Shown here: positions 1 to 64,000 of the stretch, in pieces
Numbering within the stretch: position 1 is the first letter of the stretch
How the letters are laid out: each line of letters starts with the position of its first letter
NCBI GenBank assembly: GCA_026004775.1
Contig: BPJU01000009.1
Span: 62,001-126,000 of the forward strand
Direction: 5' to 3'
DNA length: 64,000 bases
From: Pirellulaceae bacterium
GTDB lineage: Bacteria > Planctomycetota > Planctomycetia > Pirellulales > Pirellulaceae
Notes under the pieces: model-generated
Databases searched by the model: none
Told to the model about the DNA's origin: nothing
The model's input: only the letters and a program-made list of their open reading frames with translations
Translations under genes and position numbers: made by a program

Positions 1-1
1 G

Positions 2-748
2 TTCGCCATCGCTGAGCGTGTGCGGAGGGCCGGAGCCAATTTATTGCGCGGCGGTGCCTATAAGCCGCGTACCAGCCCCTACGCTTTTCAGGGACTGGGC
101 GAGGAAGGCCTGAAAATCTTGGCCGAAGCCGGCCAGCGCGTCGGCATGCCCACGGTTACCGAAGTCACCGACCCCCGCAACGTGGAACTGGTGGCTCGAT
201 ATGCCGACATGCTCCAAGTCGGCGCCCGCAATATGCAGAACTTCGTGCTGCTTACGGAAGTCGGCCGCAGCGGTAAACCGGTACTGCTGAAACGCGGGCC
301 CAGTGCCACCGTCACCGATCTGCTCATGAGTGCCGAATATATCTTGTCGCAGGGCAACTCGCAGGTAGTGTTGTGCGAGCGGGGGGTGCGCGGATTTGAT
401 CCGCTGACACGCAACCTGTTTGACCTGGCTGCAGTCGCCCTGGTAAAACGGCTCAGCCACCTGCCGATCATTGTCGACCCGAGTCATGCCACGGGACGCC
501 CCGATATTATCCCGGATTGCGCTCTGGCCGGCGTGGCTGTGGGAGCCGACGGTGTGCACGTGGAAGTGCATGACTGCCCCGAAGAAGCCAAATCCGACGG
601 ACAACAGGCCTTGCTGCCCGACCAGTTCGATCAGTTGGCGGAGCAAATTCGGCGGGTCGCCGCCGTCTTTGGCAAGAAAGTATCAGAGCTGCCAGGAGAA
701 ATTCCGTGCGACGTCGATTCCTCGCTGGAAACTGGAAAATGCATCTGA
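2..748 (+). CDS. aroF: 3-deoxy-7-phosphoheptulonate synthase (DAHP synthase), 5' end missing
   Basis: The reading frame is open from base 2, so the N-terminus lies outside the window. The product belongs to the AroA-I-beta/KDO8P-synthase-like family, which condenses phosphoenolpyruvate with erythrose 4-phosphate at the start of the shikimate pathway. Seen in the sequence: [23 protein letters not shown], the metal/substrate motif VDPSHATGR and a C-terminal [16 protein letters not shown] block, all in the order expected for this family. The last 43 bases overlap the start of tpiA, which suggests translational coupling. KDO8P synthase is the main alternative, but the C-terminal block fits DAHP synthase better. 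Confidence 0.9.
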
Positions 749-1467
749 CGAAGAACGAGGCCCTGCGCCTGGTGGACGCCCTGGCGGGACCGGTGGCCGA
801 ACGACCGGACGTCGACGTGGCCGTCTGCCCGCCGTTCGTTTACCTGGATGCCGTAGCCCGGCGGCTGGAAGGAAGGCCCCTGGCTGTCGGTGCCCAAAAT
901 GTGTCAGACAAGCCGGAAGGGGCATTCACTGGCGAAGTCTCCGCGGGCATGCTGGCAGACATCGGCTGCCGTTACGTGATTGTGGGTCACAGTGAACGCC
1001 GGCAGTTCTTCGGAGAAGACGACGCGTGGGTCCTGCGCAAGGCACAGGCAGCACTGGCCGCCGGCTTGACCCCGATCATCTGTCTGGGCGAAACGCTGGC
1101 CCAACGCCAAGCCGGTGAAACAGCCCAGGTGATCCGCCGGCAATTCAACGGCTCGGTCGCCGAACTGCCCGCCGACCAGGCAGCCCAAATCGTAATTGCC
1201 TACGAACCGGTCTGGGCGATCGGCACGGGCGTGGTGGCTACCGCCGAGCAGGCCGAAGAAGTCCACGCCGATCTTCGCAATTTGCTGGCGGAACGCTACA
1301 ATCCGGAAGTGGCTCAGACGGTGCGGATTCTGTACGGTGGTAGTGTCAAACCAGACAATGCGGAGTCTCTGTTGACTCAGCCCAACGTGGACGGAGCGTT
1401 GGTCGGTGGAGCGTCACTTCAGGCAACAAGCTTTCTGGGAATCCTGGCGGCTGTGCCGAAACATTGA
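706..1467 (+). CDS. tpiA: Triosephosphate isomerase
   Basis: Interconverts dihydroxyacetone phosphate and glyceraldehyde 3-phosphate in glycolysis and gluconeogenesis. The TIM-barrel signatures are complete: GNWKM with Asn9 and Lys11, IVGHSERR with catalytic His95, [11 protein letters not shown] with catalytic Glu167, and [10 protein letters not shown] as the phosphate-binding loop. The 253 residues match the usual length. The GTG start at 706 is chosen because it places GNWKM at the normal distance from the N-terminus and follows an AGGAGA ribosome site. It lies inside the end of the DAHP synthase gene, and secG follows 39 bases downstream, so the three are probably co-transcribed. Confidence 0.97.
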
Positions 1468-1506
1468 AAAACGGCCCGGCTGCCGGCCCAAAAAGGAGAA
1501 CATCCG

Positions 1507-1965
1507 ATGCATCCATGGATATTCAGCAGCGTGTGGGGCTACCTGTTTGGACCGCTGCTGGCCATCCTCTCGATTTTCTTGATCCTGTTGATCCTGGTCC
1601 AGCGAGGTCGTGGCGGCGGACTGGCCGGTGCTCTGGGCGGTCCCGGCGGACAAAGCGCGTTCGGCACTCGAGCCGGCGACGTCTTCACTCGAATCACCGT
1701 CGTCACCTTCTGCATCTGGCTATTGCTGTGCATCTTGACGGTGAGTCTGCTGAATAACCGCCAGGTTTTCCGCAGCCGAGGCACAAGAGGCCCGAGTAGC
1801 TCGGAAGTACAACCAACCCAACCTCCGGCGCAACAACAGGGTACTTCCGGGCAAGCCGTACCGTCCGGTCCGCAAGCGACAGCGCCGGTAGGTGACAAAG
1901 GCTCAAGCCCCCCAAGCCCAGCCTCGCCCGATACGGCATCCCCTGCAAGCAGCGGTTCTCCGTAA
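1507..1965 (+). CDS. secG: Preprotein translocase subunit SecG
   Basis: Accessory subunit of the SecYEG channel in the cytoplasmic membrane. Two hydrophobic segments (about residues 11-33 and 59-80) flank a glycine-rich loop containing [16 protein letters not shown], and [12 protein letters not shown] follows, which is the typical SecG loop. At 152 residues it is longer than most SecG. The surplus is a C-terminal tail of about 65 residues rich in Pro, Ser, Ala and Gln, probably disordered. It lies directly after tpiA, an arrangement also seen in many other bacteria. An AAGGAG ribosome site precedes the ATG. Confidence 0.93.
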
Positions 1966-2139
1966 CTCGGCGATTCCGGGGAGGGTTAACCAAGCAGCGA
2001 TCCGCACCACCGGGCGGTGCGGAGGGCCGTAAACACCGGGAGCGGTTCGGAGCGTCGCGATGAGTTGCCTGTCGGGGTGAGGTACGGTCGAGCGAGATGT
2101 CGGTTTTAGCCCAGAGGGCTGATTTTGGGTGCCAAACCT

Positions 2140-3021
2140 ATGTTGATGAGCATGACGGGGCACGGACACGCAAAGCGGCATGATGGACCGTTTGTGGTTG
2201 CCGCCGAGATCCGCACAGTCAACAGCCGCTACCTGAAGCTCGTGCCGCGAATCACCGACGGCTATACGTCGCTGGAACCGCGTATCGATCCGATCGTAAG
2301 ACAGTATTTTCATCGCGGTACGGTATACGTGACGTTGGACATCGAGCGGATGGCCGAAGAGTCGGACTATCGGCTCAATACTCTGGCCCTCAGTAGCTAC
2401 CGGCGGCAGTTGGCCAACTGGCTCGGGTGTGACGAGCAGCACGTTACCTGGGAACCGCTGGTGGGGCTGCCCGGTGTGGTTCAGGAAGCGCTGGGCGGCT
2501 GGCGGGATGAACCGCGTCTTTGGCCGCTGGTCGAACAGACTTTGCATCAGGCTTGTCAGGAAGTGCAGGCAATGCGGCGAGCCGAGGGCCAGGCCATGGC
2601 GAAAGACCTGACGAACAACTGCACCGCCATCCGTGCCCTGCTCCAGGCCGTACGCCGCCGGGCACCGGAAGTGGTGGACAATTACCGCCAGCGCCTGGCC
2701 GAGCGGATCAACAAGTATCTGGCCGACTACCAGGTAGAAGTATCCGCCGCCGATCTGGTGCGGGAGGTGGGGCTGTTCGCCGAACGGGTAGATATTTCCG
2801 AAGAAATCGTGCGTCTGGAGAGCCATCTTCAGCGGTTCGAGCACATCGTCTCGGATGCGGCCGACAACCCGGGGCGGAAACTGGAATTCGTGATCCAGGA
2901 GATGCTCCGCGAGGCCAATACGATGGGAGCCAAGTCGAATGACGCCGAGCTTTCGCATCAGGTGGTCGAGATCAAGACCCATATTGAGAGGCTGCGGGAG
3001 ATGGTGCAAAACGTAGAATGA
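2140..3021 (+). CDS. yicC: YicC-family endoribonuclease
   Basis: YicC/YloC proteins are endoribonucleases linked to small-RNA turnover. The N-terminus MLMSMTGHG corresponds to the family start (usually SMTGYG), followed by EIRTVNSRYLKL. The C-terminal half carries GRKLEFVIQEMLREANTMGAKS, the most conserved stretch of the family (DUF1732), and ends in HIERLREMVQNVE. I use the ATG at 2140 rather than the in-frame TTG at 2125 because it gives the family N-terminus; no strong Shine-Dalgarno is visible. gmk follows, a neighbour commonly found beside yicC. Confidence 0.92.
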   Translation: MLMSMTGHGHAKRHDGPFVVAAEIRTVNSRYLKLVPRITDGYTSLEPRIDPIVRQYFHRGTVYVTLDIERMAEESDYRLNTLALSSYRRQLANWLGCDEQHVTWEPLVGLPGVVQEALGGWRDEPRLWPLVEQTLHQACQEVQAMRRAEGQAMAKDLTNNCTAIRALLQAVRRRAPEVVDNYRQRLAERINKYLADYQVEVSAADLVREVGLFAERVDISEEIVRLESHLQRFEHIVSDAADNPGRKLEFVIQEMLREANTMGAKSNDAELSHQVVEIKTHIERLREMVQNVE

Positions 3022-3028
3022 AAAATGG

Positions 3029-3034
3029 TATAAT
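3029..3034 (+). promoter_or_regulatory. Candidate -10 box upstream of gmk
   Basis: A perfect TATAAT lies in the yicC-gmk gap, about 70 bases before the gmk start, in an A-rich stretch that contrasts with the G+C-rich surroundings. No good -35 hexamer is visible 16-18 bases upstream, so this is a weak prediction of a promoter for gmk-rpoZ-coaC-coaB. Confidence 0.35.
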
Positions 3035-3100
3035 TAAGGGTTTCCAAATCCTCGGGACCCAACGGTCCAGTTCCCGCAAGCGGATGGAGGCGATTAGCCG

Positions 3101-3718
3101 GTGCCTGCCACACAGCACGACCAGTGGGCTGACCGCCTGGTGATTATTTCCGGGCCGTCGGGAGCAGGTAAATCGACGGTAGTGCGCCGTTTGCTGGAAA
3201 CGTGTTCCGTACCGTTATACTTGAGTGTTTCGGCCACCACGCGCCAGCCGCGACCGGGCGAAGTGGACGGAGTTGATTATTATTTTTTGTCCCACGACGA
3301 GTTTGCTCGGCGGCGCCGCGCCGGAGAATTCCTCGAATGCAAAGAGGTATTCCACCGCGGGGACTGGTACGGAACGCTGCGCAGCGAGGTCCAACGTGGA
3401 GTTGCCCAGGGCAAATGGGTGCTGTTGGAGATCGATGTCGAGGGCGCCATGGCGGTATTGGAACAATACCCGCAGGCCGTCACCATCTTCCTGCACCCGG
3501 GCTCATTGGAGGAACTGGAAAGGCGTTTGCGGCACCGCGGCACGGAAACCGAAGAGTCGCTCCAACGCCGTTTGGAGGTCGCTCGCCGCGAATTGGAATA
3601 TCTGCCCCGCTATCAATACGAGGTCGTCAACCAGACGGTCGAACAGGCGGCCGAAGAGATCTGTCGATTGTTGCAACAAATCCAAGGAGCACGCCATGCT
3701 GGAAGAACTGAAAGATGA
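3101..3718 (+). CDS. gmk: Guanylate kinase
   Basis: Phosphorylates GMP to GDP with ATP. The P-loop [10 protein letters not shown] lies near residues 17-26, followed by the GMP-binding block with [21 protein letters not shown], the conserved [17 protein letters not shown] and the LLEIDVEGA strand. The 205 residues are normal for the family. The GTG at 3101 is used because it places the P-loop close to the N-terminus. The gene end overlaps the rpoZ start by 23 bases, and gmk-rpoZ-coaBC is a widespread bacterial gene order, which supports a single operon. Confidence 0.96.
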
Positions 3719-3956
3719 AGCCATCGTCAAAAAGGTGGGCGGGCGCTTCAAGCTCTCCACTCTAATCCAGAAACGCTTGATCCAGTTGCACCAGGGCAGC
3801 CGAGCTCTGGTCGACCTGGACACGCAGGACAAGATGGCGATTGTCATCCAGGAGATTCTCCAGGACAAAATCTACCTGGACATGTCGGGCAATGTGCGGA
3901 TGACCGGGGATATTTCACGTGACGAGGTGGCGGACCTCAATCCGCACGATGTATGA
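3696..3956 (+). CDS. rpoZ: RNA polymerase omega subunit-like protein
   Basis: An 86-residue protein starting at the ATG at 3696, behind a good AAGGAG site inside the end of gmk. It resembles the omega subunit, which helps assemble the beta' subunit: it contains [17 protein letters not shown] followed by a helix with [21 protein letters not shown], and ends after an acidic tail. Similarity to the classical omega is modest in my reading, but position between gmk and coaC is the canonical place for rpoZ. Its stop codon overlaps the coaC start in an ATGA arrangement. Confidence 0.8.
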
Positions 3957-4516
3957 CGCCACCACGGGTGCTGCTGGGGATCAGCGGTGGAATTGCCGCC
4001 TATAAGGCGGCCTACCTGGCCAGCCGGCTGGTGCAGGACGGCTGCCAGGTGCAAGCCGTTCTGTCGCCGGCTGCCCGGCGTTTTGTGGGCGAAGCCACGC
4101 TGGCCGCATTGACAGGTCGAGCGGTGGCGAGCCGGCTGTTTGATCGGCGGTTTCCACTGGGAGCCCATGTCGAACTGGCCGAAGCCCAGTTGCTGTGCGT
4201 GGCTCCGGCTACGGCTGACTTTCTGGCCAAAGCAGCTCACGGCTTGGCCGACGACTTGCTCAGTACGCTTTACCTGGCTTTCACCGGCCCGGTGGTCATG
4301 GCCCCGGCCATGAATCCGCAGATGTGGCGGCAGCCCGCCGTGCAACGCAACGTGGCTCACCTGGCCCAAGACGGCGTCATCCTCGTCGGCCCGGAAGAAG
4401 GCTGGGTCAGTTGCCGGCAGCAAGGTATGGGGCGCATGGCCGATCCGGATAAAATCCTCCAGGTAATCTACGAGCAGCTCGCCGGCGGCACAACACAACC
4501 GGCTTCCGGACTATGA
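3953..4516 (+). CDS. coaC: Phosphopantothenoylcysteine decarboxylase (CoaC domain alone)
   Basis: An FMN-dependent flavoprotein that decarboxylates 4'-phosphopantothenoylcysteine in coenzyme A synthesis. Seen: the N-terminal ISGGIAAYKA, the active-site His in GAHVELAEA, the CVAPATADFLAK loop, the PAMNPQMW motif and the substrate-clamp Cys in WVSCRQQGMGRM. Only 187 residues are present because the synthetase half is encoded by the next gene. The ATGA overlaps at both ends (with rpoZ upstream and coaB downstream) indicate tight translational coupling. Confidence 0.93.
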   Translation: MTPPRVLLGISGGIAAYKAAYLASRLVQDGCQVQAVLSPAARRFVGEATLAALTGRAVASRLFDRRFPLGAHVELAEAQLLCVAPATADFLAKAAHGLADDLLSTLYLAFTGPVVMAPAMNPQMWRQPAVQRNVAHLAQDGVILVGPEEGWVSCRQQGMGRMADPDKILQVIYEQLAGGTTQPASGL

Positions 4517-5160
4517 CCCACGTTCTGATCACTTCCGGCCCCACCCGCCAGTATCTGGATCCGGTCCGCTATCTGACGAATGCCTCCAGCGGGAGGATGG
4601 GGCGAGCGCTGGCCGAAGCGGCACTGGCATTAGGTTATCGAGTCACAATCGTGTCCGGCCCGGTTGCCCTCCGCTATCCGCGACAAGCCGAGTTGGTGGA
4701 AGTCGAGTCGACCGAACAGATGCTCCAGGCTTGCCAGCAATTTTTCCCGCGCTGTGATGGGTTGATCGCTGCGGCCGCTCCGTGCGATTATCGCCCTCAA
4801 GTGGTCTCAGACCGTAAGCTGGTCAAGACGGGCCAGCCACTTACGCTGGTGCTCGAGGAAACCCCCGACATCGTGGCGACGCTGGCCGCAGGTAAACGCC
4901 CGGAACAATGGATCGTGGGGTTTGCCTTGGAAACGCACGACGCTCGGCTCAATGCCCTGGCCAAGTTGGAGCGCAAGAGCTGCGACCTGATGGTGATTAA
5001 CGGCCCGGAGGCGATGAATGCGGCCACCAATCACGTCGAAATCGTCGACCGGCAAGGACGGCAAATCGACTGCATCACCGGCAGCAAAGAGCTCGTGGCG
5101 CAAGCTCTGTTGGCGGTCATCGACCAGCTTCTGGTCCGCCGCCTCCCGCCGTCTCTGTAG
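4513..5160 (+). CDS. coaB: Phosphopantothenate-cysteine ligase (CoaB domain alone)
   Basis: Joins phosphopantothenate and cysteine, the step before CoaC. The N-terminus has SGPTRQYLDPVRYLTN and ASSGRMG, the nucleotide-binding signature of CoaB. AAAPCDYRP and the C-terminal DLMVINGPEAMN also fit. In most bacteria CoaB is the C-terminal half of a CoaBC fusion; here it is a separate 215-residue protein whose ATG overlaps the coaC stop (ATGA). The two proteins presumably act as a complex. Confidence 0.92.
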   Translation: MTHVLITSGPTRQYLDPVRYLTNASSGRMGRALAEAALALGYRVTIVSGPVALRYPRQAELVEVESTEQMLQACQQFFPRCDGLIAAAAPCDYRPQVVSDRKLVKTGQPLTLVLEETPDIVATLAAGKRPEQWIVGFALETHDARLNALAKLERKSCDLMVINGPEAMNAATNHVEIVDRQGRQIDCITGSKELVAQALLAVIDQLLVRRLPPSL

Positions 5161-5240
5161 CTCTCGGCTAGTTCCTTTGGGCCACCCCAAGAGTCGCTAC
5201 ACCCCAAGCACCACCACCAACCGGCTCGAAGGTTGCGCGT

Positions 5241-5269
5241 GTTTCTCCACACGTCGTTGCGGCTATAAT
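5241..5269 (+). promoter_or_regulatory. Candidate promoter for the sulfatase gene
   Basis: A perfect TATAAT sits at 5264-5269, about 62 bases upstream of the sulfatase ATG. The hexamer 17 bases further upstream (GTTTCT) is a poor -35, so recognition may need an activator or another sigma factor. The box lies in a non-coding gap after coaB, where a promoter would be expected because the function changes. Confidence 0.4.
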
Positions 5270-5331
5270 GGAATCTCTTGTTATCGGTAAACCGAGGCTG
5301 GATCGAACGGACCGCAGAGGAGTAGTAGTCG

Positions 5332-6747
5332 ATGAGGTCGCTAATGGGGATGATCCTGGTCGGGCTTTTCGCAGCAGCGGAACTCGCCGCACAAAATCCG
5401 GCCGAACCGATGCGCGAGCGGCCGAACTTTGTGTTCATTTTGGCGGATGATCTGGGGTGGGGCGATCTTGGTTGTTATGGGCACCCGCACATCCGAACGC
5501 CGAACCTGGATCGGCTGGCATCCCAAGGCACGTTGTTCACTCAGTTCTATGTCAACGGTTCGGTTTGTTCTCCGAGTCGCTGTGCGTTTTTTACGGGGCA
5601 GTATCCGGCTCGCCATCGCATCCACGGTCATTACGCCACAGTCCAGCAGAATGCGGCTCGTGGTATGAGTCAGTTTCTGGATCCGGCCGTTTTGAATGTG
5701 GCATCTCTCTTGCGCGCTGCCGGTTACCGCACGGCCCATATCGGCAAGTGGCACCTGGGAAGCCAATCGGGCGGTCCGGACCCGCGTGCATACGGATTCG
5801 ATTTTGTGGGCAGCACCGAAAGAGGAGGCGCCAATGGGCCTGCCGGGGACCCGTATTATCGAGCCAAGTCGACGGCGCTGTTCGTCGACGAAGCGCTGGA
5901 GTTTATTCGTGACCAGCCGGATCGTCCTTTTTATCTCCAGCTCTGGACGCTAGTCCCTCACGCCACGCTTAACCCCACTCCTGAACAGATGGAACCGTAC
6001 CAGGCGTTTCGGCCCGGAGGCCGGAATTTCCCGCATGCCAGTGCCGCGGAAATCTACTATGCAAGCGTCACCGACCTGGACACCCAGATCGGACGACTGA
6101 TCCGCGAGTTGGACGCGATGGGTTTAGCCGAGAAAACCATCATCTTCTTCAGCAGTGACAACGGCCCGGAAGACATTCATATTCGCAATGCGGGGCATAG
6201 TGGCGTCGGCAGCGCCGGACCTTTCCGCGGCCGAAAGCGGAGTCTTTACGAAGGTGGGGTTCGAGTACCGGCGATCCTGCGCTGGACCGGCCATGTGCCG
6301 GCTGGACGCGTCGATAACGAATCGGTGTGGGCAGCCGTCGATTGGCTCCCGACCGTGTGCCGCCTGGCGGGCGTAACCGTCCCGGACCACCATCTGCTGG
6401 ACGGAGAACCGATGGACGACGTGTGGCTCGGCCAGTCCCGACCTCGCCGTACGAAGCTCTACTGGGAGTGGCGGTTCCGGATCGCCGGTGAACCGTTCCA
6501 CCACAGTCCGCAATTAGCGATCCGCGATGGATACTGGAAACTGTACGTCAATCCAGACGGCAGTCGCCTGGAATTGTATGACATGCGCACGGACCACATG
6601 CAGTGGAACAACCTGGCCGAGAAATACCCGGAGGTGGCCCAACGACTGAAGGAAGACCTTCTGGCCTGGGCCGGCACGTTGCCCGAGGGGCCGCGTGATC
6701 CGGGTGCCGGAAAAGTGCACTACGGTTGGCCCGCCGCCTCCCGATAG
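5332..6747 (+). CDS. Secreted sulfatase (arylsulfatase family, formylglycine type)
   Basis: Hydrolyses sulfate esters, probably outside the cytoplasm. An N-terminal hydrophobic signal segment (residues 3-20) is followed by PNFVFILADDLGWGDLGCYG, which supplies the calcium-binding Asp pair. The maturation motif CSPSR is at residues 79-83, with Cys79 to be converted to formylglycine. HIGKWHLG and FFSSDNGPE, which carry further active-site residues, are also present. At 471 residues it is a single-domain sulfatase. Planctomycetes carry many such enzymes for sulfated polysaccharides; the substrate of this one cannot be told. An AGAGGAG site precedes the ATG. The formylglycine-generating enzyme is not in the window. 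Confidence 0.93.
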   Translation: MRSLMGMILVGLFAAAELAAQNPAEPMRERPNFVFILADDLGWGDLGCYGHPHIRTPNLDRLASQGTLFTQFYVNGSVCSPSRCAFFTGQYPARHRIHGHYATVQQNAARGMSQFLDPAVLNVASLLRAAGYRTAHIGKWHLGSQSGGPDPRAYGFDFVGSTERGGANGPAGDPYYRAKSTALFVDEALEFIRDQPDRPFYLQLWTLVPHATLNPTPEQMEPYQAFRPGGRNFPHASAAEIYYASVTDLDTQIGRLIRELDAMGLAEKTIIFFSSDNGPEDIHIRNAGHSGVGSAGPFRGRKRSLYEGGVRVPAILRWTGHVPAGRVDNESVWAAVDWLPTVCRLAGVTVPDHHLLDGEPMDDVWLGQSRPRRTKLYWEWRFRIAGEPFHHSPQLAIRDGYWKLYVNPDGSRLELYDMRTDHMQWNNLAEKYPEVAQRLKEDLLAWAGTLPEGPRDPGAGKVHYGWPAASR

Positions 6748-6860
6748 TCGGCGTCCCACAAATAAAAGCCTATCCGAGACTCGGCCGTGTCCCGTGCCAG
6801 CCGGACTGAAGCCGGTGGCTCGGATTGTTTTCGGAGAATGCTCGATTAAGGAGGATTTGG

Positions 6861-8315
6861 ATGGCGGTCTGGTATGGGTCACGGCGGCAGTTCTTGCAAG
6901 CAACCTGTTTCGCAACGGCAGCGACGGCCCTCCAGGACCAGGGTTGGGCGTTGGCCAGCCACGGGCCGTACCAGGCCACCGGCGTGCGCGTGGGAGAAAT
7001 GACCAGCCACTCGGCGATCGTCTGGACTCGGTTGACTGGCCAGCCGCAGCGTAACCAGCAAGGGATTCTCTTCGATCGCCGCAACCGCTCGGCGCCGAAC
7101 GCCGCCCAGGTGCCGATCGACGAAATTGAAGGGGCTTGTCCCGCAGCAGCCGGACGTGTGCGGTTGCTATACGGAGCGAAGGCGGACCTGTCCGATGCGC
7201 GCCAGTTGGACTGGATCGACGTAGCCGACAGCGACGACGGCATCCATAAGTTCACCGTGCGGGACTTGGTTCCAGACACAACCTACTACTACGCAGTTCA
7301 AGCGGCGCTGCCCGGCAGCGACCAGGTGGGAAGTCAACTGGTGGGACAGTTCCGTACGGCACCGCCGGAAGATGCGCCGAGTCGGGTGCGATTTTGTGTC
7401 ATGACGTGCCAGGGGTATCACGACCGCGATCATGCCGAGGGTCATCCGATCTATCCCTCGATGATCGCCCGGCAGCCGCATTTCCTGGTGCTAACCGGCG
7501 ATCTTGTCTATTACGATAACGATCCTCCCCGGGCTACCAATGTGCCTTTGGCCCGGTTGCACTGGCAGCGGATGTTCAGTCTGCCGCGGTTGCGATCCGC
7601 ATTGGCACAGGCTGGCGCTTACTGGCTGAAGGACGACCATGACACGCTTTCCAACGATTCGTGGCCGGGAATGACCTATGGCGAGCTTACCTTTGCGCAG
7701 GGGCAGGAGCTCTTCCAACAGCAGGCTCCCATCGGACCGGTCAGCTACCGCACCTTCCGCTGGGGACGCGACCTACAGGTGTGGTTCAGCGAGGGACGCG
7801 ACTTCCGTTCGCCCAACCGCGTGAAGGATGGCCCCGAGAAGACGATTTGGGGTGCCGAACAACGCGAATGGTTCCAGAAAACTGTGCTCGAAAGTGATGC
7901 TACTTGGAAGATTCTCGTCAGCCCCACGCCGCTGGTCGGCCCGGATCGCCCAAACAAGAACGACAACCATGCAAACGCCGGCTTTTCCTACGAAGGCGAG
8001 CAGATCCGTGCGTGGCTCAAAGAACACGTGCCGGACAACTTCTTCGTCGTATGCGGAGATCGGCACTGGCAATATCACTCGATCCATCCGAGAACCGGGC
8101 TACACGAGTTCAGTGTGGGTGCGGCCAGTGATTCGCATGCCGGCGGTTCTCCGGGCTACAACTCGGATTTCCACCGATTCCATCGAGTAGCGGGCGGTTT
8201 TCTCTGCGTGGACGTCCAGAGCGATCGTCGCCAGAGCCAGCTTGCTTTCCAACTGAGGGACGTCGATGGGGCCGTCGTGCATCAAGCAGTCTTTCGATCC
8301 CGAGTGCCACGCTGA
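6861..8315 (+). CDS. phoD: Tat-exported PhoD-family alkaline phosphatase/phosphodiesterase
   Basis: PhoD-like metallophosphoesterases release phosphate from phosphomono- or diesters in the periplasm. The N-terminus reads GSRRQFLQATCF, a twin-arginine signal. Metal-site motifs occur in order: GDLVYYD with Asp214, KDDHD near residue 258, and GDRHWQ near 399-404, with the usual fibronectin-like N-terminal part (YYYAVQAAL). The start at 6861 is set by a perfect AAGGAGG seven bases upstream; an in-frame ATG at 6825 lacks a site. The 484 residues match the family. The gene follows the sulfatase by 113 bases; both act on exported ester substrates, but a shared transcript is uncertain. Confidence 0.92.
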   Translation: MAVWYGSRRQFLQATCFATAATALQDQGWALASHGPYQATGVRVGEMTSHSAIVWTRLTGQPQRNQQGILFDRRNRSAPNAAQVPIDEIEGACPAAAGRVRLLYGAKADLSDARQLDWIDVADSDDGIHKFTVRDLVPDTTYYYAVQAALPGSDQVGSQLVGQFRTAPPEDAPSRVRFCVMTCQGYHDRDHAEGHPIYPSMIARQPHFLVLTGDLVYYDNDPPRATNVPLARLHWQRMFSLPRLRSALAQAGAYWLKDDHDTLSNDSWPGMTYGELTFAQGQELFQQQAPIGPVSYRTFRWGRDLQVWFSEGRDFRSPNRVKDGPEKTIWGAEQREWFQKTVLESDATWKILVSPTPLVGPDRPNKNDNHANAGFSYEGEQIRAWLKEHVPDNFFVVCGDRHWQYHSIHPRTGLHEFSVGAASDSHAGGSPGYNSDFHRFHRVAGGFLCVDVQSDRRQSQLAFQLRDVDGAVVHQAVFRSRVPR

Positions 8316-8515
8316 TGCGCTAACCACCAATCCGGTGGACGTCGCTTGTTCGTGCGGGCCATCCGCCGCTCGAACTTCACCAGCTCCTCGGTCAACCAAC
8401 GATGGAACTCAATCAAAGAGCACTCCCGCTGTTCCCTGGTGGGACTGGCGGACTTGCCTTTGTTACCGACGGTCTTGCCCGATGGCTCCCCGCCGAATAC
8501 GTGATGCTCGTGCAT
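8282..8515 (-). CDS. Small hypothetical protein, possible
   Basis: A 77-residue frame starting MHEHHVFGGEP and containing EFHRWLTEELVKFERRMAR, a stretch that looks like an amphipathic helix, followed by a basic KRRPPDWW tail. An AGAGG sequence lies eight bases upstream of the ATG on the minus strand. It overlaps the last 34 bases of phoD tail to tail. I recognise no family. The helix-like middle and the ribosome site are the only support; it could equally be a chance frame in a decayed segment. Confidence 0.35.
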   Translation of the reverse strand: MHEHHVFGGEPSGKTVGNKGKSASPTREQRECSLIEFHRWLTEELVKFERRMARTNKRRPPDWWLAHQRGTRDRKTA

Positions 8516-8990
8516 AGAAAAACCTCTGCCGGGGCTGGGCTCTATTCGATGCCTGCGTCCACCTCCCTGCCCGCGTCCCGCAAAGCCATTCGGCTTCATC
8601 CGATTGCTGTACAAATTGCGTGCCAGACCTTGAGCATCGTGGCGTCGAGCATTGAAGATTTTTCTGTAACTTGTTCGCGTCGCGTGGGTTACACCGATTA
8701 CGGGCCACACGGATGAACCAGGCGCGGCGAGCAATGGCGGAGAGACTGCCCGAAGGTTGATCGCGCCTGCCGGAAAATGTTGCGATACGGCCACGGTGTG
8801 GCCGGCAAGTTGCGCGGCATTTGGCACGAGGTGCTGCTGTAGGTTTCACGGCATCTTTTTCAATAAAGACCGGCTCCTTGCGAATAGCTTTTTAGAGGAC
8901 GGCGGGGTCTGAAGGGAAACTCTTCCGGGTAAACCGCCCGAAGGGTGTCAGGGGTTCTAAACACGAGATAACCTGTAGGAGGATTCAAAA
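8516..8990. other. Sparse region without a convincing gene
   Basis: About 475 bases between the small minus-strand frame and the coiled-coil gene. Several short frames are open on both strands but none has consistent codon use, a motif or a ribosome site. Stretches around 8700-8840 look protein-like for 20-30 codons at a time in changing frames, which would fit a decayed gene. A GGAGG ribosome site at its end belongs to the next gene. Confidence 0.5.
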
Positions 8991-9782
8991 ATGTTGAAGC
9001 GGATTGTTTGGCCGGTGGTTGGGGGCACACTTGTACTGCTGTTTTTGTTTGGGCGTGATACCTACAGCTATGTCAAGACCTCACTGGGGTGGGTCAAAGA
9101 CGGGGTTAAGGAGCGGGTGCCGATCGGATTTGAGTTGGAACGGGCTCGGCGGATGATCCGTGATCTGGAGCCGGAGATTCGCCACAACATGACGCTGGTG
9201 GCTCGGGAGGAGGTCGGCATTCGTCAGTTGGAAGAGGAGCTTCAGCGGGGCGAGGCGGAGCTGGCTCGAGCCAAGGACGAAATCTTGAAGCTCAAGGCGG
9301 ACCTGGAAACCGGCAGCGATTCGTACATCTACGCCGGGCGCACCTACAGCCGAGGCCAAGTGGAAACGGAACTGCAGCGGCGTTTCCAGCGCTACAAGAC
9401 AAAGGACGAAGCTCTGCGGCACTTGCGGCAAGTCGTCGAAGCTCGCCGTACCACGTTGGAAGCTGCCCGTGACAAATTGGAGGCGATGATGGCGGCCAAG
9501 TCACAACTGGAGCTGGATGTGGAAGCTCTGGAGGCTCGCTTGAAAATGGTCGAAGTCGCCTCGGCCCGCGGTAACCTGAAATTCGACGACAACCATCTGT
9601 CACGCACCAAGGAGTTGCTGGCCAACATCAAGGCCCGCATCGACGTGGCAGCCAAACTGGTGAACGCCGACGAGTATTACCATGAAGGGATTCCGCTGAG
9701 CCACGATTCGGACGGGGACGTGTTGGAAGAGATCACGCAGTATTTCGAGCAGGGGGGTGAGCGGGTGGCGACGGCTCGTTGA
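8991..9782 (+). CDS. Membrane-anchored coiled-coil protein of unknown function
   Basis: 263 residues. A single N-terminal transmembrane segment (about residues 8-22) is followed by a short amphipathic stretch and then long heptad-like helices rich in Glu, Lys, Arg and Leu from about 45 to 105 and 130 to 190. A YAGRTYSRGQVETEL turn joins the two coils, so the protein may form an antiparallel helical hairpin outside or inside the membrane. A strong GTAGGAGG site precedes the ATG. It is the first gene of a five-gene set that ends with a sigma factor and a zinc-finger protein. Proteins like it occur beside kinases and sigma factors in other planctomycetes as I recall, but I know no assigned function. 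Confidence 0.8.
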   Translation: MLKRIVWPVVGGTLVLLFLFGRDTYSYVKTSLGWVKDGVKERVPIGFELERARRMIRDLEPEIRHNMTLVAREEVGIRQLEEELQRGEAELARAKDEILKLKADLETGSDSYIYAGRTYSRGQVETELQRRFQRYKTKDEALRHLRQVVEARRTTLEAARDKLEAMMAAKSQLELDVEALEARLKMVEVASARGNLKFDDNHLSRTKELLANIKARIDVAAKLVNADEYYHEGIPLSHDSDGDVLEEITQYFEQGGERVATAR

Positions 9783-10055
9783 CGAAACACCCCACCGCGT
9801 TCCTTTCGGGACGCGTAGGCACGCAGATCAGCCCGCACGCCCACCAGCACACGCACTCTGGGGATGCCGCACCTGGGGCGGGCAAGGAAGTTTTCGATTT
9901 GCGGGCCCGGATCGGTTATACTTGGGGGGAGGTGTTGTGATGGCCAAGCCGTGGCAGGTTGTAAACCGCCATCGGGCTATTCGGCATGCCACAATGGGTG
10001 CGGCCCTGATACCCGGGCGGTCATCCCGGCTCAGTCACACGAGCCGCGTCTGGAG

Positions 10056-12035
10056 ATGCGACTGGTGGAAAACGCAACCACCCGAGTAACTGATGCGGGG
10101 CAATTATCCGCCGATGCTCGATCCAACCGTTTTGGCTCGGCCGGTTGCGGCCTGCGCTTCACCTATGGCGAAGGCGCCCGACCGCTGGAAGGCTATACGA
10201 TCAAGCGAGGCATCGGCATCGGCGGGTTCGGGGAGGTTTACTACGCGCTGACCGATGCGGGAAAGCGAGTCGCTCTGAAATATGTCCAGTTCCATCGCGA
10301 TGTCGAGTTGCGTGGCGCTTCGCATTGCCTGAATCTGAAACATCCTCACCTGGTGGCGCTGTACGACATCCGCTATGACGCCGACGGGCAGGCGTGGATC
10401 GTCATGGAATACGTCTCGGGGGAAAGCCTGAAAGACGTGCTCATGCGCTATCCCCGAGGGCTCCCATTGGCGGAAGTCGCCCGGTGGTTCGAAGCCATCT
10501 GTTCGGCGGTGGCGTACCTGCATGACCATGCCATTGTGCATCGCGATCTGAAACCGGCCAACATTTTTGATGACCAGGGGACCGTGAAGGTAGGCGATTA
10601 CGGGTTGGCCAAGTGCATCACGTTCAGCCGCCAGGGTGGCCACACCGAGAGCGTGGGAACGTGCCATTACACAGCCCCCGAAATCCGCAACGGTACTTAC
10701 GGCAAGGAAGTCGACATTTATGCGCTGGGCGTGATTCTGTACGAAATGTTGACGGGACGAGTGCCGTTTGACGGCGAGTCGGCTCAGGAGGTGCTGATGA
10801 AGCACCTGGTCGACCATCCGGACTTGACGCGGTTAGCCGAACCATTCCGGCCGGTGTTGCGCCGCGCGCTGGCTAAAGATCCGGCTCGGCGTTTTGCCTC
10901 CGCCCGCCAGATGTGCGATGCATTTCGTCGTGCGGTCGAGCTTTACACGGGTGGAGATGGAAGCCGAGTGGCTGCCGCGGCGGGCTGCCCTTCAAGCGTC
11001 CCCCAACAGGCTGGCGATCGGCCAGCAATCGCAGAGGAACTGCCGGACTCAGGGGAGGAGTGCAAGCCGGAGGGTGCTGGCACAACAGCCACGGTTCGTC
11101 CGCCTCCCCTTCCGCCTCTGGTCGGCAAAACACGCAACGTGCCGCCCCCGCTTCCTCCAGGCAATTCACCTGGTGGGGCAGTGTGGCCGCGGCAGGGGTG
11201 GCCGGCGTGGCTGCCGGCGCTGGCGATACTGGCGGCAGTGGTTGCGCTGTCGGGCCATGCACCCTGGTTGACGGCCGCTGGGCTGCTGGTGCTCGTCGCC
11301 TATGGCGCTACAGAACTGTGGCGGGTGCGGTGGCCCGGTTGGTCGGATCGCCATGCCCGGCTTCGCCACGCACAGCTGGTCCGACAGCGCCAACAAATGC
11401 GTGACTTCTGTCGTTCAAAACCGATACTGGTGAAGCTCGATGAGCTGCTAGCCGGTTGGTTGTGCGCCGCTTTTTGGTGCACGCTGATGGCGGGCCTATT
11501 GTCGCTGCCGGGTACCGGCTTGGTTTCGGACTGGTTGCATGGCGCCACTCTAGCCCTGTGGCTGGCGTTCCAAGCGGCACTGCTAAGCGGCGTTGTGCTG
11601 GCGTGGTCCAAGTGGTGGGAAGGGCGTACCGATGGCGGCGGAAGGCGGCTGGTGATGGGCGCCAGCGGCTTGGCGGTTGGAGGAGCCGGCCTTGCCTGGT
11701 GCCAGTGGCTGCAAACTCCCATCGACACACTTGGCCCAACCGGCATGCACGACTCGGAATTGCCCGCGTGGCTGGCCGTCGTCATATACTTTGGCCTGTT
11801 GATGCTGCTGCCCGCCTGGTGGCGCCTGGCCGATCCGCTCCGGCATCGTCGATTTTCCTGCGGGAAAACCGTTGTCGCTGGGCTCTGGGCACTCGTCTTG
11901 CACGCTGTATTGCCCGTCCCGCACCCCTTGGGATTGATGACGGCTGTTATCAGTGCCATCGCCATCCAACTGAGTTCACCGTGGCTGGTGGGGGAGGAGT
12001 TTTCGAAATCCTTCCGGCACTCGCCCCGCACCTGA
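10056..12035 (+). CDS. Membrane-bound serine/threonine protein kinase
   Basis: A Hanks-type kinase. Glycine loop GIGIGGFGEVY from residue 52, VALK with Lys75, EYVSGESL, HRDLKPAN with Asp164, metal-binding DYG at 181-183 (DYG rather than the usual DFG), activation-loop GTCHYTAPE and VDIYALGVILYEML. A Pro-rich linker (about residues 310-380) joins it to a C-terminal half with several transmembrane helices, so the kinase faces the cytoplasm. The start is uncertain: the frame is open from an ATG at 9864, but codons before 10056 look non-coding. The membrane part and the sigma factor downstream suggest a signal-transduction role. The target is unknown. Confidence 0.88.
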   Translation: MRLVENATTRVTDAGQLSADARSNRFGSAGCGLRFTYGEGARPLEGYTIKRGIGIGGFGEVYYALTDAGKRVALKYVQFHRDVELRGASHCLNLKHPHLVALYDIRYDADGQAWIVMEYVSGESLKDVLMRYPRGLPLAEVARWFEAICSAVAYLHDHAIVHRDLKPANIFDDQGTVKVGDYGLAKCITFSRQGGHTESVGTCHYTAPEIRNGTYGKEVDIYALGVILYEMLTGRVPFDGESAQEVLMKHLVDHPDLTRLAEPFRPVLRRALAKDPARRFASARQMCDAFRRAVELYTGGDGSRVAAAAGCPSSVPQQAGDRPAIAEELPDSGEECKPEGAGTTATVRPPPLPPLVGKTRNVPPPLPPGNSPGGAVWPRQGWPAWLPALAILAAVVALSGHAPWLTAAGLLVLVAYGATELWRVRWPGWSDRHARLRHAQLVRQRQQMRDFCRSKPILVKLDELLAGWLCAAFWCTLMAGLLSLPGTGLVSDWLHGATLALWLAFQAALLSGVVLAWSKWWEGRTDGGGRRLVMGASGLAVGGAGLAWCQWLQTPIDTLGPTGMHDSELPAWLAVVIYFGLLMLLPAWWRLADPLRHRRFSCGKTVVAGLWALVLHAVLPVPHPLGLMTAVISAIAIQLSSPWLVGEEFSKSFRHSPRT

Positions 12036-12140
12036 CGGTTGCTGCGAACGTGGAGGTGGCTCGGTTAAAAAAAAATCTTGCCAGCTTTTTGCAACAACCG
12101 CGCCCTACGCGATCGTTGCACGAACGGAAAGGTAGCCGGT

Positions 12141-12905
12141 ATGAAAAACGTCTTTAAGGTATATGCAGAGACCTCCTGTCCGAACAGTCACAGAGGCATT
12201 TCGTCCATGCAACTACGGCGTGCTGTTTCCGGAGAAACAAGACGTGCAATGGCGAGTCACCGATTCGCCGGCCTCCACGCGGCCGCACTTTTCCTTCTGC
12301 TCATCGGTTGTGCGGCCAGCATCCTCGGAGGAGATACAACGGTGGCCGAGCGTCTATCCAAGTCACACGCGCCGGCTGCCGCACCTCACCCACTTTCGGT
12401 TCCACCCTCCGAGGCGCTTCTTGAGTTCCATCCGGCTGACCGGGGTGTACTGCCTCCTGAATGGCTCGAGGATCGACGCGGCACCGGAAAGCGGCCCTAC
12501 TGGGTTGTGTCATCCGACGTATGCAGTTCAGCCGAGGAGTGCCGGCGTAGCTTGCAAGAGCGGGTCGAAGAGTTAGTAAGCCAAGAACTGCGCCGTTACT
12601 TCCGCGTGTCTCCACAAACCCCCGTTCTTTTGTGGCCAGGCGACGAGTTGTGGCGCAAGTGTGTCGGCCCGAACGTTTACCATGAAGTGGCTGACACGCC
12701 TCTCGGCCCGATGCATTTGATGCACGCGCGCGTGATCCTCGATCCGAAAATGCTCGACCAATTCCGGACGTACGTCGAACGCGGTCGCCAAGCCATGCAC
12801 TTGCGGGAAGTGGCCTTCGGGGCTGCCGGCTTTTATTGCGCGGTCGCGCTGGTATGGATGGGGCTGCGGTGCTACAACCTGGCATCCGGCCGGAAAGTTC
12901 GTTGA
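12141..12905 (+). CDS. Hypothetical lipoprotein between kinase and sigma factor
   Basis: Residues 37-58 form a hydrophobic signal (AALFLLLIGC) ending in a lipobox LIGC, so the mature protein would be a lipoprotein. The true start may therefore be the internal ATG at 12207 or 12249; I use 12141 because AAAGG lies eight bases before it. The mature part has a central domain with PYWVVSSDVCSS, a helix of EE/QE repeats and a second hydrophobic stretch near the C-terminus (AGFYCAVALVWMGL), so it may be held in the membrane at both ends. No family is recognised. Position between the kinase and the sigma factor suggests a sensory or regulatory role, which is inference. Confidence 0.7.
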   Translation: MKNVFKVYAETSCPNSHRGISSMQLRRAVSGETRRAMASHRFAGLHAAALFLLLIGCAASILGGDTTVAERLSKSHAPAAAPHPLSVPPSEALLEFHPADRGVLPPEWLEDRRGTGKRPYWVVSSDVCSSAEECRRSLQERVEELVSQELRRYFRVSPQTPVLLWPGDELWRKCVGPNVYHEVADTPLGPMHLMHARVILDPKMLDQFRTYVERGRQAMHLREVAFGAAGFYCAVALVWMGLRCYNLASGRKVR

Positions 12906-12991
12906 GCACCGACGATCAAGTGGCCGGGGGGATTGGCACAGAAACGATTCTTGCAAGACTGCACGTGCTGTGTGCATTGCCGGAGTTTTGG

Positions 12992-13621
12992 ATGGCGGCA
13001 AGCGGGGACAGTGAGCTGATTGCGCGGATCCGTAAGGGTGACCAGCAAGCCTGGTGCGAACTGGTGGACCGGTACGAAGGGAGGCTTTTTGCCTTTGCGC
13101 GTTTGCGGGTCAAAGAGCGGCAGGCAGCCGAAGACCTGGTGCAGGAAACTTTTCTGGGGTTTCTGAACAGCTTGCCGAATTATGACGGCCGCCCTCTGGA
13201 GAACTATCTGTTTGCCATCTGTGGTTACAAGGTCACTGATTACCTGCGCCGTGTGGGCCGCCGGCCAGCGCTCGCTCCTTTGCGCGAGGAGCAAGACGAA
13301 GCAGAACCAAACTGGCCAACCCCCGGCCGTTCTCCCAGTACCATCGTGCGGCGAGGTGAGCAGCGCGTTCTGGAGGAAAAAGCATTGGCCGAAGTGCTGG
13401 CAGAGGTGATCCGTGGCTGGCGCCGTCGGGGTCACTGGGTAAAACTCCAATGTCTGGAGCTGCTCATAGTCCGCGGTTGGCCCAACCAACAGGTGGCAAA
13501 AACATTGGGGCTCAGCGAACAACAAGTAGCTAATTTCAAATTCGATTTTATTCGTACTATGCGTGCACACTTGAAAAGAAGCGGTTTGCCCGCGGAGGTT
13601 TTCCCGGAATTGTACGGCTAG
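12992..13621 (+). CDS. ECF-like RNA polymerase sigma factor (sigma-70 family)
   Basis: 209 residues. Region 2 is clear: DQQAWCELVDRYEGRLFAFAR, ERQAAEDLVQETFLGFLNSL and ENYLFAICGYKVTDYLRR for -10 recognition and core binding. After an acidic/Pro linker, region 4 follows with LQCLELLIVRGWPNQQVAKTLG and LSEQQVANFKFDFIRTM, a helix-turn-helix for the -35 element. The ATG at 12992 is chosen because GGAG lies six bases upstream and it gives the family N-terminus; the frame is open upstream into the lipoprotein gene. The next gene, 16 bases downstream, is probably its regulator. The promoter specificity is unknown. Confidence 0.9.
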   Translation: MAASGDSELIARIRKGDQQAWCELVDRYEGRLFAFARLRVKERQAAEDLVQETFLGFLNSLPNYDGRPLENYLFAICGYKVTDYLRRVGRRPALAPLREEQDEAEPNWPTPGRSPSTIVRRGEQRVLEEKALAEVLAEVIRGWRRRGHWVKLQCLELLIVRGWPNQQVAKTLGLSEQQVANFKFDFIRTMRAHLKRSGLPAEVFPELYG

Positions 13622-13637
13622 AAAGAAAGACCGCCCC

Positions 13638-14054
13638 GTGATCGATCCAAGCGATACCCAATTAGAAGCCTATCTGGATGATGCTCTTCCGGAGCCGGAA
13701 CTTCACCAGATCGAGGAGGCGTTGCGCGGTTCGAAGGAATTGCGGGAACGCTTGCGGCGGATTCTCCAGCGACGGGACAAGGGCATCCATTCGCTGGGGG
13801 CGATTTGGAGACGCCAGCGAGTCAGTTGTCCGACCCGCCAAGAACTGGCTGCCTATTTGGCTGGCAGTCTGCCGGAGCCGCTACGCAGCTATGTGCCATT
13901 CCACATCGACCTGGTCGGATGTCCCTACTGCCAGGCGAACTTGGAGGATCTGCGGGAACGGATGAGCCGCAACGTGCACCCGCCTGAAGATCGGCGGCAG
14001 CGGTTATATGCCAGCGGCGTGCGATTCTTGCGTAGTGATCATGCCGACACGTAA
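13638..14054 (+). CDS. Putative anti-sigma factor / zinc-finger protein
   Basis: 138 residues beginning at a GTG just after the sigma gene. The N-terminus (DTQLEAYLDDALPEPELHQIEEALR) has the helix pattern of anti-sigma N-domains, and the same pattern recurs at RQELAAYLAGSLPEPL, so the protein contains a duplicated unit. A His followed by CPYC (HIDLVGCPYC) resembles the His-x3-Cys-x2-Cys zinc site of ZAS anti-sigma factors but with wider spacing. There is no transmembrane helix. Pairing with a sigma factor supports an anti-sigma role. It could instead be a sigma-associated adaptor. Confidence 0.72.
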   Translation: MIDPSDTQLEAYLDDALPEPELHQIEEALRGSKELRERLRRILQRRDKGIHSLGAIWRRQRVSCPTRQELAAYLAGSLPEPLRSYVPFHIDLVGCPYCQANLEDLRERMSRNVHPPEDRRQRLYASGVRFLRSDHADT

Positions 14055-14219
14055 CGTTTCGTTCTTGCCACGCCCGGCAAAGCACCTGCCATCCCAGCAG
14101 TGCCCACGCATCATTCCGTGAAGCCGCACGTGCTCCGAATCCGGTGGGTGCCGGCAGTTTTCCTATTTTCAACCATTATTCGGATCGACATTTGCTGCTG
14201 GTCCTGTATGCCTGGCCAT

Positions 14220-15488
14220 TTATCGCCGTCCGAACGCCAGTTGCGCGGGACGTTTCCAGATGGCCCACCAGAGAAACGCCATCAGGATCAGCGTCAGAAG
14301 GGCGAACCACTGCGAGATCGTAAGCGGGGTGCCGAATTGCCCCGGCTCATCGTCCCGCAAAATCTCCAGCAGAAAACGGCTTACCGGATAGAGCGTGAAC
14401 ATGAGCGCAAAGACGGTTCCATCTCGCCTGCGAATCGGATAAAAGGTCCAGGCCAACCAGGCCAACAGCGCAGCGTTGACCGATGCCAGAATCTGGGTCG
14501 GATAGACGGGGCGGCTGGTGGCCGGCAGGTCGCCAACCTTCCAAAGCACCCTTTCTCCCTGCTCGGTTTCGGTTCGAGCAGCCTCCCGATCGAAATTCCC
14601 CGCCAGCCGCTCGCGCCACACTTCGTTCCACGGATGAAGCCGATAATAGATCAAACGCTGGCCGGCGCGCAGTCCGGCTCGTTCGGCAGCACTTCCCGGC
14701 ACTACCCGTTTGATCATCAACCGCCCGTCGCGCTCGACACGCAAGTCGATCCCCCACAGCGTTCCTTCTTCGAACTGGTGCACATAGGCCGGTGCGCCAA
14801 ACGGAAAGGCCACGCACAGATGGCCGTCACCGCACACGCCTCCAAAGCAGCATCCGGTCAGAAAGCAGCCGATTCGGCCTAGCGACAAGCCCACGGCCAG
14901 GCTCGGAGCAATCAGGTCGGCCATGGCGAGTATCGGCAGGTTATGGCGTCTGACGAAAATCGCCCCGGCTGATAACCCACCCAGCACAGCTCCGTACACC
15001 ACCAAACCGCCCTCGGTAAACTTGGCGATCGCCGCCACAGTCTGCCAGATCGTCTCCCGCTGGAACTCGTCCCAATACTCGATGACATAAAACGCTCGAG
15101 CTCCCGCAATCCCACCGACGAACAGCCATATGGCCAGCGATAGGATGATCTCCGGGTTCAACCCCACCTGCCGCGCGCGCAGATACGCCAACCCCACCGC
15201 CGCTACCATGGCCAGCAACAGCATGACGCCGTAGCTGCGAATAGCAAGTCCGATCGGTTGGCCGGTACTGCCGGTTTCTTCCAGAGCGGGAAAAACCCAG
15301 ACCAGAACGGCGGCTACCAGCAAGGCGAAGGGGATCTGTCCCCACACTTCGGACGGCCTGCGGCCTCGAATCAGTGTCACCCCCAATCCCAACACCACGT
15401 ATACGGCCCAAGCAACCAGCGCCCATCCCCAACCGAAAACCGGCAGCGGTCCGATCTGGTGGGGTATTCGAAAAAGAGTTGGATACAC
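14220..15488 (-). CDS. lgt: Prolipoprotein diacylglyceryl transferase with an inserted PDZ-like domain
   Basis: Transfers diacylglycerol from phosphatidylglycerol to the lipobox cysteine of prolipoproteins in the cytoplasmic membrane. Multiple transmembrane helices are present, with Lgt signatures IRSYGVMLLL, EGGLVVYGAVLGG, LSLGRIGCFLTGCC and, near the end, RPVYPTQILASVNA. At 422 residues it is well over the usual 260-300. The extra length is a soluble insert between the GRIGCF helix and RPVYPTQ, containing IKRVVPGSAAERAGLRAGQRL, which is the core of a PDZ domain. The insert would lie on the same side as the periplasmic head domain of Lgt. It follows panC on the minus strand after 211 bases. 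Confidence 0.9.
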   Translation of the reverse strand: MYPTLFRIPHQIGPLPVFGWGWALVAWAVYVVLGLGVTLIRGRRPSEVWGQIPFALLVAAVLVWVFPALEETGSTGQPIGLAIRSYGVMLLLAMVAAVGLAYLRARQVGLNPEIILSLAIWLFVGGIAGARAFYVIEYWDEFQRETIWQTVAAIAKFTEGGLVVYGAVLGGLSAGAIFVRRHNLPILAMADLIAPSLAVGLSLGRIGCFLTGCCFGGVCGDGHLCVAFPFGAPAYVHQFEEGTLWGIDLRVERDGRLMIKRVVPGSAAERAGLRAGQRLIYYRLHPWNEVWRERLAGNFDREAARTETEQGERVLWKVGDLPATSRPVYPTQILASVNAALLAWLAWTFYPIRRRDGTVFALMFTLYPVSRFLLEILRDDEPGQFGTPLTISQWFALLTLILMAFLWWAIWKRPAQLAFGRR

Positions 15489-15699
15489 GGTCCTTGCTCC
15501 CGCCGCCCGACTAACTTCCTGTCATTTGCATACAAATACCAGACCTGTGGCAGGGCACCGGCCATATCCGGCTCGTGCAACTTTTCGTTGACGGCAGACG
15601 GTAGTTTTCTTTGCCGGCTCGATGGCGCCCCTGTAATGTAAGCAACTTTTCTTATATATCTCTAATCACCAACTACTACGTTAAATATCTAACACATTT
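15489..15699 (-). other. AT-rich gap between panC and lgt
   Basis: Bases about 15640-15715 are strikingly A+T rich for this genome and include TATATAT and TTAAATAT. No frame is convincing. On the minus strand this patch lies upstream of lgt and could hold its promoter, but no pair of hexamers with normal spacing stands out. Confidence 0.4.
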
Positions 15700-16548
15700 C
15701 TAATACTTCGGAATAACCACGTTGTCGATCAATCGGGTGCCGCCAACTCGGGCCGCCACCAGGAGGACCGCCGGGGGCCTTGCCACTTCCAGTGGTTCCA
15801 GGGATTCGGGATCGGCCAAGGCGATATAATCGATGTCGTTGATGCCGGCGTCGATCAGCACTTGCCGCACTGCCTGGCAAACAGCGTGGGGGCTGCCCGT
15901 GCCCTGTTCCAGCGCCGCGCGTCCGGCTTGCAATCCACGGTAAAGGGCTGTGGCGCGTCGCCGCTCTTCAGCCGACAGATACTGATTGCGCGAACTCATG
16001 GCCAGCCCGTCATCCTCTCGAACCGTTGGGCACACTTTGATTTGCACAGGAATATTCAGGTCTTCCACCATTCTTAAAACAACGCGCGTCTGCTGGTAAT
16101 CCTTCTGGCCAAAAAAGGCGACGTCGGCGGGAATAATGTTAAAGAGCTTCATCACCACGGTGGCTACCCCACGGAAATGTCCCGGGCGGTGTTCACCTTC
16201 CCAGCGCCGAGCCACGGCGGGCGGCTCCACGTAGGTCGAAAAACCCGGCGGGTACATCACCGCATCGCTGGGCGTAAACACCAAAGCCACTTCCCTCGCC
16301 CGCAGTTGCTCAAGATCGCGCTCCAACGTGCGAGGATACTTTTGAAAATCCTCATTCGGTCCGAATTGCGTGGGATTTACGTAAATAGTAACAACCGTTG
16401 CGTCGCATTCCGCACGGCTTGCCTGCACCAACGACAGATGCCCGTCGTGCAAGGCCCCCATAGTGGGCACAAGCCCGATACGCTTTCCTTCACGCTGCCG
16501 CTCGTGGACCCATCGCCGAGCGGCTACGGGATCATCGATCACTTGCAT
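15700..16548 (-). CDS. panC: Pantothenate synthetase
   Basis: Joins pantoate and beta-alanine with ATP to make pantothenate. Seen: LVPTMGALHDGHLSL with the HxGH nucleotidyl-transferase motif, VTIYVNPTQFGPNEDF, the FFGQKDYQQ stretch, and MSSRNQYLS which closes over the active site. The 282 residues match the family. It complements the coaC and coaB genes 11 kb away in coenzyme A synthesis. No neighbouring panB or panD is visible. The ATG at 16548 gives the normal family N-terminus. Confidence 0.96.
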   Translation of the reverse strand: MQVIDDPVAARRWVHERQREGKRIGLVPTMGALHDGHLSLVQASRAECDATVVTIYVNPTQFGPNEDFQKYPRTLERDLEQLRAREVALVFTPSDAVMYPPGFSTYVEPPAVARRWEGEHRPGHFRGVATVVMKLFNIIPADVAFFGQKDYQQTRVVLRMVEDLNIPVQIKVCPTVREDDGLAMSSRNQYLSAEERRRATALYRGLQAGRAALEQGTGSPHAVCQAVRQVLIDAGINDIDYIALADPESLEPLEVARPPAVLLVAARVGGTRLIDNVVIPKY

Positions 16549-16738
16549 AAAAGACGCAAGACGCTCCAGTGCCTGACGAATGCAGCTTTACACCCGTGCC
16601 GACCAGCACTCCGACGCCCCTGCATCGCCCATCGCTCAAGTCTCCAAGGCCGGTCGGCTGTCTCGATACGATATCCAGCCTACCGGCTTTTGTGGTCACT
16701 GCACAGCCCTGATGCCAGCACCTCCCCGACGAGCCGCT

Positions 16739-16767
16739 TTGAATTGCTATTCCCGAATTGCTATTCT
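16739..16767 (+). promoter_or_regulatory. Candidate promoter built on a 12-bp direct repeat
   Basis: GAATTGCTATTC occurs twice, at 16741-16752 and 16755-16766, separated by two bases. A -35-like TTGAAT (16739-16744) and a -10-like TATTCT (16762-16767) are spaced by 17 bases across the repeats. It lies in the divergent gap between panC (-) and the large exported protein (+). The repeat could be an operator for either direction. Confidence 0.4.
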
Positions 16768-16847
16768 CTGGTACATACCGTAGATGCGTTTTTCCATAAT
16801 GACGGCGGCAACGCCGCGATTCATTCCCATTCGGAGCGGGCCGACAC

Positions 16848-19800
16848 ATGCATCGATCCACCGACAGGTCGACCGATATGGCAAGACCGCACGCGCCGCC
16901 GGGCTGGTGGTGGCTACCGGCGGTGCTGGTGTTTTGCGTGCCAGCGCAGCCGGCGCGAGCACAGGAGCTTCCCGCGTGGGCATCTGAGAAACTTGTGCTG
17001 TGGGTTTCCGCCCAGGCCGAAGCATCTCGGCGAAACGTAACCTCTTTGCCCGAAGACGGCCTGATGCTGGATACGTGGCGGGATCGATCCTTGGGCCAAC
17101 GGCACTTGGTGCAGCCGGTTGCTGAAAAACGCCCCCGATTGATCCGCGTGGCGTCCGGCGACGAGGGCTTCTGGCTGGTGCGGTTCGACGGGGTGGACGA
17201 CCATCTGAGATGCGAGCGGTTGGGCGAGCGGTTGACACAGATGTCGCTCTTCGTGGTGGCCGCCGCACATTCGAACACGGGCGGATTTCGCGGTTTTTTT
17301 TCGGCAAACCAGAACGACCAGCGCGATTATCAATCCGGATTTACCGTCGACCTCGGACCGGCTCCCAGCAGCGATGTGCAGTTCATCAATGTGGAAGGCC
17401 GAGGCTTCGTAGGGGCCAGAAACCTCCTACGTCATGCCCGCCCTTTTTCGGTACCCATGATTGTCGAGGTTCATATCGACACCGAGCAGAAGCGGGCGCG
17501 GCTGGTGGTCGATGGCATAGAACAAGCCGAACGCCCGGTTGCCGGGGACAGCCTGATCGCCGACCAGGTCACCGTGGGTGCTCGGTTCTACGAAAATGGC
17601 CCGGGACCTCAGCGTGTTCAAGGCTTACTGCACGGCGATATTGCGGAAATCCTTTGGTTTTCGGAACGCTTGAATGACGAGCAGCGAGCCGAGATCTATC
17701 ACTATTTGGAGACGCGTTATCGCCCGTTGCGCGACGCATTGCCGCTCGCCGTACGGCAGCAGGCCCACCGCGAGCAGCGGGAACTGCTCGCTACGGTCCC
17801 CAACCCGCCTGCCGTCCAGATGCTGGTTCCGGGGTTCGTGGTGCGCGAGCTACCGGTACGTCTGACAAACATCAATAACATCCGCTATCGGGAGGACGGA
17901 AAGCTGTACGCGTTGGCCTACAGCGGTGACATCTGGCTGTTATCCGACGAAAACGGTGACGGATTGGAAGAAACTGCGCGGCTGTTTTTCGAAAACCGAG
18001 GCCGGCTACGCGGTCCGATCGGCATGGCGATCCTCCCACCAGGCCACCCCATCTGGGAAAAGCCGTGGGCTCGAGGAAACCCAAACGCTCATGCCCTGCT
18101 GGTTGCTTCCAAGGGCAAAGTCTCAGTGATCCTCGACCGTGATGGTGACGACGTGGCCGAACAGGAGCAGGTGATCGCTTCCGGATGGCAAGAGATCCCC
18201 CAGAACATCGATGCCTGCGGTTTAGCAATCGATCCGGCCGGAGGAGACATCTATTTCGGGCTGGGGACGGCGGCCTTCAACAACCCGTATCTGTTGGACC
18301 AGCAGGGAAGGGCGGGGTTCGATCTGCAAAGCGTGCGCGGGACGATTCAGCGGATTGCGGCCGACCTTTCAGGCCAACAGACCGTGTGCACCGGCGTGCG
18401 CTTCACGATCGGTATGGCGTTCAATGAGCACGGCGATCTTTTCGTTACGGATCAGGAAGGAGCGACATGGTTGGCCAACGGCAACCCGTTCGACGAGTTG
18501 TTGCAGATTCGGCCGGGTCGCCACTACGGCTTTCCGCCCCGGCACCCGCGGCATTTGCCACGGGTGTTCGACGAGCCGAGCCTGTACGATTACGCGCCGC
18601 AACACCAATCGACCTGCGGACTGCTGTTCAATCTTCCGCTTGCCGCCGGCGGGCCGATTTTTGGACCGGATCATTGGAGGGCTGACGCGATTGTGGCGGG
18701 CGAATCGCGGGGCAAACTGTTCCGCACGCGGGTGGTGCGGGAGCGTTCAGGCGAATACGTCGCGGCCACTCAGTGGCTCGCCTGCTTGAGCATGTTGACG
18801 GTGGACGTCTGTTTGGCTCCCGACGGCGATCTGGTGGTAGCCTGCCACAGCGGGCCTCCCGACTGGGGGACCGGGCCTCAAGGCGAAGGCCGGCTGTTCC
18901 GCATCAGCTACCGCCACCGCGATCTGCCCCAACCAGTCGCCACCTGGGTGCCGGACCGCCATACAGTCTGCATCGGTTTTGACCGCCCCCTGGAGGCTGG
19001 CTATCTCAAAGACTTGCTTGCCGGGACCACCATCCGTTACGGGACAGCCGTCGGGGCCGGTGATCGCTTCGAATCGATGCGCCCGCCTTATGCCGTCGTT
19101 CAGCTCCAACTTGCCGCACCTCGGTACCTTCTTCCGGTCTACAACGCTGCGGTCACTGCCGACCGGCGGACGCTGGTTCTTTCGACGGCGGCGCATCAGG
19201 CGGCCTGCCGCCACGCCCTCCGTCTTCCCGGATTGGGACGTGAAGCCTGCCCGAAAGAACCAGGAGAAATCGAACAATTTCCGGAAATCGACCTCGCCTA
19301 CGCCCCCAACGGGTTGCTGGTGACGGCGGTGGGTAGTGCCGCTGAGCCAACGACCTTTTGGATGCCGCATCCGGATCGGGAAGTGGCCGAGCGGCTGCTG
19401 GCCGGTTACCAACCGGCCGGACAATGGTACGCGGAGCGGGCCGAAGCGGTGGGCTGGAAATGGGAAACCCAACTCGATGTGCGCGGAATTTTTCGGCCGC
19501 GCCTTCAACCAGGCTCGACGCTCGACTATGCGCTTGAAGAAGACTCATGGGTCGCACAACGCCAGATACTGGTGCAGTGCGATCTGCCGTTTCAGGTCAA
19601 CGGCCAACCGGCGAATAAGATCGGCGAGCTGTTCACGGCACTGATGGATGTGGGCCAACCGGCAGAGTTTGTTCCTCTGGAGGTGCAAGTCGCTTCGTCG
19701 CGTCAGGTCCCGTCGCTGGGCATCTACTGGAAAGCGACGATGGCCGACGGAACGATGCGGCAGGGTCCGATTGGCCCCGAGCGTTTTTGGATGCCGTGGG

Positions 19801-21059
19801 TTTCGGCAAAGAGCATCGACCCACCCGCGAGCGTAGCGGAGGATCGACAGCAACTGGCAGCCGATGGTTGGGGGCGGGGGCGGCGATGGTTCTTCAGCAA
19901 CGAAGTCGGGTGCGGCAAGTGCCATCGAGTCGGACGGGATGGTTCGGCCGACCTCGGACCCGACCTGGGCAATTTGCAGCATCGCGACGTTGCATCGGTC
20001 AAACGCGATATTGCCCAACCTGGCTATGCGATCAATCCCGATTATTTGAGCTACCTGGTGGAACTGGACGATGGGCGTGTGTTGAACGGAATGGTGAGAA
20101 ACCGCGGAGATCTGTTGGAAATCGCCGACAAGGAGGCGATGGTCGTCCGTGTGGATCGGCGCCATGTGAATCGCATGGTGCCCGCAGCCACGTCGATCAT
20201 GCCCGATGGTTTGGCCGAGCGCCTGGGTGAGCAAGGGATGCGGGATCTGTTGAGTTACCTTTTACTGCCACCGCCCCAGATGCCCCAAGTGGGATCGGGC
20301 CCCCAGCCGCCGCCGCGCGATATGGCCGAAGTGCAAGCCGTTCTGGCCGGCAGCCAACCGTTGGAATCCGTTCGGCCTCTGCACATTTTGCTGGTGGCCG
20401 GCGCGAAGGATCACGGACCCGGCGAACACGACTATCCGGCGTGGCTGTCGACATGGAAGACTTTGCTCGAGGGAGCCGCAGCCGTCGAGGTGGATACGGC
20501 GATGGAGTGGCCTGCACCCGAGCAATGGGCACGAGCCGACACGGTGGTTTTCTACCAGCGCGGGCAGTGGAGCCCGGTGCGGGCCGAAGCGGTCGATCAG
20601 CATCTTGCGCGTGGCAAGGGCCTGGTGTACCTCCACTGGGCAGTGGAAGGGGGCGAGCATGCTGCGGCATTTGCCCAGCGGATCGGGTTGGCTTCCCAGG
20701 CAGGACGGTTGCGGTTTCGCCATGGTCCTTTGCTGGTGCGGTTCTCGGGTGACCATCCGATTACCAGGAATTTTCGCGAAGTTTCGTTCTACGATGAAAG
20801 TTACTGGCAGATGCAGGGTGACGCCGAACGCATCCGGGTGTTAGGTACGAGCGATGAGGAGGGAGAGGCACGCCCTGTATTCTGGACATGCGAAAGAAGC
20901 GGCGGGCGGGTGTTTGTGTCAATCCTGGGCCATTATTGCTGGACATTCGACGATCCGCTGTTTCGCGTGCTTGTTTTGCGAGGCATCGCCTGGTCCGCCG
21001 GCGAGCCGGTGGACCGGTTTAATGAACTGGTGGTGCCGGGAGCCGCGATTAAGTTTTGA
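16848..21059 (+). CDS. Exported multidomain protein: LamG-like, beta-propeller, heme c and ThuA domains
   Basis: 1403 residues with an N-terminal signal peptide (to about residue 40). A concanavalin/LamG-like region covers roughly 45-290. A beta-propeller of the PVC membrane-bound dehydrogenase/glucose-dehydrogenase type follows (about 330-700) with MAFNEHGDLFVTDQEG. The heme c site CGKCH begins at residue 1022 in the Pirellula-type heme-binding domain, followed by GPDLGNL and SYLVELDDGRVLNGM. A ThuA-like domain (HILLVAGAKDHGPGEHD) occupies about 1180-1390. The whole points to periplasmic sugar oxidation or binding coupled to electron transfer; the substrate is unknown. ATG 16848 is preceded by GGAG at 11 bases; an ATG at 16878 is the alternative. 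Confidence 0.88.
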   Translation: MHRSTDRSTDMARPHAPPGWWWLPAVLVFCVPAQPARAQELPAWASEKLVLWVSAQAEASRRNVTSLPEDGLMLDTWRDRSLGQRHLVQPVAEKRPRLIRVASGDEGFWLVRFDGVDDHLRCERLGERLTQMSLFVVAAAHSNTGGFRGFFSANQNDQRDYQSGFTVDLGPAPSSDVQFINVEGRGFVGARNLLRHARPFSVPMIVEVHIDTEQKRARLVVDGIEQAERPVAGDSLIADQVTVGARFYENGPGPQRVQGLLHGDIAEILWFSERLNDEQRAEIYHYLETRYRPLRDALPLAVRQQAHREQRELLATVPNPPAVQMLVPGFVVRELPVRLTNINNIRYREDGKLYALAYSGDIWLLSDENGDGLEETARLFFENRGRLRGPIGMAILPPGHPIWEKPWARGNPNAHALLVASKGKVSVILDRDGDDVAEQEQVIASGWQEIPQNIDACGLAIDPAGGDIYFGLGTAAFNNPYLLDQQGRAGFDLQSVRGTIQRIAADLSGQQTVCTGVRFTIGMAFNEHGDLFVTDQEGATWLANGNPFDELLQIRPGRHYGFPPRHPRHLPRVFDEPSLYDYAPQHQSTCGLLFNLPLAAGGPIFGPDHWRADAIVAGESRGKLFRTRVVRERSGEYVAATQWLACLSMLTVDVCLAPDGDLVVACHSGPPDWGTGPQGEGRLFRISYRHRDLPQPVATWVPDRHTVCIGFDRPLEAGYLKDLLAGTTIRYGTAVGAGDRFESMRPPYAVVQLQLAAPRYLLPVYNAAVTADRRTLVLSTAAHQAACRHALRLPGLGREACPKEPGEIEQFPEIDLAYAPNGLLVTAVGSAAEPTTFWMPHPDREVAERLLAGYQPAGQWYAERAEAVGWKWETQLDVRGIFRPRLQPGSTLDYALEEDSWVAQRQILVQCDLPFQVNGQPANKIGELFTALMDVGQPAEFVPLEVQVASSRQVPSLGIYWKATMADGTMRQGPIGPERFWMPWVSAKSIDPPASVAEDRQQLAADGWGRGRRWFFSNEVGCGKCHRVGRDGSADLGPDLGNLQHRDVASVKRDIAQPGYAINPDYLSYLVELDDGRVLNGMVRNRGDLLEIADKEAMVVRVDRRHVNRMVPAATSIMPDGLAERLGEQGMRDLLSYLLLPPPQMPQVGSGPQPPPRDMAEVQAVLAGSQPLESVRPLHILLVAGAKDHGPGEHDYPAWLSTWKTLLEGAAAVEVDTAMEWPAPEQWARADTVVFYQRGQWSPVRAEAVDQHLARGKGLVYLHWAVEGGEHAAAFAQRIGLASQAGRLRFRHGPLLVRFSGDHPITRNFREVSFYDESYWQMQGDAERIRVLGTSDEEGEARPVFWTCERSGGRVFVSILGHYCWTFDDPLFRVLVLRGIAWSAGEPVDRFNELVVPGAAIKF

Positions 21060-21276
21060 GTGGGTGGCGGCGCGTAGCGCGGCCGTCCAGGCCCGTGTGG
21101 ATCACCCAAGACGCTGGATTGCGCCGGTGCCTGACGGAGGCAGTGCAGCAAGAACCGCCCGGGAAATGGATAGTTCTGTCCCGGGAAAGAGGACGCCTGT
21201 GTCCCGCCTGAACCGCTCGACCTGAAGCCAGCCTTCAGCGGCGGTCAAACAGCCGCCCAACCGAGCCGAACCCCCC

Positions 21277-23598
21277 CTACGCCGAGGCCGAGGAGGCAGC
21301 GGGCTCTTCGGCCCGCTGGGAGGCGTCTTGTTGCGGCCGGGCCGTCGCCAGGTTGGACTGTAACAGGCGCATTTCAGCCAACGCCATCAGAAACGCCAAA
21401 GTGGATTCGGCCCCCTGGTTCTCATTGGCGCCGTCGGCCTGAAGCCCGTCGCGACAACCACCCGTTCGCGAATCGTACAGGAAAACCCCCAAGTCATTAC
21501 GTCCCAGGAACCACTCGAAGCTCCACCGAGCCCGATCCAGCCACCGCGCATCGCCCGTGGCGTAATAGGCCTCGATGCAAGCGGACGTCATGGCTTGGGC
21601 TTCGATCGGTTGCTGATCGAACGGCGCCGGTTCGCCGCCTCGAGTGTAAAAGCCCTGGTTGCCGATGGGCCGAAAACATCCGCTGGGCGATCGTTGCACT
21701 CTACAAAGCCATTCCAAGCTGCGCAGCGCCACGTTCCACGCGTCGGCATGGCCCATCCACCGACCGCTCAACAACAAGGCGTGCGGCAGCGTGGCGTTGT
21801 TGTACGTGACGACATCTTCGAACCAGGGCCACTGGTCGTCGGCGGTGGCTCGGAATCGTTCCAATAACCGTTCGGTGAGGATTTCCCGCACATGGGCTAC
21901 CCAACGATCGCCGCTCAACCGCCGCAGATACTCATGGATTCCCAGCAGCCCGAACGCCCAGGCTCGCGGCGAGGTTGTCTCCAGCAGAGCGGCCAAGGCC
22001 CGTTCGAACTTCGGCACGGCCCAGGCCTGCAACTCTTGGCGCCGCGACCTTCCGGTGCAGGCTCCCAAAGCCCACACAGCCCGCCCCAAAGCATCGTCGG
22101 ACCCGTCGGCTTCTTGCCAGCGACGGTCGAATCCCAGGAAGTTGCGGAACCGGCCGTTCGACGAATCGAAGGCATAGCCCAGGAAAGCGGCATACGTGGT
22201 GGCAGCCCGCCGCACGTCGGGAGTGTCCAAGCCCAGTTCCTCGAGCCAAATGGTCAAGATCAAGGCTCGAGCATTGTCGTCGGCACAATAGCCATGTCGA
22301 TAATCGGGAATGGTATGCTGAGCATGCTGCCACAGCCCTACGCTGTCGGTCAATTGCAGCAGGTGGTCCAGCTTCAGGCGCGGCAGATCCCCTCGCCGCT
22401 GCTCCAGCGTGCGCAGTACCGGCGGCCGGCTCGCCAGTACGGGAGCCAGGCGCGCCTTGCGGAAAGAGTCCATAAACAGGTGGGCCACGCTGTTCCACAC
22501 CATGTCTCGGCCCAACATGTAGGCACGCTTGCGCATCGCATGGCGCCGCGGCTCATCCCGCAACAACTCGCATACGGCCCGAGCAATCGCCTGGCTGTCG
22601 CGAAACGGCACCAATATGCCGCGGTCCTCCGCCAGCAACTCCTCGGCGTGCCAATACGGAGTCGATACGACCGCCTTGCCGCAACCAAAAGCGTATGCCA
22701 GCGTCCCGGATGTGATCTGCGCCGGATTCAAATACGGCGTGATGTAGATATCCGCCGCGCCGATGAACTCCAACAACTCCCGCAGCTCGACGAACCGATT
22801 GTAAAACATTACGTGCCGGCGGATTCCCAAATCCTCGGCCAAGCGCTCCAAGCTCATGCGGTAGCGCTCACCTTGTTGCCGCACCAGATTCGGATGTGTC
22901 GCCCCCAGCACAATGTAAACCGTGTTAGGAAATTCTGCCACAATCTGAGGCAACGCTTCTAATACATATTCTATCCCTTTGTTGGGCGACAGCAGGCCGA
23001 AAGTAAGCAACACATATTTTCCTTCCACGTCGAATTTATCTTTATAAAAATTCGGATCAACGAAAGGCATGTCGGGGATCCCATGAGGGATCACGTCGAT
23101 CTTATCGGAGGGAACACGATAGATAGTTTCCAGAAACGTCTTGCCCCGTTGTGACATCACAATCAGGCGGGTAGAAGCCTCCGCCAATCGCGTCAACACG
23201 CGAAACTGATCGCTGTTCGGTTGTTCCAACACCGTGTGCAACGTGGTGACGACCGGCGCTCGCAGGTCGTTGACCATCGCCAGGATGTAGTCGCCGGCCC
23301 GCCCGCCGAAAATGCCAAACTCGTGCTGCAAGCAGACCACGTCCACACGTGCAAAGTTCAAGAAGTCGGCGGCCCGCAAATACCCTTCCAACTCCTGCTC
23401 GGAAAACTGAAATCGTACTTCAGGCCCGTAGTCGTATCCACCCGGAATATCATCGACCGGAACCACAATACACTCGGTACCCGGATAAGCTGCTGCTACA
23501 GCGTGACATAAATCATACGTGTAAGTTGCAATGCCACACTGCCGCGGAAGATAGTCCCCCACAAAGGCGACTTTTCGAACCAGACTCAAATCCGGCAT
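21277..23598 (-). CDS. GT4 glycosyltransferase fused to an alpha/alpha-barrel domain
   Basis: 773 residues. Residues 1-400 form a GT-B fold of family GT4: N-terminal GDYLPRQCGIATYTYDL, LQHEFGIFGG, VTTLHTVLE, IPHGIPD and LLTFGLLSPNKGIEYVLEAL, then the donor-binding segment AYAFGCGKAVVSTPYWHAEELL with Glu in the EX7E position. Residues about 430-740 contain repeated helices with Trp/Gly-rich turns (RHGYCADDNARALILTIW, WFEDVVTYNNATLPHALLL), similar to (alpha/alpha)6 barrels of mannosidase-type proteins. The gene lies 84 bases behind a GH130 gene, which suggests a shared mannoside pathway. Acceptor and product are unknown. Confidence 0.88.
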   Translation of the reverse strand: MPDLSLVRKVAFVGDYLPRQCGIATYTYDLCHAVAAAYPGTECIVVPVDDIPGGYDYGPEVRFQFSEQELEGYLRAADFLNFARVDVVCLQHEFGIFGGRAGDYILAMVNDLRAPVVTTLHTVLEQPNSDQFRVLTRLAEASTRLIVMSQRGKTFLETIYRVPSDKIDVIPHGIPDMPFVDPNFYKDKFDVEGKYVLLTFGLLSPNKGIEYVLEALPQIVAEFPNTVYIVLGATHPNLVRQQGERYRMSLERLAEDLGIRRHVMFYNRFVELRELLEFIGAADIYITPYLNPAQITSGTLAYAFGCGKAVVSTPYWHAEELLAEDRGILVPFRDSQAIARAVCELLRDEPRRHAMRKRAYMLGRDMVWNSVAHLFMDSFRKARLAPVLASRPPVLRTLEQRRGDLPRLKLDHLLQLTDSVGLWQHAQHTIPDYRHGYCADDNARALILTIWLEELGLDTPDVRRAATTYAAFLGYAFDSSNGRFRNFLGFDRRWQEADGSDDALGRAVWALGACTGRSRRQELQAWAVPKFERALAALLETTSPRAWAFGLLGIHEYLRRLSGDRWVAHVREILTERLLERFRATADDQWPWFEDVVTYNNATLPHALLLSGRWMGHADAWNVALRSLEWLCRVQRSPSGCFRPIGNQGFYTRGGEPAPFDQQPIEAQAMTSACIEAYYATGDARWLDRARWSFEWFLGRNDLGVFLYDSRTGGCRDGLQADGANENQGAESTLAFLMALAEMRLLQSNLATARPQQDASQRAEEPAASSASA

Positions 23599-23682
23599 GA
23601 TGTATCCTCCCGTGTTTGTTCAGGTGCTAATTCGGTCTGTACAGCTTTTTTACATCCCAAACCCGTCCCGCCACGTATCTGG

Positions 23683-24744
23683 TTATGTGACCGGTTGCAC
23701 GTCGGCCAACATGTCGGCTACCGAGCCGGCCGCGACGGCTACCGCCGTGTCGGCGGCTCCGTAGTAGAGCCACAGCCGCTCGTCCCGACATATCACCCCG
23801 GTGGGAAAGACCACTTCGGGCACAAACCCGTCGCGCTCGAAAGGCTCCTCGGGAACCAGTAACGGCCGGCGGGTGATTCCCATAATGCGGCAAGGATCTT
23901 CGCCGTCCAGCACCATCACTCCCGCCGCATAGCGACCGACGGCAGGCGGCTGAGCGACGGCACTTCCATGGTAAACCACCAACCATCGCCCCTCCCAATA
24001 GACGGGAGGCGGACCGGCTCCCACACGGTCCGCATCCCAATCGGCACTGCCACCGCCGTAGAGCCTCACATGTTCGCCGAAGTGCACACCGTCCTGTGAG
24101 TAGGCCAGCCACATCGCCGGCCGTGACCAACGCAGGGAACACATCGGCCGGTGGATGATGACAAAGCGATCGGCGACCTTTCGCGGGAAAAACACCACGT
24201 CCTTATTGTCCGGCGGCAGCAATATCCCCTGCCGCTGCCAGGTGTGTCCGTCACGGCTGATGGCCCAACCCGTACAGATGCCCCACTCGGAAACCCCTAC
24301 ATACGTCATATAAAACACGCCATCGATGCACGTTACACGCGCATCTTCGATGCCATAAAGTTCCCAGGCATGTTCCGGCACGATGCGGCCGATCGGGCGA
24401 GGAACTTCAGCGCCGCCGCCACAGTCGAACAGCCGCAAGTGCGAAACGCTCGACAGGCGGATCTGGCCTGTGTGGCGATGGCGAAAGACGCGCCGATCCA
24501 CTGCTTCCCATTCGGCCGCCGGCTCCCATTGCACCACCGGCCCCCGGCCCGGACACCACACCGGAAGTGCCACCATCCCGTCACGCTCCGCGATCGGCAC
24601 CTCGGCCACACGAGCTACCAGGATCACTCGGCCATCCGGACTTTCGAACACCCCGGGATTGAAAACCCCGAGCACTTGCCAGCCTTCAGTAGTCGGCTCG
24701 ATGTCACCCGGAGCCAACAACCGCTTCCGCATCTGCCACCGCAT
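23683..24744 (-). CDS. GH130-family glycoside phosphorylase/hydrolase (probable beta-mannoside phosphorylase)
   Basis: A five-bladed propeller enzyme. Seen: FNPGVFESPDGRVILVARV, ELYGIEDARVTCIDGVFYMTYVG with the catalytic Asp of the GIEDPR-type motif, the arginine/lysine block HRPMCSLRWSRPA, ADRVGAGPPPVYWEGRWLVVYHG and GFVPEVVFPTGV. GH130 enzymes phosphorolyse or hydrolyse beta-mannosides. The ATG at 24744 is preferred over 24774 because GGAGG lies nine bases upstream. It is co-directional with the GT4 gene, a pairing that I recall from beta-1,2-mannoside loci. Which linkage is cleaved cannot be read from sequence. Confidence 0.87.
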   Translation of the reverse strand: MRWQMRKRLLAPGDIEPTTEGWQVLGVFNPGVFESPDGRVILVARVAEVPIAERDGMVALPVWCPGRGPVVQWEPAAEWEAVDRRVFRHRHTGQIRLSSVSHLRLFDCGGGAEVPRPIGRIVPEHAWELYGIEDARVTCIDGVFYMTYVGVSEWGICTGWAISRDGHTWQRQGILLPPDNKDVVFFPRKVADRFVIIHRPMCSLRWSRPAMWLAYSQDGVHFGEHVRLYGGGSADWDADRVGAGPPPVYWEGRWLVVYHGSAVAQPPAVGRYAAGVMVLDGEDPCRIMGITRRPLLVPEEPFERDGFVPEVVFPTGVICRDERLWLYYGAADTAVAVAAGSVADMLADVQPVT

Positions 24745-24989
24745 GCCCCGTCGCCTCCCCCATGGCACATCCATGACCCAGCCAGCCTCCCTCGGCTGTC
24801 ATGGGTTCGATCGTGGCAAAGCCCAAGAAACAGGCTTGCCCTTTTTTCGCCTCATCAGAACCATCTTGACCGGCTCAGCCGCCGGCCGCAGATGGTGTAG
24901 CAATTTGCGTGCCGGAGGCCATCCATACTCATGTGGTACTTGTTCCTACACTATAGATGGCACTTCCCCATTGAGCGCAGCGCAACACA

Positions 24990-25304
24990 CTATGAGTCTG
25001 ATCGAGGCAGCCTTGACCGAATACGCTCGGTTACCTGGTTAGGAGAAAGACCTTCGATAAGCACGGTTTTTTGCCGTGAAGTAGCACCGTGGCGAATGAG
25101 CAGTCGGCCGGGCGCCACCTCAAGCAACTCGGCCAATAAGCGCACCAGTGCTTCATTCGCCTTGCCACCTTCGGCAGGAGCGGACACACACACTTTGAGG
25201 GCTCCGGCGTGGATACCGGCCACCGCATTGCGTCGGGCTCGAGGCTGAACGCGCACCACCAGCAACGTGCCGTCCGCGGTAGCACGCACCGGGAGATCGT
25301 TCAT
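24990..25304 (-). CDS. yggU: YggU/DUF167 family protein
   Basis: 104 residues. The family core is present: RVQPRARRNAVAGIHAGALKV, SAPAEGGKANEALVRLLAELL and LLIRHGATSRQKTVLIEGL. DUF167 proteins are small alpha/beta proteins of unknown biochemical role, found in bacteria, archaea and eukaryotes. It follows the Nif3-like gene by 47 bases in the same direction and lies 245 bases before the GH130 gene, so it is probably the last gene of its own unit. Confidence 0.9.
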   Translation of the reverse strand: MNDLPVRATADGTLLVVRVQPRARRNAVAGIHAGALKVCVSAPAEGGKANEALVRLLAELLEVAPGRLLIRHGATSRQKTVLIEGLSPNQVTERIRSRLPRSDS

Positions 25305-25351
25305 ACGGATACGACGTCCTTTCTCTCGTCGGCCGGACGTGGCGGGCTCAT

Positions 25352-26203
25352 CTATTCCAGCAACGGAGGCTCTTCCCGATTATCGGTTGCCTGCCGTTGG
25401 ACCGGCTGCCACGAGTCGTGTTCCAAACGGCTGGCCCAGATTTCAAGTTGGGGAAATGCCTGCTGCAGCACTTCAGCCAGACGTTCTACGCCCCACCGTT
25501 CGGATGCATAGTGCCCTATCGCCAACAGGCCGATACCGTTCAATTCCGCCTCGACCGCCGTGTGGAAACGTGCTTCTCCGGTGACCAGCAGTTGGCAATC
25601 GGCCTCGATAGCCGGATACAGAAAGTCATCACCGGCACCGCAGGCTAGCGCCACGCGTTCGACCTGGCGGTCAAGAGGCCCGGCAAACGAAGCACCGGCC
25701 AATTGCAACCTGGTCAGTACCGATTGCACCACGCGCCATGCCGGCTGGGGGGCCGGCAATCGGCCGCATCGGCCGCTTCCGCAGGGGCCGATCGGATTGT
25801 CGGGGCGATCGATCAACGGCTGTATCTCCTGAAGCTCGAGCATTTCGGCCCATTGCTGGTTGATTCCTGATTGAGCCGAATCCCAGCGGGTGTGCAAACT
25901 GTAGACGGCCACCTTGGCTTCGATCAGTTGCAGCAATCGCCGGCCGACGGTGCTGCTGGTGGTAAGTGAATTCAATGGCCGGAACGGCAACGGGTGATGG
26001 GTCACCAAAAGCTCCGCCGACTCGTGAATCGCCTCGCGTACTACGTCATCCGTGACCGTCAAACATAGCATTACTCGCTCGACCGTTCGGCCATGGTCGC
26101 CGACAAGCAGGCCGGTGTTATCCCAGCGAGCCGCCAGCGGCAACGGTGCCAACTGCTCCAAGTGCGTGCAGACGTCCTGTAGCAGAATCGCCATGAAGCT
26201 CAC
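25352..26203 (-). CDS. Nif3-like dinuclear metal-centre protein
   Basis: Nif3/YbgI proteins form hexameric rings with a dinuclear metal site; one proposed role is GTP cyclohydrolase-type hydrolysis. Metal ligands are visible in LVTHHPLPF (paired His), YSLHTRWDS (His and Asp) and IGHYASERWG (His and Glu). The 283 residues match the short, single-domain form. It begins 17 bases after the sugar-binding lipoprotein gene on the minus strand and may be co-transcribed with it, though no functional link is obvious. Confidence 0.92.
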   Translation of the reverse strand: MSFMAILLQDVCTHLEQLAPLPLAARWDNTGLLVGDHGRTVERVMLCLTVTDDVVREAIHESAELLVTHHPLPFRPLNSLTTSSTVGRRLLQLIEAKVAVYSLHTRWDSAQSGINQQWAEMLELQEIQPLIDRPDNPIGPCGSGRCGRLPAPQPAWRVVQSVLTRLQLAGASFAGPLDRQVERVALACGAGDDFLYPAIEADCQLLVTGEARFHTAVEAELNGIGLLAIGHYASERWGVERLAEVLQQAFPQLEIWASRLEHDSWQPVQRQATDNREEPPLLE

Positions 26204-26220
26204 CCATGTTATGCCGCAGG

Positions 26221-27318
26221 TTATGGGGATTGATCGGCAGTGCCGAATTCTTTCAGAGCATCTTCGCGGCGATACAGGGCCGTCGGTATGAGCTGTACCG
26301 GCTCAACCGCTTCGCCGCGGAAATATTTCACAATCGATTCGACAGCCAGTTTGCCGATGCGATCGGGGAACTGGATCGGATCGGCGTAGATGCGGCCTTC
26401 CCGTATCGCCTGTTTGCCCATGGGCTGGCCGTCAAAACCGATGATCACGACTTGATCGGCCTTGCCGGCTTTTTCTACGGCGGCACGAGCCCCCAACGCC
26501 GATGGGTCGTTGATCGCAAAAATGCCCGCCAGGTCGGGATGGGCTTGCAGAGCGTCCTCGGCCGCCTTATAGCCCTTGTCGGCCTGCCCGTCTCCGGGAA
26601 GCTCCGCCACGATTTCAATGCGGCTGTCGGGATGTTCCTGATTATGTTGGGCGATCACCTCCTTGAAGCCTTTGACGCGCAAGATGCACGATTCGGCCTG
26701 CTTGAAATCCAGAATGACGACCTTTCCGCCTGCGGGCCCGAGAGCTTCGATCATCGCCAGGGCGGCCTGCTTGCCGCCCCCATAATTGTCGGTGGCGATA
26801 TGCGAGACGACTTTTGCTTCCGGAGCCAGGCACGCGATGTCGGCCGTGAAAACGGGTATCCCGGCAGCGTTCGCTTCCTGGATGGCCGGGCCGATGGCTC
26901 GTGAATCACATGGACACAGTACAATCGCCGAAACACGCCGCACGATAAAATCTTTTACCTGATTCTGCTGGCGCGCCACATCGAATTCGCCGCTGGTGAC
27001 GATCACCTCGTAGCCGTACTTGGCAGCCTCCGCCTGCATCGTGTCGGCAATCACTTTGAAGAACGGATTGGTGAGCGTCAGTACCGAAAGCCCGATGGTG
27101 CCTCGCGTCGCTTGTGAAGAGTTGTCGGCCTCACCGCCGGTGTCCGGGCGACTCGGCGCGGTACGTGTCCCCGGCCGGCACCCCAGAATTCCTGCTACCA
27201 ACCCACCACCGAGAATGCAGCCCAATCGCCGCAAGAAAACTCTCCGTGGTTCACTGCCCCTACCGGAATGATGTGCCTTCAGGAAAAGTTTATGGCGTGA
27301 CGCACGGTTGTCTTTCAT
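26221..27318 (-). CDS. Periplasmic sugar-binding lipoprotein (ribose-type, PBP1 fold)
   Basis: Type I periplasmic binding protein for sugar ABC uptake. A basic RRVFLRRLG region and hydrophobic segment end in the lipobox ILGC with Cys47. The mature domain carries IGLSVLTLTNPFFKVIADTM, FIVRRVSAIVLCPCDSRAI, PVFTADIACLAPEAKVVSHIATDN, AIFAINDPSALGARAA and VVIIGFDGQPMGKQAI, all typical of the RbsB class. The ATG at 27318 overlaps the glpK stop as ATGA and has AAGGAG six bases upstream. No permease or ATPase gene is nearby. The pairing with a carbohydrate kinase suggests the ligand is glycerol or a related polyol/sugar. Confidence 0.9.
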   Translation of the reverse strand: MKDNRASRHKLFLKAHHSGRGSEPRRVFLRRLGCILGGGLVAGILGCRPGTRTAPSRPDTGGEADNSSQATRGTIGLSVLTLTNPFFKVIADTMQAEAAKYGYEVIVTSGEFDVARQQNQVKDFIVRRVSAIVLCPCDSRAIGPAIQEANAAGIPVFTADIACLAPEAKVVSHIATDNYGGGKQAALAMIEALGPAGGKVVILDFKQAESCILRVKGFKEVIAQHNQEHPDSRIEIVAELPGDGQADKGYKAAEDALQAHPDLAGIFAINDPSALGARAAVEKAGKADQVVIIGFDGQPMGKQAIREGRIYADPIQFPDRIGKLAVESIVKYFRGEAVEPVQLIPTALYRREDALKEFGTADQSP

Positions 27319-28826
27319 GAGCAACTCCTTGACTCCCCCAGCGAGCGGTAATACTGGATGGTACTTTGGACTGCGTTTTTCCAGCGGGTAATAACCTGCG
27401 ATCGCGCCGTCTGATCAAGACTGGGCAGGAAGCGGCGATCAATGCTGACCAGAGACTCGAGCGCCTCCCGATCCTGCCACCATCCGGAGGCGTATCCGGC
27501 CAGCAAAGCAACACCGAGCGCCGTTGATTCGGTCTGCTGGACGCGATCGACGGGGATAGCCAACAAGTCGGCCAGAAGCTGGATGAAAAAGTCGCTGCGT
27601 GCCATGCCGCCATCGACGCGCATCGAGTGCAACCTTTCCGGAAAATCGACCGCGATGGCTTCGATCAAGTCATGTACTTGAAGAGCCACGCCCTCCAGAG
27701 CCGCTCGGGCAAGGTCCGCAGCCGTCGTGCCGCGGGTAATACCGAAAATAGTGCCTGCCGCTTCGGCAACCCAATGCGGTGCTCCCAGGCCCACCAGAGC
27801 CGGCACGAAAAGAACGGGCGACCCGGCCGTGGCCTTGCTGGCCAGAGCATCGATCTGCGCCGCATGTTCCACGAGCTTCAGCTCGTCGCGCAACCATTGA
27901 ACCACCGCTCCGGCAGCAAACAGGCTTCCTTCTATCGCATATTGCAACGACTCGTCGAAACCAGCCGCCAATGTGGTCAGCAGGCGTGCTCGTGAGTGAA
28001 CGCACTGGCCGCCGGTATGTAACAACAAGAACGCCCCCGTCCCAAACGTACACTTGGCTCGTCCCGCTTCCCATCCACCTTGTCCCAGAAGAGAGGCCTG
28101 TTGGTCTCCGGCGACGGCACAGATCGGGATCCCGTCCGGCAGTACCGCAAGCCCTCGCGTCGAACCGAAATCGGCTGTACTGGGCAATACATCCGGAAGC
28201 AAGTTCCGCGGCACTGCGAAGAACCGGCACAGCTCTTCATCCCAGGTCGCGGTTTGCAGCGACAGCAGCAGCGTGCGCGATGCGTTGGTGCGATCGGTGA
28301 CGTGGCGATTGCCGCCCGTAAGACGCCAAATAAGAAACGAATCGATGGTTCCCAGGGCGAGCCGATCGGGAGGCAGGTCGCCGGCCGCATGTTCCAGCAG
28401 CCAGCGCATCTTGGTTGCAGAAAAATACGGGTCGAGCACCAGTCCGGTTTTCTGGTGAAGCCAGTTTTCTCGCTCACGATGTTCTTGGCAGAAATCGGCC
28501 GTGCGGCGATCTTGCCACACAATGGCCGGTCCCAAAACCTGGCCGGTATCGCGCCGCCACAGCACCGTGGTTTCTCGCTGGTTCGTCATGCCGATTGCGC
28601 GAATCACGGCACGCCGGCCGGGCAACTGAGCCATCGCGCGCTCGATGAGCATGCAGACGTCCTGCCAAATCTGCTCGGCGTCGTGTTCCACCCAGCCCGG
28701 ATGAGGATAGTGCTGTGGGAACTCTGCCTGCGCCATCGCCGCCATGCGGGCGTTTCGATCGAACAACGCCACACGGGAACTGGTCGTTCCTTGATCGATG
28801 ACCAACAGATATTCGGACGAAGTCAT
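27315..28826 (-). CDS. glpK: Glycerol kinase (FGGY family)
   Basis: Phosphorylates glycerol to sn-glycerol 3-phosphate. The FGGY signatures match GlpK closely: LLVIDQGTTSSRVALFD, GMTNQRETTVLW, AIVWQDRRTADFC, DPYFSATKMRWLL, the catalytic Asp in VAGDQQASLLGQGG, KCTFGTGAFLLL and, in the C-terminal ATPase half, MRVDGGMARSDFFIQLLADLL. At 503 residues it is full length. Its stop overlaps the start of the binding-protein gene, so the two are translated together. No glpD or glpF is nearby. Confidence 0.94.
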   Translation of the reverse strand: MTSSEYLLVIDQGTTSSRVALFDRNARMAAMAQAEFPQHYPHPGWVEHDAEQIWQDVCMLIERAMAQLPGRRAVIRAIGMTNQRETTVLWRRDTGQVLGPAIVWQDRRTADFCQEHRERENWLHQKTGLVLDPYFSATKMRWLLEHAAGDLPPDRLALGTIDSFLIWRLTGGNRHVTDRTNASRTLLLSLQTATWDEELCRFFAVPRNLLPDVLPSTADFGSTRGLAVLPDGIPICAVAGDQQASLLGQGGWEAGRAKCTFGTGAFLLLHTGGQCVHSRARLLTTLAAGFDESLQYAIEGSLFAAGAVVQWLRDELKLVEHAAQIDALASKATAGSPVLFVPALVGLGAPHWVAEAAGTIFGITRGTTAADLARAALEGVALQVHDLIEAIAVDFPERLHSMRVDGGMARSDFFIQLLADLLAIPVDRVQQTESTALGVALLAGYASGWWQDREALESLVSIDRRFLPSLDQTARSQVITRWKNAVQSTIQYYRSLGESRSCS

Positions 28827-29040
28827 ACCGGCGGTCGGTCCTTGCCCAAGGTGTGCGTCGCCATAGCACGGTCAATCGATTGTTTTCCGCAATGTATCGC
28901 GCCGCGACGGCCACCAGCAACCAGCCTCCGTCTGGCAGCGCTCCTAAAAGCGCGTTTTACGATCGGAGGCTCATCCTAGCCGCGATACCGACTGAGCGAC
29001 ACAGAAAGGCCTGCCCGTCCGGCCAGCCTGGAGGGAACGT

Positions 29041-30423
29041 TCATTGAAACAAAATTTCCGTCGTACCGCGCGGCAGATCGAAACAGACGGTAACGCTGTT
29101 TTCTCGGCGCAAGAACTGACCGCTTTGCAGCCACAAGGCGTCTTTGGCTGCCTCTAGAGCCTTCTGTTCCGCGCCGTGCTTGATGCGGGGCAGGCCCGAG
29201 GGAGCCGCCTGAATTGTGAGCGTAAAATGGGGCGTGCCAAACGGAGCGCGGAGCACCAGACGGTCCTGGTGCCGCTCGATTCCCGTCAACTCTTTGGCCG
29301 CCCAGTAACGGGCTATCTCGCTCAGTTTCATCCACATGATGTTGTCGAATCGCGCATGCAGTCGGCGCACCACTTCTTGAAAGATCTTGAAGCCGACTTC
29401 TTCTCCGTTGAAATAGATGCCTGTCCAATGACACACGATGCAGGCTGGCTCGCCTCGTTCAATCACTTCTACCATCCGCCCGGATTGCAAGTCGGGCGTG
29501 ATAAACCGATCCAAGTAACCTCGATTCGAACAATCCCATCCGCCCGTCCAATCGCCTGTGCAGCCGATGATCGACACCACGCACCGAGGCGCGTCGGTAT
29601 CCAGACCGGCGGCGTATTCGACTCGCGGCGCGACGCTACGCGGCCCGGAATCGTACAGGTGGCGGAAATAGTGGGGAATCTCCGCCTGAAACACGTCCCG
29701 GCAAGCTTCCAGAGTGGCCTGGGCCAATTGCGGCAGAACGCGATTGCCGAAACCTCCCGGTGTCGTGATGCCCTCGCAGGGTAGCCCGATGTTCTTCAAG
29801 ATCTGAAGAGCATACGCCATGTACGAAGCCAGTTCGTCGGCGGACTTGCCCACACTGAAATCCCAGTTCTCCATATATTTAATGGAGCGTTCCGGATAGG
29901 GATGCCCCGTTTTCAGGTCGATGGCCCAGGTGTGCGTAACCATCTCCGGGTGGATATCCCAGTTGGGCATCATCAACGAGCGTACCAGTTCGATGCTCTG
30001 GTCCAGCTCTTGCTGTGTCCAGCCGGGCAATACTCGATCCAGTCGGCCTACACACGCCGGGTACGGTACCACGCTGTATTTGCCTTTCACTGCGTGTTCG
30101 GCACACCACTCGCCAAACTTGCGCACGAAAGCGTCGGGAATTTCATGCGGCATGGAGCGCCAATCGTGCTGGTATCGGCTCGGGTCGACCGTTCGCCACG
30201 CTTCGGCAAACTGGGGGATGGCGAAACGGTTGAGGTTCACCAGGCAAGTGGAATCATCGATGATCAACGAGAGCGGCACGCGCAGCCGCGGCAGCTCCAC
30301 CGAGACGGTTCGGTCCTGCTGCGGGCGCTCTCCCGGCTCTTGGCTGGAAACAAACCGCTTCGGGATCGCAGCACCGGCGGCAGCAACCGCCGCAGCTTGC
30401 AAGAAACGCCGGCGCGTAAGCAT
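29041..30423 (-). CDS. Tat-exported protein of unknown function, possible polysaccharide-deacetylase-like fold
   Basis: 460 residues from the ATG at 30423, which follows an AAAGGG site. A twin-arginine signal LTRRRFLQAAAVAAAG is at the N-terminus. The body begins with PLSLIIDDSTCLVN, an Asp-Asp at the end of a beta strand like that of NodB-type deacetylases, followed by GKYSVVPYPACVG, HPEMVTHTWAID and CIVCHWTGIYF, so a (beta/alpha)-barrel with several His/Asp/Cys candidates for a metal site. The C-terminal 90 residues look like a beta-sandwich. It follows the FAH gene by 23 bases (an alternative GTG at 30450 overlaps its stop). The specific function is unknown. Confidence 0.72.
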   Translation of the reverse strand: MLTRRRFLQAAAVAAAGAAIPKRFVSSQEPGERPQQDRTVSVELPRLRVPLSLIIDDSTCLVNLNRFAIPQFAEAWRTVDPSRYQHDWRSMPHEIPDAFVRKFGEWCAEHAVKGKYSVVPYPACVGRLDRVLPGWTQQELDQSIELVRSLMMPNWDIHPEMVTHTWAIDLKTGHPYPERSIKYMENWDFSVGKSADELASYMAYALQILKNIGLPCEGITTPGGFGNRVLPQLAQATLEACRDVFQAEIPHYFRHLYDSGPRSVAPRVEYAAGLDTDAPRCVVSIIGCTGDWTGGWDCSNRGYLDRFITPDLQSGRMVEVIERGEPACIVCHWTGIYFNGEEVGFKIFQEVVRRLHARFDNIMWMKLSEIARYWAAKELTGIERHQDRLVLRAPFGTPHFTLTIQAAPSGLPRIKHGAEQKALEAAKDALWLQSGQFLRRENSVTVCFDLPRGTTEILFQ

Positions 30424-30446
30424 ACCAGCCACCCTTTCCGCGTCTA

Positions 30447-31409
30447 TCACGCCGTTTCCGCGACCACCGGATTCACCAGCGTACCGATGCCCTCGATGCT
30501 GGCCTCGATCTTGTCGCCCGGTTTCAAATATTGCCCCGTGGCGTTTCCCACGCCGGAAGGCGTGCCGGTCGAAATGATGTCGCCGGGTTCCAGTGTGACG
30601 AATTGTGATAGAAACTCAATGACCGCAGCCACCGGGAATATCATCTGGCCGGACGTAGCATTCTGCTTGAGATGCCCGTTGACGCGCAATTGCATTTTCA
30701 AGTTCTGCGGATTGCTCAGCGTGTGCGCCGAACGGATGCACGGGCCGCATGGGCAAAACGTATCGTGCCATTTGCCGTGGAGCCAGTCAAAGAACGAGTC
30801 CTTCTCGCGCGGTTTACGCTGTGGATTGGGGCGAAACCGTCGATCGGAAATATCGTTGACGATCGTGTAGCCGGCCACGTAGTTCAGCGCCTCGGCCTCC
30901 GAGACCCGCCTGGCACGACGGCCGATCACCACCGCCAATTCCAGTTCCCAGTCGATATGGTCCGGGGAAACGGCTGGGATTACTACCGGATCGAACGGGT
31001 GTGTGAGCGTGGTGGAGGGAGGCTTCATGAACACGTACGGAAACGTTTCGGCTCGCTCCGCCGCACGCCCGCCCCCTTCTTCAATATGAGCCGCATAATT
31101 CCCGGCCAACAAAAACAACTTCATCGGATTCGGAATGGGAACCAACAATTTGATCTTGTTGATCGGTAACTTTTCGGGCAGTCGATCCTGCGGGTGAGCT
31201 TCCAACCAGGTACCGACCGTAGCCGCCGCTCGGAAGTGCTCGCCGTCCGGCGGCAGATACGCCAGCACGTCACTTCCCTCCGGTAGCTCGATCGGCATTC
31301 CCGACGCCCGGCGAAACGCCTCGGCCGCCGCTGAAAACCCAATCACATGGTCGTCCAGGTAGTAACCGCACCGGACCTTGCCTTCAAATTCAAATCGACA
31401 AATACGCAT
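30447..31409 (-). CDS. Fumarylacetoacetate hydrolase family protein
   Basis: FAH-family enzymes cleave or decarboxylate beta-keto acids in aromatic or sugar acid breakdown. The metal site is seen in DHIDWELELAVVIGRRA (Glu-x-Glu) and VNDISDRRF (Asp), with FLLAGNYAAHIEEGG upstream and IISTGTPSGVG near the end. At 320 residues it is in the normal range. The ATG at 31409 is chosen for its GGGAG site at seven bases. Together with the Tat-exported neighbour it could belong to a sugar-acid degradation unit, but no other pathway gene is visible. Confidence 0.9.
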   Translation of the reverse strand: MRICRFEFEGKVRCGYYLDDHVIGFSAAAEAFRRASGMPIELPEGSDVLAYLPPDGEHFRAAATVGTWLEAHPQDRLPEKLPINKIKLLVPIPNPMKLFLLAGNYAAHIEEGGGRAAERAETFPYVFMKPPSTTLTHPFDPVVIPAVSPDHIDWELELAVVIGRRARRVSEAEALNYVAGYTIVNDISDRRFRPNPQRKPREKDSFFDWLHGKWHDTFCPCGPCIRSAHTLSNPQNLKMQLRVNGHLKQNATSGQMIFPVAAVIEFLSQFVTLEPGDIISTGTPSGVGNATGQYLKPGDKIEASIEGIGTLVNPVVAETA

Positions 31410-31602
31410 CGTTCGGCTCCCGTTCCGGTCCACTGGCGCTGGAACCCGCTTCTGGTGCGCTTATGGTAGCAATGGCACGACTGAAATGCCAGCGATCGCG
31501 GATCGAGCAGGGGTGAGCCGCGAGGCATGGCGGGTCGGTGCCGGCAGGCCCGGAACGGAAATCGCCGATCGCACCGGTAAAGCTGACTCTCTATCCGCCA
31601 CC

Positions 31603-31631
31603 TTGAAGGAACCGTCCCCCAAGGGCATACT
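31603..31631 (+). promoter_or_regulatory. Candidate sigma-70-type promoter for the thiol peroxidase
   Basis: TTGAAG (31603-31608) and CATACT (31626-31631) are separated by 17 bases and end 54 bases before the peroxidase ATG. This matches vegetative promoter spacing. Hexamer identity is four of six at each box, so the call is moderate. Confidence 0.45.
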
Positions 31632-31684
31632 GGGGCAAATCGTAACGGCAATCAAATGACCACATTTTGCGAAAGGACCGGACT

Positions 31685-32209
31685 ATGTCGCGACCAGGCG
31701 CAGTTACATTCAAGGGCACGCCGTTGACGCTGGTAGGCGAGGAGGTGAAGGTAGGGCAACCGGCTCCGGATTTTACGTTGCACTACTTCGAGGGCGGACT
31801 GAAGACGATCACGAAAGCGGATCTACTGGGCAAACCGACCATTATCAGCGTCGTTCCGTCCCTGGACACTCCCGTCTGCCAGACGCAGACGAAACGATTC
31901 AATCAAGAACTGGCGGCGCTGGGCGATCGTATCAACGCACTGACGGTCAGCCTGGATTTACCGTTTGCCCAGGGCCGATTCTGTGGGGCTGAAGGGATTA
32001 CGAATATGCGTGTGGGCAGCGACTACCAGGATCGTTCCTTCGGCCGAAACTGGGGTATGCTGATCGACGAACTGAAATTGTTGGCTCGGGGTGTGTTCGT
32101 GCTTGACGCACAGGGAAACGTTGTCTACGCCGAGACGGTCAAGGAGGTGACAAGCGAGCCGAATTATGAGGCGGCTCTGGCCGCTCTGAAAGGCTTGCTG
32201 GGCAACTAA
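31685..32209 (+). CDS. tpx: Thiol peroxidase
   Basis: Peroxiredoxin of the Tpx class that reduces hydroperoxides with thioredoxin. The peroxidatic Cys65 lies in SLDTPVCQTQTKRFN and the resolving Cys100 in GRFCGAEGI, at the Tpx-specific spacing. VTFKGTPLTLVG at the N-terminus and GMLIDELKLLARGVFVLD are also typical. Length 174 residues. The ATG at 31685 is preceded by AAAGGA; the frame is open to an ATG at 31667. The gene stands alone between divergent FAH and the PSCyt1 gene. Confidence 0.95.
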   Translation: MSRPGAVTFKGTPLTLVGEEVKVGQPAPDFTLHYFEGGLKTITKADLLGKPTIISVVPSLDTPVCQTQTKRFNQELAALGDRINALTVSLDLPFAQGRFCGAEGITNMRVGSDYQDRSFGRNWGMLIDELKLLARGVFVLDAQGNVVYAETVKEVTSEPNYEAALAALKGLLGN

Positions 32210-32459
32210 CCCGCTCCCGTCGAACGATCGAAAACGGCTTGCCCCACGCGGTTCGCGTTGCCGGTTGGGATGCGCCGCCGGTTCGAGCGCGTTGGTTCTT
32301 TCAGCGTGCTTTCCTGGAGCTGGCCTCGACGACTCGGATGGCGGGGCTGGTCAATTGCGTGCCTGCTGGCGATCCCCATAGCGCCGTCCTATTGTCTTGC
32401 TTGCCGGCTACCAACCAAAATAAACAAGGTTGGATGCGTTGTGGCAAGGGACGATCGCC

Positions 32460-34937
32460 ATGCGAGAAACCGTTTGGGTATGTATGGGGATAGCTGCAAG
32501 CCTGGTGGCTTGTGGCGTGGCACAAGGTGAAGAGCCTCGGGTCGATTATCTGCGTCAAATCCGCCCCATCTTGGCCGACAATTGTTTTCGCTGCCACGGA
32601 CCGGACGAAGCGGCTCGTCAAAGTGGCTTGCGTTTGGATGTGCGTGAGTTGGCTACGGCGCCGGCCGACTCCGGACAGCCGGCTATTGTGCCCGGCAGTC
32701 CGGAACAGAGCGAATTGCTGCGGCGGGTGACTTCTGAAGATCCGTCTGAACGGATGCCCCCGCCGGAAACGAAGCTTTCGTTGTCGGGCGCCCAAATCGA
32801 TCTGCTTCGGCGCTGGATTGCGCAAGGGGCTCATTATCAAGAGCACTGGTCTCGCACGCCGCTACGACGTCCCGCCTTGCCCTCCCGATCTCCTTGGGCT
32901 GACGAAGACCATCCGATCGACCGATTCATCGATGCTCGGTTGCAGGAGCAACAGTTGCGGCCTCTAGGTAAAGCTGACCGCTATCACCTTATTCGACGAC
33001 TCTACCTGGACCTTACGGGGCTTCCGCCTGATCCGGAAGAGGTTGATCGATTCATTGCGGATAGGTCGCCCGACGCCTATGAGCGGTTGGTGGACCGGCT
33101 GTTGGCTTCGCCGGCTTTTGGCGAGCGGATGGCTTGGGACTGGTTGGACGCGGCCCGTTATGCGGATTCGAACGGTTACCAAGGCGATGCGGAACGCACC
33201 ATGTGGCCGTGGCGCGATTGGGTCATTTCCGCCTGGAACCGGAACATGCCGTTCGATCGGTTTACTGTCTGGCAGTTGGCCGGCGATCTGTTGCCCGATG
33301 CGACGGACGAAACGCGATTGGCCACCGGCTTTTGCCGCAACCACATGATCAATGGCGAGGGTGGGCGGATTCCGGAAGAAAACCGGGTCGATTACGTCAT
33401 GGACATGATCGAGACGGTGGCCACTGTCTGGTTGGCGGCCACGATGAACTGTGCTCGATGCCATGACCACAAATATGACCCGTTCACGCGCCGCGACTAC
33501 TATTCGCTCTTTGCCTTTTTCAATCAGACTCCGGTTGACGGGGCTGGAGGCAACCCGCAGACGCCGCCGGTGCTGGAAGTACCTACCGAAGAGCAACGCG
33601 TGGCAGTAACGGAGCTGGAGGGGCAATTGGCCAAGTTGCGCGCAGAGCTGCTGGCGCAGGAGAAAACGCTGTTGGAAGGCTCTTCGCCGGATAGTCTGCC
33701 CGAAGAAGTACGTACCATTCTTCAGCATTCGCCTGACAAGCGGGATGCGGATCAGTGGCAAAGGCTCGATAAACACCTCGAGGGCGCCGACTCATACCGC
33801 CAACTTGCTGCGCGATGGCGCGAGTGGAAAAAACGGTACGATCAATTGCGACGCGAGATTCCGCGCGTGATGGTAATGGCCGACCGGGACGAGTACCGGC
33901 CGACCTACATGCTGGAAAAAGGGCTGTACAACCGGCCTGCGGAAGAAGTGTTCGCTGATGTGCCGCAATGCTTGCCACCGTTGGGTGAAGGGGGCAAGCG
34001 GAATCGGCTGGCGCTGGCCGAATGGCTGGTGCGTCCCGACAATCCGTTGACCGCGCGGGTAGTCGCCAATCGCCTGTGGCAGCAATTCTTCGGAACCGGT
34101 TTGGTGCGTACGCCTGAGGATTTTGGTACCCAAGGCGAACCGCCGACCCATCCGGAACTGCTCGACTGGCTGGCCTGCGAACTGATCGACAGTGGTTGGG
34201 ACATCAAACGGTTTTGCCGACTGCTGGTCACCAGTCGTGCCTATCGGCGTGATTCACGAGCCACACCGGAGCTGCTCGAGGCGGATCCGGAAAACCGCTG
34301 GTTGGCCCGAGGGGTGCGCTATCGCTTGCCATCCTGGATGATCCGCGATCAGGCGCTGGCCGCAAGCGGCTTGTTGGTAGCGCAACTGGGTGGCCCACCC
34401 GTTTTTCCATATCAGCCTCAAGGCGTCTGGGAAGAAGCGACCTTTGGAAACAAGTCTTACCGGCAGGATCGCGGGGCAAAACTTTACCGGCGCAGTCTTT
34501 ACACCTTCTGGCGGCGGATCATTGCGCCGACGATGTTTTTTGACGTGGCATCGCGGCAAGTTTGTACGGTACGCGTAACGCGGACGAATTCTCCGTTACA
34601 CGCGCTGGTGACGATGAATGACATAACCTATGTGGAAGCGGCTCGCGAACTGGCGTCGCGGCAGTGGCGGGCGTTTTCCCAGGAGGGTGCGGACCGCCTG
34701 CTCGAATCGCTTTTTCGGCGAGTCTTGGTGCGGCCGCCTCAGGCGAGCGAATTAGAGATTCTGCGGGCGGCACTGGCCCGCTGGGAAGCCTATTACACGG
34801 CTCATCCCGAGGCTGCCGAAGCGCTGCTATCGGTGGGCGAAGCACCACGTTCGGCAGGCCCGGCAACTCAATTGGCAGCGCTCACCGTCGTTGCGCATAC
34901 GCTGCTGAACCTGGATGAAGCTCTGTCCAAGGAGTAA
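32460..34937 (+). CDS. Planctomycete cytochrome protein (PSCyt1-DUF1549-DUF1553)
   Basis: 825 residues with a signal peptide (about 1-23). The PSCyt1 heme site NCFRCH is at residues 41-46, followed by DUF1549 with LYLDLTGLPPDPEE and AARYADSNGYQGD. A second CxxCH appears in MNCARCHDHKYDPFTRRDYY. DUF1553 follows with PLTARVVANRLWQQFFG and LLVTSRAYRRDS. Such proteins are abundant in Planctomycetota and are nearly always followed by a DUF1501 gene, as here six bases downstream. They are thought to act at the periplasmic face in glycan breakdown or electron transfer, but the reaction is not established. The ATG at 32460 follows an AGGGA site. Confidence 0.93.
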   Translation: MRETVWVCMGIAASLVACGVAQGEEPRVDYLRQIRPILADNCFRCHGPDEAARQSGLRLDVRELATAPADSGQPAIVPGSPEQSELLRRVTSEDPSERMPPPETKLSLSGAQIDLLRRWIAQGAHYQEHWSRTPLRRPALPSRSPWADEDHPIDRFIDARLQEQQLRPLGKADRYHLIRRLYLDLTGLPPDPEEVDRFIADRSPDAYERLVDRLLASPAFGERMAWDWLDAARYADSNGYQGDAERTMWPWRDWVISAWNRNMPFDRFTVWQLAGDLLPDATDETRLATGFCRNHMINGEGGRIPEENRVDYVMDMIETVATVWLAATMNCARCHDHKYDPFTRRDYYSLFAFFNQTPVDGAGGNPQTPPVLEVPTEEQRVAVTELEGQLAKLRAELLAQEKTLLEGSSPDSLPEEVRTILQHSPDKRDADQWQRLDKHLEGADSYRQLAARWREWKKRYDQLRREIPRVMVMADRDEYRPTYMLEKGLYNRPAEEVFADVPQCLPPLGEGGKRNRLALAEWLVRPDNPLTARVVANRLWQQFFGTGLVRTPEDFGTQGEPPTHPELLDWLACELIDSGWDIKRFCRLLVTSRAYRRDSRATPELLEADPENRWLARGVRYRLPSWMIRDQALAASGLLVAQLGGPPVFPYQPQGVWEEATFGNKSYRQDRGAKLYRRSLYTFWRRIIAPTMFFDVASRQVCTVRVTRTNSPLHALVTMNDITYVEAARELASRQWRAFSQEGADRLLESLFRRVLVRPPQASELEILRAALARWEAYYTAHPEAAEALLSVGEAPRSAGPATQLAALTVVAHTLLNLDEALSKE

Positions 34938-34942
34938 CCACC

Positions 34943-36397
34943 ATGCTCTGGCAAGACCCGCTGGCCCGTGAAGTCACTCGCCGTGAGTTTTTCGGGAAAT
35001 CGGCTACCGGGCTGGGTATCGCCGCCTTGGCGTGGTTATTGGGTCGGGATCAAGCGCAAGGTGCCGGGCGCGTGGGAGGCTTGGACGGCTTGCCGCATTT
35101 TGCGCCTCGAGCCAAACACGTGATCTACCTATTCCAAAACGGCGCTCCCACGCATGTTGATCTTTTCGATTACAAGCCGAAATTGAAAGAACTCCACGGG
35201 CAGCCCGTCCCCGATTCGTATGTGGCCGGCAAACGCTTCAGCACCATGACCGGTTCGCCGCAGGGGAAGTTGCTGCTTGCACCGGTCGAGCCGTTCAAGC
35301 AGCGAGGTGCGTGCGGAGCCTGGGTAAGCGATTTCCTGCCGTACACGGCGGAGATTGTCGATGAGCTTTGTTTCATCAAGAGCATGCACACGGATGCCGT
35401 CAACCATGCGCCGGCGATCTGTTTCCTGCTGAGCGGCGGCCAGATACCGGGACGCCCCACGCTCGGCGCCTGGCTCAGCTATGGGCTCGGTACCGAAAAC
35501 GATAACCTGCCCGCCTTCGTGGTAATGACGTCCGTCAGCAAAGGAACGACGTGCGGCCAGATCTTCTACGATTTCTATTGGGGATCGGGTTTTCTGCCCA
35601 GTCGCCATCAGGGCGTTAAATTCCGCGGCAGTGGTTCGCCGGTGCTCTACCTGGATAACCCTGCGGGGATCGATCCCGGCGTCCGGCGCGGCATGTTGGA
35701 TGATCTGGCCGCGCTGAACCGGCTGAAATGGGACGAGTATGGTGATCCGGAGATCGGAACGCGCATCGCTCAGTACGAGATGGCGTTTCGGATGCAGTCG
35801 AGCATTCCCGAGTTGACCGACTTGTCCGGCGAAAGCCCGGCCACGCTGGCTTTGTACGGGCCGGACGTGCTCCAGCCGGGTACGTTTGCCCATCATTGCC
35901 TTTTGGCCCGGCGCCTGGTGGAACGCGGCGTGCGCTTTGTACAATTGATGCACGCCGGATGGGACCAGCACAACAGTTTGACTACTGAGCTTTACACCCA
36001 GTGCAAGGATACCGATCAACCATCGGCGGGGCTGATCAAAGACCTGAAAATGCGCGGCCTGTTGGACGAGACGCTGGTGATTTGGGGTGGAGAATTCGGC
36101 CGTACCCCGTTTCTTCAGGGCAATCTGGCAGATCGGCCTCGCTGGGGCCGGGATCACCATCCGTACGCTTTTACGATCTGGATGGCCGGCGGGGGCGTGC
36201 GTCCCGGGCTTACTTACGGTGAGACGGATGATTTGGCGATCAACGTGGTGAAAGACCCGGTACACGTGCACGACCTGCAAGCCACCATCCTTCACTTGTT
36301 GGGTATTGACCACGAACGGCTCACATTCCGCTTCCAAGGTCGTGACTTCCGCCTTACCGACGTCCATGGCCGGGTTGTCGAGGGGATCCTGAGCTAA
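34943..36397 (+). CDS. DUF1501 protein, Tat-exported
   Basis: 484 residues. The N-terminus contains VTRREFFGKSATGLGIAALAW, a twin-arginine signal. The body matches DUF1501, a branch of the alkaline-phosphatase-like superfamily related to sulfatases: HVIYLFQNGAPTHVDLFDYKP near the N-terminus, KSMHTDAVNHAPA, MHAGWDQHNS and VIWGGEFGRTPF with DHHPYAF. These His/Asp residues suggest a metal site, but no activity has been established for the family. It is paired with the PSCyt1 gene, with a CAAGGAG site overlapping the end of that gene. Confidence 0.93.
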   Translation: MLWQDPLAREVTRREFFGKSATGLGIAALAWLLGRDQAQGAGRVGGLDGLPHFAPRAKHVIYLFQNGAPTHVDLFDYKPKLKELHGQPVPDSYVAGKRFSTMTGSPQGKLLLAPVEPFKQRGACGAWVSDFLPYTAEIVDELCFIKSMHTDAVNHAPAICFLLSGGQIPGRPTLGAWLSYGLGTENDNLPAFVVMTSVSKGTTCGQIFYDFYWGSGFLPSRHQGVKFRGSGSPVLYLDNPAGIDPGVRRGMLDDLAALNRLKWDEYGDPEIGTRIAQYEMAFRMQSSIPELTDLSGESPATLALYGPDVLQPGTFAHHCLLARRLVERGVRFVQLMHAGWDQHNSLTTELYTQCKDTDQPSAGLIKDLKMRGLLDETLVIWGGEFGRTPFLQGNLADRPRWGRDHHPYAFTIWMAGGGVRPGLTYGETDDLAINVVKDPVHVHDLQATILHLLGIDHERLTFRFQGRDFRLTDVHGRVVEGILS

Positions 36398-36635
36398 CGG
36401 CCGGCGGGCTGAGTCGGATACCGGCAGGTCGCTCGAGTCGATAGCGCTACAGGCGCCCTCTGGCTGTCTTTCTGTTTTTCTGAAGGCCCTTTTGGCAGAT
36501 CTCCTTTTGTAATTTTTTCTCAACCGTGGCGGCTGTTTCTATACAACCGGGACCACTCTTGAAGCATAATGGCTGATGTCCGCGGGGCGCTCGATGGCGA
36601 TGGAAAAAGTCATACGCGACGAGGAGAAACCAGCC

Positions 36636-38528
36636 ATGCAACATCGCTATAGGTATCTAGTATATGTGGCGGCTGTTAGTTCTACGCTTATTCTGCTTGT
36701 GCCCTGTGTAAGGGCAGAGGAGTCACCTCCGCGGCCGGTAAAGGAGCTTTATACCAAACAGGAGTACCGGATACCGATGCGGGACGGCGTGCATCTTTTC
36801 ACGACTGTCTATGTGCCACGGGACGCAGGGCCGGATCGCCGCTACCCAATTCTCATGACCCGCACCCCATACTCGGTGCGTCCCTACGGCCCGGACCGCT
36901 ATCCGGCTCGATTGGGGCCGAACCGCCGAATGCAGCAAGAGGGTTACATATTCGTGTACCAGGACGTGCGCGGCTGTTATATGTCAGAAGGCACGTTCGT
37001 CAACATGCGCCCTCACGTTCCGAACAAGACTTCGCCGCAGGATGTGGACGAAAGCAGCGACACTTATGATACCATCGAATGGCTGCTTGCGAATCTACCC
37101 TATCACAATGGTCGCGTAGGAATGTGGGGCATTTCCTATCCGGGATTTTACGCGGCGGCCGGGATGATCGATGCCCATCCGGCGTTGAAAGCTGTCTCAC
37201 CGCAGGCTCCCATCGCCGACTGGTGGTATGATGACTTTCATCACCATGGCGCATTTTTCCTGCCTCACGCTTTTAATTTTTTGTCGGCTTTCGGGCAGTC
37301 CCGGCCACTGCTGACAACTTTCTCGCCATTGCGTTTCGAGCATCCCACGGAAGACGGGTATGATTTTTTCTTGAGAATAGGAAGTCTGAAAAATGTAAAC
37401 GAAAAATATTTTCGCGATAGAATACCGTTTTGGAATGATATCATTTTGCATCCGAATTATGATGAATTCTGGCAGGCTCGGAACTTGTTGCCTCATCTTA
37501 AGCGAGTAGCTCCGGCGGTGCTGACGGTGGGCGGGTGGTTTGATGCCGAGGACTTGTACGGACCGCTTAATATTTATCGTACGATCGAGGAGCGGGAAGG
37601 GAACTGCGATAACCGTCTGGTGATGGGACCTTGGGCTCACGGCGACTGGGCACGCGTGCCGGGTGATCATTTGGGGAGTATGGATTTCGAATCGCCCACG
37701 TCTGAGTTTTATCAAGAATGGATTGAAACGGTGTTTTTCCGCTCGTACTTGAAGGGTGCGGGCGAGCCAGGATTGCCCGAGGCGTGCATGTTCGAGACGG
37801 GCGGTAATCGCTGGCGGTTTTTTGCCCAGTGGCCGCCGGCTCGTACCCAAGAAGGGCAACTCTATTTGCAACCTTCAGGCCAGCTTGCGTGGGAGCCGCC
37901 GCCGGAATCGGCAGTTGCCTTCACGGAATTCGTCAGTGATCCGCACAAGCCGGTTCCGTTTACCGAAAGAATCTCGCCGGCGATGGTGCGCGAGTACATG
38001 GTGGACGATCAGCGGTTCGCGTCGCGCAGGCCGGACGTGCTCGTCTTTTCCACCCCTCCCTTGGAAGAGGACCTGGTGGTGGCCGGGCCCTTGACGGCCG
38101 AATTATGGGTGGCCACCTCCCAGCAGGATGCCGATTGGATCGTCAAACTGATTGATGTGTTCCCGGACCAGGCACCGTACAGCCGTTTTGTTGAAGCGGG
38201 GCGCAGTTTGAGCGGCTACCAGATGCTGGTGCGAAGCGAAGTGCTCAGAGGGCGTTTTCGGGAGGATCCGGCACGGCCCAAGCCGTTCGTACCGGGCGAG
38301 GTGACTCGGGTGCGTATCCCGCTCCAAGATGTGCTGCACCGTTTTCGCCGAGGTCACCGGTTGATGATTCACATACAAAGCAGTTGGTTCCCGCTGGTGG
38401 ATCGTAACCCGCAGAAGTGGGTCGATAATATCTACCTGGCGGACGATCAAGACTTCACCGCCGCCCAGCACCGCGTCTATCACAGTCGGATGTACCCATC
38501 GCGTTTGGAATTTCGCATTGAAAAATAA
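36636..38528 (+). CDS. Exported CocE/NonD-family alpha/beta hydrolase
   Basis: 630 residues. A signal peptide (to about residue 28) precedes an X-Pro dipeptidyl-peptidase S15-type catalytic domain: RIPMRDGVHLFTTVYVPRD, QDVRGCYMSEG, and the nucleophile elbow GISYPG with Ser167, then GGWFDAEDLYGPL and MGPWAHGDWAR with the Asp and His of the triad. A C-terminal jelly-roll domain includes LVVAGPLTAELWVATSQQDAD. Family members are esterases, acylases or dipeptidases; substrate unknown. The ATG at 36636 puts the signal peptide at the N-terminus; in-frame ATGs at 36576-36600 are alternatives. Codon use and some A+T-rich stretches (37370-37470) differ slightly from neighbours. Confidence 0.9.
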   Translation: MQHRYRYLVYVAAVSSTLILLVPCVRAEESPPRPVKELYTKQEYRIPMRDGVHLFTTVYVPRDAGPDRRYPILMTRTPYSVRPYGPDRYPARLGPNRRMQQEGYIFVYQDVRGCYMSEGTFVNMRPHVPNKTSPQDVDESSDTYDTIEWLLANLPYHNGRVGMWGISYPGFYAAAGMIDAHPALKAVSPQAPIADWWYDDFHHHGAFFLPHAFNFLSAFGQSRPLLTTFSPLRFEHPTEDGYDFFLRIGSLKNVNEKYFRDRIPFWNDIILHPNYDEFWQARNLLPHLKRVAPAVLTVGGWFDAEDLYGPLNIYRTIEEREGNCDNRLVMGPWAHGDWARVPGDHLGSMDFESPTSEFYQEWIETVFFRSYLKGAGEPGLPEACMFETGGNRWRFFAQWPPARTQEGQLYLQPSGQLAWEPPPESAVAFTEFVSDPHKPVPFTERISPAMVREYMVDDQRFASRRPDVLVFSTPPLEEDLVVAGPLTAELWVATSQQDADWIVKLIDVFPDQAPYSRFVEAGRSLSGYQMLVRSEVLRGRFREDPARPKPFVPGEVTRVRIPLQDVLHRFRRGHRLMIHIQSSWFPLVDRNPQKWVDNIYLADDQDFTAAQHRVYHSRMYPSRLEFRIEK

Positions 38529-38661
38529 GAGCGGTGCGAAAACAACGGCTTTGGACCTGTTCGAAAAAGTGCGCGGTAACGGTTTGCCGACTCTAGCGGG
38601 GATCGTCCCGCAATCGCGGCGGGAATCACCCCATACCCCTGGCTGGCAGTGGATGTCTTTT

Positions 38662-38683
38662 GGCGGACGCGAAAGCGTCCGCC
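38662..38683. repeat. Perfect hairpin, 9-bp stem with GAAA loop
   Basis: GGCGGACGC and its exact complement flank a GAAA tetraloop. The hairpin lies 134 bases after the hydrolase stop and is not followed by a T run, so it is not a classical intrinsic terminator. It may be a repeated extragenic palindrome. Confidence 0.75.
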
Positions 38684-38701
38684 GTAGGACTTCCGCATTA
38701 A

Positions 38702-38730
38702 CATATCACGTCGCGAAGCGACGTGTTATG
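38702..38730. repeat. Second strong hairpin, 8-bp stem extended by four pairs
   Basis: CACGTCGC (38707-38714) and GCGACGTG (38718-38725) flank a GAA loop. Beyond a T-T mismatch, four further base pairs extend the stem. It begins 19 bases after the first hairpin. The two have the same GA-rich loop and stem style, as if members of one palindrome family. Confidence 0.75.
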
Positions 38731-39207
38731 GGCCATAGTTATGGGCTATAGCGAACGGCCCAAGCGTTCCGCGACAGCCTTTGTTTCCACAGTCTTTGCT
38801 CGCGCCGGTGGCCCCAAGATTTCTTTTCACGATTGGTGCCTAGCTTCTTACTCGTACTGAAGCGTACCGGGACTATGAACCCAACTCATTGCTGAACCTG
38901 TGTCAATCAGGTGCCCATCCCACGGAGTTGGGCAACACGAACCTTCGATCGTTGCTAGAAGGCGGCACACTTGCACAAGCATAACGCCACGCATCACCGA
39001 CGACTTTGGTCGTGTTTACGAAGTAAGCTCGGGCTAACGATTGTGAGCTGCGGTGGTAGCTGGTTGCAAGAGCTGTTGGGAATCGACATATCCCAAATAG
39101 CCGGCCTCAGCGGCTCGCCCGGACGAAGTAGAGGGCGCGCATGAATATTGCCGATGTGAAGTGAGTTTTGGTAGTTGAGGAGGATGGTGCCAACAACGTA
39201 GGCCTCG
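38731..39207. other. Intergenic stretch without recognisable gene
   Basis: About 480 bases. It begins with a partial inverted repeat around GCCATA and TATGGGC. The rest has stops in all frames at short intervals, and base composition is lower in G+C than the flanking genes. I see no RNA gene or mobile-element end. Confidence 0.5.
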
Positions 39208-39365
39208 CAAAAGACGTTTCGGGAAAAGGTTTCACGGCAAAGGTTCCCGGGGGAGAGCTTTCGGAAGGGAGCTTTCGGGAAAGAGTTCCGCGGCGGGAGC
39301 TTTCCGGAGGAAGGTCTCGGAAGAGAGGTCTCGGGAGGTGAGGTCTCGGCGGAGAATTTTCGCGA
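39208..39365. repeat. Degenerate 12-16-bp G-rich repeats
   Basis: Diverged units of the type GGGAGCTTTCGGAA and GAGGTCTCGGGA follow each other without clear gaps and grade into the regular tandem repeat to the right. The strand is strongly purine-biased. The minus strand reads as proline/serine-rich peptide in two frames, which is a by-product of the repeat rather than evidence of coding. Confidence 0.6.
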
Positions 39366-39421
39366 GAGGTCTGGGCAGGGAGGTCTGGGCAGGGAGGTCT
39401 GGGCAGGGAGGTCTGGGGAGG
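39366..39421. repeat. Four tandem copies of a 14-bp unit
   Basis: GAGGTCTGGGCAGG is repeated at 39366, 39380, 39394 and 39408, the last copy with one change (C to G). The array is the regular end of the degenerate purine-rich block upstream. A 14-bp period is not a multiple of three, so coding is unlikely. Confidence 0.9.
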
Positions 39422-39529
39422 GAGGCGTTACCGGGCCGTAGTTGCGGGGGCTGGGTTGTGGCAAGGAACGGGAGACGGCTTGTGGAGTTCGTGCTTCGCG
39501 ACGCGGTGACCAAGTCACCACGAAACAAT

Positions 39530-39675
39530 GGTGCCAGGCACTACGGTCCGCGGGCCAAATATGGTGCCAGGCAGTACGGTTTCGCGCCGAAAAACGAGGT
39601 GCCAGGCACTACACCAACCAAAAAAGTGGTGCCAGGCACTACCGTTACCGCGAAAAGCGCGGTGCCAGGCACTAC
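39530..39675. repeat. Five spaced copies of GGTGCCAGGCACTAC
   Basis: Copies start at 39530, 39563, 39598, 39628 and 39661, at intervals of 33, 35, 30 and 33 bases. Four are identical; the second has one change (GGCAGTAC). The core GTGCCAGGCAC is an 11-bp odd palindrome. The intervening 15-20 bases differ. An inverted repeat GGTGAC/GTCACC with a three-base loop lies just upstream (39505-39519). The array ends 250 bases from the stop codon of the RAYT-like gene. Confidence 0.92.
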
Positions 39676-39925
39676 GGTTTTGCCGGCGGGGCCACTAACC
39701 GATACCACCCTAATTGCGGATTATCCTATTCGACAAGATAGGTACATCCCGGGCGCGCGTTCGCCCCGACAGCCACAATACCGCTCAGAAAAGCCTCAAC
39801 GAGAAGCCCCAAAGACCAATTGCCGGCTCTTACAAGCCACCACCGACAAGACTCTCACCCCACAACCCCTTCCGGGCTGCTAAAAAAAACTTCCGAAAAA
39901 GTGAACTTTCATCCACCACGGGACA

Positions 39926-41563
39926 CTAACTCGAGTCCAACCGATTCTCGTCCGAGCCTGCCCGCTCCTCGCGCTGCCTACGCAACACTGCCCGCCGCCG
40001 CCTCACCCAATCGTTAAACCCTAACAACTCCTTGGCGGTCCTCCGCGGATTGCGCACCCACGCCTCGCCCGTCCGTATCACATCCGCTACCCGCAACCGC
40101 ACCCGCCCGAGCACCCCGCGCAGCCTCTCCAACTCCGCTTCGCCATAGCCCATCAGAAGCGCAACCACCCCCGCCAACTCGTCCGGATTTTCCCTTGCCG
40201 CCAATAACCGCTCGACCCATTGTTGAACCTCTTCCTGCGTGCTCAAACCGGCCAGTTGACAGGCTTGCCCCCACACCTGAAGCCAATGGGCCAAGTTCCG
40301 GCGCACTCTGTCTCGCAGATTCTCATCCAGCGGCTTTACCCGGAGCAATTCGTCCGTGATTTTCCAGTCGCGACCCGGGCGGCGTATCCGCTCCTCTTCC
40401 ACATCGGCGCTGGGCTTCATCAGCCGCCAAATCCGCCACGTGGCACCCAACCACCGCGAAAGCGCTACCCATTCGACCGGGTCGACCGGCCCCAATCCCG
40501 ATATCCCGTGCCACTGGTCTACGTCGGCTGCCGGCCAGCCCTCCCTCCGGCAATCCACCGGACCCAATGGCAGCAATTCGCGTATTTCTTCCACATAGCC
40601 ATCAATTTGTATTGGCTCAACAGCGCCGGCACTCGCCGCCCCATTTGCCTGCCGGCCTTGCCGGGACCTATTTTGCCTTGATGCATTTCGCTTGGACGGA
40701 CTTTGCCGTGCCGGGTTTTGCTGTGATGGATTCTGCGCACCATCCGGCACGTGTAGCCCGCCCGCTACCACTATCCCGGATTCCCGCCTCACACCCGCCA
40801 CCTGGATCCTGCCACCGTCCGGAGTCCGCAGTCCCGTGATCACCAATTCATTGAGGTCCGTTACCACCTGGAGCAAGCTGTCGTCGTCTTCCAGGCCTTT
40901 CTCACGCATCAAACCCACGTATCGGTCCCACAGCGACCCGCTGTGACACACCTCCGATATCGGGACCACACCGGTCGAAACCAGTTCTATTTCTTGAATC
41001 AATGCCACCAGGATCGAATGCGACTCGGCATTGACCGGCACCGAGCCATATCGGTCGGACCAAAAGTGGCCGCTTACCTGGTCCTCCTGGTTGAAGAGGA
41101 TCGCCACGCGCTGCTTGACCACTTGTTCGAAGAAGGGCAGCGACGCCAATTGGCCTCGCCAATACTCAATAAACTCCACGTCCTGGCAAAGCACTTCCGG
41201 TGGCGGGGCATTACGCCTCCAGCGGATGCGGTGCTTTCTGCACCTCTTGGCAACCGGCCTGGGAAAAGCACGCTTTACGCGAAGCAGTATCTCCCCAGCC
41301 GACCAACTCCTCGCCCACTCCGGATGCACGTGCAGATAGCTTACCCAGGCGTTGGGCAGCACAGCCGTCGAATAGAGCTCCAACGAAAAGGACGGAAGGT
41401 AGTGGTTACAAGTGTCGAGAATCGTTTTGCGCCTGTGGGCAAAATCCTTTCCTCGCAACGGGTTCTTGCCCAACAGGGCTTCCTGGCGAGAACACTCCGA
41501 GATGCACGCTACCCGCACAGGTTGGCCGTCGGGCAAGATCTCATATCGAGCCGCACGTCCCAT
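39926..41563 (-). CDS. RAYT/Y1-transposase-like protein lacking catalytic residues
   Basis: 545 residues from an ATG behind a perfect GGAGGT seven bases upstream. The N-terminal third has the layout of planctomycete Y1 (REP-associated tyrosine) transposases: GRAARYEILPDGQPVRVAC, a Cys/Arg-rich ECSRQEALLGKNPL, HRRKTILDTC, then AVLPNAWVSYLHVHPEWARSWSAGEI and VSGHFWSDRYGSVPV. Where relatives have Asn-His-x-His in a VMSNHFH-type strand this one has NAWV. The catalytic-Tyr helix reads VALIQEIELVSTG, so both catalytic elements seem absent. The C-terminal half (from about 300) has no recognised domain and is interrupted by a Q/N/S/R-rich pentapeptide repeat. It may be a domesticated DNA-binding derivative. 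Confidence 0.75.
   Translation of the reverse strand: MGRAARYEILPDGQPVRVACISECSRQEALLGKNPLRGKDFAHRRKTILDTCNHYLPSFSLELYSTAVLPNAWVSYLHVHPEWARSWSAGEILLRVKRAFPRPVAKRCRKHRIRWRRNAPPPEVLCQDVEFIEYWRGQLASLPFFEQVVKQRVAILFNQEDQVSGHFWSDRYGSVPVNAESHSILVALIQEIELVSTGVVPISEVCHSGSLWDRYVGLMREKGLEDDDSLLQVVTDLNELVITGLRTPDGGRIQVAGVRRESGIVVAGGLHVPDGAQNPSQQNPARQSPSKRNASRQNRSRQGRQANGAASAGAVEPIQIDGYVEEIRELLPLGPVDCRREGWPAADVDQWHGISGLGPVDPVEWVALSRWLGATWRIWRLMKPSADVEEERIRRPGRDWKITDELLRVKPLDENLRDRVRRNLAHWLQVWGQACQLAGLSTQEEVQQWVERLLAARENPDELAGVVALLMGYGEAELERLRGVLGRVRLRVADVIRTGEAWVRNPRRTAKELLGFNDWVRRRRAVLRRQREERAGSDENRLDSS
40654..40743 (-). repeat. 15-bp tandem repeat inside the RAYT-like gene
   Basis: Six in-frame 15-bp units encode pentapeptides of the form QNPSQ, QNPAR, QSPSK, RNASR, QNRSR, QGRQA. 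The result is a basic, polar, probably disordered linker between the transposase-like part and the C-terminal part. Length is a multiple of three, so copy-number change would not break the frame. Confidence 0.85.
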
Positions 41564-42193
41564 CGATGCCACCTCCGTTCGGCGCGCACGTCGCGGCCCA
41601 CGGCGCTTGCCGAAACCCAGCCTACCCCTCCTGCCTTACTTAAATTTATCCCCACCCCTGGGAATCAAGAACGGGGTGGCCGATTTTTGGCTGCCTAATT
41701 CGCGGCACAATTAGAGACCGTCCTGCACGAGCGCGTTGTTGGGGCGGCACTTGGCGATACGGGCTGCGGAGGGCAAACTGGGGCACTTCGTGTGCTCCCC
41801 AGGCTCGGCCGGTCACTCAAAACAAGCGCCCGCTCGAGGAGCCAACGCATCAGCACCACCACTGGTTCCCACACCACCTGGGCAGGCGCCATACCGACAG
41901 AGCCTGCGCGGAGTTGGTTTTCTCATTGGGACAAAGCACCGATGGAAGCGCCCGCGCGAACAGCCACCGTGTAGGGGAGGTCGACGAAAATGGGCACACG
42001 ATCCGCTTCATCTGGCTCCGACAGACCATGTGCAGGGCATCGAAGAGACCGGATGGAGGTACGTTTGCCCTCGAGAGACGCCTGGCCGTGACGGTGCCGA
42101 AGACACCCATACGCCCGAAGGTACTTGCTCAGAAATGGCACGCGAAAAACGCCAGCGTGGTGGATTCAAATGGAGGGATTGTGGCCCGAACGG
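41564..42193. other. Non-coding or decayed stretch
   Basis: About 630 bases between two minus-strand genes. Several overlapping short frames exist on both strands, none with a ribosome site plus a motif. The first 17 bases hold the ribosome site of the RAYT-like gene. The stretch from 41960 to 42190 reads protein-like in pieces (for example a VDENGHTIRFIWLR segment on the plus strand), possibly a gene remnant that I cannot identify. Confidence 0.45.
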
Positions 42194-43066
42194 CTACCGG
42201 GAAGCGTCTGTTAAAAATGCCAGTGGACCTCGTTGCCGAATCCGCTCAAATGCTTCCTCATTGGGCGCCAGCAGCGAACCGGCGTAAGCCATGGCATTCA
42301 ACGAAATGCCCTCGATCCCATCACGGGTGCGTGGAACAAGCAGCATCCAGCGGCGGGTAAGCAGAAGGTTATAGGGTCCGAGAAGTTCTTGCTTGTCGCG
42401 TGTGACCCGTTCGATCCCCAGAGTCTCCAGCAGCCGCCCATACCACGATCCCAGCTCGTGGGCCCAGTCGCCGCTATCACACTGCTGTGACCGCCATGCA
42501 GCCAGAGCGTGGCGGAATGGCAACTGAGGCACCTCGCGCACCTGGCCAGGCTCGGCCCATTTGTCATACCACTCGACCAACAGCCGGCCCGGCACATGAA
42601 CCGCCGGCCATGGAATATGTTGCATGTGCTTGTGGGGCTGGCTGGCTCCGGCCAACGGGCCGGCGTTGTAAAAACCGAGGCCGTTACACGATTCAAGGAC
42701 ACTCCACCATGCCTGGAAATCTTCAGCCGTAAGGGGCGACTCCTGCGGTTCGAACCGGCGTGTCACCACCAACAAATGCTGGGCGACAATGTAATATTTG
42801 TTGAGCAGGCAGACGTGATGCGGCGGGATGTCGGCCACCCATAGATTCGGGTCATATGGCAAAAACGGATTGGCAGGTGGCGCTTGGCCCTGCGCGGGGC
42901 GATCCGTTTTTTTCTGCTCCAATGATTCGGCCAAGTGCACGATAAAGGTGATGTCGCCTTCGGTTACGATGCTCGAACGCGTCGCAAGCTCGACTCGAGC
43001 ACCGCTACGCTGGGCACGCGCGATGGCCTGAACGACTCGTTGCTGCAAGCCGACAACCGGCTCCAT
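42194..43066 (-). CDS. ATP adenylyltransferase / Ap4A phosphorylase (HIT superfamily)
   Basis: Interconverts diadenosine tetraphosphate plus phosphate with ATP plus ADP. The GALT-like HIT site is PHKHMQHIP, with His145, His147, Gln149 and His150. Other matches to the APA1/APA2 family are NPFLPYDPNLWV, HVCLLNKYYIVAQHLLVVT, FYNAGPLAGASQ and the C-terminal YNLLLTRRWMLLVPRT with GISLNAMAYAGSLL. At 290 residues it is typical. AAGGTG precedes the ATG at six bases. It stands alone, divergent from the next gene. Confidence 0.92.
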   Translation of the reverse strand: MEPVVGLQQRVVQAIARAQRSGARVELATRSSIVTEGDITFIVHLAESLEQKKTDRPAQGQAPPANPFLPYDPNLWVADIPPHHVCLLNKYYIVAQHLLVVTRRFEPQESPLTAEDFQAWWSVLESCNGLGFYNAGPLAGASQPHKHMQHIPWPAVHVPGRLLVEWYDKWAEPGQVREVPQLPFRHALAAWRSQQCDSGDWAHELGSWYGRLLETLGIERVTRDKQELLGPYNLLLTRRWMLLVPRTRDGIEGISLNAMAYAGSLLAPNEEAFERIRQRGPLAFLTDASR

Positions 43067-43215
43067 CGGTTACACCTTACTCGACACATTGATCGGCGGC
43101 TCGCCGGCTGATCCATCTCCGGGGTGGACGAGCCACCGAGAACCCGGATACACTGCCCAGAGATCTTAGCACGGTCTTTCGATCGCTTCCTATAGGTACC
43201 GGTATGGTGTAAGCC

Positions 43216-44322
43216 ATGGAACGTCACAGCTTTCACGATGGGCGCGAGGACGGCCTGATGCCGCTGGAGAGCCTGGACCTAGCTAAGGTTCACAGTTTCG
43301 CCGACTTGCTGCGGGCCATGGCCAAGACGGCCTTTTCCGGTAGATCGCTGGGCGAAGCGTTCGAAATCCTGCTGAAGATGGCGACTGATCCGGAGTGTCT
43401 GGTCGTATTGACGGTCTCCGGTGCCATGACGGTCGCCAAGCAGGGGCGCATCCTGTGTGAGCTGATTGATCGAGGCATTGTCCAAGCTGTGGTGGCAACC
43501 GGCGCTTTGATCGCTCATGGGCTGACTGAATCCATAGGACTGACACATTACCGGTACGATCCGGTGATGTCGGACCAGGAGCTGTTCGAGAAAGGGTACA
43601 ACCGGGTCTACGACACGCTGGAGATGGAGGCGAATTTGAACGACGTCGAGCTTTTGGTGCGCCAAGTGCTGGACGAGCAGTCGCCGCCGGATGGGGTTTG
43701 GTCTTCGGCGCGTTTGTGCCGAGCGCTTGGTGAACGGCTCAGCCGGCAGGGCGAAGGGCCGGGAATCCTGCGCAGCGCTTACGAACGGAACGTTCCGGTT
43801 TTCATCCCGGCTTTTACCGACAGCGAGATGGGGCTGGACGTAGCGTGCTGGGCGATGCGGCAGTGGCGCAAGCGCAGCACCGGTGGTGACTTGAAGAGCG
43901 GGACGGAACTTCTCCAGGCGGTGCCGCCGTTCAACCCGTTTCTGGACCTGCAACAATACGCTCGCCTGGCAAGCAACGCACCGCGAATGGGAATTCTGAC
44001 ATTGGGTGGAGGCGTCCCACGCAATTGGGCTCAGCAAATCGGACCGTACTTTGACATTGTCAATCACCGCCTGAATGCGGGACTTCCGGTACGCCGTTTT
44101 CAGTACGGCGTGCGGATCTGTCCGGAGCCGGTGCATTGGGGAGGACTTTCCGGCTGCACCTATTCGGAGGGCATCAGTTGGGGCAAGTTTGTCCCGCCGG
44201 CAGAAGGCGGCCGGTATGCCGAGGTTTACGCGGATGCGACGACGGTGCTGCCCTTGCTAGCCAAAGGATTATTTGAAGAATTGGACCGGCTCGGCTGGAA
44301 GGGTGACAAACATTTTTCGTGA
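43216..44322 (+). CDS. Deoxyhypusine-synthase-family enzyme
   Basis: 368 residues of the DHS/homospermidine-synthase fold, which transfers an aminobutyl group from spermidine via an NAD-linked imine on a lysine. Conserved pieces: LTVSGAMTVAKQGRI, VVATGALIAHG, FIPAFTDSEMG, ILTLGGGVPRNWAQQ and SGCTYSEGISWGKF, where Lys324 matches the catalytic lysine of the family (SWGK). Bacteria lack the deoxyhypusine target eIF5A, so a polyamine product is more likely. The stop overlaps the open frame of the next gene by about 50 bases, but the chosen M16 start leaves a 43-base gap. Confidence 0.9.
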   Translation: MERHSFHDGREDGLMPLESLDLAKVHSFADLLRAMAKTAFSGRSLGEAFEILLKMATDPECLVVLTVSGAMTVAKQGRILCELIDRGIVQAVVATGALIAHGLTESIGLTHYRYDPVMSDQELFEKGYNRVYDTLEMEANLNDVELLVRQVLDEQSPPDGVWSSARLCRALGERLSRQGEGPGILRSAYERNVPVFIPAFTDSEMGLDVACWAMRQWRKRSTGGDLKSGTELLQAVPPFNPFLDLQQYARLASNAPRMGILTLGGGVPRNWAQQIGPYFDIVNHRLNAGLPVRRFQYGVRICPEPVHWGGLSGCTYSEGISWGKFVPPAEGGRYAEVYADATTVLPLLAKGLFEELDRLGWKGDKHFS

Positions 44323-44365
44323 ACGGCTCGTCGAGCACCGGCGAGTTTTCGGAGAACTGCGCACG

Positions 44366-47203
44366 ATGGCCCATCGCACTTTTGCCGTATGCGGGTTGGT
44401 GGCCACTTGGTGGTTTTTGGGGGTGGGTTTCGTGTCCGCCGAGCTTACTGAGTCGGTCCCGATCCCCCGGTTTCCCATCGAATATTATCGCCTGGAAAAC
44501 GGCCTGAAGGTGGGGCTTTTACCCGACCCGCAATTACCGCGGGTCACGGTCGTGGTGGCTTATCATGTCGGTTCGAAGAACGAACGGCGAGGGCTTACCG
44601 GCTTTGCGCATTTCTTCGAACATATGATGTTCCGCGGCACGCGGCATGTACCGAATTTTGATGCTCCCTTGCAGGAAGCCGGAGGTGAGGCGAATGCGTT
44701 CACGACCGAGGATGTAACGGTCTATTTTGAGACGGTGCCGCCCGCCTATCTGAAACGCGTGCTGTATATGGAAGCTGAGCGGATGGCGTTTTTGCCGGCG
44801 GCCCTGGATCAGGAGAAATTCGACACCGAACGGGAGGTGGTCAAGAACGAGCGGCGCCAGCGGATGGAAAACGTACCGTATGGGCTGGCCGATGAGACGA
44901 TCCAGGCTCATCTCTTTGCCAAGGGCCATCCGTATTCGTGGTCCGTCATCGGTTCGATGAAGGATCTGGACAACGCTACGCTGGACGATTTGCGGCGGTT
45001 TTTCTACGAGTTCTACCACCCGGCCAACGCGGCTCTGATAGTGGTCGGCAATTTCGATGTCGAACAGACCAAACAGTGGATCGACTATTACTTTGCCCCG
45101 ATACCAGCCGGGCCGGAACCGGTGCGGCCGGACGTCCCCGCCCAGTCCGGTTCGCAGGAACGTCTGGTGCAGTACGACCGAGTCGAGCTGCCTCGCGTTT
45201 ACTGGGCGTGGCGCACCTGCCCCGAACGATCACCCGATGCGCCGGCTTTGGATCTGTTGGCGGACGTGTTGGCCGACGGAGTCGCCTCGCGGCTCTATCA
45301 AAGCCTGGTCGTCCCGCAACTGGCAGTCGACGTGGAAGCCGTGTCGCGGACCGGTGAGCTGGATGGGAGTTTCCTGATCGCGGCCACTGCCGCACCGGAC
45401 ACCTCGGTGCGGCAGATCGAATCGGTACTCGAGGAACAGCTTGCCCAGATCCTGGCCGGCGGCGTGCAGGAGGACGAGCTGCAGCGAGCCGTCGCCAAGC
45501 ATCGGGTCCGGGTTCTGCGACGCCTGGCCGACCCACAGGTTCGGGCATTTGCGATCGCAGGTGGAGCCGTACAGTACAACGACCCACACGATTATCAACG
45601 GTACGTGCGCGATTACTTGACGGTGGACGTTACGACGGTAAAAGAGGTCGCCGCTCGATATCTTGGCAAGAAGCCGCTGGTGCTCGTGGTGGAACCAGTG
45701 GCTCCAGGCCAGCCGGAAACGCCCGCCGCGCTGGTTGATCCGTTGCCAGGTCCCGAACGCCCCATCGCCGCCCGATCGATGCCGGAAGACCCGCGCTGGG
45801 ACGCACTGCCCGAACCGCAGCCGGATCGGCCGTATCGACTTCCGGTAATCGAGCAGACGACGCTCTCGAATGGAATCCAGGTATGGGTGGTGCGGCGCGA
45901 AGGGGTCCCTCTGGTTGCCCTTCGGCTGCTGGTGCACACGGGCACGGCTGATGATCCTCCGGGACAAGAGGGGTTGGTGTCGTTGATCGCCCGAGTCTGG
46001 CCGCATGGCACACGCCGCTTGTCCGCCGAAGCCTTCACTCGCCAATTGGAGAGCTATGGCGTGACGTTGACTACGGTCGCTCAAAGCCACGTAACACAAC
46101 TCGGATGCACCGTCTCCACCCAGCACTTGAGCGAGGTAGTGGCGAGCTTGGCCGAGTTGGTACGCGGACCGCGGCTGGATGCGGACGATGTACAGCGCGA
46201 GCGCGATCGGCAGTTGAGCGAGCTTCGTCAAGGAAAGAACGACCCGGGCTGGGTGGCCGGCCGCGTCTTTCCCATGGTGCTTTACGGCCCCGAACAGCGG
46301 TTGGGCCGTCCGGCTCTCGGCCGGGAACAATCCCTTGCTCGACTGGACGCGCCCCGCCTGGAGTCGTTCTATCATGATCGTTTCCGGCCGGAGCGGCTGT
46401 CGATCGTATTGGTGGGCGACGTACGGCTGGCCGACGCTCGACCTTTGCTGGAACAGACCTTGGGAGCCTGGCAGGTGGCCGGCGGTGACAGACAAAACAG
46501 GTCCCAGGATGACGGCCTTCCCACGGAATCTCCTAATGCCCCTCCCCTGGTGGCGGTGGATGTGCCGGGGGCGGTGCAGAGCGTGCTGGTGATGGGCCGC
46601 CGATGGTTGAAGCCCGGCGATCCCCAGATGCTGCCGGCCCACGTAGCCAACCGTATTCTCGGTGGCGACTTTCTCAGCCGGTTGAACCAAAACCTCCGCG
46701 AACAACACGGCTATACCTATGGAGTGCGTGCCGGTTTCCGATCGCTGGGCTCGACGACCCATTGGGTAATATCGACCTCGGTACGGGCGGATGTAACGGC
46801 CGAAGCCCTGCGGGAAATCTTCAGAGAACTGGAAGCGGTCATCGGGGACCGGCCGCTTACGGATGCCGAGTGCCAGACGGCCAAGAGGGCTGAACAATGG
46901 GCATTTCCTGAAAAGTTCGAATCGCTGGAGCAGTTGGCCGAAGCCACCGCCCAACTGGTAGCCGACGGTTTGCCGGCTGATCATTGGCAGAAGTTGGTGG
47001 CCCAGTTGGATGGGCTGTCTATGGAAGAGGTGCGAGCGGCAGCCGCCAGGCTGGCGGCAATGGAGGGCCGGACGGTGCTGGTAGTGGGTGATCGCCGCCG
47101 TATTGAAGAGGCATTGCACAGTGCCGGTTGGGCTGATATTCAATGGTGGGATGCCGACGGTAACTCGCTTGGCTCCGCCGCCTCAGTTCCTCAGCCCCGG
47201 TAA
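44366..47203 (+). CDS. Exported M16-family zinc peptidase, two-lobed
   Basis: 945 residues with a signal peptide (about 1-26). The N-terminal lobe has the inverted zinc motif HFFEH (His82-His86, Glu85) in GFAHFFEHMMF and the distal Glu in DTEREVVKNERRQRM. A second M16 lobe starts around residue 500 (RLPVIEQTTLSNGIQVWVV) and lacks HxxEH, as expected for the inactive partner lobe; it ends with LPAHVANRILGGDFLSRLNQNLREQHGYTYGV. The clam-shell fold digests peptides in the periplasm. The start at 44366 places the signal peptide first and follows GGAG; the frame is open to 44273 inside the previous gene. Confidence 0.92.
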   Translation: MAHRTFAVCGLVATWWFLGVGFVSAELTESVPIPRFPIEYYRLENGLKVGLLPDPQLPRVTVVVAYHVGSKNERRGLTGFAHFFEHMMFRGTRHVPNFDAPLQEAGGEANAFTTEDVTVYFETVPPAYLKRVLYMEAERMAFLPAALDQEKFDTEREVVKNERRQRMENVPYGLADETIQAHLFAKGHPYSWSVIGSMKDLDNATLDDLRRFFYEFYHPANAALIVVGNFDVEQTKQWIDYYFAPIPAGPEPVRPDVPAQSGSQERLVQYDRVELPRVYWAWRTCPERSPDAPALDLLADVLADGVASRLYQSLVVPQLAVDVEAVSRTGELDGSFLIAATAAPDTSVRQIESVLEEQLAQILAGGVQEDELQRAVAKHRVRVLRRLADPQVRAFAIAGGAVQYNDPHDYQRYVRDYLTVDVTTVKEVAARYLGKKPLVLVVEPVAPGQPETPAALVDPLPGPERPIAARSMPEDPRWDALPEPQPDRPYRLPVIEQTTLSNGIQVWVVRREGVPLVALRLLVHTGTADDPPGQEGLVSLIARVWPHGTRRLSAEAFTRQLESYGVTLTTVAQSHVTQLGCTVSTQHLSEVVASLAELVRGPRLDADDVQRERDRQLSELRQGKNDPGWVAGRVFPMVLYGPEQRLGRPALGREQSLARLDAPRLESFYHDRFRPERLSIVLVGDVRLADARPLLEQTLGAWQVAGGDRQNRSQDDGLPTESPNAPPLVAVDVPGAVQSVLVMGRRWLKPGDPQMLPAHVANRILGGDFLSRLNQNLREQHGYTYGVRAGFRSLGSTTHWVISTSVRADVTAEALREIFRELEAVIGDRPLTDAECQTAKRAEQWAFPEKFESLEQLAEATAQLVADGLPADHWQKLVAQLDGLSMEEVRAAAARLAAMEGRTVLVVGDRRRIEEALHSAGWADIQWWDADGNSLGSAASVPQPR

Positions 47204-47255
47204 ACTACGGTTGGCATATAAGCCCCAGGGTGGAATAATTATCTATCGGCTCGGG

Positions 47256-47283
47256 TTGTCCTCCCGAGATAAGTCAGTATATT
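47256..47283 (+). promoter_or_regulatory. Candidate promoter for the tRNA-tuf cluster
   Basis: TTGTCC (47256-47261) and TATATT (47278-47283) are 16 bases apart and end 39 bases before the first tRNA. The -35 box lies in the loop of a CTCGGG/CCCGAG inverted repeat (47250-47268), which could attenuate read-through from the M16 gene. Confidence 0.5.
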
Positions 47284-47322
47284 TAGTGGTTTCGACGGGC
47301 ATAGGTGGAGGCCACGACCCAG

Positions 47323-47395
47323 GCCAGCGTAGCTCAACCGGCAGAGCAGCTGATTTGTAATCAGCAGGTTGTGGGTTCAAGTCCCTCCGCTGGCT
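47323..47395 (+). tRNA. tRNA-Thr (anticodon TGT)
   Basis: Cloverleaf folds fully: seven-pair acceptor GCCAGCG/CGCTGGC, D arm with GCTC/GAGC, anticodon stem GCTGA/TCAGC with loop TTTGTAA, and T arm around TTCAAGT. The CCA end is not encoded. First of four tRNAs ahead of tuf. Confidence 0.97.
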
Positions 47396-47494
47396 CATAA
47401 GGGCAGGAGGCTCAAACGGTGACCGGGCAGGTGGCCAAGCCCGGCTACCGGGCGAGGGACGGGAAAGCCATGTAGGTTTGCGCGAACAAAGCAG

Positions 47495-47576
47495 GGGGGG
47501 TTTCCCGAGTGGTCAAAGGGGCCAGACTGTAAATCTGGTGGCTCAGCCTTCGAAGGTTCGAATCCTTCACCCCCCA
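47495..47576 (+). tRNA. tRNA-Tyr (anticodon GTA)
   Basis: Class II tRNA with a long variable arm. Acceptor GGGGGGT/ACCCCCC, D stem CCC/GGG, anticodon stem CCAGA/TCTGG with loop CTGTAAA, and T stem GAAGG/CCTTC around TTCGAAT. The CCA end is not encoded. Confidence 0.96.
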
Positions 47577-47652
47577 CTGGTTGGAACCGGATTTGCGGGG
47601 TGGGCCGACCGCCCGGCGAGTAGCTGTCGTGAGGCGGGCGGCTCGAAACGCT

Positions 47653-47723
47653 GCGGGTGTAGCTCAATGGCAGAGCGCCAGCCTTCCAAGCTGGATGTGA
47701 GGGTTCGATTCCCTTCACCCGCT
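47653..47723 (+). tRNA. tRNA-Gly (anticodon TCC)
   Basis: Acceptor GCGGGTG/CACCCGC, anticodon stem CCAGC/GCTGG with loop CTTCCAA, T arm around TTCGATT. Short D loop typical of glycine tRNAs. The CCA end is not encoded. Confidence 0.97.
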
Positions 47724-47766
47724 TTCTGGGTAAGCTGACGCCAGACAACTCACGATGCGGGAGCCT

Positions 47767-47839
<73 letters not shown>

Positions 47840-47880
47840 TTCCTTGCTGGAAGGGGGCGGAGTTTTCGAGGGAAGGTCCC

Positions 47881-47909
47881 TTTACGCGGGGAAGCATCTT
47901 TGCCATAAT
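47881..47909 (+). promoter_or_regulatory. Candidate promoter for tuf
   Basis: TTTACG (47881-47886) and CATAAT (47904-47909) are spaced by 17 bases and lie between the last tRNA and tuf, 123 bases before the ATG. This leaves a leader long enough for regulation. It probably adds to transcription coming from the tRNA promoter. Confidence 0.5.
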
Positions 47910-48032
47910 TGGAGTTTTCCAGCTTGCGGCAGTTTTCGGGCTGTAGGCAGGCTGAGGGTATTGGGTTTGTGGACAGGCTTATGGGAAAGTCGTAGCAACA
48001 GGAAGAAGTTCACCAGATAAGGCGAGCAAACG

Positions 48033-49229
48033 ATGGCGAAGGAGGTATTTGAACGGAAAAAGCCCCACGTGAACGTGGGTACGATCGGGCACATTGACCA
48101 CGGCAAGACGACGCTTGCGGGGGCGATTCTGGCTGTGCAGAGCCGTAAGGGGCTGGCACAGTTCAAGTCGTATGCCGACATCGCCAAAGGCGGTACGGTC
48201 CGCGACGAGACCAAGACGGTTACGATTGCCGTGGCGCATATCGAATACGAGACGGAGAATCGTCACTATGCGCACATCGACTGCCCGGGCCATGCCGACT
48301 ACATCAAGAACATGATCACCGGTGCGGCCCAGATGGACGGGGCGATCCTGGTCGTGTCTGCAGCCGACGGACCGATGCCTCAGACCAAAGAGCACGTCCT
48401 GTTGGCTCGCCAAGTGGGTGTGCCGGCGATGGTCGTGTTTCTGAACAAGTGCGACTTGGTGGACGATCCGGAACTGTTGGAGTTGGTCGAGATCGATATC
48501 CGCGACCTGCTCAACAAGTACGAGTTCAATGGTGACGAGGTGCCGATTATCCGTGGTTCGGCCTTGCCGGCTTACCAGCATCCGGACGACCCGAAGGCGA
48601 TCAAGTGCATCGAGGAGTTGCTCGATGCCATCGACAATTACATCCCGTTGCCGAAACGCGAAGAGGACAAGCCGTTCTTGATGGCGGTCGAAGACGTGTT
48701 TTCGATCGAAGGCCGTGGAACGGTGGCCACCGGGCGTATTGAGCGGGGTGTGGTGCGTGTGGGCGACGAAGTCGAGATCGTCGGTCTGACCGATGAGCCT
48801 CGAAAGACTACCGTCACCGGCGTGGAGATGTTCCGGAAAGTGTTGGAAGAGGGGCGGGCCGGCGACAACGTCGGTTGCCTGCTGCGAGGTATTAAGCGAG
48901 ACGAGATCGAGCGGGGTCAGGTGTTGGCCAAGCCCGGCTCGGTCAAGCCTCACCGCAAATTCGAAGCCGAAGTCTACTGCCTTTCCAAAGACGAAGGTGG
49001 CCGGCACACACCGTTCTTCAGCGGCTATCGGCCTCAGTTCTACTTCCGCACGACGGACGTCACCGGTACGGCAAATCTGGTCAATGCCGAAATGTGCATG
49101 CCCGGTGATAATGTTCGCTTGCAGGTGGAGCTGCTCAAACCGATCGCCATGGACGAAGGTGTGCGGTTCGCTATTCGTGAAGGGGGAAAAACCGTCGGTT
49201 CGGGCGTGGTGACCAAGATTCTGGAGTAA
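48033..49229 (+). CDS. tuf: Translation elongation factor Tu
   Basis: 398 residues. Delivers aminoacyl-tRNA to the ribosome. GTPase motifs: GHIDHGKT (19-26), [12 protein letters not shown] and GSAL. Domains 2 and 3 are complete, with [13 protein letters not shown] and the C-terminal [16 protein letters not shown]. Switch I is unusual: KTVTI at residues 61-65 replaces the common RGITI, within [18 protein letters not shown] recall this form from other planctomycete EF-Tu proteins. The gene lies in the classical tRNA-tuf-tRNA-Trp-secE-nusG order and ends at a strong terminator. Confidence 0.98.
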
Positions 49230-49231
49230 CC

Positions 49232-49259
49232 GGAGGCCGGCCTCGGCTGGCTCCTTTTT
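49232..49259 (+). terminator. Intrinsic terminator after tuf
   Basis: GGAGGCCGGC pairs with GGCTGGCTCC around a short loop with one mismatch and one G-T pair, followed at once by TTTTT. It starts three bases after the tuf stop, so most tuf transcripts should end here, before tRNA-Trp. Confidence 0.8.
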
Positions 49260-49318
49260 CACGGAGTGGAGGAAGGCCGGTTACAATACAGGTGAGCTGA
49301 CTGCACGTTGGCTCGGAC

Positions 49319-49391
49319 AGGGGTGTAGCTCAATTGGTAGAGCACCGGTCTCCAAAACCGGGGGTTGCGAGTTCGAGTCCCGCCGCCCCTG
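49319..49391 (+). tRNA. tRNA-Trp (anticodon CCA)
   Basis: Acceptor AGGGGTG/CGCCCCT, D arm, anticodon stem CCGGT/ACCGG with loop CTCCAAA, T arm around TTCGAGT. Discriminator G fits Trp. It lies between tuf and secE, the usual place in many bacteria. Confidence 0.97.
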
Positions 49392-49487
49392 CTTGATATG
49401 TCGAGGAGCCGAGCAGCGCCGAGCCGGATGCTGGCAGGCCCGGCCGCAGGGTCGGCCCGGCCGTGCGGGGCGGCGTTCAGGTGAGCG

Positions 49488-49904
49488 ATGAGCGCGATCT
49501 TTCGAGAGCTGTTTCAGGTCGGTATTTACAAGCGCACCCAGGGCCAAGTGGTCCGGCAGGTGACCGGAGCCGTTGTGGCTTTGGGGTTCTTGATCGCCGC
49601 CTGGCAGTTGTATGTCTGGTTGCGCGTCAATGTCGACTCGCCGTGGCTGATTTACGGCCCGCCCATGCTCCTGGCCCTATCGGGGCTTTGGTGCAGTTAT
49701 CGGCTGGTGAACGTGCCGCGGTTTGCCGACTTCCTCATCGCCGTCGAAGCGGAAATGCGCACCGTATGGTGGCCTTCGTGGAACGAAACATGGCGAAGTT
49801 CGGCGGTGGTGATTTTCGTGATGTTTTTTCTGGCGGCCGTGCTGTTCGCCTTTGATTTTGTATGGACGGTAGTGTTTCAGTTTTTGGGAATTCTGAAAAA
49901 GTAA
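49488..49904 (+). CDS. secE: Preprotein translocase subunit SecE
   Basis: 138 residues with three predicted transmembrane segments (about 26-46, 56-74 and 105-128), the long form rather than the single-helix SecE. The conserved SecE cytoplasmic helix is in VEAEMRTVWWPSWNETWRSS, followed by the last membrane helix. It is located directly upstream of nusG as in most bacteria. The ATG is preceded by AGGTGAG. Confidence 0.93.
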   Translation: MSAIFRELFQVGIYKRTQGQVVRQVTGAVVALGFLIAAWQLYVWLRVNVDSPWLIYGPPMLLALSGLWCSYRLVNVPRFADFLIAVEAEMRTVWWPSWNETWRSSAVVIFVMFFLAAVLFAFDFVWTVVFQFLGILKK

Positions 49905-49947
49905 ACGAAAGGACTCAGCACCGGCTCGGTTGTCCCGCCTGGAATCG

Positions 49948-50964
49948 ATGCCCACGGGAATGATGATGCAAGACAGTGCCCCATTGCCGTCCGAAGAGCC
50001 TAAGGCTTCGCCGTCTGCCGGCGAACCGTCGGGGGCTAACGGTGCGCCTGATGCCGTTCAGCAGCCGGCCGGCCGGCAGGTACCTGTTGAGCAAAGCGCG
50101 GTGGGTGGCGAGTCGCCAGCGGCAACGCCGAACCAACCGACCAGTGAACCCATCGAGAAAGCCAAGCCGCAGGTCGCGCCGGCAGCAGAAGCCGGAGAGC
50201 TGGCCGAACACCAGCAAGAATCGCAAGATGGGGCGGCTAAAGAGGTGGCCGGCGAGTCGGATGCGCCGAAAACGCCCGGGGCTGAACCCGTAGCCCAGGC
50301 CGGTGCCGGCGCGACGGGAGTTTCGCCGGGGATTGAGGAAGAGCCAGAAGAAGCCGATGAGCAACCAGTGCCGGCGGCCAAAGGGCCGATTGAAGAAACA
50401 CCGGTAGCTCCGCCTGAAATCCCGCCCTTCCAGTGGTACATCATCCGTGTGGCCGTCAATCGCGAAACGTATGCTGCCGAGTCGCTTCGCCGGCGGATTG
50501 AGATTGCCGGGATGCAGGACTATTTCGGCGAGATTGTGGTGCCGACCGAGGATGTGGTGGAGTTTACCAAGACGGGCAAGAAACGGACCGTCAAGCGGAA
50601 ACTGTTTCCCGGTTACATCATGGTGCGCATGGCGCTGACGGATGACACCTGGTTTCTGGTGCGTGAAACACCCGGCATCGGTGATTTTACCGGTGGGGCG
50701 GGCCGGCCCACACCGATGACCGCCGATGAAGTGCGGCGGATTATCAAGCCCGAAGTCGAAGAAGGCGAAGAAGAGCCGTCGGTGCGGATCGCTATCCCGT
50801 TTTCGGTCGGGGATCGGGTGCGAGTCAAAGAGGGGTATTTCCAGAATTTTGAGGGCGATGTGGCGGCGATCGACGAAACGAACGGGCGGGTTACGGTGAT
50901 GATCAACATCTTCGGCCGATCGACGCCCGTGGAGTTGCAGCATTGGCAAATGGAGCGCATCTAG
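49948..50964 (+). CDS. nusG: Transcription termination/antitermination factor NusG with long N-terminal extension
   Basis: About 338 residues. The NusG core begins near residue 160 with QWYIIRVAVNRE (usually WYvvht), followed by FGEIVVPTEDVVE, KRKLFPGYIMVRM, LVRETPGIGDF and a KOW motif in GDRVRVKEGYFQNFEGDV, ending in INIFGRSTPVELQHWQM. The first 155 or so residues are extra: rich in Ala, Pro, Glu, Gln and Gly, mostly acidic and likely disordered. The start could also be TTG 49930 or ATG 49960. NusG links RNA polymerase to Rho or to the ribosome. Confidence 0.93.
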   Translation: MPTGMMMQDSAPLPSEEPKASPSAGEPSGANGAPDAVQQPAGRQVPVEQSAVGGESPAATPNQPTSEPIEKAKPQVAPAAEAGELAEHQQESQDGAAKEVAGESDAPKTPGAEPVAQAGAGATGVSPGIEEEPEEADEQPVPAAKGPIEETPVAPPEIPPFQWYIIRVAVNRETYAAESLRRRIEIAGMQDYFGEIVVPTEDVVEFTKTGKKRTVKRKLFPGYIMVRMALTDDTWFLVRETPGIGDFTGGAGRPTPMTADEVRRIIKPEVEEGEEEPSVRIAIPFSVGDRVRVKEGYFQNFEGDVAAIDETNGRVTVMINIFGRSTPVELQHWQMERI

Positions 50965-51012
50965 GGCGCTTGTGAGGCGGGTTGTCACCGAGCCGCATGC
51001 AAAGAGGTGGCC

Positions 51013-51447
51013 ATGGCAAAGCAGAAACAATTAGTCGGACAAGCTCGCTTCCAGGTACCCGGCGGGCAGGCAACACCTGCTCCGCCGGTCGGCACGTCGT
51101 TGGGAAAGTTCGGGGTCAACCTGGGGCAATTCGTCAACCAGTTCAACGAGCGCACCCGCGAATATGCCGGGACGCGCGTAACGGTGATCGTCAACGTTTA
51201 CAGCGACCGGACGTTTGACTTTACGGTCAAGAGTCCGCCGGCGTCGGAGCTTTTGAAGCAGGCGGCCGGTATTGCCAAAGGTTCGGGCACGCCCAACAAG
51301 GAGAAAGTCGGACGGGTCACGCGGGCCCAAATCGACGAGATCTGTCGCAAGAAGATGGCGGACCTGAACGCGCGCGACCTGGAACATGCTCGCAGCATGA
51401 TCGAAGGCACGGCACGCAGCATGGGTATTGAGGTGGTGGAGGGCTGA
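51013..51447 (+). CDS. rplK: Ribosomal protein uL11
   Basis: 144 residues. Binds the 23S rRNA GTPase centre. Seen: [49 protein letters not shown] and the C-terminal RNA-binding part [21 protein letters not shown] with [10 protein letters not shown]. The ATG at 51013 is preferred to a GTG two codons upstream because AAGAGG lies at a normal distance. It is followed by rplA after four bases. Confidence 0.97.
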
Positions 51448-51451
51448 TCGC

Positions 51452-52129
51452 ATGCCGAAACATTCGCGACGTTATCGACAACTGGCCGCGCTGGCACCGC
51501 CGAAACCGGTCGATTTGGCCACCGCCCTCCAGACGCTCAAGCAGTTCAACAACACCCGCTTCGATCAGTCTGTGGAACTGCATGTGCGGCTGGGAATCGA
51601 TCCGAAGCAGGCCGATCAAACCGTCCGCGGCAGCGTCGTGCTGCCTCACGGTATCGGGCGCACGCAGCGCGTGGTGGTATTCGCCAAAGGCGATCTGGCC
51701 GATGCGGCTCGACAAGCCGGTGCCGATGTGGTGGGACAGGAGGATCTGGCCAACCGTATCAAAGAGGGGTGGTTGGAGTTCGACGTCTGTATTGCCGCAC
51801 CGGATATGATGGGTTTGGTGGGGCCGCTGGGACGTATTCTTGGTCCGCGCGGTTTGATGCCGTCCCCCCGGGCCGGCACGGTTACGCCTGACGTGGGGCG
51901 AGTGGTTCGCGAGTACAAGGCGGGCAAGGTCGAGTTCAAGAACGATTCCGGGGGAAACGTGCATGTGGTGGTGGGCAAGCTGAGTTTCTCCGAACAGCAG
52001 CTTCAGGAGAATATCCAGACGTTCCTGGAGTACCTGAATGGTTTGCGACCGGCAGCCGTTCGGGGAGCCTACATCCGCTCGGTGCACGTCGCCGCCACGA
52101 TGAGCCCCTCGGTCGCCGTCGCTTTATGA
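51452..52129 (+). CDS. rplA: Ribosomal protein uL1
   Basis: 225 residues. Part of the E-site L1 stalk and in many bacteria a repressor of its own operon. Seen: [67 protein letters not shown] and the C-terminal [21 protein letters not shown]. Start ATG 51452 immediately follows rplK. Confidence 0.97.
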
Positions 52130-52168
52130 AAATATCGTGAGCTTCCTGCGATGAAGGAATAGGTGCCG

Positions 52169-52717
52169 ATGAGTCGTTATGTGAAAAATCTCATAACCCA
52201 GGACATCGCCCGGCGGCTGGAGGGTGTCGAGGATCTGTTGCTGGTGAATGTGGTGGGCATGGATGCGGATTCGACGTTCCGGTTGCGCAAAGAGTTGCGA
52301 GAAAAAAATATCCGCCTGATGGTCGTCAAAACGAGCCTGGCTCGACGCGCCTGTGAAGGGACACGCTTGGCGCCGGCCTTCGAAGGCGCCACGGGCCCCA
52401 TTGCTTTGGTTTGGGGTGGCGAAGATTTCGTTTCTCTGGCCAAAGAGATCACGCGGATCATCAAGGAAGGCAAGTACGAGAAATTTGAGGCGAAGGGTGG
52501 GGTATTCGAGGGTGAACGGCTGACGCCTGAGCGGGTCGAGCAGATCAGCAAGTGGCCCAACCGCCAGGAGCAGCTGTCGCGCGTCCTCGGCCAGATCCTT
52601 TCGCCGGCCTCGCGCCTGGCTGCTCAGATCCTCGGCCCCGGTTCACGCCTGGCGAGCCAGATCGAACAGTTGGGCAAACAGGACCAACCGGCCACGGCAG
52701 AAGCCGCAGCCGGTTGA
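52169..52717 (+). CDS. rplJ: Ribosomal protein uL10, with repeated L12-binding tail
   Basis: 182 residues. uL10 anchors the L7/L12 stalk dimers. The N-terminal domain has SRYVKNLITQDIARRLEG, LLVNVVGMDADSTFRLRKEL and IRLMVVKTSLARRA. The C-terminal helix contains three 11-residue units ending LSRVLGQ, ASRLAAQ and GSRLASQ, spaced exactly 33 bases apart at DNA level (CAGATC at 52592, 52625 and 52658). Each such segment of helix alpha-8 can hold one L12 dimer. The ATG at 52169 is used; a GTG two codons upstream is possible. Confidence 0.96.
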   Translation: MSRYVKNLITQDIARRLEGVEDLLLVNVVGMDADSTFRLRKELREKNIRLMVVKTSLARRACEGTRLAPAFEGATGPIALVWGGEDFVSLAKEITRIIKEGKYEKFEAKGGVFEGERLTPERVEQISKWPNRQEQLSRVLGQILSPASRLAAQILGPGSRLASQIEQLGKQDQPATAEAAAG

Positions 52718-52956
52718 CCGGTACGAACTGGGCGGGCTTGCGGCTCTCCGGCGACGGCTGTGCCGCAGGCTGGCCCGGGGTTGCTCGAAACGAGCAACTG
52801 AGCTTGGCAAAATCGACGGCAACGTGTCCAATGGAGTGGCAAGCGACTGGTGTTAAGGGAGTAAAGGGGGTCGGCCACGACTTTCCTCGGCCTTGCCGGC
52901 AGGATACGATGGTCGACGTAGGCAGTGGTTTCGTGTTACAAGGGTAAAGCAGGACT
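52718..52956 (+). other. Long rplJ-rplL spacer
   Basis: A 239-base gap, unusually long between these two genes. No frame is convincing and no strong terminator is seen. It could hold a promoter or processing site that raises rplL expression, as L12 is needed in several copies per ribosome. Confidence 0.5.
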
Positions 52957-53361
52957 ATGGCAACGGCAACCAAAGAGTTTTCGCCTAAAATCCGGGAGCT
53001 GGGTGACCAGATCGTCGCTTTGACGCTCAAGGAATGCATCGAGCTGGGCGACTATCTGGAAGAGGTCCATAACATCAAACCCGCCGTCGGCGGCGCGGTC
53101 GTGATGGCGCCGCCGACCGCGCAGGAAGGGGCGGCGCAGGTCGAGGAGCAGACCGAGTTTGATGTAATCCTGACGAACTTCGGTCCCAAGAAGCTGGATG
53201 TGGTCAAGGTAGTGAAGAACTTGACCGGTCTGTCGCTGATGGATGCCAAGAAGCTGGTCGAGACACCCAATGCCAAGATCAAAGAGAAGGTCTCCAAAGA
53301 CGAAGCCCAAAAGGTGAAGGCCCAGTTGGAAGAATTGGGTGCGACGGTCGAATTGAAGTAG
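52957..53361 (+). CDS. rplL: Ribosomal protein bL12 (L7/L12)
   Basis: 134 residues. N-terminal dimerisation helices (LGDQIVALTLKECIELGDYLEE), an Ala/Pro hinge (VVMAPPTAQEGAAQ) and the C-terminal factor-binding domain with FDVILTNFGPKKLDVVKVVK and NLTGLSLMDAKKLVE. Recruits EF-Tu and EF-G to the ribosome. The long spacer upstream and the hairpin downstream suggest separate control of this gene. Confidence 0.96.
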   Translation: MATATKEFSPKIRELGDQIVALTLKECIELGDYLEEVHNIKPAVGGAVVMAPPTAQEGAAQVEEQTEFDVILTNFGPKKLDVVKVVKNLTGLSLMDAKKLVETPNAKIKEKVSKDEAQKVKAQLEELGATVELK

Positions 53362-53468
53362 CGGTCCTTCGGCCCAGAGGTTCCTGGTGGCAGCCGGCCG
53401 GCACATCGGTGCTGGTTCCGGCATCAATCGCATGCACGAGCCTGCTCGCCCGAGGAAAGAATCGCAAA

Positions 53469-53488
53469 ACCGGCGTCCTTTCGCCGGT
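53469..53488 (+). other. Hairpin between rplL and rpoB
   Basis: ACCGGCG and CGCCGGT form a perfect seven-pair stem around a six-base loop. There is no T run. In other bacteria this spacer holds an attenuator and an RNase III site; a similar role here is inference. Confidence 0.55.
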
Positions 53489-53588
53489 CGGAGGGGGTTG
53501 TACGCGCCGCACGCGTCGCGCTTGTCCGTTGTGGCGTCTGGCGATTGGGTCGTCTCAGAGAGGGTCTAAGTAAGGAGCGCTCCGTAGT

Positions 53589-57317
<3,729 letters not shown>

Positions 57318-57423
57318 CCGGGTTCTGGTCGAGCGCTGCCGAGAGCACCGGGGGTCTGTCGGGTGCCGCCGGCAAAACGGGTGGGGTGTGCCGCACGCCT
57401 AGCTGCACAAGGAGCATGGAACC

Positions 57424-61743
<4,320 letters not shown>

Positions 61744-61857
61744 GCCGTCCGGGCATTGACCGATGCGGCAAAGCCGGTAAACTAATGTGTTTCAGGAACG
61801 TCAGGTGCGCAGGCTCTGCCGGACGCAGTGCCGTCCGGCAATAAAGCAGGAGCAACT

Positions 61858-62232
61858 ATGCCGACGATCAATCAATTGGTACGCCGCCCGCGGCGGCCGA
61901 AACGCAAATTCAGCAAGTCGCCGGTTCTGGAGGGTTGCCCTCAGAAACAGGGTGTCTGTCTTCAGGTCAAGACGATGACGCCCAAGAAGCCCAATTCGGC
62001 GCTGCGCAAGATCGCCCGCGTGCGGTTGAGCAACGGTAAGGAGGTAACCGTCTATATTCCGGGTGAAGGCCACAACCTACAGGTGCACAACATCGTGTTG
62101 GTACGAGGCGGTCGCGTGCGGGATTTGCCGGGAGTTCGCTACCAGGTGATCCGCGGTACGCGGGACACGCTGGGCGTCGAGGGCCGGCGCCAGTCACGTA
62201 GCCGCTATGGAGCCAAAAAACCCGCCAAATAA
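61858..62232 (+). CDS. rpsL: Ribosomal protein uS12
   Basis: 124 residues. Decoding-centre protein. Seen: [53 protein letters not shown] and [21 protein letters not shown]. Lys43 is conserved, but the Lys at position 88 is Arg (codon CGG at 62119-62121), the same change that gives streptomycin resistance in model bacteria. The ATG at 61858 follows CAGGAGC; an in-frame ATG lies at 61828 in a non-conserved extension. Confidence 0.97.
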
Positions 62233-62309
62233 GTACATAGCGCATCCCGCCCCGTAGAGTCCGGAAGCGACTATTGGGTGCCGACGGTGCGAGGTCTGGA
62301 GCAATTGCC

Positions 62310-62780
62310 ATGGGACGAATCACGGCCAGTGCTGCACAATTGAAACCCGATCCGCGGTACGGGTCGTTGCTGGTGAGCAAGTTCATTAATTGCCTGATGC
62401 ACAACGGCAAGAAATCCGTCGCGCAGCGGCTGTTTTATCAGGCCATGGACGAAATCCGGCGGCGCGCGCCGGACAAGGATCCGCTGGAAGTTTTCCAGCA
62501 GGCGGTCGAAAACGTCAAACCCCAGATCGAAGTGCGCTCCAAACGCGTCGGCGGCGCGGCCTATCAGGTGCCCATGCAGGTCAGCCGTAACCGCCAACAG
62601 TCCCTGGCGATCCGCTGGATCTTGATGGCGGCCCGGGAAAAGAAAGGCCGCCCCATGTATCTGAAGTTGGCGGACGAACTTCTGGCGGCGTACAATCGGG
62701 AAGGGGCGGCGATCGCTCGCCGTGAACAGGTCCACCGGATGGCGGAGGCCAACAAGGCGTTTGCCCACTTCGCCTGGTAG
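62310..62780 (+). CDS. rpsG: Ribosomal protein uS7
   Basis: 156 residues. Nucleates the 30S head. Seen: [62 protein letters not shown] in the form [14 protein letters not shown], and [18 protein letters not shown] 62310 is used because the family starts at this point; the frame extends upstream to 62274 without conservation. A terminator follows. Confidence 0.97.
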
Positions 62781-62798
62781 GCTCGGCTGCACTACGAG

Positions 62799-62843
62799 AA
62801 CCGCGCCCGTGCTGGCAACAAGCATTGCGTGCGGTTTTTTTTT
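62799..62843 (+). terminator. Intrinsic terminator between rpsG and fusA
   Basis: ACCGC(GC) pairs with GC(GT)GCGGT across a roughly 20-base loop, followed by a run of at least nine T. The stem is imperfect and the loop long, so termination may be partial, letting some transcripts continue into fusA. Confidence 0.55.
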
Positions 62844-62880
62844 TGCGCATCGAGCCGGTCCCCCTAGGAGCAACCGCGCC

Positions 62881-64000
62881 ATGGCTCGGCAGATCGAGAA
62901 ACTCCGAAACATCGGTATCATCGCCCATATCGACGCCGGCAAGACGACACTCACCGAACGCATGCTCTTCTACAGCGGCGCCAAACACCGAGTCGGTTAC
63001 GTGGACGAGGGTACGACGGAAACGGATGAGGATCCGGAAGAGCAGGAGCGGGGCATTACGATCTATGCAGCCTGCGTGACGTTCCGCTGGCGCGACGCCC
63101 ATATCAATCTGCTCGATACGCCCGGTCATGTTGATTTCACGGCGGAAGTCGAGAGGTGTCTGCGCGTGCTGGACGGTGCCGTGGTCGTCTTCAGTGCTCG
63201 GGAAGGCGTCGAGGCCCAAAGTGAAACGGTTTGGCATCAGGCCGATCGCTACCGCGTGCCGCGATTGGCCTTCATCAACAAACTGGATCGCGAGGGGGCC
63301 GACTTCTACGCCGTGTTGGACCAGATGCGCGAACGCCTGCATGCCCAGCCGCTGGTGCTCCAGATCCCGGCTGGACAGGGACCGGCCCACGGGGCGGATC
63401 CCTTCCGCGGTGTGATCGACCTGTTGGAGCAGAAACTGCTGGTTTTCGATCCTGAAACCGAAGGAAAAGTAATCCAGCAGGAACCGATCCCGCAGCCGCT
63501 CCAGGACGACGCCGAAATGTGGCGCGCCAATCTGCTGGAGACCTTGTATAACTATAGCGACGAGCTGATGGAACTGGCTCTGCAGGAACAGCCGATCCCC
63601 AACGAGCTGATACGGCGGGTGATCCGGCAGTGCACGGTGAACCACCAGGTGCAACCGGTGCTGTGTGGTTCGGCGCTGCATGGCATCGGCGTGCAGCCGG
63701 TGCTGGATGCGGTGGTCGATTACTTGCCCAGCCCGCTCGATCTGCCGCCCGTGGAGGGCACGGACCTGGACCGCCGCTCGCCCCAAAAACTCTACCGCAA
63801 ACCGCTTGACACCGAACCGTTCTGTGGTCTTGTCTTCAAGGTGATACCTGCCAAGACGGGCGACTTGGTGTGGGTGCGTGTCTATTCCGGAGAACTGAAA
63901 GCCAATTCGCGGGTATTGAACCCGGGTAAGGACAAGAAAGAAAACGTGGCGCAGCTCTGGCAGATCCATGCCACCAAGAAGCAGCGAGACGGCCAGGTCC
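62881..64000 (+). CDS. fusA: Translation elongation factor G, 3' end beyond the window
   Basis: The first 373 codons are present and open to the window end. GTPase motifs: AHIDAGKTTLTER, ERGITIYAACVTF for switch I, DTPGHVDFTAEVER and FINKLDREGADF (NKLD in place of the common NKMD). A G' insert and the start of domain II (PFCGLVFKVIPAKTGDLVWVRVYSG) follow. It catalyses ribosomal translocation. The position after rpsL-rpsG is the canonical str operon order. Some segments differ from the classical EF-G, so it may be one of several planctomycete EF-G paralogues. GGAG precedes the ATG. Confidence 0.93.
   Translation, partial: MARQIEKLRNIGIIAHIDAGKTTLTERMLFYSGAKHRVGYVDEGTTETDEDPEEQERGITIYAACVTFRWRDAHINLLDTPGHVDFTAEVERCLRVLDGAVVVFSAREGVEAQSETVWHQADRYRVPRLAFINKLDREGADFYAVLDQMRERLHAQPLVLQIPAGQGPAHGADPFRGVIDLLEQKLLVFDPETEGKVIQQEPIPQPLQDDAEMWRANLLETLYNYSDELMELALQEQPIPNELIRRVIRQCTVNHQVQPVLCGSALHGIGVQPVLDAVVDYLPSPLDLPPVEGTDLDRRSPQKLYRKPLDTEPFCGLVFKVIPAKTGDLVWVRVYSGELKANSRVLNPGKDKKENVAQLWQIHATKKQRDGQV

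Follow-up and report, generated by a model that had tools for sequence, protein, structure and literature searches.

A RAYT-derived gene family without HUH and tyrosine residues that behaves like a mobile element in a planctomycete genome

Introduction

A transposase whose active site has been lost usually decays or is turned into a host gene, and a domesticated gene is expected to be single-copy, syntenic, and found in relatives. A gene on the minus strand of a 64,000-nucleotide stretch of a Pirellulaceae genome (assembly GCA_026004775.1, contig BPJU01000009.1, positions 62,001 to 126,000; referred to as the window) raises the question of what follows when the entire catalytic center of a RAYT/Y1-like transposase appears to be gone and the reading frame nevertheless stays open. 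An earlier note on this DNA had proposed a domesticated, non-transposing derivative. The answer reached here is a different one: the dead RAYT family, as the gene and its relatives without catalytic residues are termed, behaves like a mobile element, and in it loss came before spread, with three diverged dead subfamilies, each amplified later, and a protein still under selection.

N-Terminal Homology and Loss of the Active Site

The reading frame comprises an ATG start, 545 codons, and a stop (Table 1), and both this clean frame and the GGAGGT seven bases ahead of the ATG had been described correctly in the earlier note. The nearest relatives outside the own genome, obtained from a search of 60 related genomes, are RAYT-like proteins of about 350 amino acids, with an E-value of 2.4e-18 by sequence to an active relative. 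In a profile-profile comparison (hhalign) of the dead family with nine active relatives, residues 1-219 were aligned over 212 columns with a probability of 99.6% and an E-value of 1.2e-24. These comparisons confirm the earlier assignment as a RAYT/Y1-like gene and indicate, far beyond chance, that the N-terminal domain is homologous to planctomycete RAYT/Y1 transposases. A search with the Pfam Y1_Tnp profile, which the earlier note had named as a check, gave sub-threshold matches only, for the dead gene and for the active relatives alike. A PDB sequence search with the 545-aa protein returned no match, and single-sequence AlphaFold2 models (mean pLDDT 40.2 for the N-terminal and 45.0 for the C-terminal part) were too poor for fold comparison.

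The active site was assessed in an alignment of 27 active relatives and 12 representative dead sequences. Residues H19, N71, H72, H74, Y189, L192, and N193 are invariant in 27/27 active relatives, and the five catalytic ones, H19, H72, H74, Y189, and N193, are missing from the gene at 39926-41563; in E. coli TnpA-REP, a metal-ligand role has been ascribed to the equivalent of N193, the NP asparagine (PMC6006769). The N-H-x-H motif is present in all 27 active relatives and in none of the 12 representative dead sequences, in which H19 is replaced by A, L, or V, H72 by A, H74 by V or L, Y189 by I or L, and N193 by E, H, or Q. At the HUH position, subfamily A, to which the gene belongs, reads NAWV, and its two sister subfamilies, B and C, read DALL and EAIL; B and C are also without any HxH and without Tyr at the old position. 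The replacements of NHxH by NAWV and of the Tyr helix by IQEIELV, both pointed out in the earlier note, are thus reproduced by alignment, the latter at residues 189-195 opposite YVDLNPV, and the loss of the whole active site is stronger than had been stated, as H19 and N193 are gone too and the loss of HUH and Tyr is common to all three subfamilies. Judged by its sequence, the dead family is an inactive enzyme. The motif N..D...G.FW..R is retained, with N158, G165, F167, W168, and R171 invariant in the dead and in nearly all active sequences. A relocated HUH motif was also considered in the form of HVH at residues 78-80 of subfamily A, a few residues after NAWV, and was rejected, since the corresponding residues are E/Q and R in B and C and R..R in the active relatives.

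Table 1. Features of the studied unit, with positions counted from the first nucleotide of the window
Feature	Position	Strand	Basis or remark
Coding sequence, 545 aa, RAYT/Y1-derived protein, catalytically dead by sequence, subfamily A copy	39926..41563	-	
Y1/RAYT-homologous domain, residues 1-219	40907..41563	-	hhalign against 9 active relatives
Shine-Dalgarno GGAGGT	41571..41576	-	Sequence; 7 nt before ATG
Ala at residue 19, position of invariant strand-1 His	41507..41509	-	Alignment
NAWV, residues 71-74, position of NHxH (HUH) motif	41342..41353	-	Aligned with active relatives
Retained motif FNQEDQVSGHFWSDR, residues 157-171	41051..41095	-	Alignment with active relatives
IQEIELV, residues 189-195, position of YVDLNPV (catalytic Tyr, metal-binding Asn)	40979..40999	-	Alignment
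Variable low-complexity linker, residues 240-332	40568..40846	-	Highest pN/pS of the protein (0.35), in-frame length variants
C-terminal domain rich in invariant Trp, probably helical, residues 333-531	39971..40567	-	41-43% identity between subfamilies, pN/pS 0.21
Left end and 5' untranslated region, beginning AAAAATCGGCCACC	41564..41688	-	98-100% identical in most type-1 copies, then abrupt drop
Conserved 3' untranslated region, stop to REP array	39673..39925	-	Common to aligned A copies, in which the first REP follows the stop at 249-266 nt
REP unit 1, GTAGTGCCTGGCACC type (GTGCCTGGCACC core)	39661..39672	-	
REP unit 2	39628..39639	-	
REP unit 3	39598..39609	-	
REP unit 4, one mismatch	39563..39574	-	
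REP unit 5	39530..39541	-	

C-Terminal Domain and Purifying Selection

The Trp-rich C-terminal domain is novel and without a known family match: in agreement with the earlier note, which had found no recognized domain in this part, searches of Pfam, NCBIfam, PHROGs, and PADLOC gave none, and the full-length protein also has no family match in these collections. The C-terminal domains of B and C are 41-43% identical to that of A. The domain was detected in 1/397 genomes of the order, namely the own genome, and a pattern scan of 84,980 species genomes found no relatives of the dead family. It is probably helical, the predicted secondary structure being all helical in the poor AlphaFold2 model (mean pLDDT 45.0). 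A correspondence to the C-terminus of the active relatives, which lies at a similar rough position, was examined and dismissed as not significant (hhalign E 0.054, probability 1%).

Substitution patterns indicate purifying selection on the protein in A, B, and C alike; the earlier note had named such selection as a point to be checked, and it now holds. For intact, full-length copies, with broken copies excluded, the mean pairwise pN/pS is 0.24 in A, 0.14 in B, and 0.31 in C, and for changes private to one copy it is 0.25-0.32. The linker is relaxed (0.35 in A, 0.32 in B, and 0.58 in C), and the C-terminal domain (0.21, 0.07, and 0.27, respectively) is the best conserved part of the protein in A and B. 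In subfamily C, a hot spot for indels, about 16 nt long (AATAAAAGGAAGACTTCCCGTG), lies at codons about 347-352, between the linker and the C-terminal domain, with at least five different length changes in 7/15 copies (L028, L031, L035, L038, L039, L040, and L042); five of these seven are frameshifted, with the gene otherwise conserved and the downstream domain mostly staying open.

Copy Number and Subfamilies

The own genome (G000), a draft assembly of 6.14 Mb in 30 contigs in which repeat gaps may hide further copies, contains about 47 dispersed loci of the dead family, 31 of them intact. Subfamily A accounts for about 25 dispersed copies, of which 16 are intact, with 91-99% protein identity, and about nine are broken. 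Subfamily B, about 35% identical to A, has about 7 copies (six intact and one broken), and subfamily C, about 33% identical to A, has about 15 (nine intact and six broken). Truncated or frameshifted copies thus amount to 9/25 in A, 1/7 in B, and 6/15 in C, and stand beside intact ones; such a coexistence of intact copies under constraint with copies in decay is the pattern of a mobile element.

The dead sequences group together as a single clade (UFBoot 100), set apart by a long branch. Because this clade is monophyletic and the C-terminal domain is common to A, B, and C, the loss of the active site is older than the amplification; most simply, as read from the sequences, it predates the A/B/C split, and the amplification of each subfamily is younger. 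Dead orthologues were not found in related genomes, the 396 other genomes of the order being without the C-terminal domain.

The proposal of a domesticated, non-transposing gene fails because of this copy number, the restriction to one genome, and the pattern of decay. About 25 dispersed copies, or about 47 with the sisters, do not agree with domestication, and "non-transposing" is not borne out by the B units: seven copies are 96-98% identical, starting about 194 nt upstream of the start codon, and the sequence to the left of this sharp boundary is mostly unrelated, apart from a common left flank in L026 and L027. The right side of each B copy is a variable palindrome array.

Palindrome Arrays of the Units

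A subfamily-specific tandem palindrome array follows the gene on its 3' side in 42/42 copies examined, starting 249-392 nt past the stop, and no REPs were found upstream of the gene in these 42 copies. The palindromes are GTAGTGCCTGGCACC in A, AGAGGCTGTCACC in B, and GGGGTCTGTCCCC in C; multi-unit arrays are in direct orientation, with a spacing mostly of about 31-33 nt. The REP palindrome of the gene at 39926-41563 is GTAGTGCCTGGCAC, and the left-end DNA of its unit is AAAAATCGGCC. The A-type REP carries GTAG, and the B and C types are without a GTAG foot. The A-type 12-mer has 87 exact sites in the genome, nearly all beside A copies, compared with 1 for the reversed control, and the 39 exact C-type REPs are all beside C copies. 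This pairing of gene subfamily and repeat type matches that of RAYTs and REPs; a dispersal of REPs away from the gene, by which RAYTs are also recognized, is not seen for the A and C types. An Rfam search on the element gave no match.

Active Relatives and Known Systems

The closest counterparts by sequence are the active planctomycete RAYT-like units of about 350 aa, which are multicopy and REP-associated as well. In two other genomes of the family, multicopy IS-like active RAYT-like genes were observed (L190-L197 in G019 and L198-L202 in G036), with 84-97% DNA identity between loci. Inverted copies of the REP enclose many active relatives, as AGGGACAGAGCAT does in L198-L202, above shuffle expectation. 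These active units differ from the dead ones in that NHxH and YVDLN are intact, the new C-terminal domain is absent, and many have the inverted REP bracket, which was not seen in dead units. Since active relatives are multicopy and REP-associated in other genomes, IS-like mobility is probably ancestral in this planctomycete lineage, whereas RAYTs are usually described as non-mobile.

No active relative of the same subfamily was found in the own genome, where a canonical active query gave only A, B, and C at significant scores. Apart from these copies, only two Y1 genes were found there, both of other groups (L061 and L062); L062 (G000:C2:517890) consists of several adjacent RAYT-like frames of another group with NHVH intact. 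An active relative helping in trans was accordingly considered and rejected, as none of the same subfamily exists there and L061 and L062 belong to other groups.

Class 2 RAYT, or TnpA-REP, proteins (PMC6006769) share with the dead family a homologous N-terminal domain, the N..D...G.FW..R motif, and a linked palindromic REP array, which is GTAG-tagged in A. The dead family differs in being without HUH, Tyr, and the NP asparagine, in its extra C-terminal domain, and in its copy number, with dozens of closely similar copies in a single genome; class 2 RAYT copies per genome, by contrast, have been reported as few and dissimilar (PMC6006769) and RAYTs have been reported without IS-like multicopy mobility (PMC2817692). 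E. coli TnpA-REP, regarded as a domesticated transposase, is likewise linked to REPs, on which it has been proposed to act in trans; it is an active enzyme, with a nuclease activity directed specifically at REPs (PMC6006769), whereas the dead family is inactive by sequence and multicopy. IS200/IS605 TnpA elements belong to the Y1 fold family and are also compact single-gene mobile units, but they rely on a complete HUH/Tyr site and on subterminal hairpins at each end; the dead units have no such active site, and no paired hairpins were found at their ends.

Explanations for the Spread of the Dead Family

The reading preferred here, to which about an even chance is given, is that of a REP-linked mobile unit whose transposase has turned into a non-catalytic DNA-binding factor selected for its own spread, with the cutting performed by something else. 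As the sequences show, the common ancestor of A, B, and C had lost all HUH and Tyr catalytic residues and carried or gained the new Trp-rich C-terminal domain, after which the subfamilies were each amplified (to about 25, 7, and 15 copies) with their own palindrome array 3' of the gene. The protein may bind the hairpins of its own unit, either REPs or ends, via what is retained of the Y1 fold, and its C-terminal domain may recruit or position a partner for cutting and joining, such as the replication or recombination machinery or a transposase acting in trans. Units with a working protein would then spread better, and selection for self-spread would maintain the constraint on the protein. The retained N..D...G.FW..R motif and the cognate REP array are consistent with the predicted DNA-binding role. 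Counted against this reading are the mosaicism of the A copies, the absence of an inverted REP pair, and the IS630-like element that may be the carrier of A copies; a comparison set with one genome of the genus revealed neither a transposition event nor an excision product nor an empty site, and no helper enzyme was found.

The flanks of the A copies bear most directly on an alternative in which the protein is uninvolved and the units are passive cargo of other elements, IS630-like in the case of A, multiplied by homologous recombination and gene conversion. Many A copies lie within IS630-like remnants, assigned by reading of the translated remnant and not by a family search, with a broken transposase frame on the left, a right tail ending GACGAAGCACTA, and the corresponding end TAGTGCTTCGTC (left flanks in L046, L048, L049, L051, L052, L057, and L060; right tails in L045, L047, L049-L053, L056-L058, and L060). 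Over the first 125 nt upstream, most A copies are 98-100% identical, with outer flanks that reach only 73-87%. Flank types and 5' regions are reshuffled, and as two different 5' regions (T1 and T2) are both joined to closely related A genes, A copies have recombined; they are mosaics, and their similarity is in part accounted for by recombination or gene conversion. An old IS630 association can also account for some of the spread of A, but not for that of B or C, beside which the scaffold was not seen, the left boundary of the B units being sharp and without IS630-like ends. Moreover, the remnants were found only together with A copies, the genome has neither a gene-less scaffold nor an intact element of that type, and no empty sites of the scaffold or of the second flank type were found. 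Inert cargo is not expected to show purifying selection, and this alternative is considered unlikely. Purifying selection, together with the conserved REP association and the complete loss of catalytic residues, would also suit a repeat family useful to the host, namely a REP-binding regulator or nucleoid protein that has been domesticated, of which the host keeps many copies and which recombination has dispersed; occurrence in 1/397 genomes of the order and in none of the 84,980 scanned, the broken copies in every subfamily, and a copy number and recency like those of mobile elements make it quite improbable, and it is ranked below passive carriage. Lower still in probability is a new chemistry, in which HUH and Tyr are replaced by a new nuclease or transposase site, formed by the C-terminal domain or by residues rearranged within the Y1 domain. 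The strong conservation of the C-terminal domain in A and B (pN/pS 0.21 and 0.07) and its invariant acidic residues D337, E364, D387, E414, and E444 speak for such a site, but the domain is without similarity to any catalytic family and is predicted as all helical, albeit from a poor model, and B and C offer neither HxH nor Tyr at the old position.

A broader proposition, that transposons are spread here via a protein of the HUH/Tyr lineage without HUH or Tyr, be it through new C-terminal catalysis or through a non-catalytic factor directing host enzymes, is put forward tentatively, with less than even confidence. If the preferred reading is confirmed, the family would offer a natural case of a transposase whose DNA binding and targeting have been uncoupled from cutting, making testable the questions of how RAYTs and REPs spread and whether the chemistry can come from host enzymes.

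Sequences Adjoining the Units

Beyond the REP array of the studied copy, window positions 38994-39521 contain repetitive GACCTCCCTGCCCA-like units, partly common to copies L044, L046, and L048. Elsewhere in the genome (G000:C1:342655-343762), an array of 11 A-type REPs adjoins only a decayed gene remnant (C1:344083-344507). An IS110-like transposase gene is located directly past the C-type REP array in L110 and L115, and an IS4-like gene (L114) and a group II intron reverse-transcriptase-like fragment (L116) lie downstream of C-type REP arrays; REP arrays may serve as landing sites. The left flanks of L013, L023, and L025, which are one A and two B copies, have the same sequence, ending CCGTGAACGGTTAC, possibly an IS66-like end.
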